From a virus, in IMG/VR virus record IMGVR_UViG_3300021356_000105, positions 1 to 30,572 of that record: a DNA stretch of 30,572 nt; one strand, given 5' to 3'. Each line of letters begins with the position of its first letter. Positions within the stretch are counted from its first letter, which is position 1. Position numbers and translations under genes: made by a program. This document shows, in pieces, positions 1-30,572 of the stretch. The notes below the pieces were generated by a model, which ran no database searches, was not told the DNA's origin, and was given only the letters and a program-made list of their open reading frames with translations.

Positions 1-48
1 GTCTGCACCATTTTTGATGCTCTTCCACATGTGTTGGTCAAGACCCAT
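1..48 (-). CDS. partial gene, N-terminus only (runs off window)
   Basis: An ATG at 46-48 opens a minus-strand reading frame that stays open to the window edge, giving MGLDQHMWKSIKNGAD. A strong Shine-Dalgarno sequence (AGGAG) lies about 8 nt upstream. The start overlaps the stop of the preceding gene (TAATG), the same coupling seen elsewhere in this genome. Only 16 residues are visible, so no function can be assigned. It is called real because of the ribosome site and the junction architecture. Confidence 0.6.
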   Translation of the reverse strand, partial: MGLDQHMWKSIKNGAD

Positions 49-302
49 TATTTAATCTCCTGAAAAGTGTATTCTGAATAGTCTCCAGCTAGCTCATCTG
101 GGCAATCCCACGACGCATGCCGAAACTCGGATTCTTCGCTAACGTCCACACACACTGCGGAATGGTCCTCACACCATGCGTCTATTCGTGCAATCTCATC
201 ATCCCCATCTTCATATAATGAAAAAGAAGAAGCGTCATTATTGATAAGATAACTTGCCCAATGTGAGGGCAGCGTTGCTTTGAAAAACTTGAGTTTTGCC
301 AT
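48..302 (-). CDS. hypothetical protein, 84 aa, acidic
   Basis: This is a small acidic protein that I do not recognise. It has no signal peptide or membrane segment. The N-terminus is basic (MAKLKFFKA) and the middle is rich in Asp and Glu, with two Cys around residues 44-51 and one near residue 67. An AAAGGTG Shine-Dalgarno precedes the ATG, and its stop codon overlaps the start of the next gene. It lies between an HNH-like gene and the truncated gene at the left edge, a region typical of fast-changing accessory genes in T4-like phages. Confidence 0.6.
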   Translation of the reverse strand: MAKLKFFKATLPSHWASYLINNDASSFSLYEDGDDEIARIDAWCEDHSAVCVDVSEESEFRHASWDCPDELAGDYSEYTFQEIK

Positions 303-316
303 ATAACACCTTTGTT

Positions 317-679
317 TTAAAACTTGTAAAGTGACTGTTTACCGGGAACACGTTCCTTCTTGCTTTTGAGCTTTATGTTCGGCGTTTTGCCCCAGTGCTC
401 GATTGCTTCCTTTGTACGAATATCTTTGCCGTGTTCTTCCATTTGTCTATGGAAAGAGCGATGGCAAGAGCGATGGCAACATGCTAAGTTAGAAGAATCA
501 TTGTTATGCCTATCGAAGTCTATATGATGCCACAGCACACCATCTGAATGGTCGCCAGTGATTAGTTTCTCCGCTTCTATTTGTTCACCGCAAACATAGC
601 ACGCAGGCTGATACTGCATAGCAAGGACGTACAGGTGTTCACGGATGCGACGTATCTTAGAATGTACCTTGGTAGACAT
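317..679 (-). CDS. HNH-like homing/nicking endonuclease, 120 aa
   Basis: The protein has an N-terminal basic helix region followed by a zinc-binding Cys pair (C27-x-x-C30), a His-His core (H51-H52, in LWHHIDFDRHN), an Asn (N64) and a second Cys/His cluster (C67, C68, C72, H73). This order of Cys pair, HH, N, Cys pair is that of the HNH (beta-beta-alpha metal) nuclease fold. The basic C-terminus would suit DNA binding. Such free-standing HNH genes are common mobile passengers in T4-like phages. The ATG lacks a clear Shine-Dalgarno. It is divergent from the plus-strand HNH gene at 802; the two share the HNH architecture but little obvious sequence. Confidence 0.7.
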   Translation of the reverse strand: MSTKVHSKIRRIREHLYVLAMQYQPACYVCGEQIEAEKLITGDHSDGVLWHHIDFDRHNNDSSNLACCHRSCHRSFHRQMEEHGKDIRTKEAIEHWGKTPNIKLKSKKERVPGKQSLYKF

Positions 680-801
680 ATATAGTTCGTTGTTTGAAAG
701 TATGGATCTATAGTATCAAACTGGTGTCAAAAAACAACAGAAAAAAGTCGTTGTAAAACAGGCACTTACGTTAAGTCATTGATTTTATTGGAATTTTTAT
801 C
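680..801. other. divergent intergenic region between two HNH genes
   Basis: This 122-nt A/T-rich gap separates genes transcribed in opposite directions, so it should hold promoters both ways. On the minus strand a TTGACA hexamer occurs at 725-730, but no TATAAT-like hexamer lies 16-18 nt downstream. On the plus strand no convincing sigma70 promoter is visible. A weak GGA about 10 nt before the ATG at 802 is the only ribosome-site candidate. Confidence 0.4.
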
Positions 802-1359
802 ATGTTAGGTCTCAGAACACTCATACTAAACGCAGATTACCAGCCTAAGAACATTTTAAAGCTTTCTACTATTTCCGTAGAAGAAGCGTTGTCGGACTTT
901 TTCTCTGATAACTGTGTAGTCGTAGATACTTATGACAGAGCAGTAAAGACGATGAAAGTAGAAAACCGTATTGCTATACCATCAGTCATTGCCTACAAGC
1001 AGTACTTTCCAAGAATAGAAAAAGTTTCTTTAATAAAGCCAAATTTACTTTTGCGAGATGGGTACTCTTGTGTTTATTGCGATAAGCCGTTATCAGAAGA
1101 GTCTATGACGTTTGACCATTACAGACCAGCATCTCGTGGCGGAAGTACTTCATGGGATAACATTTTAGCATCTTGTAAAAAGTGCAATCACGATTATGGC
1201 GGAACTTCGGAAAAAAACAAAACACCAAAACATAAACCGTATGAGCCTTCTTACGGTAAGTTAGCAGCATTAAGAAGGCATCACGACATTGTTATCGACC
1301 ATGCTTCTTGGGAAAAGTGGTTAGGACCTTGGTACGCCAAGGTCCATACTAAATCTTAG
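802..1359 (+). CDS. HNH endonuclease, 185 aa; only plus-strand gene
   Basis: The HNH nuclease domain spans about residues 88-130: C90-x-x-C93, the catalytic D105-H106 (FDHYRPASRGG), N120 and C125-x-x-C128-N129. The N-terminal ~80 residues (LILNADYQP...) match the leader found in many phage and bacterial HNH proteins of the McrA-like group. This is the only gene on the plus strand. It runs head-on into regA, and the two stop codons overlap by 4 nt. A perfect 9-bp hairpin lies within its last codons. Its orientation suggests independent acquisition and expression. Its target is unknown: it could be a homing endonuclease or could degrade host DNA. Confidence 0.82.
   Translation: MLGLRTLILNADYQPKNILKLSTISVEEALSDFFSDNCVVVDTYDRAVKTMKVENRIAIPSVIAYKQYFPRIEKVSLIKPNLLLRDGYSCVYCDKPLSEESMTFDHYRPASRGGSTSWDNILASCKKCNHDYGGTSEKNKTPKHKPYEPSYGKLAALRRHHDIVIDHASWEKWLGPWYAKVHTKS
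1324..1345. terminator. perfect 9-bp hairpin at convergent gene ends
   Basis: GGACCTTGG pairs with CCAAGGTCC around a 4-base TACG loop. It lies inside the last codons of the HNH gene and just beyond the end of regA, where two transcription units converge. No run of T follows in either direction, so it may act as an RNA 3'-end stabiliser or weak bidirectional terminator rather than a classic intrinsic terminator. Confidence 0.5.
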
Positions 1360-1760
1360 TCTCTTCTCTTTCCTATATTGTACTTAGAAACTAGTTCCCA
1401 CTCGCTCTTGTCCTTGTGTAAAAGGATTTTTATTTTAGATAAAGGTGCCTGTAGTTTTTCTGTAACTTCTGAATTTACCAGTTTTATAAGACCCCATTCG
1501 GATAAAAGCTTTGCAATAGTATTGCGTCTGCCTACATCGTCATCTGTCATGTTAAACGGCTTACCATCAAGTGCAAATAGCTCTTTGAAATGTACTATAA
1601 AGTACTTTCCTCTTTTATGCAAGATATGGCAAGATTGGTAAAGTGTTTTGTCCTTTTTAGAAGCAATACCTATTCTAGTTAGTGTTTCTCTAATCTTAAG
1701 AAAATCATCTTCTTGTGCAATAGTAACTTCTACTAAATCGTTTATATCAAACTCCATCAT
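1356..1760 (-). CDS. regA: RegA translational repressor
   Basis: This is the T4 RegA homologue, an RNA-binding protein that represses translation of early phage mRNAs, including clamp, clamp-loader and its own in T4. The core at about residues 20-95 matches T4 RegA as recalled: FLKIRETLTRIGIA, then LYQSCHILHKRGKYFIVHFKE, and later EWGLIKLV. Length is 134 aa against 122 in T4. The ATG overlaps the gp62 stop (ATGA), the same 45-44-62-regA order as T4. A second in-frame ATG follows at once. It ends in a basic tail (IGKRRD) that overlaps the convergent HNH gene. Confidence 0.93.
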   Translation of the reverse strand: MMEFDINDLVEVTIAQEDDFLKIRETLTRIGIASKKDKTLYQSCHILHKRGKYFIVHFKELFALDGKPFNMTDDDVGRRNTIAKLLSEWGLIKLVNSEVTEKLQAPLSKIKILLHKDKSEWELVSKYNIGKRRD

Positions 1761-2143
1761 TTTTTTCCGCCTTTTTGTAATTTTTGTTTCAGCTTCTTAA
1801 TATCATCATCAGTAAGAACATCAAGTGCTTCTTTTGCTCTTACATAGTTGTAACCAAAATATTCAGCAACGGCGTCAAGATCATCATTTGACTCACGTTT
1901 AAACCATTTCGAATATCGTTTTCTTGGTCTCAAGATATTTATAAAAAAGTCATATTGAAGTTTCTTATCGAGATGTGAGTACATGTTCATTGCGTTTGCA
2001 GCAAGTATACTATCTTGATGAAAAGAAAACGATTTGTTTACTAGAAAAGGCTTGTACTCACGCATTGTGCCTTCTACATCAGGCGAATCGTTAACTACAT
2101 CTTTATGACTGTTGATTGCGTTAATGTAATCGAATAGCTTCAT
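1757..2143 (-). CDS. 62: clamp loader small subunit (gp62-like), short
   Basis: This fits the small subunit of the T4-type sliding-clamp loader, which joins four gp44 subunits to load gp45 onto DNA. Assignment rests on position between gp44 and RegA with 4-nt overlaps on both sides, and on family-like features: N-terminal LFDYINAINSHKD, central hydrophobic and aromatic helices, and a basic C-terminus (KKLKQKLQKGGKK). At 128 aa it is much shorter than T4 gp62 (187 aa), so it may be reduced to the part that binds gp44. Sequence similarity to T4 is weak by eye. Confidence 0.8.
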   Translation of the reverse strand: MKLFDYINAINSHKDVVNDSPDVEGTMREYKPFLVNKSFSFHQDSILAANAMNMYSHLDKKLQYDFFINILRPRKRYSKWFKRESNDDLDAVAEYFGYNYVRAKEALDVLTDDDIKKLKQKLQKGGKK

Positions 2144-3081
2144 TTGAACTCACAATCTACCATGATTTCGGTTAAACATGCGACCAAGTTAACTTCATGG
2201 TCTGATACAAACGCATCTTTATAAGAATAGTCTGCAATGTGTAAAACAAGTTGCGGAACAGAATGATCCTTCAAATACTCAAAACAAAAATCATAAAGTT
2301 TACGATAGATTTGTGTAGGTTCTATGTCAGCATTTTGTGCAACCCACTTACGAACTTCTTTAAACTCCTTGTTCTTAAGGTTATTCACAAGCATCTTAAA
2401 GTTTTCATCAGCAAAGTTAACAAGAATGCTTTCATCAATCTTGCCGGTAGCAGAATGTCGCTGTAACTCATTCAGTATTCTTCTGAAATCTGGAAAATGC
2501 TTCAAGATAAGATTGCCGACTGTGCTATCATTAAACTCAATGTTTTCGTTAGATAAAATTTTCTGTACACGAGCCATGAACTTTGAAGCAATCTTTTGCT
2601 TTTCTTTTGCTTGCAACTTAAAATCAATAACACTGCATCTAGAATGCAAAGGTTCAATGATACGATTCTTAAAGTTACAAGTTAAGATGAATCCGCAGTT
2701 TTTGCTAAACTCTTCCATAAAGTTACGTAGAGCAGGCTGAGTCGATTGCGGATTTAGATAATCCGCTTCATCAAGAATAACATACTTACGTTTACCACTA
2801 AAAGATATGGTTGAAGCAAACTGTTGGATTTCTGTTCTTAACGTATCAATGTTACCATTAAGAGAACCGTTTATAACAATGTAGTCGAAGTCAAGTTCCG
2901 TAAGCAAAGCTTTTGCAACTGTGGTTTTGCCTACACCTGCAGTGCCACTTAGCAAAAGATTAGGAACATACTCTTTATTAATAAACTCTTGAAAAGTATC
3001 CTTCAGGTACTTTGGTAAAATACAATCGGCAATAGTTTGTGGGCGGTACTTCTCCACCCACAGCTGATTCACGTCGGTCAT
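2140..3081 (-). CDS. 44: clamp loader ATPase subunit (gp44)
   Basis: This AAA+ ATPase is the large subunit of the sliding-clamp loader, using ATP to open gp45 and place it on primed DNA. It has an N-terminal WVEKYRPQTI motif, Walker A GTAGVGKT (46-53), Walker B VILDEAD (101-107) and the SRC arginine-finger motif (147-149), then a lid and C-terminal collar. Its 313 aa agree with T4 gp44 (319). It overlaps gp62 by 4 nt. GATATGGAG lies upstream of the ATG as ribosome site. In T4 this gene is repressed by RegA, encoded two genes downstream here. Confidence 0.96.
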   Translation of the reverse strand: MTDVNQLWVEKYRPQTIADCILPKYLKDTFQEFINKEYVPNLLLSGTAGVGKTTVAKALLTELDFDYIVINGSLNGNIDTLRTEIQQFASTISFSGKRKYVILDEADYLNPQSTQPALRNFMEEFSKNCGFILTCNFKNRIIEPLHSRCSVIDFKLQAKEKQKIASKFMARVQKILSNENIEFNDSTVGNLILKHFPDFRRILNELQRHSATGKIDESILVNFADENFKMLVNNLKNKEFKEVRKWVAQNADIEPTQIYRKLYDFCFEYLKDHSVPQLVLHIADYSYKDAFVSDHEVNLVACLTEIMVDCEFK

Positions 3082-3096
3082 AATAAAACTCCATAT

Positions 3097-3291
3097 CTAA
3101 GTAATGTCAAATAATATCATAGTAGCAAGCAAAAAACATAGTCCAACAAGAATAACTGAGGTAGTAGCACAAGCATTAACGTCATGTTCTCTTAACTGTA
3201 GTCGGTCCTTAAGTATTACATTTTCGTATTCTTCCTTTTCTAACTGTTTCGCTACAGTACAATCATTGCATTTGTGTTCGCACTTTGTCAT
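3097..3291 (-). CDS. small membrane protein with N-terminal Cys/His cluster, 64 aa
   Basis: I do not recognise this protein. The N-terminus carries C4, H6, C8 and C11, a possible metal-binding cluster. The middle (about 14-37) is a charged, helix-forming stretch, and residues 43-62 are a single hydrophobic membrane segment (ATTSVILVGLCFLLATMI). This suggests a C-terminally anchored protein with its metal cluster in the cytoplasm. It sits between clamp and clamp-loader genes; its start overlaps the gp45 stop. A second small Cys/His plus membrane-segment protein lies between gp46 and gp47. Confidence 0.68.
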   Translation of the reverse strand: MTKCEHKCNDCTVAKQLEKEEYENVILKDRLQLREHDVNACATTSVILVGLCFLLATMILFDIT

Positions 3292-3941
3292 TAAACACTT
3301 TCCGTGGCAATGTAATAAGCAATATTTTTTGTGCTCGATACAAACTTACTAATGCCTTGTGATGAAATGGTAACATCGTAATCGTTAGGCATCATCTTTA
3401 GATTTTCCAAACGAAAAACATAGTTTACGTCAGAACCACAATCACCAAGTGTAATACTAAAATCATTTGCTTCTGGGTTTTTGGCATCACATGCAACAAT
3501 CTTCAACTCACCTTCGTCACAACGGACAGCAAGATTAGGAAGCTGCAGTACGTTACAGGCACGCATAACTTTTTGCAAGTCATCATTGTTTAAACGAAAC
3601 TCAAGCGGAGAATCAGGAAGATTAATGTCTTTATCAGGCGCTGCAGTGATAAGGCTCTTATCTACATAACCATAACGGACTTTTGACTTTCCACTAGAGA
3701 TGTTTACATAGGTATCTTTAAAATCAAAGTCTGGGTTTTCAAGCAAACCAACTGTGCCCAGAAACTGATTCAGGTCGTAGATACCAAACGGTGTTGGAAA
3801 GTCATCATCAACAACAGCAGATGCCATAATGGTTTTTGCAGGCGATACTGTTCGCAACACATTACCTTCGTTAACCCATACACTCGGGTTAATCGTAGAA
3901 AAGTTTTTTAAGATATTCACAGATTCATTAGAAAGATTCAT
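3291..3941 (-). CDS. 45: sliding clamp (gp45)
   Basis: This is the DNA polymerase processivity clamp of T4 type, a trimeric ring that also activates late transcription with gp55. It begins MNLSNESVNILKNFSTINPS, closely like T4 gp45, and the two-domain clamp pattern follows. The chosen start at 3941 gives about 216 aa (T4 228) and has a strong AGGAGA site upstream. An upstream in-frame ATG at 3998 would add 19 unrelated residues without a ribosome site and is rejected. Position before gp44 and gp62 supports the call. Confidence 0.93.
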   Translation of the reverse strand: MNLSNESVNILKNFSTINPSVWVNEGNVLRTVSPAKTIMASAVVDDDFPTPFGIYDLNQFLGTVGLLENPDFDFKDTYVNISSGKSKVRYGYVDKSLITAAPDKDINLPDSPLEFRLNNDDLQKVMRACNVLQLPNLAVRCDEGELKIVACDAKNPEANDFSITLGDCGSDVNYVFRLENLKMMPNDYDVTISSQGISKFVSSTKNIAYYIATESV

Positions 3942-4001
3942 TTTATATTCTCCTATATTATAATGTACTATACTATCACAAAAATGTACGGGTAGCAAAG
4001 C

Positions 4002-4844
4002 TTATTTGATTTTCTGACTAGGATCCGCGGTAGCACTAGCACCTATTGTAGCAAGGTCTACAAGTGATCCACCAAAGAAATAAGAGCCCATGTGTACTAA
4101 CTTCATCCAAGGACACATCCATACTTTAATGTCAGCTTTTCTTGCCCATTGACAAAACATATAATCTTCTGAAAGATAACGTTTCGTGTCAGGATCAATA
4201 ATGCAATCAAAGTAAGCCATGATTTCTCTTGTGCCATCAAAGTTTGCAGTACGAACATGATCTGGCTTATAAGAAAATTCAGGATAAGCTTCTGCGTATT
4301 TGTCAAAGGCTTTACGTTGGATCATCATAAAACCTGTACCACCTTCAAGCACCTCAACTGGCTCGTTTAGAGCGATTTGATTTTGTCCACTTGCTGGATT
4401 AAAAACAAAGTCACCAACAAACTTGTTTAGGTTGTGTGGATTTTCATCAGCATGGCCTTGGTCTACTGCCTGTTTAATCTTTTCCCAAGCAATCGTCTTC
4501 TTAGGATAAGGACCGCAAACGATGTCTTTATCGCTGTCAGGGTCTGCAACGGCAGCCAATGCAAGAACATCGTTTGGGTCAAATCCAATATCACTATCAA
4601 TAAACATTAGATGTGTAAACTTTTCATTACGAAGAAACTCATCTACACAATAGTTTCTTGCACGAGTGATAAGTGATTCGTTGAACAGGTAAAAGAACTC
4701 AATATCAATTCCATAATGGGAAGCAAGTTTTGCTAAGTCAACACTTGACTTAGTATATTGCCCACTACATTGTCCTCCATACATAGGAGTAGCAACAAAG
4801 ATTTTTCGTTTTCTTAAATCACTTACATCAATTGATAATTCCAT
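4002..4844 (-). CDS. GT-A fold glycosyltransferase, 280 aa
   Basis: The N-terminus (KIFVATPMYGGQCSGQY) and a hydrophobic strand ending in a D83-S-D85 metal/sugar-nucleotide motif (LMFIDSDIGF) are those of GT-A glycosyltransferases. GGTGFM (168-173) and SEDYMFC (225-231), the latter giving a candidate catalytic acidic pair, follow in the usual order, with a conserved-looking LVHMGSYFFGG near the C-terminus. There is no signal peptide or membrane segment, so it acts in the cytoplasm. Similar proteins occur beside replication genes in marine T4-like phages. Given its neighbours, DNA (modified cytosine) is a plausible acceptor, but glycosylation of a protein or other acceptor cannot be excluded. 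AAGGAGA precedes the ATG. Confidence 0.8.
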   Translation of the reverse strand: MELSIDVSDLRKRKIFVATPMYGGQCSGQYTKSSVDLAKLASHYGIDIEFFYLFNESLITRARNYCVDEFLRNEKFTHLMFIDSDIGFDPNDVLALAAVADPDSDKDIVCGPYPKKTIAWEKIKQAVDQGHADENPHNLNKFVGDFVFNPASGQNQIALNEPVEVLEGGTGFMMIQRKAFDKYAEAYPEFSYKPDHVRTANFDGTREIMAYFDCIIDPDTKRYLSEDYMFCQWARKADIKVWMCPWMKLVHMGSYFFGGSLVDLATIGASATADPSQKIK

Positions 4845-4874
4845 AACATCTCCTTAATCAAATTAAAGTTTAAA

Positions 4875-5207
4875 CTAATCGCTTTTTAAAATTTTATGAG
4901 GCCTGTCGTCCTTACATGTACCTTTTGACATTTCATCTGCTAAACGCATCATGTTAAAGGTAGCATGGTGCAAATGATTTACACCAGATTCCGGATCTAC
5001 ATCTTCACCCTCATACCATGATAACAAATGCCGAAACAAACAGTCAACATGTTGCTGAGCAGACACACCACCTATCATATAGTTATATCGCTCATATTTG
5101 TTGGCTCCATACTCACATACTTCTGCTAAGCCACGCATTGCTTCTGGAAAAGTCATAACATAAGACAGTTGTCTTTTGCCATCATTATATCTCATTGCTT
5201 TACTCAT
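4875..5207 (-). CDS. DUF5664 dATP/dGTP diphosphohydrolase-like protein
   Basis: The sequence RYNDGKRQLSYV at residues 6-17, EYGANKYERYNY in the middle, and HVDCLFRHLLSWYEGE followed by NHLHHATFNMMRL form the recognisable pattern of the DUF5664 family, described in domain databases as dATP/dGTP diphosphohydrolase N-terminal domain. Conserved His and acidic residues would bind metal. At 110 aa it is a single domain. It overlaps the methyltransferase stop by 4 nt, placing it in the base-modification operon. A role in adjusting the dNTP pool is inferred; the substrate is not shown by sequence. Confidence 0.75.
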   Translation of the reverse strand: MSKAMRYNDGKRQLSYVMTFPEAMRGLAEVCEYGANKYERYNYMIGGVSAQQHVDCLFRHLLSWYEGEDVDPESGVNHLHHATFNMMRLADEMSKGTCKDDRPHKILKSD

Positions 5208-6409
5208 TGAATAAAACCTTCTAGAGAGTTATAAGAAGCATCCCATACTTTGTGCTCATGTTTATGATTATCTTGCAATAGCTGATTTGCTTTTATCATA
5301 GGTCTATCACCATTCAAATAACCAAGTACTTCAGTTGCCATATCTTTAGCAGTAGTAAAAGGTACGTTTTGGCAAACATGATTCAGATTTTTACTTGGAT
5401 TTAACAGTTCAAAATCTTGTGGCAATCCCATCATTCCCATACATTCACGATAAGTCAAAAATCTTTCTTCAACTGGATGTGTCATATTTCTGGGCAAGTG
5501 TCCTACAAAAGCTCCTGTATAGTCCTTTGGAACGTATAAGGCACGTGTCATAATACCTCCGCCTGCTTGTATTTTTTCATGCCTACGTTCACACTTATCT
5601 GCTTCTTTTTCCAAACCTTCTTTTCTAAAATATGCTGCAAGTTCAGGAAAGGTTATACCTTGCTTGCGAATGTAACCAGTAAGTTCGTATGAATGGTCCA
5701 ACTGATCCACAAATTCAGCATGAGTTAAGCCAGGATGCATATTATCCATGATATAAGTGTAATAAGGATTGTCACGAAGCGCTTTAGTATTTGTTAGTTC
5801 TTGCTGACTGTTACCTTGAATGCTATCAATAAAGTCCTTGATCTGAGGATAAGGTCTTTTATAGTAGTTCATTAAAGGAACATGATCTTTCTCTTTCCAA
5901 AAGAAATAGAAGGATCTCTGCCGGTATTGCGGCAATCCATGTAGTAGAGATTTTGTTTTATAAACAGTCATTGTATAACCGTTCTTTTTGCCAATCTCAA
6001 AAATCCTATCACGGATTTTCTTACCAGTGTTACCTGCAAATGTAGGAGCATTTTCACCCCAGAATACTTTTGGTTTAATGTTCTCCAAAACGTACTCGGC
6101 AGTCACTGCCATCCAATCATTTTTAGGATTGTCTGCACCTGAGTGATGACTCATTGTAGAAAGGCCAGCACAAGGGCATACTGTTGAAACAACGTCAACA
6201 CTTTCTAGTTTATTTGTTGGCTTTCTTTCATCGTTGTCCAAAACGTAATATGGAACGTTGTGGTTTTTGAACTCATAATGATTTAACAAATGAGAGTCGT
6301 TTTCTCCAAATACATCATAAGATGCAATCCATTTTGGTTTAGTTCCATACACTTCATCAGAAGCAAGTGAGATGCCTCCTATTAAAGGTATAATGCTCGC
6401 ATGATTCAT
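5204..6409 (-). CDS. divergent C5-cytosine DNA methyltransferase
   Basis: The motifs run in the order of C5-cytosine methyltransferases: an N-terminal motif I-like PLIGGIS (8-14), motif IV with the nucleophile P79-C80 (TVCPCAGLS), motif VI E119-N120-A-P, motif VIII QYRQRSFYFFW (161-171), then RFLTYRECMGMMGLPQDF (316-333) and NVPFTTAKDMATEVL (348-362) as motifs IX and X. It is about 401 aa and intact. Motif IV has Ala where most enzymes have Gln (PCQ), and motif VI has ENA for ENV. It overlaps its neighbours by 4 nt on both sides. It could methylate cytosine for self-marking, or act on hydroxymethylated DNA; the sequence cannot decide. Confidence 0.87.
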   Translation of the reverse strand: MNHASIIPLIGGISLASDEVYGTKPKWIASYDVFGENDSHLLNHYEFKNHNVPYYVLDNDERKPTNKLESVDVVSTVCPCAGLSTMSHHSGADNPKNDWMAVTAEYVLENIKPKVFWGENAPTFAGNTGKKIRDRIFEIGKKNGYTMTVYKTKSLLHGLPQYRQRSFYFFWKEKDHVPLMNYYKRPYPQIKDFIDSIQGNSQQELTNTKALRDNPYYTYIMDNMHPGLTHAEFVDQLDHSYELTGYIRKQGITFPELAAYFRKEGLEKEADKCERRHEKIQAGGGIMTRALYVPKDYTGAFVGHLPRNMTHPVEERFLTYRECMGMMGLPQDFELLNPSKNLNHVCQNVPFTTAKDMATEVLGYLNGDRPMIKANQLLQDNHKHEHKVWDASYNSLEGFIQ

Positions 6410-7281
6410 CTAGAAAAACCCCTCAATGTATTTGTTTTTTCCTGTTGACTAGATTTATAAGCCTTCTTCCATTGAATTGTGGCACCTAGTTTTTCAAGTC
6501 CACCCCACTCACCATTTTTTGCCACTTTAGTTTTAAGCGATACAAATTCTGGAAATTTTTGTTGTAAAAGTTTCATTGAGTTATTGTGTACATTTAATGT
6601 TCTGTATTCAGCACATCCACCGTCTGCCTGTGTTAGAGAAGGACGCACGCGATATCTGAAACTTATTCTATTAGGGTAACCTAATGTTAAACATTGCAAG
6701 AGTATAAAGTAATCTTGAGCACATTTTAATGAAGTAAAATCAATTTCATCTTTAGGAAAAGTTTTACCATTATAAAAATGATTCGTGGTTTGTCTCCAGC
6801 AATCATTGTAATCTTCATCCCTTGGTGGATTCCAAGTAACTTCCAAACCACAAGTTACACATTCATCTAACCAAGAATCCATTGTGTCCATCATTTCGTC
6901 GAAGTATTTTTCATAACCTTCACGATTAACATAAGTGTTAATTTCAGTATTTACTAACGCATGACTATCAGGCTCAGAAGGTCGACGAGTATAAACAAAC
7001 TGCATAATGTCGTCATCGAAAACTGCGTACTTTTGATCGCCTGCTTGATAAGCAATCCATTTTCTTGTAGGACTCAAACCATAATCAAGAGGATTAGCAC
7101 CTTCTGGTTCCTTTCCTTGGCAAGGACATACTAATACATTATATCCTTTTTCTCTTAATATTTCTTCTTCATCTGCAGCCACAACTAACACAGCACGCTC
7201 TTTCCATTTATCTGGAAGATAGTCGTATGTGAGTTGTGAGTCTACTCTTCGATAAGTTGGTATGTATAAAGTTTCAATCAT
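6406..7281 (-). CDS. TET-associated-glycosyltransferase-like protein (putative DNA GT)
   Basis: The N-terminus LYIPTYRRVDSQLTYDYLP and a YAVFDDDIMQFV strand with D89-D-D91 fit GT-A glycosyltransferases, and the overall pattern resembles the TET-associated glycosyltransferase (TAGT) group linked to sugar transfer onto modified bases in phage DNA. The remaining sequence has many Trp and Cys residues. The start at 7281 is chosen because AGGA lies 9 nt upstream; the ATG at 7302 overlaps gp42 and lacks a site. It lies between dCMP hydroxymethylase and the C5 methyltransferase. Family assignment is from memory of motif pattern and needs a profile search. Confidence 0.68.
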   Translation of the reverse strand: MIETLYIPTYRRVDSQLTYDYLPDKWKERAVLVVAADEEEILREKGYNVLVCPCQGKEPEGANPLDYGLSPTRKWIAYQAGDQKYAVFDDDIMQFVYTRRPSEPDSHALVNTEINTYVNREGYEKYFDEMMDTMDSWLDECVTCGLEVTWNPPRDEDYNDCWRQTTNHFYNGKTFPKDEIDFTSLKCAQDYFILLQCLTLGYPNRISFRYRVRPSLTQADGGCAEYRTLNVHNNSMKLLQQKFPEFVSLKTKVAKNGEWGGLEKLGATIQWKKAYKSSQQEKTNTLRGFSR

Positions 7282-7292
7282 ATTTTTTTTTC

Positions 7293-7982
7293 CTATAACC
7301 ATCCTATAGATTCACCGTATGTGTAGTTATCTTTTTTTTCGACCAAATGAAAATGTCGTTCATATACATGAAGTGAGCCGACATTCCAAATAAGATCACC
7401 ACATTCTACATCAAGATCTTTTGCTAACATTTCTTGAACATGCAACTGCCAAGCACGATCATTACGATAACCAAACACAACATCATTACTACGCATGTTT
7501 ACAAAGCTCATGAGCTTATCATTGCGTACAAAGTACTGTACGGTATTTGTACAGATAAAATCTGACATGCCATTCTTGTTATAATCCTCTTGTATCTCAG
7601 GCCTAGTGTATATCATAATAGCACGTCGAGAGTTTGGATCATTTTTTAGTTGTTTAAGACAGTTATCATACTGACTGTAGTTATCTTCTGACCAAACACA
7701 CCAACCGTAGTTTGACTGAATGAAACCATACGGATCGGCGATTGCTCGCCAGATTGCTGGTACAGGTTCTTCCATATCATCAACATTACGTGATTGTGTT
7801 TCATACCAAGCAAGTTCTTTCTGCACATACTCTTTGTTGTACTTTCCGAATATGCATGGTTCATCAGCTAAGAACTGAGCACCAATCAGTTCAATAGTAT
7901 TTACACCTGACTTATCAGGCGTAAATTCTTTCATTGCATATTTAGCACGAAACTTATTTCGTATTACTTTCACATTATTCAT
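7293..7982 (-). CDS. 42: deoxycytidylate 5-hydroxymethyltransferase (gp42)
   Basis: This enzyme of the thymidylate synthase fold converts dCMP to 5-hydroxymethyl-dCMP using methylene-tetrahydrofolate. Long stretches match T4 gp42 as recalled: IELIGAQFLADEP, SNYGWCVWSEDNYSQYD, SRRAIMIYTRP, CTNTVQYFVR, NMRSNDVVFGYRND and IWNVGSLHVY. C144 corresponds to the catalytic C148 of T4. D175 corresponds to D179 of T4, the residue that sets dCMP rather than dUMP specificity, where thymidylate synthase has Asn. At 229 aa it is near the T4 length (246). It overlaps the NMAD1 gene by 8 nt. Its presence predicts hydroxymethylcytosine in the virion DNA. Confidence 0.95.
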   Translation of the reverse strand: MNNVKVIRNKFRAKYAMKEFTPDKSGVNTIELIGAQFLADEPCIFGKYNKEYVQKELAWYETQSRNVDDMEEPVPAIWRAIADPYGFIQSNYGWCVWSEDNYSQYDNCLKQLKNDPNSRRAIMIYTRPEIQEDYNKNGMSDFICTNTVQYFVRNDKLMSFVNMRSNDVVFGYRNDRAWQLHVQEMLAKDLDVECGDLIWNVGSLHVYERHFHLVEKKDNYTYGESIGWL

Positions 7983-8343
7983 TTTTCAAATATTTCCAGT
8001 TTTTCTCGTAATACCAATCGTCTTTTTTAACCTTGTTAAACATATCACGATTGGTATCCTGACCTTCCATCTGACCACGTATGTATGATACGGCAAAGGA
8101 CGCATAGTTAATCAAGTCTTTGTAAGTATCTTCAAGTGATTCAAACTTAGGATCACCTTCGGATTCAAGAAGTGACTGGGCACGCAATAACTTTTGCCAG
8201 ATCATATCATGGATAGTATCAACACCACGACGATAATGCATTGCTTGTACGATGTTGGAGTTTGGATTTTGATAATCCTGAGATTTTTTGTTTTGCAAGT
8301 CAATACATTCTTGCAGAACTTTTACAGATTCACGTTCGTTCAT
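7975..8343 (-). CDS. nucleotide modification associated domain 1 (DUF1599) protein
   Basis: The sequence KKSQDYQNPNSN, then WQKLLRAQSLLESEG and YKDLINYASFAVSYIRGQ, gives the pattern of DUF1599 (NMAD1), an all-helical domain resembling MazG-type nucleotide hydrolases and associated with hypermodified pyrimidine synthesis in phages. The ATG at 8343 is preferred, with GGGA about 9 nt upstream; the TTG at 8358 is not needed. Product length is about 122 aa. It overlaps dCMP hydroxymethylase, which supports a role in preparing or clearing nucleotides for that pathway. The precise reaction is unknown. Confidence 0.75.
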   Translation of the reverse strand: MNERESVKVLQECIDLQNKKSQDYQNPNSNIVQAMHYRRGVDTIHDMIWQKLLRAQSLLESEGDPKFESLEDTYKDLINYASFAVSYIRGQMEGQDTNRDMFNKVKKDDWYYEKNWKYLKNE

Positions 8344-8348
8344 ATTAG

Positions 8349-8762
8349 TTAATCCCAAATTAATTGCAATTGTTCTGGTTCATAGTTTAAAAAATTTGTA
8401 AGATTATTATATTTGTTTCCTTTCTCATCATGAGTATTTACCGGACACCCTGTTTTTGCTGATAAAAAAACCCCCTCACCCTGTCTATATTTTTCTTTAT
8501 TTCTATTATACTTTCTTTTTTTGTCTGAACAATCAACACATATACCTTGGTTTCTTTTACTATTCACGTCACATTTATAAAAGTCTAATCCATGTTTCTC
8601 TTCTCCACATTTAGTACATTTCAATATTGTTGGTCTGTTTTCCATAAGTCTACCATTTTCAAAATCAATTGAATTGCTGTTTTTCAAATGTTCAGTTGAG
8701 CGACTAGTGACTAAATTTTGTTGTTTGACTTTCTTCAATTTTTTCATCCTGTAATATTTCAT
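8349..8762 (-). CDS. Cys4 zinc-finger protein of unknown function
   Basis: About 137 aa. A basic N-terminus (MKKLKKVKQQN) is followed by C49-x-x-C52 and C75-x-x-C78 with a GLDFYK spacer, a treble-clef or zinc-ribbon layout. A very basic stretch (KKRKYNRNKEKYRQG) comes next. Endonuclease VII-type phage nucleases begin similarly, but the catalytic His-Asn residues are not visible, so a nuclease call is not supported; DNA or RNA binding is plausible. The ATG at 8762 has TTAGGA just upstream, but the promoter at 8777-8805 would leave an mRNA leader of only about 8 nt, so starts at 8747 or further in (MENRPT) are possible. Confidence 0.68.
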   Translation of the reverse strand: MKYYRMKKLKKVKQQNLVTSRSTEHLKNSNSIDFENGRLMENRPTILKCTKCGEEKHGLDFYKCDVNSKRNQGICVDCSDKKRKYNRNKEKYRQGEGVFLSAKTGCPVNTHDEKGNKYNNLTNFLNYEPEQLQLIWD

Positions 8763-8776
8763 CAAATGTCCTAACT

Positions 8777-8805
8777 ATTCTATCAAGTGTCAGGCGGTTT
8801 GTCAA
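8777..8805 (-). promoter_or_regulatory. sigma70 promoter, TTGACA-17-TAGAAT
   Basis: On the minus strand TTGACA (8800-8805) is followed after exactly 17 nt by TAGAAT (8777-8782). That is 6/6 and 5/6 matches to the bacterial sigma70 consensus in an intergenic gap between the MazG-like gene and the Cys4 gene. Transcription would start near 8770 and enter the block of base-modification genes. The very short leader is odd. Confidence 0.82.
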
Positions 8806-8809
8806 CAGT

Positions 8810-9235
8810 CTATACAGTTCTGTTTAAATCGTTTTCCCACGTTGTTAGTTTGCCGTGATTATTCTGATGATAAGGTGGTTTCCATCCTTCTGGTTTAACA
8901 AGATCTGGCAGACCAAGCGGATTGGGACGTTCTTTCTTAACACCAACATTCTTGTTCATGTTTGCCTTTAAAACTTCATCCCATGCCTTATGTGCATCTA
9001 CGCCAAACGCATCAAGTGTACCAATAGCAACAACACACAGATCAATCAAACCATCGATTACTTCTTCAGAATCATAACTTTTCCAAGCGGCCATTGTTTC
9101 ATTCAGTTCTTCTTCAAGAAAGTTAAGACGAAACTCTAAAAACTCATCAAAGTTATCTTCATTGTTTTCCATCCATTCATGCACGCCATACTTCTCATGC
9201 ATCTTGTAAATATCTTCAACCCAATCATGCGACAT
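8810..9235 (-). CDS. MazG-like nucleoside triphosphate pyrophosphohydrolase
   Basis: The core LEEELNETMAAW at about residues 35-46, then EEVIDGLIDLCVVAIGTLDAFG, follows the metal-binding EExxE...ExxD pattern of the all-alpha NTP pyrophosphatase superfamily (MazG, phage dCTPase/dUTPase type). The 141-aa length fits a single-domain phage MazG. It lies just upstream of the hydroxymethylcytosine genes, and T4 needs a dCTPase (gp56) to keep dCTP out of DNA, so this could serve that role; general MazG function against (p)ppGpp or noncanonical dNTPs is the alternative. The start overlaps the deformylase gene, with AGGAGA as ribosome site. Confidence 0.82.
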   Translation of the reverse strand: MSHDWVEDIYKMHEKYGVHEWMENNEDNFDEFLEFRLNFLEEELNETMAAWKSYDSEEVIDGLIDLCVVAIGTLDAFGVDAHKAWDEVLKANMNKNVGVKKERPNPLGLPDLVKPEGWKPPYHQNNHGKLTTWENDLNRTV

Positions 9236-9743
9236 ACTTCATTCTCCTATTCATAATCTTACGTTTTTTCTTTGCTTTATCTAAATGAAAAGAACTTACT
9301 TTGGAATCAAATGTGATTCCTTGTAGATGATCGTACTCATGTTGTATAACACGAGCAGTCATGCCCCCAAACTTATCTGTCTTCGTCATACCACCAGCGC
9401 CAGTGTATCTCATTCTTACTTCATCTGGTCGTTTTATCTTTAACACCATTCCAGGAAATGATAAACAACCTTCTTCCATTGTAACTATAGTGTCCGAATA
9501 GTGTACGATTTTCGGGTTAAAGAAAACAAGAACACTTGATTCGACTTCTGGATTTCCCACAGCAAATACAGAATAGTTATAACCTATTTGTGGAGCTGAT
9601 AATCCAATACCTTTATGATTACATAGATTATACCTCATCTCATCTGCTAAATCAATAGGATCCATTGGTGGATTTACAAAATCAAAAGAAACCGTACTCT
9701 GTTTGAGTATTGGATCTGTTGATGGTACTAACTCTTTTAACAT
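9225..9743 (-). CDS. def: peptide deformylase
   Basis: This metalloenzyme removes the formyl group from new polypeptides. All three family motifs are intact: GIGLSAPQ (45-52), EGCLS with metal ligand C93 (91-95) and QHEYDH with metal ligands H135 and H139. At 172 aa it is close to the bacterial length, lacking only a long C-terminal extension. Phage-borne deformylases are common in marine T4-like phages and are thought to help maturation of phage or host proteins. The site AAGGAG lies inside the last codons of the upstream gene, indicating coupling. Confidence 0.95.
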   Translation of the reverse strand: MLKELVPSTDPILKQSTVSFDFVNPPMDPIDLADEMRYNLCNHKGIGLSAPQIGYNYSVFAVGNPEVESSVLVFFNPKIVHYSDTIVTMEEGCLSFPGMVLKIKRPDEVRMRYTGAGGMTKTDKFGGMTARVIQHEYDHLQGITFDSKVSSFHLDKAKKKRKIMNRRMKYVA

Positions 9744-9744
9744 A

Positions 9745-9930
9745 CTAAAACTCCTTATAAGGATATAAGTCTACTTCATATAATGTCCATTGCATCTTTT
9801 CTGCGAAGTCAACGGCCTCTTGTTTTGTTTCAAATACCATTGGTCCAACATCTGTTAGAACTTCGGAATGATCTAACATCCAACGATACTCTCCATTTGT
9901 GACTCTTACTTTGATACCGTATTTTTTCAT
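9745..9930 (-). CDS. hypothetical protein, 61 aa
   Basis: This is a short soluble protein with no recognised family. It alternates beta-like and helical segments (YGIKVRVTNGEYRW, then VFETKQEAVDFAEKM), a layout often seen in small alpha/beta phage proteins, and ends in an aromatic, acidic stretch (YEVDLYPYKEF). It is one base from the deformylase gene, whose ribosome site lies in its last codons, and it overlaps the gp46 stop by 4 nt. It is therefore embedded in the gp47-gp46-deformylase operon. Function unknown. Confidence 0.65.
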   Translation of the reverse strand: MKKYGIKVRVTNGEYRWMLDHSEVLTDVGPMVFETKQEAVDFAEKMQWTLYEVDLYPYKEF

Positions 9931-11636
9931 GCTTCCATCCTTGAAAAGTTTTTGTACTTGGAAAAGCGAATGATTGAACGCATCTTATCTTGTAGTGACT
10001 CTCCTTTGTGGGAGATGATAAAGATATTGGTGTCTTGTGTTTCATTCAGTATTTCCATTAAACTTTCAATACCAACATTATCAAGCGAACCATCAAACAC
10101 TTCGTCCAGTATTAACAGATTCGTATGAGAACTATTTTTCATCTTCGCAATACTACGCCAAGTAAGTAACAGTGCCAGATCAAGTCGAGCCTTTTCTCCT
10201 TCACTGAATGATGCGTAACTAAACACATCACGGTGACGAGACTTAATCACTTCGTTAAAGTTTTCGTCAAGTTCAAAGTTTACAAAGAACTCCATCTTAG
10301 CCAAATACTTATTGATAAGTTTGTTCATCACTGGAACATACTGTTTGACAATCTGTGTTTTGATGCCTTTATCTTTTAGCAGTTCGGCTGCTACTGTATA
10401 TAGTTCTCTTTGTTTGACTGCTTCCTCTCGTTGTTTCTCCACTTCAATAAGTTTTCGTTCTGTTACCTTGAGTTCTTCTACTGTCGTGGTCATATCAACA
10501 TTACTTACAGATGATAACTGTTTTTCAAGTTTTCGTATGTAACTATGATGGTTGTCAATATCTTTATCACAACTAAACTTTTGTTCGACTAAGGTTGAGT
10601 ATTCTTCTTCTAGTACCTTTAGTTCACCTTTCAGTACAGAGGTTTTTTCTAACTCCTTGCCGAGTTTAGAAAGATTCACAGAATAGTCTGTAATGTTTTC
10701 TTCTAGTGTTTTAAGTTTATTGTCTCTAAAATCTACTGGCAATGCTTGACCACATGATAGGCAATCGGTATTCTCAAGATAAAAGTCCCTATCATCTATC
10801 AACTTCTTTTGTTTGTGTTTAATCTGTACCTGATACTTTTCTAAATCAGAAAACTTCTTTAATACACCTTTATACTTACTTCGCTGCGTTTCTTCATTTG
10901 ACTTGATTTTTTGCAAAACATCAGTCTTTTGTAAAACTGAAAGACCAAGTTGTGTTTTACTTTTCTCAATCTCAGTTTTGATTTCATTTACACGTTCTTC
11001 GTTTTGCTCACGCAGCTCCTTCATATGCCTTTGCTGCAACACTCGTTTTTCTTGAGCCATCTGAAGTTGATATTTCAAATCATTCAGTATTTCTTTGTTT
11101 TCCTGTATGCGTGTTTTAAGTAACACATTCATAACAGAAAAGATTTTAATATCAAGAAGGTCTTCAATGACTTCACGGCGAGCCTGTGCTGACAGCTGCA
11201 TAAAAGGAATAAATGTAGAAGAACCGAGAATAACCACTTGTGTAAAAGAGTTATAGTTAAGTTTTAGAATGTTCTTTTCAAGATGTTCCTGGTAGTCCTT
11301 TGATGCTGCAGTTTGGTCTATTAATGTATTGTTGTAGTAAATTTCAAACACACCTGGTTTAATACCACGCAGTACTCGATAAGTGTTTGAACCAATACGA
11401 AACTTTACTTCAACCAAACAGTTTCTTTCGTTGATTGAGTTAACTAACTGCGGTTTGTTGATTTTGCGAAATGGTTTACCGAACAATGCAAAACATAAGG
11501 CATCAAGCATTGTTGATTTACCAGAACCATTTTCTCCAAGAACAAGTGTGGTTGGGTTGCGAGATAAATCAATCTGCGTCCAAACATCTCCTGTTGACAG
11601 GAAGTTCCGAAATTTTATATTTTCAAAGTGAATCAT
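9927..11636 (-). CDS. 46: recombination nuclease SbcC/Rad50-like subunit (gp46)
   Basis: This is the ATPase subunit of the gp46-gp47 complex that resects DNA ends for recombination-dependent replication and host DNA breakdown. It has Walker A GENGSGKST (34-42), two long coiled-coil arms (about 160-290 and 300-420), a zinc hook C292-L-S-C295 between them, the ABC signature SFSEGEKARLD (476-486) and Walker B LLILDE (507-512). Length 569 aa matches T4 gp46 (560). A small membrane-protein gene separates it from gp47, with 4-nt overlap. Confidence 0.96.
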   Translation of the reverse strand: MIHFENIKFRNFLSTGDVWTQIDLSRNPTTLVLGENGSGKSTMLDALCFALFGKPFRKINKPQLVNSINERNCLVEVKFRIGSNTYRVLRGIKPGVFEIYYNNTLIDQTAASKDYQEHLEKNILKLNYNSFTQVVILGSSTFIPFMQLSAQARREVIEDLLDIKIFSVMNVLLKTRIQENKEILNDLKYQLQMAQEKRVLQQRHMKELREQNEERVNEIKTEIEKSKTQLGLSVLQKTDVLQKIKSNEETQRSKYKGVLKKFSDLEKYQVQIKHKQKKLIDDRDFYLENTDCLSCGQALPVDFRDNKLKTLEENITDYSVNLSKLGKELEKTSVLKGELKVLEEEYSTLVEQKFSCDKDIDNHHSYIRKLEKQLSSVSNVDMTTTVEELKVTERKLIEVEKQREEAVKQRELYTVAAELLKDKGIKTQIVKQYVPVMNKLINKYLAKMEFFVNFELDENFNEVIKSRHRDVFSYASFSEGEKARLDLALLLTWRSIAKMKNSSHTNLLILDEVFDGSLDNVGIESLMEILNETQDTNIFIISHKGESLQDKMRSIIRFSKYKNFSRMEA

Positions 11637-11827
11637 GATTTAAATCCAAAGTTTTTACCACAATCTTTGCATATTGTTTCTAGCCTTCCGCCTAACTGCT
11701 TATATGTACGTTCATGTTTGCATAATTTCTGTTTTATATAGCCTTTAATATTATAATAAATATAAAGACCTGCTATAAAACTCGATACAAAAATAAAAAT
11801 TGCATCACCAATAGTCCATATAAACAT
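11633..11827 (-). CDS. small membrane protein with C-terminal zinc ribbon, 64 aa
   Basis: Residues 4-27 form one hydrophobic membrane segment. The C-terminal half carries C36-K-H38 and C53-x-x-C56, a plausible zinc ribbon, in a basic context. The predicted arrangement is an N-terminal anchor with a cytoplasmic metal-binding tail. It is wedged between the two subunits of the recombination nuclease: its ATG follows the gp47 stop directly and its own stop overlaps the gp46 ATG. That tight fit implies co-translation. I do not recognise a family. A membrane tether for the nuclease or for host DNA is a guess. Confidence 0.7.
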   Translation of the reverse strand: MFIWTIGDAIFIFVSSFIAGLYIYYNIKGYIKQKLCKHERTYKQLGGRLETICKDCGKNFGFKS

Positions 11828-12901
11828 TTATTCTATATCCAGTGCCTGCGATTCATTGTACAAAGTTGTAAGTAGTTTGTTCAATTCTATCATATCCACA
11901 TTCAAATTGGAACCACCTACATACTTATGCATAATCGTTAATGTATCCTCAGCTTCATTTACAATCTCTTCGTCTTTAAGTTCACTAAGGTTTTTGTTGT
12001 CATCCACAATACTTACGTTTGCCGGATTTGCTAGATGCAGTTTATCCAACATCAAGTCAAACCAATATGGATTTGTTTTGTTCTGTACGATTACTTTCAC
12101 ATAAGTATTTTCGTAGTTTGCGAAATCCCGTTCTACAACTTGTTCCATTGTCTTATCGGCATCATCATAAAAGAGTTTATAGAACATGCGATACGGATTT
12201 TGTATGAACTTCAATTCAAGTGTTTCTGTATCAAATATATGGAAGCCTCGTGTATCGTTAAAGTCATTCCAAGTCAGCTCAAACGGATTGCCAAGATAGT
12301 GAATATTTCCGTTATGTGATTTATGGTGGAAATGACCTGAGCATACTAACTCAAACTTTTCAAACGGCTTAGTATCCATGCCGTGATCCTGCACTACACC
12401 TTGGTGCATCACAAACCCATTTAGGTCAAGATGACCGAACAATACACGAGCATCAGTGTTTGCAATATGTTCCATGCAATCTGCATAGTTCATGTTGTGA
12501 ATCCATGGCATCATTGTAAGCTTCAAATTATCAAAAGAAACATCAGTTGGTTCAGAATAAAACGATACACCATCTTCCGCATATGAACCAAACAATTCAC
12601 TCATCGCATTGATTTCGTTACTATTTCTGTAGGGAATATCGTGATTTCCGACGAGCACATGTAAGTCAATACCATCTGCCACGCATCGGTTGACAAATAC
12701 ATTACGAAAACGATTCAGCGTAACATAACTAATCATCTTTCTTCGGTCAACAATATCACCAAGATGAATGATGGTTTTTATGTTTTGTTTTTCAAGTTCA
12801 GGAAAAAATACATCGTTGTAAAAATTCACCATCATATTAAGAAAAACAGGACTGTCGTTTCTTGCACCCCAATGGGTATCAGTTATTAACGCTATTTTCA
12901 T
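11828..12901 (-). CDS. 47: recombination nuclease Mre11/SbcD-like subunit (gp47)
   Basis: This is the metallophosphoesterase partner of gp46. The five-part calcineurin-like motif set is visible: D8-x-H10 (ITDTHWGARND), GDIVDRR (48-54), GNHD (85-88), FGHLDL (155-160) and GHFHH (189-193). Length 357 aa agrees with T4 gp47 (339). Residues beyond about 230 form the capping and gp46-binding part. It overlaps the preceding small gene by 4 nt (ATGA). Together with gp46, UvsY and UvsW it supplies recombination-dependent replication. Confidence 0.95.
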   Translation of the reverse strand: MKIALITDTHWGARNDSPVFLNMMVNFYNDVFFPELEKQNIKTIIHLGDIVDRRKMISYVTLNRFRNVFVNRCVADGIDLHVLVGNHDIPYRNSNEINAMSELFGSYAEDGVSFYSEPTDVSFDNLKLTMMPWIHNMNYADCMEHIANTDARVLFGHLDLNGFVMHQGVVQDHGMDTKPFEKFELVCSGHFHHKSHNGNIHYLGNPFELTWNDFNDTRGFHIFDTETLELKFIQNPYRMFYKLFYDDADKTMEQVVERDFANYENTYVKVIVQNKTNPYWFDLMLDKLHLANPANVSIVDDNKNLSELKDEEIVNEAEDTLTIMHKYVGGSNLNVDMIELNKLLTTLYNESQALDIE

Positions 12902-13095
12902 TCTTCAACATACACATAAGTTATAGGCATAGCCTGTGGACCCACAACGAGAGATTCTACTTTTTTCACAATGTAGTTAACACCTTTTATGTTAATACTC
13001 TCATTCACTATAAAATCTTCCACATTCATATCAATACCATCTTGATAATGATTTACAAAATGGCCGTTTACGAATAGATGGATATAGCCTTTCAT
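12898..13095 (-). CDS. hypothetical protein, 65 aa, beta-rich
   Basis: The sequence alternates hydrophobic and polar residues (YIHLFVNGHFVNHY, INIKGVNYIVKKVESL, ITYVYVEE), suggesting a small beta-barrel or sandwich without Cys or membrane segments. It overlaps both dCMP deaminase and gp47 by 4 nt (ATGA junctions), so it is translated as part of that operon. No family recognised; it could be a small accessory factor for either neighbour. Confidence 0.66.
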   Translation of the reverse strand: MKGYIHLFVNGHFVNHYQDGIDMNVEDFIVNESINIKGVNYIVKKVESLVVGPQAMPITYVYVEE

Positions 13096-13547
13096 TCGTT
13101 TATCCTAACTAAGTCAACACTTGCTTCATTAAACATAGAACGTGAATGATTAAAAGATTCCGTCCATCTAACATCGTCAGCTGAAGTTTCATATTCGCAA
13201 ATGACTCTACGAATGCCTACTTGTATGATGCCCTTTGCACATTCACAACAAGGTGGCAATCCATAAACGTACAGCGTCATATCTCTTAACGAAACACCTG
13301 TATAGACTGCATTAAAAATACAGTTCAATTCAGCATGAATAGTATACTTAGATTTAGTAACACTATCTTGCATTCTTTGAGGATCATCGCGAATCCATTT
13401 GGGAAAGCCGTTATATCCAGTAGACAGAACTCGCCTATCACCTGGGTGCACTGCAACTGCACCTACTTTTCTACGAGGATCCTTACTCCAAGTAGAAACA
13501 TCCTGTGCTATCTTCATAAAGCGCAGATCCCACTTATCACTTTTCAT
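13092..13547 (-). CDS. cd: deoxycytidylate deaminase
   Basis: This zinc enzyme turns dCMP into dUMP, feeding dTMP synthesis. It has the catalytic H71-A-E73 and the zinc ligands C100 and C103 in PPCCEC (98-103), with the surrounding TIHAELNCIFNA and KVGAVAV patterns of the family. At 151 aa it is shorter than T4 dCMP deaminase (193), lacking the extra zinc insert. Together with dCMP hydroxymethylase it competes for dCMP and would set the balance between thymidine and hydroxymethylcytosine precursors. It is one base from the gp55 gene. Confidence 0.94.
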   Translation of the reverse strand: MKSDKWDLRFMKIAQDVSTWSKDPRRKVGAVAVHPGDRRVLSTGYNGFPKWIRDDPQRMQDSVTKSKYTIHAELNCIFNAVYTGVSLRDMTLYVYGLPPCCECAKGIIQVGIRRVICEYETSADDVRWTESFNHSRSMFNEASVDLVRINE

Positions 13548-14095
13548 TATTGCTTCGCCTTTCTTTTCTTCACTTCACGTCTCTTGTTTTCTTCAAAGTC
13601 ACGAATAAAACTGCTAATGTACTCTTGTGAATAATCCGTATGTTCTACTCTATGAACATGGCTTGTATCATCAAGTTCATTTTTTTCTACAAGAAACTCA
13701 GCATTGTCCATTATCTTGTACTTAGTGTACAGAAGTTTTTTCTCTTTAGCGATTCTTCTTAAAAATGCATAGTTAATGATTGTAGTAAAATATGAGAAAG
13801 GATTGCCTTTCTTTTGTTCCCCATCCTTAGAAAGATAATAAGGCTTAAAGTTATCGATATACATCAGTGCATTTTCAACACCATCACCAATCATTTCTTC
13901 AATAAAAGGATAGTTACGATAGTTCTTCTTTGTAGCTAAACGTTTAGCAATCTTCATAATGCAATCGCCAATGTAGTTACTAACATGTGGTCTCGCCGAG
14001 CCGTTTAACTTTGCTTCTTCCACATTATCTTTAAACCCACACATCGCCTCATAGAAGTCTTTGTTGTTTACATAGTATTCTTTTTGTTTTTCCAT
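13547..14095 (-). CDS. 55: late transcription sigma factor (gp55)
   Basis: This is a compact sigma-like factor that directs host RNA polymerase to TATAAATA late promoters in T4, with gp45 as activator. The 182-aa length equals T4 gp55 (185). The region NGSARPHVSNYIGDCIMKIAKRLA, and especially NPFSYFTTIINYAFLRRIAKEKK, matches the sigma region 2 of gp55. The C-terminus is very basic (KRREVKKRKAKQ) and may bind polymerase or gp45. Six exact TATAAATA octamers in this window support the function. It sits between a small unknown gene and dCMP deaminase. Confidence 0.9.
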   Translation of the reverse strand: MEKQKEYYVNNKDFYEAMCGFKDNVEEAKLNGSARPHVSNYIGDCIMKIAKRLATKKNYRNYPFIEEMIGDGVENALMYIDNFKPYYLSKDGEQKKGNPFSYFTTIINYAFLRRIAKEKKLLYTKYKIMDNAEFLVEKNELDDTSHVHRVEHTDYSQEYISSFIRDFEENKRREVKKRKAKQ

Positions 14096-14508
14096 TAGTG
14101 TAACTTCCCATCAATTTTCTTCAGCTGTGCTTGCAGCTCATCGAGCCCGTCAAGTTCATCTAAACCATCAATATAAGAAGGTTCTTGTTCATCAGATATC
14201 CATTCAAGATATCGCGCAATCATATCATCTTCTGGCTTGAGCATTGCTACCACTGCGTTACAAGGAATAGGTATAATGTTATTATAAAAACCATCTGCGT
14301 AAGGACACCAACGAACAGCATACTCAGTTGTTTTGGCATCTTGTACACTAAACGTTGCCCTGAGCACGAAAGGTTGATGTAAGCTCATACTTGTTACGTT
14401 TTCAGGAGAATCTAAAACTTCATTTTGTACCATAGCAAATACATCTTCACCAGATACCAGTTTCAAATAAATGATTTCTTTACCTTTTAATTCTTTTTCA
14501 ATATTCAT
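14095..14508 (-). CDS. conserved hypothetical protein, possibly LSm/Hfq-like fold, 137 aa
   Basis: Residues 8-30 (GKEIIYLKLVSGEDVFAMV) followed by strands rich in Val/Leu (HQPFVLRATF, TEYAVRWCPY, NNIIPIPCNAVVAML) recall LSm-type beta-barrels (PF01423-like), but the similarity is weak. A short acidic repeat DGLDEL appears twice near the C-terminus. Proteins in this position, between UvsW and gp55, are conserved in marine T4-like phages, so it is likely functional. It overlaps the UvsW gene by 4 nt. The function is not known. Confidence 0.72.
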   Translation of the reverse strand: MNIEKELKGKEIIYLKLVSGEDVFAMVQNEVLDSPENVTSMSLHQPFVLRATFSVQDAKTTEYAVRWCPYADGFYNNIIPIPCNAVVAMLKPEDDMIARYLEWISDEQEPSYIDGLDELDGLDELQAQLKKIDGKLH

Positions 14509-15947
14509 AAGTCTATGTTGTACATCCGATAATCAAACTGTTCTTGATTATAGATCTTAACACGTTCATTGAAGTGTGTCAAGGTAATATTTGGTTTCTT
14601 TGAGGTTCGTAAATCATCTGATATATCAAACAAAACAGCACGAGAGTTATCACCACTCGTTCTCAATACACGACCAATCGACTGCAGATTTCTTATCCTA
14701 GATTTAGATGGACTGCCAAAAATCAAGTTATCTAAATTGGGTATGTTAATGCCTGTAGAGAAGGTGCCATAACTTGCAATGATAATATTGTTATCGCTTT
14801 CAATAACGGCCTTACGTATCCTTTCTCTTTCTTCAGACTTTACTCCACCATGTACAAAGTAAGTTGGTATATCACTGTCCTTAAGTAAATCATACAGTAT
14901 CTTTCCTTGCTTTTCTACATACTGGAAAAGAAGGAGACTATTCCCAGAAAGACTACGAACAAGATTAGTGATAAACATATTTCGCCGGTCGTGTGTGACC
15001 AAGTAGTCCATTTCGTCTTGATAAGTTCTACCAATAACATTTTTTATGTCCTCTTGCCTATGTTTAAGTATCAAGCACTTAATCTTAAACTCCGATAAGT
15101 GTTTGTCTTGGATTAGTTCTTTTGTCTTGATGAATTGTTTTACAGTACCAAACAAGCCTTGTAGCACAAGCTTATTCGTCTCCGTTCCATCAAGTGTACC
15201 TGTAAAACCAAACCGATACTTACAACTCTCAAGCTTTGTCATAATCGAGGTCAATGACTTTGCTTTAAACAAATGACACTCATCACCAATAACAACATCA
15301 AACTGCTCAAACCATTTTTTCTGCAAACGATGTATTGATTGCCAGGTAGTAATCACAATCGGCTTATCCGTATATTTATCCTTGCCAGAATATATCTTAT
15401 GACAGTACTTATCTGAATCAAAACCATATGAGGAAAAATCATCGTACATCTGTTCTACAAGTGAAGTTGTAGGAACGATGAGTAATGTCTTTTTCGCATA
15501 GTGTCTTATTAGACTGTAAATGATAAGTGACTTTCCGCTGCCTGTCGGAGATACAATCAGTGCACGATTGTTCCTTACACAAAAGGCATAACTACTAATC
15601 TGATAGTCACGTGGTTCAAACGGCAGCTTTAGTTTGTTTAGATTGGTTTGTGCTTCAACTAAAGAAAAACTTGTTTTCTGTTGTAGAGCAGTATCAACAA
15701 TGCACTCATAGTTTCTTTTCTTCGCAAACTCAAGTATATCATTCAGGAGACCAATGTATATCAATCCTGTCTGACGATTGTAAAGTCTTATTTTACCATC
15801 CCATAACTTGTTACGTACCGAAGGCATGAACTTAGCCCCTGGTACCATAAATGTAAACTCATCACTTAACTCATAGCGGACACCTGGTTCAGCATCCACT
15901 CTCATATTCACTTCATTGACTTTTATTATTCTTAGTACGTCACTCAT
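14505..15947 (-). CDS. uvsW: UvsW recombination helicase
   Basis: This superfamily 2 helicase unwinds branched DNA and R-loops and promotes the switch to recombination-dependent replication. It has an N-terminal domain, Walker A PTGSGKS (134-140), motif II DECH (222-225), TGTLDGT as motif III and QSIGRVLR as motif VI. Length 480 aa against about 503 in T4. It overlaps both neighbours by 4 nt. Its gene follows uvsY from the strong promoter at 16665-16693. Confidence 0.95.
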   Translation of the reverse strand: MSDVLRIIKVNEVNMRVDAEPGVRYELSDEFTFMVPGAKFMPSVRNKLWDGKIRLYNRQTGLIYIGLLNDILEFAKKRNYECIVDTALQQKTSFSLVEAQTNLNKLKLPFEPRDYQISSYAFCVRNNRALIVSPTGSGKSLIIYSLIRHYAKKTLLIVPTTSLVEQMYDDFSSYGFDSDKYCHKIYSGKDKYTDKPIVITTWQSIHRLQKKWFEQFDVVIGDECHLFKAKSLTSIMTKLESCKYRFGFTGTLDGTETNKLVLQGLFGTVKQFIKTKELIQDKHLSEFKIKCLILKHRQEDIKNVIGRTYQDEMDYLVTHDRRNMFITNLVRSLSGNSLLLFQYVEKQGKILYDLLKDSDIPTYFVHGGVKSEERERIRKAVIESDNNIIIASYGTFSTGINIPNLDNLIFGSPSKSRIRNLQSIGRVLRTSGDNSRAVLFDISDDLRTSKKPNITLTHFNERVKIYNQEQFDYRMYNIDL

Positions 15948-16174
15948 AAATTCAGTTTGAGTTGTACTGGATGTATAACTGGATCATGGTGTCTATCAAC
16001 TAATGGTTCTCCTAATAAAGTAATCAAAGCTTTCAATACACTCATTGCGTGTACTTCTTCTGTAGTGTATGCACTCTCAGGACTATATATGTGCATGTAG
16101 TGCTCCAAGTGATCGTGATAAAACTCACAAACATCCTTTGGTATTGTTAGATATTCACCGTTAAAGTTATTCAT
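15944..16174 (-). CDS. hypothetical protein, 76 aa
   Basis: The ATG at 16174 is preferred over the upstream TTG because GGTGG lies 6 nt before it, inside the last codons of UvsY. The sequence has aromatic and His-rich segments (CEFYHDHLEHYMHIY, DRHHDPVIHPVQ) without Cys pairs or membrane segments, and a helix (VHAMSVLKALITLLG) in the middle. The His clusters could bind metal. It overlaps uvsW by 4 nt. No family recognised. Confidence 0.65.
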   Translation of the reverse strand: MNNFNGEYLTIPKDVCEFYHDHLEHYMHIYSPESAYTTEEVHAMSVLKALITLLGEPLVDRHHDPVIHPVQLKLNL

Positions 16175-16175
16175 T

Positions 16176-16625
16176 TTATCCACCAAACTCCAATTTCATA
16201 AAGTCAATACTATTTTTAATCACAAAGTTTCTTGTGTTAATCGATTTCATTATCTCTTCAAGCACATCAACAATTTCTTGCTGCATGGCTACTTTCATGT
16301 TTAACTGAATCATCATGTCATCTGCATCCACATAGGACTGTGCATCTTGCTTTAACACCTTGTAGCCAATGGGTTCACGTTGTAGTTTATCTAATAGACT
16401 GGTATCATTCTCATCATTACCATTACCAAGATAGTACTCACGTAAATCACGATTTAATACTTTTCGTTTACTGTGTAATGATTTTAACTTTAATCTTGCA
16501 CTTGAAAACATAGTCAAATACTTTGAATGCAATTTAGGTATGTTCAATGCTTCAATAGCTAGTTCATTTCTATCAATAGCTACATCTTTAGACCATTCAT
16601 CAATTATCTTTGTTAACAATTCCAT
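16176..16625 (-). CDS. uvsY: UvsY recombination mediator
   Basis: UvsY loads the UvsX recombinase on single-stranded DNA by displacing gp32. Similarity to T4 UvsY is modest but consistent: WSKDVAIDRNELAIEA near the N-terminus (T4 has LKKDVFIDSTKLQYEA), a central LREYYLG and ending helix (SINTRNFVIKNSIDFMKLEFGG, cf. T4 AIKSRGFAIKHIQDM). Length 149 aa against 137. Gene order before UvsW agrees with marine T4-like phages. A near-perfect promoter lies 40 nt upstream. Confidence 0.9.
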   Translation of the reverse strand: MELLTKIIDEWSKDVAIDRNELAIEALNIPKLHSKYLTMFSSARLKLKSLHSKRKVLNRDLREYYLGNGNDENDTSLLDKLQREPIGYKVLKQDAQSYVDADDMMIQLNMKVAMQQEIVDVLEEIMKSINTRNFVIKNSIDFMKLEFGG

Positions 16626-16664
16626 AATGTGTTCCTATACTAGTATTATCAACGCAACAATGCT

Positions 16665-16693
16665 ATTATATCACTACACAAAGCAGTTGTCAA
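16665..16693 (-). promoter_or_regulatory. perfect sigma70 promoter, TTGACA-17-TATAAT
   Basis: On the minus strand TTGACA (16688-16693), 17 nt, TATAAT (16665-16670): both hexamers match the bacterial consensus at every position with the ideal spacer. It lies in the 71-nt gap between the gp19-like gene and uvsY. It would start the operon uvsY-...-uvsW-...-gp55-cd-...-gp47-...-gp46. It marks the border between late and early/middle gene blocks. Confidence 0.92.
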
Positions 16694-16696
16694 TAG

Positions 16697-17218
16697 TTAC
16701 AAAGGATCAGAATCAACTGTGAATAAAGTGTAATTAAAAGAAACATCACATTCCAAATACTCCACATCAGATTCTGTAACATCAAACTGTAAAGGAGATA
16801 GTGATACAGGAAAAAGGTTCTCAAAATTTAATCTGATGTTTCCATTTGCATGAGAAGAAAGCACAACGATTGTTCCGTCTGACACAACACCTTTGCCAAC
16901 TTCAGGCAACAATCCTTCTTTATGAAGATTATCGTATTGCTTCAATTCAACTGGGTGTCCTAGTCCTATCATCCAGTTATACAGCTCAAAATAATTATCC
17001 ATGTTTTCACTTAAACGAAATCTTAGTGAAAGAGGTTCATAACTGATTCTATCACCTGCTCTAGGTATGTTGAGCAAAGGACTAGCTTGAATGGCAGGAT
17101 TCATATTAATCGAAGGCAGACTTGCACTTTGACAGAAGTATTCTACATTAGGTGCTCGATGCAGCATTAGGCGAAAGCCTAAAGGACTTAAAAAGTTTTT
17201 GTTTTCAGTTAGTGCCAT
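16697..17218 (-). CDS. gp19-fold tail tube-like protein at the gp3 position
   Basis: The sequence begins MALTENKNFLSPLGFRLMLH and continues CQSASLPSI, with C-terminal strands (FENLFPVSLSPLQFDVTES, LECDVSFNYTLFTV) that fit the T4 gp19/gp54 tail-tube fold. It is distinct from the tube protein gp19 at 23657. In marine T4-like genomes the gene between gp23 and uvsY is usually annotated as tail completion gp3, so either a gp3-like tail-end or baseplate-tube cap role is plausible. It has 173 aa. Expression may come from the late-promoter variant at 17249-17256. Confidence 0.76.
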   Translation of the reverse strand: MALTENKNFLSPLGFRLMLHRAPNVEYFCQSASLPSINMNPAIQASPLLNIPRAGDRISYEPLSLRFRLSENMDNYFELYNWMIGLGHPVELKQYDNLHKEGLLPEVGKGVVSDGTIVVLSSHANGNIRLNFENLFPVSLSPLQFDVTESDVEYLECDVSFNYTLFTVDSDPL

Positions 17219-17219
17219 A

Positions 17220-17381
17220 TTACCATTTACCTACTGGACATGATGCACTATTTATCAACACTTTAAGCCGAATGATACAGCCACATTTTTTGCAAACTTT
17301 CATTATGTTATGTTCACATTCTTCACACTGCTTTTTTCTGTTTTCTACTACTCCATCAGGTGCAGGAATATATTTAAACAC
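17220..17381 (-). CDS. small Cys-rich zinc-ribbon protein, 53 aa, GTG start
   Basis: A minus-strand frame starts with GTG at 17379-17381 and ends at 17220. It has C19-x-x-C22, C30-x-x-C33-x-C35 and C48, ending in CPVGKW. Two CxxC pairs in a protein of 53 residues strongly suggest zinc binding. A GGGAG ribosome site lies 6 nt before the GTG, directly downstream of the capsid terminator. Similar short Cys-rich proteins ending CPxGKW occur, as I recall, beside capsid genes in marine T4-like phages. The role is unknown. It is easily missed because no ATG opens the frame. Confidence 0.75.
   Translation of the reverse strand: MFKYIPAPDGVVENRKKQCEECEHNIMKVCKKCGCIIRLKVLINSASCPVGKW
17249..17256 (-). 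promoter_or_regulatory. late promoter variant GATAAATA (weak)
   Basis: GATAAATA on the minus strand differs from the T4 late octamer at the first base. It lies within the Cys-rich gene, about 30 nt before the gp19-like gene at 17218, which otherwise lacks a promoter after the upstream terminator. Another GATAAATA occurs inside uvsW, so this is only a candidate. Confidence 0.35.
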
Positions 17382-17390
17382 TTTTTTCTC

Positions 17391-17419
17391 CCAAAAAGAA
17401 AGGGGGCCGAAGCCCCCTT
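17391..17419 (-). terminator. intrinsic terminator after gp23
   Basis: On the minus strand AAGGGGGC, a TTCG loop and GCCCCCTT form an 8-bp stem with an exceptionally stable UUCG tetraloop, followed by TTCTTTTT. It lies 28 nt after the gp23 stop and just before the ribosome site of the 53-residue gene. It should end or stabilise the capsid mRNA. Confidence 0.88.
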
Positions 17420-17446
17420 GTCAAAGAGAATCTCTTTGTTCTTATT

Positions 17447-18841
17447 TTACATGAGATTCTTAACGGTGACGAAGCGGTAGTAAACGTTAGCAGCAGCATT
17501 AAGTGCGCCAGCGCCTCTTGCAGTACCTTCCGCAAATGGATTTGCGACCATGCCGTAGCGAGTCTTAAATCCGATTTTTGGTTGGAATGTATCTTCACCG
17601 ATTGCACGGACAAGTTGCAATGGAACATATGGGCAGTAGAAAAGACCAGCATCATATGCATTTGCGCCTTTGTAGCCCATGTTGAAGTAGTGTAGACCAT
17701 TGCCGCCGTTGTCGAAGTAAGGATCGATATAAACTTTATATTGACCTTGCAGAACACCAACAAAAGTGTTTCCTGTGTCATCGACGTTCAGGTTGTTGCT
17801 AAGTGCAGGAGTGTGATCCAAAAGACCAGCTTGGTTCAATGCAGATGCAACGTCCGAGGAACAGATAACAAAGTTACCACGACCTCTACGAGTTGCTTTT
17901 CCAATCGCGTTAGCTTCTCTTTCGAGTTGGAACATCATGCCTTTGAAGCGTTCAACCATCCAGCGACCGTTGGAATCAACGTCAAGATCGAATGTACCGG
18001 CAGTTATAACGTTATCCTGTGCACCAGTTTTTGCTATAATGTTGATTGTACGAACAACTTCACGGTTGATTTCAGCAAGAACTTCTGTAGACAGAATGTT
18101 AGCAAGTTCTTGTTCTGCATCAAGGCCATGAACTGCTTTTAGATCTTGTGCTAGTTCCATCGAGTACTCAGCTTTCAGCGCACGAGATTTGGCTTCAACA
18201 GAAACCTTCTCGATGCTGAATGCCATTTCCGAGAAAGCACCACCATCGGTTGTGCCAAGATTCTCAGCTGCAGTTGTCAAGAGACCTTGACGTGCAGAGT
18301 AGTTAGTAGCACGACCAGTTGGATCTGTCTCATCAGCAACATCACCAGTGTTGTTACCAAGAGTAGCACCAGTAACTGCACCACCGATACCGTTGTTCGA
18401 TTGTGCGGAGTAGTTAACATCTGCTTCGTTGAAGAATGCTTCAGGACGTGAACTTTCAGCAGCACCACCGTGCAGAGTAGTTCCATCAGATGCATACTGC
18501 GAACGCATTGCAAAGATAAGACCAGTAGGTCCGCTCATTGGCTGAACACCACAAATGTCATAAGCGATCATTTGAGGAGCTGCACGTCGAATCATCGAGA
18601 TAAGGACAGGATCGAATGTGTCCATTTGACCGCCGCCAGAACCATCAACAACAGCGTTAGTTGGTGATTCACCCAACAGTGTAGGTGTTGAATAACCGCC
18701 AGTCGATGCTTTGCGGCTTTCCATTTCTTGGTTTTCCAAGAGTTGAACTGTGACGTTATACTTATGGGCATCGGTGATAGGATCAACACCTTCCGCTTCC
18801 ATAAGTGGGCGCCACTTGGCTTTTAACTCATTCGTCAACAT
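17447..18841 (-). CDS. 23: major capsid protein (gp23)
   Basis: The protein forms the phage head. The N-terminus (MLTNELKAKWRPLMEAEGV) and IRRAAPQMIAYDICGVQPMSGPTG around residues 80-110 match T4 gp23 (MVRRAIPNLIAFDICGVQPM). It has 464 aa (T4 521). A likely maturation site for gp21 is LLGE58|S59, analogous to the T4 cleavage after FLTE65. A late promoter (18887-18894) precedes it and a strong terminator follows, fitting very high late expression. Codon use is rich in Gly/Ala codons, unlike the small neighbours. Confidence 0.97.
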   Translation of the reverse strand: MLTNELKAKWRPLMEAEGVDPITDAHKYNVTVQLLENQEMESRKASTGGYSTPTLLGESPTNAVVDGSGGGQMDTFDPVLISMIRRAAPQMIAYDICGVQPMSGPTGLIFAMRSQYASDGTTLHGGAAESSRPEAFFNEADVNYSAQSNNGIGGAVTGATLGNNTGDVADETDPTGRATNYSARQGLLTTAAENLGTTDGGAFSEMAFSIEKVSVEAKSRALKAEYSMELAQDLKAVHGLDAEQELANILSTEVLAEINREVVRTINIIAKTGAQDNVITAGTFDLDVDSNGRWMVERFKGMMFQLEREANAIGKATRRGRGNFVICSSDVASALNQAGLLDHTPALSNNLNVDDTGNTFVGVLQGQYKVYIDPYFDNGGNGLHYFNMGYKGANAYDAGLFYCPYVPLQLVRAIGEDTFQPKIGFKTRYGMVANPFAEGTARGAGALNAAANVYYRFVTVKNLM

Positions 18842-18886
18842 TAGTTTTCTCCTTAGTTGAAAAGTTTGTTTTTGACTTCTGTTTAT

Positions 18887-18894
18887 TATTTATA
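18887..18894 (-). promoter_or_regulatory. late promoter TATAAATA before gp23
   Basis: An exact TATAAATA octamer on the minus strand, the T4 late promoter recognised by gp55, lies 46 nt upstream of the gp23 ATG in the gap after gp22. Confidence 0.85.
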
Positions 18895-18899
18895 AAAAG

Positions 18900-19985
18900 T
18901 TATTTTTTGAGGGCATTTAAGTAAGCGCTCATAGCAGGAGTGTGGTATTCTTCTGCTTCTTCTTCATAGACATAACCATCTGTTTCTTCATTTAGGATAT
19001 GAGAAGAAACGTCGGCCATCCCAACACCATCACCGAAGTAATGTTCTTTAAGTGTCTCTAACTTTTCTCTGTAATCATCTGCATTGGATGCTTCAACACC
19101 TTCTGCAAATGTACGTAACTTCTCTGCATCTGCAACTGTTAACTCTTCTACAACTTCAGAAAAAATTGAACCTTTTGCTGTATCAGCAATCAATGTATTG
19201 AGTTCAAAATTTTCTTCAGCAATATCATTGAGCTCTTCTTCAAGATGCGAGACTTTAGCGATAAGTTCTTCGACAACATCAGTTTTCTCTTCAGGCACTT
19301 CAATATAATGCTCTACGAAAATATCTTTCATTGAAGTCATAAAGTCTTCAACAATTTCATTTTTGATACCTTGCTCAACAGCAAGTTGATTTTCTTGCAG
19401 GTATTCATTTGCAACATAATCTAAATATTCACTAACCTTTTCTGAAAGGTCGTCTAACATTGTTTCTCTTTCTGCTTCCAATTCGGCAGCAGCTTCAACA
19501 ACGAAAGATTCAACTTCTTCGTTGACCTTTGCGGCAACGGCAGCTTCGAAGATAGTTGTTGCTTTTGCACGGAAATCTTCTGACATTTCCTGACCAGCAA
19601 ACATTTCAGCAACTTCTGCTTCAACATTGAAACTATATGTTTCTGTTTCAACTTCTTCTTCATGAAGATCTGCATCGCTAACAAGAGCAAGGTACAGCTC
19701 AGCAATATCTTCTTTAGACATGTTTTGCATTTCTGCCATGACGCTGTTCATCATTGCAAACTTGCTTTCTTTAACAGGCAAATCAGTTGATGTTGTTTCC
19801 TTGTCGTCTTCAACACCTTTGAGTTTTGCTGCCTTTGCAGAACCTTTCATCTTAATCGACGATTGGTTTGCACTAGAGCTTTTTGCAACTGGCTCAGCGA
19901 CTTCTGATGGATCGCCCATCGATGCTTTCATCTCATCTAACTCAAGATCTCCATCAAGTTCTTCAATGTATTCTTTATCAGACAT
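18900..19985 (-). CDS. 22: prohead core scaffold protein (gp22)
   Basis: This very acidic, helix-rich protein has 361 aa and sits between protease gp21 and capsid gp23 as in T4. Residues 110-280 are dominated by Glu and Ala with heptad-like hydrophobic spacing (VEELIAKVSHLEEELNDIA), typical of a scaffold that fills the prohead and is later digested by gp21. T4 gp22 is 269 aa, so this one is longer, with an extra low-complexity Ser/Lys-rich N-terminal portion (about 36-60). The assignment relies on position and composition. A late promoter lies just upstream. Confidence 0.85.
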   Translation of the reverse strand: MSDKEYIEELDGDLELDEMKASMGDPSEVAEPVAKSSSANQSSIKMKGSAKAAKLKGVEDDKETTSTDLPVKESKFAMMNSVMAEMQNMSKEDIAELYLALVSDADLHEEEVETETYSFNVEAEVAEMFAGQEMSEDFRAKATTIFEAAVAAKVNEEVESFVVEAAAELEAERETMLDDLSEKVSEYLDYVANEYLQENQLAVEQGIKNEIVEDFMTSMKDIFVEHYIEVPEEKTDVVEELIAKVSHLEEELNDIAEENFELNTLIADTAKGSIFSEVVEELTVADAEKLRTFAEGVEASNADDYREKLETLKEHYFGDGVGMADVSSHILNEETDGYVYEEEAEEYHTPAMSAYLNALKK

Positions 19986-20032
19986 TTGGTTTCTCCCTTT
20001 TTACTGAGAAGTTATTATCTTTTTGTTTATAC

Positions 20033-20040
20033 TATTTATA
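20033..20040 (-). promoter_or_regulatory. late promoter TATAAATA before gp22
   Basis: Exact TATAAATA octamer on the minus strand, followed by GTAT, located 48 nt upstream of the gp22 ATG in the gp21-gp22 gap. Confidence 0.82.
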
Positions 20041-20052
20041 AAATCATTACTT

Positions 20053-20697
20053 TCACAAATTATTGATGAAGTTCTTGAACAAATGTACTTTTTGTTCTTC
20101 TGTTAATTTCTTCACCTTGTTAACTTCATTCTTAATCTGTTCCGACATCCACATCTTACGATCAGTGTCATAATAGAACTCAACACCTTCCATGATGCCT
20201 TCTACAAATGCATTTGGAGCCGATGGATCAGCAACGATATCAGCAGCAGTTGCAAGTGTAAAATCTCCTTGGACTTCGTTAATGCCGTTAACTTGCTTTA
20301 ACGAACCCATGCCTCTCGAAGAAACACCAATCGTAGCACCTTCATCCATTAAGTTCTTAACGATGGTGCCCATTGGTGTGTCCATGATTTTTGCTTTACC
20401 CATGATGTTATTACCTTCTCGTCGAAGGTCTTTAATCATGTGTGAAACTCTTTCTAGATTGATTGTGGGACCATCTGGGTGTCCCAGTTCACCATATGCA
20501 CGATTCTTATGTACATAAGCCTCATTGTATCTACTCACTTCCTTTTCGAGTGTTTCCATAGGATACATGCGACCGTTTCGGTTCTTGATGTTTCCTTGCA
20601 TGAAAATGCCTTCGATGAAATAGTTTTTCTTACCACCTTCATCTGCTTCGGTAAGATACTCGATATTTTGATCGTGGACTTCTGTTATAAGTTTCAT
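20053..20697 (-). CDS. 21: prohead maturation protease (gp21)
   Basis: A serine protease that cleaves scaffold and capsid proteins during head maturation. Family features are NIKNRNGRMYP (36-46), GELGHPDGP (69-77) with the catalytic His (H73) and GVSSRGMGS (124-132) holding the catalytic Ser. The 214-aa length equals T4 gp21 (212). It is followed by scaffold gp22. It should also cleave itself and the small core proteins upstream. Confidence 0.95.
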   Translation of the reverse strand: MKLITEVHDQNIEYLTEADEGGKKNYFIEGIFMQGNIKNRNGRMYPMETLEKEVSRYNEAYVHKNRAYGELGHPDGPTINLERVSHMIKDLRREGNNIMGKAKIMDTPMGTIVKNLMDEGATIGVSSRGMGSLKQVNGINEVQGDFTLATAADIVADPSAPNAFVEGIMEGVEFYYDTDRKMWMSEQIKNEVNKVKKLTEEQKVHLFKNFINNL

Positions 20698-20698
20698 G

Positions 20699-21058
20699 TT
20701 ATGATCTCTTGTGCATTTTGATTACAGCGAAGCCTGCTCCACTGAAGTTGATTCCTAGATCTTGTGCAAGATCTCCTTGTTCTTCTAAACGCATTTGATT
20801 TGATGCAAAATCCATATGACCTGTACTTCCTGCACCAACTGAAAACACAACAACTCCGTTTCTGTCTAGAGTAAATGTCCCCGTTGTTTCCCATTGTACT
20901 TCAGCAATGGACATATCAACTACAGTCTCATCAGAAGTTGCATTTGCAGATAAACCAGCACCGTTTAAGTCAACGGTTCCGGTTGTGTCTGCCCTAACAA
21001 CAAAAATACCAGCGCCTCGACTGCCTTTTCTTTGGTTTACTGTTATTGCATTAGCCAT
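20699..21058 (-). CDS. virion-associated beta-rich protein, 119 aa
   Basis: I do not recognise this protein for certain. It is Gly/Thr/Val-rich with a regular beta-strand pattern (GAGIFVVRADTTGTVDLNG, TFTLDRNGVVVFSVGAG), no Cys and no membrane segment, which fits a small head decoration or core protein. It lies one base upstream of gp21, in the region where T4 has core proteins gp67 and gp68. Late expression with the head genes is implied. Head decoration is an inference from composition and place only. Confidence 0.66.
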   Translation of the reverse strand: MANAITVNQRKGSRGAGIFVVRADTTGTVDLNGAGLSANATSDETVVDMSIAEVQWETTGTFTLDRNGVVVFSVGAGSTGHMDFASNQMRLEEQGDLAQDLGINFSGAGFAVIKMHKRS

Positions 21059-21070
21059 ATATCACTTCCT

Positions 21071-21427
21071 CTACTTTACAGTAGGCATTTTCTTGTCGCC
21101 TTGAGTATTATCAATTTTGCGATAAGAAGATTTACCATGACCACCCATATCGTATGCTTTCAATGCAGACATAGCTTTAGCCATACCTACACTTACATCC
21201 GAAGGATTGCCTTTATGATCTCCAACATGTTTTGTTGGAACATTTAAGTGCGAAGTTGCATACTCATCTTCTGTTGTAGTATCAACCTTGTGCATATCTT
21301 TAAATGCTTGATCGGCCTTTGAACGATGGAAATCATCTTTCTCGTCTTTCTTTTTCTTCTGAGTTGCGACACCGTATTCATCAGCGTCAGCTTCAGATAG
21401 AATTGACATAAGTTTTAGATAGTTCAT
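21071..21427 (-). CDS. small charged prohead core protein (gp67-like position), 118 aa
   Basis: A hydrophilic, Lys/Asp-rich protein, probably disordered beyond residue 15. It starts MNYLKLMSILSEADADEYG: the sequence ILSE|A matches the T4 gp21 cleavage pattern (Leu/Ile-x-Glu before Ala/Gly), so a protease cut after residue 12 is plausible. Its place between portal and protease is that of T4 gp67, an internal core protein that is also cleaved. Sequence similarity to T4 is not evident, so the role is inferred from place and composition. Confidence 0.6.
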   Translation of the reverse strand: MNYLKLMSILSEADADEYGVATQKKKKDEKDDFHRSKADQAFKDMHKVDTTTEDEYATSHLNVPTKHVGDHKGNPSDVSVGMAKAMSALKAYDMGGHGKSSYRKIDNTQGDKKMPTVK

Positions 21428-21430
21428 TTT

Positions 21431-21985
21431 TTATTTCTCTTTAGCTTTAAAGCTTACAGTAGGACCTAATGTATTTCTTGTGTTCTTATATCTTGCCAAC
21501 TTAATCATATCGCTTCTTTTCTTTCTTTTTTCTGCTGGAGCACCCTTTTTAAGAAAGTTATACAAGGTTGCCTTTCTTTCATAACTATTCAATGTATCTG
21601 ATGACAGTTCATCGAGCTCTTCGACTTCTTCCGCAACACCCTTTGCTTTATTGATTCTATTCACATAATGAGGACTCATTTTTCCATAACCATGTCTCCA
21701 TGCCATTTGTCTTAGAGCATTCTCATCTTTATCTCCATGCTGTTTTGCTAACTCTTCGTCGGACATGCTTGCCAGTCTCTCTTTGTGTTTGATAACACTT
21801 GCAGGCATTCTACCTTCACCGAACATAGAAGAACCAACGTTAAATCTTTCTGTTTCGATGCCATCCATGATTTTTGCACTGAGAATATTTTCTACAGTGT
21901 CTTTAAAATTCCAGGCATCGCCTTGAGATAGACTTTCTAGTGCCTGTCTGCACAAGTCAAACTGTGTAGTTTCTTCATTATCCAT
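21431..21985 (-). CDS. prohead core protein (gp68-like), 184 aa
   Basis: The N-terminus LCRQALESLSQGDAWNFKDTVENILSAKIMDGIE has the pattern of T4 gp68-type core proteins (helix, short loop, helix ending in AKI-D). The middle has VEELDELSSDTLNSYERKA, a motif common in marine phage head-associated proteins. The C-terminus is basic (KKRSDMIKLARYKNTRN) and may contact DNA or the scaffold. It has its own late promoter at 22014-22021, placing it with the head genes. Exact family assignment is by recollection. Confidence 0.68.
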   Translation of the reverse strand: MDNEETTQFDLCRQALESLSQGDAWNFKDTVENILSAKIMDGIETERFNVGSSMFGEGRMPASVIKHKERLASMSDEELAKQHGDKDENALRQMAWRHGYGKMSPHYVNRINKAKGVAEEVEELDELSSDTLNSYERKATLYNFLKKGAPAEKRKKRSDMIKLARYKNTRNTLGPTVSFKAKEK

Positions 21986-22013
21986 TACTTGTCTCCTGTA
22001 AAATTTATAAGTT

Positions 22014-22021
22014 TATTTATA
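22014..22021 (-). promoter_or_regulatory. late promoter TATAAATA before gp68-like gene
   Basis: Exact TATAAATA octamer on the minus strand between the portal stop and the next ATG at 21985. A second, partial version (TATAAATT) lies 12 nt further downstream. Confidence 0.82.
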
Positions 22022-22055
22022 ATACTTATTCTTTCAAAAGGCTTGTTAAGTATTA

Positions 22056-23561
22056 CTATTGCTGATCCTGTTGCGCCGCTGCAATTTCTTCACGATCATC
22101 TTCCATATCACTTTCCATTTCTTTCATATCTTCATCTGGTAAACGAAGAATATTTTTCCTTACCCATTCTTTAGATACATAACGACCAACAAAAGGATCA
22201 ATCTCATTTAATAGTGAGAAACGATCACGATACACTTCCGATTGTTTTAACTCTTTATAATGATTGTCATTTTGAAAATCAAATGAAATTTCTTGTTTTA
22301 ACGTTTGCCATTCTTTGCGGCTTACAATTCCTTTAAGAGATAACTGTATTTCCAACAAATCCATGAACAAGTTTGAAAACTGTGCCCGCAATCTTTCAAC
22401 GAACTTACTGAACTTTACTTCATCACGGGTGATCTCTTGCGCTCGTCCTAAGTTAAATGCATTTTCACTTTCCAATCTAGAAATGGGAACGTTTAACGCT
22501 TTGTATAACTTACGACGGAAGTATTCTACATCATCCATCTCACCAAGGTTTTGTCCACCAGGAAGTGTTGTTATTTCGGTTCCTCTTCCACCTTCACGTC
22601 GAGGCAGCCAAAAATCCTCCATCATTGTCATGTATCTTCGGTCATCTTTTACTTGACCAGTCGAGGCATCATATACTAGTTTATTTTTCCATTTTTGCTG
22701 AAACTCTCTCAAAACTTGTTCAGATTTCATTTTAGGAAGATTGCCAACATCAATATAGAATATTCTTCTTTCGGGTGCTCTTGATATGCGATAGATCACA
22801 AGACTATCTTCTAACATTCTCAACTGATTTAACGTTCTCATTGCCTTATGCAAATGGGAATAAACCATTGAGCTTCTACCATCGAGTATTCCTGAATGGC
22901 AATATGCAACTGAATCTTTTGCTATCTTTAATCCTTGGGTAGTACCTGAAACTATGCCGGATTTCCCGCCATGGGCGCCTTTTGCATTATAAATGTAGTA
23001 TTCGTTAACACCTGTATGCACAACTGCACCAGTACGAGGATCTTTTTTCTTAACTGGTTCTTTTAGTTTACGGATGCGCCTAGGATCAATATATCTTAAA
23101 TCTTGTATGCCTGCTTTTGGATTTTTAACATCTACAACAATGTGATAGTATATTCTTCCATCGACATACCATTTTCTAAATATGTCATAAGCATTTGCAT
23201 TGAATTTGAGCATCTTGATTATGTCGTCAAACTCTTCTAGAATTTTTTTCCGTACAACATTTTGTTTTATTTTGGATGCATCCAACTCAAGTACATCACC
23301 GTCTTCAGACATGATTATTGCTTCGTTTACAATATCTTGAATTGCAGCATCACACTCAGGTGTAACGGACATGTCTCTATAACGAGTAATTAAATCACCT
23401 TCGTTCTTTGCTTTATTACCAAAATCTACAGTAGTACCGTAAACATTGCCAGGCGCTATTTCGATAGAACCATCTTCTGTATCAGCAGGAACAAAAGACT
23501 GAAGTTTTTCCAGTTCTTTTTCTTCTTCCTTTTTGCCGATTGTGAAACCGAATAATTCCAT
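22056..23561 (-). CDS. 20: portal protein (gp20)
   Basis: The dodecameric portal forms the DNA channel of the head and starts head assembly. It has 501 aa (T4 524). Recognisable stretches are ITRYRDMSVTPECDAAIQDI (58-77), YIDPRRIRKL and ISRAPERRIFYIDVGNLPK, and LGRAQEITRDEVKFSKFVERLR, all typical of T4-like portals. The acidic C-terminus ends in DREEIAAAQQDQQ. A late promoter and a strong terminator lie immediately upstream. Confidence 0.96.
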   Translation of the reverse strand: MELFGFTIGKKEEEKELEKLQSFVPADTEDGSIEIAPGNVYGTTVDFGNKAKNEGDLITRYRDMSVTPECDAAIQDIVNEAIIMSEDGDVLELDASKIKQNVVRKKILEEFDDIIKMLKFNANAYDIFRKWYVDGRIYYHIVVDVKNPKAGIQDLRYIDPRRIRKLKEPVKKKDPRTGAVVHTGVNEYYIYNAKGAHGGKSGIVSGTTQGLKIAKDSVAYCHSGILDGRSSMVYSHLHKAMRTLNQLRMLEDSLVIYRISRAPERRIFYIDVGNLPKMKSEQVLREFQQKWKNKLVYDASTGQVKDDRRYMTMMEDFWLPRREGGRGTEITTLPGGQNLGEMDDVEYFRRKLYKALNVPISRLESENAFNLGRAQEITRDEVKFSKFVERLRAQFSNLFMDLLEIQLSLKGIVSRKEWQTLKQEISFDFQNDNHYKELKQSEVYRDRFSLLNEIDPFVGRYVSKEWVRKNILRLPDEDMKEMESDMEDDREEIAAAQQDQQ

Positions 23562-23596
23562 AATGAATCCTTACCCCGTTGTAAATCTACAAATAC

Positions 23597-23604
23597 TATT
23601 TATA
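23597..23604 (-). promoter_or_regulatory. late promoter TATAAATA before gp20
   Basis: Exact TATAAATA octamer on the minus strand directly after the terminator of the gp19 gene, 36 nt upstream of the gp20 ATG. Confidence 0.87.
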
Positions 23605-23608
23605 TTAC

Positions 23609-23640
23609 AAAAAAAGGGGGCAAGGCCCCCCTTTTTTCTC
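23609..23640. terminator. terminator between gp19 and gp20
   Basis: A G5-C5 stem with a short CAAGG-type loop is flanked by a run of seven A on one side and six T on the other (plus strand), so either RNA strand can fold and end in U. It lies 17 nt after the gp19 stop and should end the tube-protein transcript, just before a new late promoter. Confidence 0.86.
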
Positions 23641-23656
23641 ATCACACTACGGTTGC

Positions 23657-24238
23657 TTAAGTGAAAATAGAAGAACGACTGAGTGTCGAAACAACATCTC
23701 CAAGATTGCCTGCGACACCATCTGTTACAAAGTAATCATATTCAAATGTTACTTGGTATTCTTCGATTGTGTCTGCATCATCCCAACTCAATGCGATAGA
23801 ATCGATTGTTGTTGGGAACAATCCAACCAGTTTGTATGCTCTAATAACATCGCCGCGTTTTCCGTAATGAATTACTTCAGCATCAGCTTTATATGAGTTA
23901 GGGGAACCCAACTGCTGATCTCTTAAGTTATCTTCAAAACCGTTCAACGCTTCGTTCCAGATTTCAAGTGTTTTACGAATAGCGAAATCTTCATCGTTGA
24001 TAATGGTGACAGTCCAAGGTGCAAAAGTTCTGTTGCCAGCAAACTTCAGCGGACGACCAAAGTAGTTTTGTACTACAGGTGTTACCTCAGCTGCTGGAAT
24101 AGCAGCCGCTTTACACATGAAAGGTACCTTTTGGTCAGCACCACTGTTAATCGGATTTGTAAAACGTACCTCAAACAGTGATGGTCTTGCGCCACCGCCC
24201 TGTAATTCTGAATAGAATTGGTTAATTGAAAAGGCCAT
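23657..24238 (-). CDS. 19: tail tube protein (gp19)
   Basis: The inner tube of the contractile tail. Residues match T4 gp19 in pattern: ARPSLFEVRFTN, FMCKAAAIPAAEVTPV, KFAGNRTFAPWTVTIINDED, VGLFPTTIDSIALSWDDADTIEEYQVTFEYDYF. Length 193 aa (T4 163), with a longer C-terminus (after residue 170). It has its own late promoter (24261-24268) and a terminator, as expected for a highly made structural protein, and follows sheath gp18 as in T4. Confidence 0.96.
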   Translation of the reverse strand: MAFSINQFYSELQGGGARPSLFEVRFTNPINSGADQKVPFMCKAAAIPAAEVTPVVQNYFGRPLKFAGNRTFAPWTVTIINDEDFAIRKTLEIWNEALNGFEDNLRDQQLGSPNSYKADAEVIHYGKRGDVIRAYKLVGLFPTTIDSIALSWDDADTIEEYQVTFEYDYFVTDGVAGNLGDVVSTLSRSSIFT

Positions 24239-24260
24239 TTATGTTTCTCCTAATTTTGTT

Positions 24261-24268
24261 TATTTATA
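24261..24268 (-). promoter_or_regulatory. late promoter TATAAATA before gp19
   Basis: Exact TATAAATA octamer on the minus strand, 23 nt upstream of the gp19 ATG, with an AGGAGA ribosome site between. Confidence 0.85.
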
Positions 24269-24275
24269 ATGCTAT

Positions 24276-26207
24276 TTAGAATTGTCCGACCACTTCTTCA
24301 AATTCAACACCACTTCTAACAGCAATGAAGTTTAACTGAATAAAGTTAATGCTTCGTGCTGGTTTAACATAAATGTCTCCAACAAACTCGTTGCGATCAA
24401 TGATTTCTGCTGTATTGTTTGTTTCGTCACAAACAACACGGAAATCAAAGATGCCGCGTTTACCCTGAACATTACGTAGGAATGGTTCAACTAAGTTTCT
24501 GAACTGGGCACGAGTAAATTCATCGTTGAACTCAAACAGCGAGTATTGAGCTGCTTTTGAGATTGCTTTTTCAAGAACAATGAACAATCTACGGACATTG
24601 ATTCTATCAAACGCAGAAGGCTTTGTAAGCAGTGTCTTATCCCCGAACAGAACAGTACCTTGTCCTGGGAATGCAACAACTGGATTAATGCCATTCTTGT
24701 ACAGTTGATCTCTTTCTGCCTTTGCTGGATTGAAAGCGAGACGTGCGATATTTTTAATCGAACCTCTGTTGAAACCAGCAGGTGAGAACCAGGGATCACG
24801 GATCGAATCAGTAACAACCATCAATCCACCAACGTCACCATTTAATGGAACATAACGGTAAACATCGTTGTACTTGTCGTACATGTATTTCCAACCAGAA
24901 TCCATGATGCCGTACGAAGAAGAAGGCAACTGGTTTCTGAACGCAATCACATCTTCTTGTTCTGCTGTAGCAAATGCATTGTTATCAACAACATCAGCTC
25001 TTTCAGGTGAAAGACAAACAACAAGGTCCTTTCTGCTTTCAGCAATGTTCTGAATCAAGTGAGAACCAACAGTTGCGTTTGATGCACCACCTAACAGAAT
25101 AGAAATATCAATTTCACTGTCAGGTAAGAATAGATCGTATGCATCGATTAAGTCAGCTTGTACTACTGATGCTGTCCCGTTATCTCCACCGCTCAATGAT
25201 TCAGTAACAGCTGTGTTTCCGCCTGCTGGGAATGTTGCTGTTGCTTTTTGATCGGATGGTGTAACTGATGCATCATGACCTGCCCACCAAATCCATGAAG
25301 AACCTTGGTTAATGACAGACTTGTAATAGTTTGCTCCACCTTGTGGTGCCTTTGCATCTTGTGCAGCAGAAACAAAACCGTATCTTTCGATAACGTTGTT
25401 TCTAACTGTAGTAATGTCACCATCTTCGTCAACAACTACAACGTGCAGTTCGTCATTTGAGCCGCCGCGTGAAGTTGCAAAGTCAGATGTACCTGGAGGA
25501 CCATCAAAGAAATCATAGAACTCCCAACGCTTCGTGATGTTGTTTGCATTCAGTGATGCGCCGCCAAGGTTGACAGTTGTTGGTGCTGTTCCAACTGTTA
25601 TAGTAGAAGTAACTGTGTTACTTGTGATTGCTGTGACTTTAAGGTTAAAATTAACAGTGCTGCTAGAGTTATAAAGATAATCGCCAACAACCAGTTGGTT
25701 TGCAACATTAGCACCTAGTGTTGTTACTGTAGTGCTGCCTGCAGTGAATACGAGGTTGGCACCCGAAACTGCGCTTTCCCATGCTTCTGCTGAAGGACAA
25801 ATAGAAACTTTAAGTGAGTTGCCTAAATTACCAGGATACTTAGCAACCCAGTTGCCAGCACCGGTAACACCATTTTCATATGTCTGTGCATACTCGTCGT
25901 CGTTCTTGACATAACGTCCTACACCGGATGACGAAGCATTGTTTGCACCATTTTCTGCACGAGCAACTAACAGCTGATTGCTGTATGCTAAGAAGCTTGT
26001 TGCTGTTAAAACATCAACAGCATTGTTTGCATCTGGTTCGCCGAATGTGGATACTAGCTGATCTTCAGTTGTAGTGAGTACAACCTTTTGGACAGGGCCC
26101 CAATGAAAATGACCTGCAAATGCACCTACTGTTGTAGAAATAGAAGGTACAATTGTAGTTAGGTCAATTTCAGATATGTTAACGCCTGGTGAAATCTGAA
26201 AAGCCAT
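24276..26207 (-). CDS. 18: tail sheath protein (gp18)
   Basis: This is the contractile sheath subunit. The N-terminus FQISPGVNISEIDLTTIVPSI and the C-terminal domain (FLRNVQGKRGIFDFRVVCDE, then RNEFVGDIYVKPARSINFIQLNF) are diagnostic of T4-like sheath proteins. Length 643 aa (T4 659). Residues about 150-218 form a Thr/Val/Asn-rich stretch (NLVFTAGSTTVTTLGANVAN) that looks like an added surface beta-domain. A late promoter precedes the gene. It is followed by gp19 as in T4. Confidence 0.97.
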   Translation of the reverse strand: MAFQISPGVNISEIDLTTIVPSISTTVGAFAGHFHWGPVQKVVLTTTEDQLVSTFGEPDANNAVDVLTATSFLAYSNQLLVARAENGANNASSSGVGRYVKNDDEYAQTYENGVTGAGNWVAKYPGNLGNSLKVSICPSAEAWESAVSGANLVFTAGSTTVTTLGANVANQLVVGDYLYNSSSTVNFNLKVTAITSNTVTSTITVGTAPTTVNLGGASLNANNITKRWEFYDFFDGPPGTSDFATSRGGSNDELHVVVVDEDGDITTVRNNVIERYGFVSAAQDAKAPQGGANYYKSVINQGSSWIWWAGHDASVTPSDQKATATFPAGGNTAVTESLSGGDNGTASVVQADLIDAYDLFLPDSEIDISILLGGASNATVGSHLIQNIAESRKDLVVCLSPERADVVDNNAFATAEQEDVIAFRNQLPSSSYGIMDSGWKYMYDKYNDVYRYVPLNGDVGGLMVVTDSIRDPWFSPAGFNRGSIKNIARLAFNPAKAERDQLYKNGINPVVAFPGQGTVLFGDKTLLTKPSAFDRINVRRLFIVLEKAISKAAQYSLFEFNDEFTRAQFRNLVEPFLRNVQGKRGIFDFRVVCDETNNTAEIIDRNEFVGDIYVKPARSINFIQLNFIAVRSGVEFEEVVGQF

Positions 26208-26255
26208 TCTTTCTCTCCTTTGTTGATATAGTTATTTTGGAGTTTATTTTCCAAT

Positions 26256-26263
26256 TATTTATA
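26256..26263 (-). promoter_or_regulatory. late promoter TATAAATA before gp18
   Basis: Exact TATAAATA octamer on the minus strand in the gap after the terminase stop, 48 nt upstream of the sheath ATG. Confidence 0.85.
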
Positions 26264-26275
26264 AAATACTATATT

Positions 26276-27940
26276 TCACCATCGGATATCGTCATGATCT
26301 GAGAAAAAAGAATACGGATCTTCGAACGTTGCTTCTGCTTCAAAATCCGTTCCATCATCGATTATAGGAAACGGAAGTGTATCATCATGTATCTGTTTGT
26401 TCTTTTCTTCTAACAACTTCTGTCTGAAATTGGTATCGGTTAAATCTTTAAAGAAAGGCTGGTTTGTCGACCATCCAAATAGCACAACACACATAACCAA
26501 ATCATCATGGGCACCTTCTTCTGCTTGATATGAAGAACCTCTTTGAACAAAGGTAGAAAACTCTCTTATCAAATCAAAATCGTTTAAAAGAACTTTTTCC
26601 TTTTCAATCAACGTTCTTGTATTCGCACAACCTTGTCTTTTAACGACCTGTGTAGTTCTCACACCACGTGAAGTTGTTGTGCCAAATCCACCGTGCAATA
26701 CTTGCCCACTTCTTCCTTTCAGTGTAGTGTGTATAACGTTCTCATACTCTAACTCAAAATAAAGTATATCTGCTATCTGTTGTCCGTTATCATTAATTTC
26801 AATCAAGCAATGTGCGTTGTTATATCTTCTTACAGTATCGTTGATAATTTCAGGATACAGTAAAGGATCGATCAGGTTATCTTTATAGCAAGCAACAACC
26901 TCATATGGATACACCGATAAGTCAAAAACCACAAATGCACTTGCATCAATGCCTGCTCCTCGTGCAGTATCCACTGAGCAAAAGTAAACGTGGTTTTCAA
27001 TCGGTTCTTTATACACCGACAATGATCCATCGTATCTCGTGTGCTTAGGTTTTACGAACGTGAGCCTTCTTAGTACATGTGGAGATATTAGTGTGTTCGA
27101 TGAACCAATAAACTCAGCTTCAAATTCTTGTTGGAACTGTTCTTCACTTGTGTTAGCAATCGTTTTCCTGCGCCATTCATCATCTCTTCCTGGCACGTCC
27201 GACCAATGAACTGAAACGTTAACGTATTCGTTTGTTTTTTCTACACTGTTTGTCCATATCTTATAGAACAAGTCATAACCATTAGGTGTAGAAGTTATGA
27301 CAACTTTGGTATTTGTACCAGAAATAATGGTAGGATATACAGAAGTGAAAAAGTCATCCTGAATGTTTCTTGGTACGAATGCAAATTCGTCAAGGTACAA
27401 AAAGTTAATCGAGAATCCACGAATCGCAGTTGATGCAGTCGATGCCGCCATCACTTGACTACCATTTTCTAACTCAACATTTGTTTTGTTCCAGTTAATA
27501 ACACCTTGTTGTAACCATGGTGGCAGGTTTTCAAATGCTCTTTGTACACGACTAAGAATTTCTCTTGACGTTGACAACTTGTTCGCAAGAATTGCTACAC
27601 TGTAGTTCTCTTTAAAAAGTATATGCCATAGTATAACTGCAGCAGATGTAGTCGTTTTACCTGCCTGTCGAGGTGTTTTGATGATAGTAAAACGATTATC
27701 AGCAATTGTTTTTGCTATGTTTTCCTGGAAATCATACAAATCAAAGTTGATAAGACCTTCGTCAAGTGATATGATCTTAACATAGGTACGAATAAAATGC
27801 GTAATGTCATGTGAACACTTGATATATTCCTTTACAAGATCTTGTGTCCATTCAACATCGACATAGGCTTTCTTTAATAGTGGATTTTGTCTATATCTGT
27901 CGTTGTCCGCTATTATTTTATCTGCATCTGACTCAATCAT
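26276..27940 (-). CDS. 17: terminase large subunit (gp17)
   Basis: The DNA packaging motor. ATPase: TPRQAGKTT Walker A (89-97), Walker B FLYLDEFAFVP (180-190) with catalytic E185, coupling motif TSTPNG (216-221). Nuclease (RNase H fold): CSVDTARG with D324, LIEIND with E381 and EEGAHDDLV with D479-D480, all three acidic sites present. Length 554 aa (T4 610). The gene overlaps gp16 by 8 nt. The phage therefore probably packages by a headful mechanism like T4. Confidence 0.96.
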   Translation of the reverse strand: MIESDADKIIADNDRYRQNPLLKKAYVDVEWTQDLVKEYIKCSHDITHFIRTYVKIISLDEGLINFDLYDFQENIAKTIADNRFTIIKTPRQAGKTTTSAAVILWHILFKENYSVAILANKLSTSREILSRVQRAFENLPPWLQQGVINWNKTNVELENGSQVMAASTASTAIRGFSINFLYLDEFAFVPRNIQDDFFTSVYPTIISGTNTKVVITSTPNGYDLFYKIWTNSVEKTNEYVNVSVHWSDVPGRDDEWRRKTIANTSEEQFQQEFEAEFIGSSNTLISPHVLRRLTFVKPKHTRYDGSLSVYKEPIENHVYFCSVDTARGAGIDASAFVVFDLSVYPYEVVACYKDNLIDPLLYPEIINDTVRRYNNAHCLIEINDNGQQIADILYFELEYENVIHTTLKGRSGQVLHGGFGTTTSRGVRTTQVVKRQGCANTRTLIEKEKVLLNDFDLIREFSTFVQRGSSYQAEEGAHDDLVMCVVLFGWSTNQPFFKDLTDTNFRQKLLEEKNKQIHDDTLPFPIIDDGTDFEAEATFEDPYSFFSDHDDIRW

Positions 27941-28325
27941 TTTGGTTCTTAATCAGTTTCATTAGTTCTGTCGTCGAACCTACGAATAAAGAGTTGTTTG
28001 TTACTTGTGGTTTAACTGATTCTTCACCCTGTAAACTTTTCTTCTTGTGGTGAAGATCTAACAATTCTTTATTTGCTTCCACTGTTGATTTGATAAGTGT
28101 AGAGTAAACTTCAAATGCACGAGGTGCTTCTGTAACTGAAGCAATACTGTGCAACTCATCTAATGCTAACTTCGCATGATCTATCATATCCCTTAGATTG
28201 TTTCTGGCATACTCATAGTCATCATCTGCTTTTCGATCAGCAATTGTACTTATCGCTTTTGGTTTTTCTTCAACCTCTACTGGAAGGTTGAATATGTCGT
28301 TCATGTTATCGTTAAATGTACTCAT
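27933..28325 (-). CDS. 16: terminase small subunit (gp16)
   Basis: The small subunit that regulates DNA recognition and gp17 activity. It has 130 aa (T4 164) and overlaps the gp17 start by 8 nt. The centre (YEYARNNLRDMIDHAKLALDEL) and the following LIKSTVEANKELLDLHHKKK form the long paired helices of the ring-forming gp16 core. N- and C-terminal tails are polar. Assignment rests on position and helical pattern. Confidence 0.88.
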   Translation of the reverse strand: MSTFNDNMNDIFNLPVEVEEKPKAISTIADRKADDDYEYARNNLRDMIDHAKLALDELHSIASVTEAPRAFEVYSTLIKSTVEANKELLDLHHKKKSLQGEESVKPQVTNNSLFVGSTTELMKLIKNQND

Positions 28326-28348
28326 TGGTTAACCAACTGTTTTTTTAG

Positions 28349-28356
28349 TATTTATG
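28349..28356 (-). promoter_or_regulatory. late promoter variant CATAAATA before gp16
   Basis: CATAAATA (7/8 to the late octamer) overlaps the stop codon of the fibre gene, 24 nt upstream of the gp16 ATG, at the same distance as the exact octamer before gp19. Confidence 0.5.
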
Positions 28357-30572
28357 TTTTTTCTGGTTCAACAATAATTTTGCCGTTTTCATCAGTTAAT
28401 GGAGATTCATACATGTGTTCATCTTGACGTTCACCAATAACAAGCCATGAAACAGTGTCCGTGCAAGTATTATCTTGTGCTATAACTGTTAAAATATTAT
28501 CAGACACAGAACCTTTAACAGCAGTCCATCCGCTTTCATTTGACACTAAGCATTGCACATCACGATTTAACGCAACAAATGTGCCTTCAGACATTCCCGA
28601 TTCAGTATCGATGTTTACTGTTGCTAAACCATTTACTAGATTTACTCTGCCTCGATAAATGTTATCTGCTTGAGGCCCTTCAACAAATGAGTGGACAAGA
28701 TGATGGGTCTTTGGTTTTATTGGGTGATCAATTTTAAACGTACCGGAGTTTTTCGTCATGGATCCGTTGACTACAAGTGTAGCAGTAGGATTTGTGCAAG
28801 CGATACCCACGTTTCCACCACTAGAAATATACATTCTTGTGGAGTTATTTGTGTTGAATTGTATTGGAGCTGCATCTATTGTGTTGATACCTAGTGTACC
28901 GGTACCTCTGCTTTGTAATGCTGAACTCGCATTTGCTCCATTGTTATTTCTTATTAATCTGAGTCCATAATCAGTATAGGTCGTATCACCGACAAGATCG
29001 ATATAAGCATATCCACTGCTAGTTCTTCCTGCTCCTAAATTGATTGTTGCTGATCCTGTGGATATGTTCGATCCCAAATCAAAGCTAACATTTCCTGAGC
29101 CTCCGAGACTTAGTGTTGATCCGTTATAAGTAAAGTTACCATCACCCTCAATATTAGTTCCAGAAGTAAACACTGCTACACGATTGTTTACTCCGTTTGT
29201 GGACGTTACGGTTCCACTTCCACTTCCAGCATCAACCCAATCAATACCACTACCGGTTGAACTTAATACTTGACCTGAAGTACCAAAGCTGCCACCACTA
29301 TCTCTTATAGCACCAGTGATGTGAACATTGGCACTTGTGGTAATCGTACCAGCAACATCAAGAGCTTGATCTGGTGTTGTAGTACCGATACCCACACTAC
29401 CACTAAAATAGTTTCTATCTTCATCAGCTACATAGACACCATAAGCAGTACCAATGGTTCCTGTATAACCGTTGTCCATGTCTAAGTGAAGACCGTACGC
29501 TGTGCTTATTCCTTGTCCTGTGCCACTTCCCGCGACCCAACCTCTGTAAATATATCCATTGGTTATCGTTGAAGTTGAATCTTGATCTATGTAACCTTGA
29601 TACGCGGTCGCGGTCCCTATAGTTCCGGCGCCTTCAGTGTGACGAACATAAGTAGCAGTTCCTGTGTAGGATCCTCCGTCCGCAGTACTTGTTTTAAGAC
29701 TAAGGTTGATACACCCATATGCTACATTCAATAAAGAACCTGTTCCACTATGTAAAGAATAGTTCTGAGTTCCCGTAATGGAATACACATTCGCACTAGC
29801 ACCATGTGTAACTACAGTATCTAATCCTCTAAGAAGATACATTGTTCCTGCTGTGTGTGTGCTCGTAGTCCTCACAAAGCCAGCATAAGTACTTTCTCTT
29901 GTGCCGTCAGCCGGTGCTCCACTGCCACCTACACCAACTGTTCCATTAACATCAGCGTCAAGATAAAATGGTACTTTATTTCTATTTGCCGTGGTTGCAG
30001 TACCATCCATTGTGTAGTTATAGTCAAGGTTAAACTCATATCTTGAGTTTTGATCGGAAACAGATTCGGTAGCAACAATGTTAACAGCACGTTCATTTGT
30101 AGCTCGAATATCAAGCTTGCCACTCGGCGAGACAGTACCAATACCAAGTCCATCGGAAGTTACAACCGCGGATGTACTACCGTCTGTAACAAAACGAACA
30201 TCACTGCTTCCGTGAGTGTCGCTACTATCAGCCTCTAAATATAAATCACCTTGAGTGTTCGTAACTCGCATTACACCGGAGCCAGTATTAAATCCTACAG
30301 ATCCATGAGAACTTCCGCTTGCTCTAAAATCTATAAGAGAAACAAGCCCACCTTGTAATGTGCCGTTTGTATCGTCTAATATTAGATTAGGACTTGTATC
30401 TGATATTCTAGCATCACCAACAACATCAAGAGCAACAGTTGGTGATGTGCAGGCAATACCAACTTCGCCTGTATTTTTAATGTATATTCTATCGGTAGCG
30501 TCTGTGCCTAATCTGAGGTCACCGAAATCATCTTCGTTTCTTATAAGGAGATCAGAAGTCGATGTAGACCCA
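28352..30572 (-). CDS. tail fibre-like structural protein, 5' truncated by window
   Basis: The frame is open to the window edge, so the true start is outside; about 739 codons are visible. An internal Met at 30271 is not a credible start because coding continues upstream with the same repeat type. Four copies of a GxVGIxxxxPxxxLxVxG repeat occur (for example EVGIACTSPTVALDVVG, SVGIGTTTPDQALDVAG), and much of the rest is Gly/Thr/Ser-rich with TAYG units: features of elongated trimeric fibres. The C-terminal domain (FKIDHPIKPKTHHLVHSFVEG to VSWLVIGERQDEHMYE) is a type shared by marine phage structural proteins. No S74 chaperone is visible. Receptor role is inferred. Confidence 0.83.
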   Translation of the reverse strand, partial: GSTSTSDLLIRNEDDFGDLRLGTDATDRIYIKNTGEVGIACTSPTVALDVVGDARISDTSPNLILDDTNGTLQGGLVSLIDFRASGSSHGSVGFNTGSGVMRVTNTQGDLYLEADSSDTHGSSDVRFVTDGSTSAVVTSDGLGIGTVSPSGKLDIRATNERAVNIVATESVSDQNSRYEFNLDYNYTMDGTATTANRNKVPFYLDADVNGTVGVGGSGAPADGTRESTYAGFVRTTSTHTAGTMYLLRGLDTVVTHGASANVYSITGTQNYSLHSGTGSLLNVAYGCINLSLKTSTADGGSYTGTATYVRHTEGAGTIGTATAYQGYIDQDSTSTITNGYIYRGWVAGSGTGQGISTAYGLHLDMDNGYTGTIGTAYGVYVADEDRNYFSGSVGIGTTTPDQALDVAGTITTSANVHITGAIRDSGGSFGTSGQVLSSTGSGIDWVDAGSGSGTVTSTNGVNNRVAVFTSGTNIEGDGNFTYNGSTLSLGGSGNVSFDLGSNISTGSATINLGAGRTSSGYAYIDLVGDTTYTDYGLRLIRNNNGANASSALQSRGTGTLGINTIDAAPIQFNTNNSTRMYISSGGNVGIACTNPTATLVVNGSMTKNSGTFKIDHPIKPKTHHLVHSFVEGPQADNIYRGRVNLVNGLATVNIDTESGMSEGTFVALNRDVQCLVSNESGWTAVKGSVSDNILTVIAQDNTCTDTVSWLVIGERQDEHMYESPLTDENGKIIVEPEKT

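Follow-up and report, generated by a model that had tools for sequence, protein, structure and literature searches.

The window analysed here, a stretch of 30,572 nucleotides, derives from a wild T4-like phage and carries a real gene block for the synthesis and sugar-coating of hydroxymethylcytosine (hmC). Within this block, a C5-methyltransferase-like protein (MTase) is a dedicated partner of the dCMP hydroxymethylase, independent of which decoration follows, and alignments showed that its predicted cofactor site is rewritten while the catalytic Cys, Glu and Arg residues are kept. We consider it probable that the block would serve hmC synthesis and decoration, with the MTase performing C5 chemistry as partner of the hydroxymethylase. 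A literature search yielded no paper linking a C5-MTase family to dCMP hydroxymethylase, although such papers may exist. As the record is a 30.6-kb fragment, the absence of genes was assessed in longer related records.

Gene block for hmC synthesis and glycosylation

The minus strand carries every gene named in the preliminary description of this DNA (NMAD1, gp42, a TAGT-like glycosyltransferase, a C5-MTase, DUF5664 and a GT-A enzyme), for which profile searches confirmed the identities, as well as all other features given below. A megablast search of the locus against named phages matched nothing. The conserved neighbourhood extends from a MazG/PRA-PH-type nucleotide pyrophosphohydrolase upstream (8810..9235; PF01503, 1e-9; phrog_671; gene order) to the sliding clamp gp45 downstream (3291..3998; PF09116, 3e-17), and the order MazG-NMAD1-hydroxymethylase-MTase-GT2-gp45 is common to most related loci. 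The block had been called near-gapless with overlaps of 4–8 nt. Its junctions are indeed tight, with overlaps of 8 nt (NMAD1/gp42), 10 nt (gp42/GT1) and 4 nt (GT1/MTase and MTase/DUF5664) and only 3 nt between GT2 and gp45, but the overlaps reach 10 nt and a gap of 30 nt separates DUF5664 from GT2. The consensus promoter proposed at 8777..8805 was recovered as a sigma70-like site (TTGACA-17-TAGAAT, extended -10 TG) that matches at 11 of 12 positions and scores best of the 28 sites in the region, whereby the total number of sites does not exceed chance, as judged from shuffles. The small Cys-rich protein encoded at 8349..8765 is weakly similar to endonuclease VII families (phrog_1035, E 5e-5) and has no counterpart among the relatives searched.

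The gp42 gene (7293..7982; phrog_160, 3e-55) encodes a protein with a thymidylate synthase fold, whose best solved relative is gp42 of T4 (1b49, E 9e-113) and which is 58% identical to gp42 of a Klebsiella phage. The Cys144 nucleophile and Asp175, the latter replacing the dUMP-specific Asn, are invariant in the aligned Asp-type homologues; the preliminary description had named both residues as diagnostic. In T4, gp42 produces hm-dCMP, and glucosylation follows later, in the DNA. Many phage records annotate gp42 homologues as thymidylate synthase, which would leave the cytosine of the DNA plain; given the far better match to T4 gp42 and the Asp at the dUMP-specific position, this reading is highly improbable and was rejected. 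The comparison thus strongly supports the assignment of gp42 as a dCMP hydroxymethylase, not a thymidylate synthase, and predicts the synthesis of hm-dCMP. A dCMP deaminase gene is located at 13092..13547 (motif HAE...CxxC and family clustering); in relatives it usually follows the hydroxymethylase gene immediately.

GT1 (6406..7302) matches the TAGT/T6 beta-alpha-glucosyltransferase family with 41.9 bits in PF20691 (1e-10; cut-off 27.5) and 5e-33 in phrog_842, whereas a sequence search against solved structures gave nothing useful. Because of this family and the location beside gp42, GT1 is likely the hmC glycosyltransferase. It is neither the alpha- nor the beta-glucosyltransferase of T4, so that the designation as a non-T4 enzyme was justified, but its novelty had been overstated, because the type is known and, in the Klebsiella phage LilPanda, a related glycosyltransferase is located directly after gp42. 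Likewise, the view that the phage uses an enzyme set of its own needs qualification, since relatives have a T4-type AGT in the GT1 slot. For the second glycosyltransferase, GT2 (4002..4844; phrog_1574, 3e-64), the AlphaFold model (pLDDT 88) matches GT-A structures, and a search of solved structures with the GT2 profile gave nothing useful. GT2 also adjoins gp45 in the phages phiM12, Cr30 and RHph_I1_18, where the sole thymidylate synthase is of the Asn type, and in phage DLP6, which lacks any thymidylate synthase. As it occurs in phages without an Asp-type hydroxymethylase, GT2 is not tied to hmC; it was set aside as an hmC transferase, and the earlier proposal that both glycosyltransferases decorate hmC was not supported.

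NMAD1 (DUF1599; 7975..8358; PF07659, 1e-6) is an all-alpha protein of the NTP-pyrophosphatase type. The NMAD families were reportedly first outlined by Iyer and colleagues in 2013. NMAD1 adjoins the hydroxymethylase in many related loci, usually with MazG upstream of both, and was recovered by phmmer in 67 related loci, although PF07659 matched in just 2 of 15 relatives. A T4-type gp56 dCTPase was not detected in most of the relatives searched, including the nearest ones, and NMAD1 has no sequence similarity to it. From this pattern of presence and absence, NMAD1 is a candidate dCTP-clearing enzyme that may substitute for gp56. DUF5664 (4875..5207; PF18909, 8e-25), of the dATP/dGTP diphosphohydrolase N-terminal family, is an optional member, present in 20 of 154 related loci.

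Linkage of the MTase to the hydroxymethylase

The MTase (5204..6409; PF00145, 3e-22) belongs to a distinct phage family with at least 580 relatives in IMG/VR. An Asp-type hydroxymethylase was found in 63 of the 64 distinct MTase contigs with at least 6 kb of upstream sequence (loci: 35/35 and 31/32), whereby these counts are not independent, as many loci share T4-like synteny. All 14 large records encode an Asp-type hydroxymethylase, and MAG contigs agree with the linkage. As a control, loci of canonical viral C5-MTases were inspected, and a thymidylate synthase homologue was found near none of 80. The linkage is one-way: among 39 gp42 relatives with at least 8 kb of downstream sequence, the MTase is present in 22, and since about half manage without it, the MTase is not needed for hmC itself.

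The cassette between hydroxymethylase and MTase varies and can comprise a TAGT, a T4-type alpha-glucosyltransferase, other glycosyltransferases, or galactofuranose or PLP modules, with at least 16 changes on the MTase tree. Of 54 loci, 24 have the T4-type AGT at this position, and its gene often overlaps that of the MTase by 4 nt. It might be argued that the linkage is merely a gene order inherited within one T4-like lineage and thus says nothing about function, which would fit the order shared by most loci. However, the intervening genes have been replaced many times; the S-TIM phages (opposite strand), G008, XG4 and phage G (approximately 13 kb apart) are arranged otherwise and still retain the Asp-type enzyme; and in GT2-gp45 phages without this enzyme, no MTase of the hmC-linked family was found in the region. 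This explanation, which is already weakened, therefore appears unlikely.

Active site and possible reactions of the MTase

The fold of the MTase resembles that of M.HhaI (E 1e-13), and the catalytic motifs of C5-MTases are present, i.e., PC (motif IV, within CPCAGLS), ENx (motif VI, ENAP) and QxRxR (motif VIII), with Cys80, Glu119 and Arg163/165 essentially invariant in the family. The SAM site lacks the FxGxGG motif I, a conserved ribose acid and the GN of motif X. Motif I is of the PLIGG type in 58 of 58 family members, whereas it is FxGxGG-like in 71 of 78 canonical phage enzymes, and the motif X position corresponding to Asn304/Arg350 (in the family motif CQNVP) is Gln in 57 of 58 members but Asn in 65 of the 78 canonical enzymes. 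This position is a switch between SAM (Asn) and carboxy-SAM (Arg), and Arg350 is required in CmoX. The motif III Asp, which contacts adenine, is kept in 53 of 58 members, so that binding of a SAM-like molecule is still conceivable. According to alignment and model, a helical segment stands where the recognition domain would be expected. The extra methylation step considered possible in the preliminary description had been underestimated, as the enzyme belongs to a family that is nearly confined to hmC phages and has a rebuilt cofactor site.

The MTase might instead be a conventional SAM-dependent enzyme that produces 5mC from cytosines not replaced by hmC, as a belt-and-braces protection. This would be compatible with the intact motifs IV, VI and VIII and the mostly retained motif III Asp, and residual cytosine is plausible because gp56 went undetected in most relatives. 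Against this stand the alterations of motif I, of the acid that binds ribose and of the switch position in motif X, the lack of hydroxymethylases beside canonical viral C5-MTases, and the Tevenvirinae groups XV/XVI, which have C5-MTases but no known enzymes for non-canonical bases (PMC8056088). We regard this alternative as possible, though clearly the weaker one. A CmoX-type carboxymethyltransferase using carboxy-SAM is suggested by the CmoX structure 8YF3, which is among the best profile matches and has the same fold, and by CmoX itself being a C5-MTase that a phage has turned to hypermodification (PMC12783734). But the MTase has CPC instead of the SPPC motif and Gln347 at the required Arg350, and CmoA was found in none of 14 related records (the window being a fragment), with a positive E. 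coli control; this route is very unlikely and was rejected. Similarly, the adjacent TAGT and C5-MTase could point to a route in which 5mC made by the MTase is oxidised by a TET dioxygenase and then glycosylated by the TAGT. TET/JBP matches were absent from the 14 related records, whereby the control genomes gave no match either; as gp42 already supplies hmC and most relatives carry other glycosyltransferases, this route was dismissed as still less probable.

In the preferred reading, NMAD1 and MazG would trim the dCTP pool, gp42 would produce hm-dCMP, which is strongly supported, and after replication GT1 would transfer a sugar onto hmC, as its family and position suggest. The retained Cys, Glu and Arg of the MTase are the residues that attack C6 of DNA cytosine, so that it would perform C5 chemistry on cytosines found in every hmC phage: either on residual, unreplaced cytosine in the DNA, which it would finish, or on hmC, with the hydroxymethyl group itself as the target. 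It would probably have little sequence specificity and might not catalyse canonical SAM methylation. Somewhat more speculatively, and with rather less than even confidence, the family may represent a new class of DNA-cytosine enzymes that works exclusively in hmC phages and whose cofactor or reaction differs from that of SAM methylation; it may, for example, hydroxymethylate leftover cytosine in DNA, or replace or remove the hydroxymethyl group that hmC carries. Side reactions of this sort are already seen in vitro with isolated C5-MTases, namely that of M.HhaI with formaldehyde and the M.SssI-type coupling of thiols to hmC (PMC7176277), as well as loss of the hydroxymethyl group as formaldehyde (PMC11347137).

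The puzzle is that a C5-MTase would be expected to be idle where hmC replaces cytosine, and hundreds of wild phages keep one beside the hydroxymethylase while exchanging the sugars around the pair. Either natural replacement is incomplete and backed up, or an unknown enzyme acts on hmC in DNA, and both alternatives would alter the understanding of how phages shield their DNA from restriction and CRISPR. An hmC-directed C5 enzyme, if confirmed, would be a useful tool in epigenetics. The question is testable in the culturable phages S-TIM5, XG4 and phage G, and the cassettes provide candidates for new ways of decorating hmC.

Comparison with known systems

The block shares with the T4 system (gp42, gp56, alpha- and beta-glucosyltransferase) a dCMP hydroxymethylase of the same family, a post-replicative glycosyltransferase, the neighbours gp45/44/62/regA and, in relatives, the T4-type AGT. 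It differs in that GT1 is of the TAGT/phrog_842 type, NMAD1/MazG lie beside gp42, gp56 was not found in the nearest relatives and a C5-MTase-like partner is added. Klebsiella Jiaodavirus LilPanda has a gp42 with 58% identity followed, with a 4-nt overlap, by the distantly related glycosyltransferase (22% identity), but keeps gp56 and has no MTase within the 16.7-kb region read. CmoX of phage S-B43 (8YF3), a DNA cytosine C5-carboxymethyltransferase, likewise combines a phage C5-MTase fold with an altered motif X position and belongs to a hypermodification route, whereas the MTase described here is linked to a dCMP hydroxymethylase, has Gln instead of Arg and CPC instead of SPPC, and is not accompanied by CmoA. 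TET-MTase-TAGT systems also unite a TAGT with a C5-MTase; here, hmC would come from the dCMP hydroxymethylase, and TET was not found, as in the control genomes. With the canonical C5-MTases M.HhaI and M.HaeIII, the MTase has the fold and the catalytic Cys, Glu and Arg in common, but it is distinguished from them by PLIGG as motif I, CQNVP as motif X, the lack of a conserved ribose acid and the helical segment where they have the recognition domain.

Gene block and dCMP hydroxymethylase

Six-frame reading and three profile libraries agree on a gene block at 8358–4002 (minus strand), as the preliminary description had proposed, and the promoter it placed at 8805–8777 proved to be the top promoter-like site in the region. 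The block encodes NMAD1 (7975–8358), the thymidylate-synthase-fold enzyme gp42 (7293–7982), a TAGT glycosyltransferase (GT1, 6406–7302), a C5-methyltransferase-like protein (MTase, 5204–6409), a DUF5664 protein (4875–5207), and a GT-A protein (GT2, 4002–4844), with gene overlaps of 4–10 nt and a single gap of 30 nt. The 30.6-kb virus fragment comes from a T4-like phage and carries, also on the minus strand, gp45 (3291–3998) and genes for the clamp loader, gp46/47, terminase, and capsid, whereby names outside the block were assigned via sequence inspection and synteny with annotated phages. By sequence inspection only, two HNH-like reading frames were seen at the left end on opposite strands (317–679, minus; 802–1359, plus).

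The assignment of gp42 as a dCMP hydroxymethylase was confirmed as far as sequence can tell. A profile of gp42 plus relatives matched the T4 dCMP hydroxymethylase with an E value of 9e-113, compared to only 1e-18 for ordinary thymidylate synthases, and Cys144 and Asp175 are invariant across the Asp-type sequences. At the Asp175 position, ordinary phage thymidylate synthases (phiM12, Cr30, RHph_I1_18) have Asn. The identity of gp42 to the Klebsiella Jiaodavirus enzyme is 58%. The S-TIM54 protein labelled ThyA (L019:7117–7959), in which Asp occupies the Asn177 position, is probably not a thymidylate synthase but a dCMP-type enzyme.

Linkage of the MTase family to the hydroxymethylase

Two alignment-based scans of IMG/VR confirmed at least 584 and at least 588 MTase relatives. 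Linkage was counted among the best 80 relatives of each scan, scoring only loci with at least 6 kb upstream; this best-80 rule and the search motifs tilt the sample toward conserved members, and the contigs are fragments. A dCMP hydroxymethylase was present in 35/35 and 31/32 of these loci and, after pooling distinct contigs, in 63 of 64 (the exception being L190), counts that overstate independence because the loci share ancestry. All remaining MTase loci without a hydroxymethylase had less than 6 kb upstream. The hydroxymethylases found were Asp type every time and Asn type never. In S-TIM-type cyanophages the Asp-type gene lies on the opposite strand and its product is labelled ThyA; Pseudoalteromonas phage XG4 has one too, and Bacillus phage G has, in addition to an Asn-type homologue, one of Asp type that lies some 13 kb away from gp301, a distant MTase relative. 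Larger records contained an Asp-type homologue in 14/14 cases, as the sole thymidylate synthase homologue in 13. A search of 84,980 genomes from bacteria and archaea gave just 12 MTase loci, all on MAG contigs; those with at least 4.6 kb upstream had the Asp-type gene in 8/8 cases, several in phage gene order. Canonical viral C5-MTases served for comparison: none of their 80 loci, of which 63 span 10 kb or more, yielded a thymidylate synthase homologue. The converse is looser: when loci were centred on gp42 and had 8 kb or more of downstream sequence, 22 of 39 contained the MTase.

MTase residues and proposed reaction

The catalytic residues are kept in the MTase family (Cys80 57/58, Glu119 58/58, Asn120 57/58, Gln161/Arg163/Arg165 58/58), and these enzymes have thus probably retained the chemistry at cytosine C6. 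The enzyme could simply methylate residual C to 5mC, which we consider somewhat less likely than a non-canonical reaction. Its cofactor side is non-canonical: motif I is of the PLIGG type in 58/58 members, whereas 71/78 canonical phage enzymes have an FxGxGG-like motif, and the SAM-ribose-binding acid is not conserved. The motif III Asp is retained in 53/58. The M.HhaI Asn304 position is Gln in 57/58 members, and corresponds to Arg350 in CmoX, which reads carboxy-SAM (PMC12783734). CmoX identity itself was ruled out by the missing SPPC and Arg, and the partner gene CmoA was absent from 14 related records. The AlphaFold model of the MTase (pLDDT 94) matches M.HhaI with an E value of 1e-13, and much of residues 190–281 is helical; in M.HhaI the recognition domain at this place is largely beta. 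In one relative, an extra copy (L002:11644–12891) that lacks the catalytic Cys and reads EAAP instead of ENAP directly precedes the intact one; the extra copy is possibly a structural partner.

The proposed pathway builds on what can be read from the sequences, i.e., hydroxymethylase identity, MTase linkage, kept catalytic residues, and changed cofactor motifs. NMAD1 and MazG (8810–9235) would remove dCTP; T4-type gp56 was found among these relatives only in XG4, G008, and weakly in phage G. Then hm-dCMP would be incorporated into DNA, GT1 would glycosylate the hydroxymethylcytosine (hmC), and the MTase-like enzyme would act at C5 of cytosines in the DNA. C5-MTases in isolation can add formaldehyde to C and couple thiols to hmC (PMC7176277), and can also give off the hydroxymethyl as formaldehyde (PMC11347137). 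Given these side reactions, both the completion of leftover C and an action on hmC make chemical sense. We tentatively suggest that the MTase reaction may be non-canonical.

Glycosyltransferases and cassettes

GT1 falls in the family of TAGT and the T6 beta-glucosyl-HMC-alpha-glucosyltransferase and is likely an hmC glycosyltransferase; the gp42 gene of Klebsiella phage LilPanda is followed by a distantly related gene that overlaps it by 4 nt. GT2 (phrog_1574; modelled GT-A fold, pLDDT 88, closest structure STIV A197) had also been assigned to hmC modification, which was not supported. It precedes gp45 in many phages with and without hmC; its carriers phiM12, Cr30, and RHph_I1_18 have an Asn-type enzyme as sole thymidylate synthase, and DLP6 has none. 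GT2 should not be counted among the hmC enzymes.

The link between MTase and hydroxymethylase is independent of decoration type. The cassettes between the two genes encode TAGT, T4-type alpha-glucosyltransferase, GT4-like or GT10-like proteins, an unclassified GT-sized family sometimes accompanied by UDP-galactopyranose mutase, an epimerase plus dehydrogenase-like protein, HAD-like protein plus nucleotidyltransferase, or PLP-enzyme modules, with at least 16 class changes on a quick MTase tree that has some long branches. The T4-type alpha-glucosyltransferase (PF11440, E 2e-77) occurs in 24/54 loci, frequently with a 4-nt overlap onto the start of the MTase gene, and therefore hmC is very likely present in the DNA of those phages. 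The PLP-enzyme cassette (phrog_7093 plus unknown families; L014:4573–10001, L072, L102, L103, L123, L125, L129) suggests an amino-acid-type hypermodification of hmC. In L091, L106, L115, and L127 a UDP-galactopyranose mutase family gene adjoins the GT-sized gene, making galactofuranosyl-hmC a candidate product, and an unusual sugar on hmC is a candidate for L054, L059, and L061, with nucleotide-sugar epimerase and dehydrogenase-like genes. A 105-kb relative harbors an Apyc1-like (anti-Pycsar) metallo-beta-lactamase (L002:10889–11677; PF23023, 5e-19) inside its hmC operon, in the GT1-MTase interval.

The XG4 hmC operon contains a nucleotidyltransferase-phosphotransferase fusion (L020:1329–3008, 559 aa), which resembles Thanatos TH1_060 (561 aa) in size and domains (PMC12838424). 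Overall, the hmC operon itself is of an already known type, and the main finding is the hmC-linked MTase family, a variant of known enzymes.
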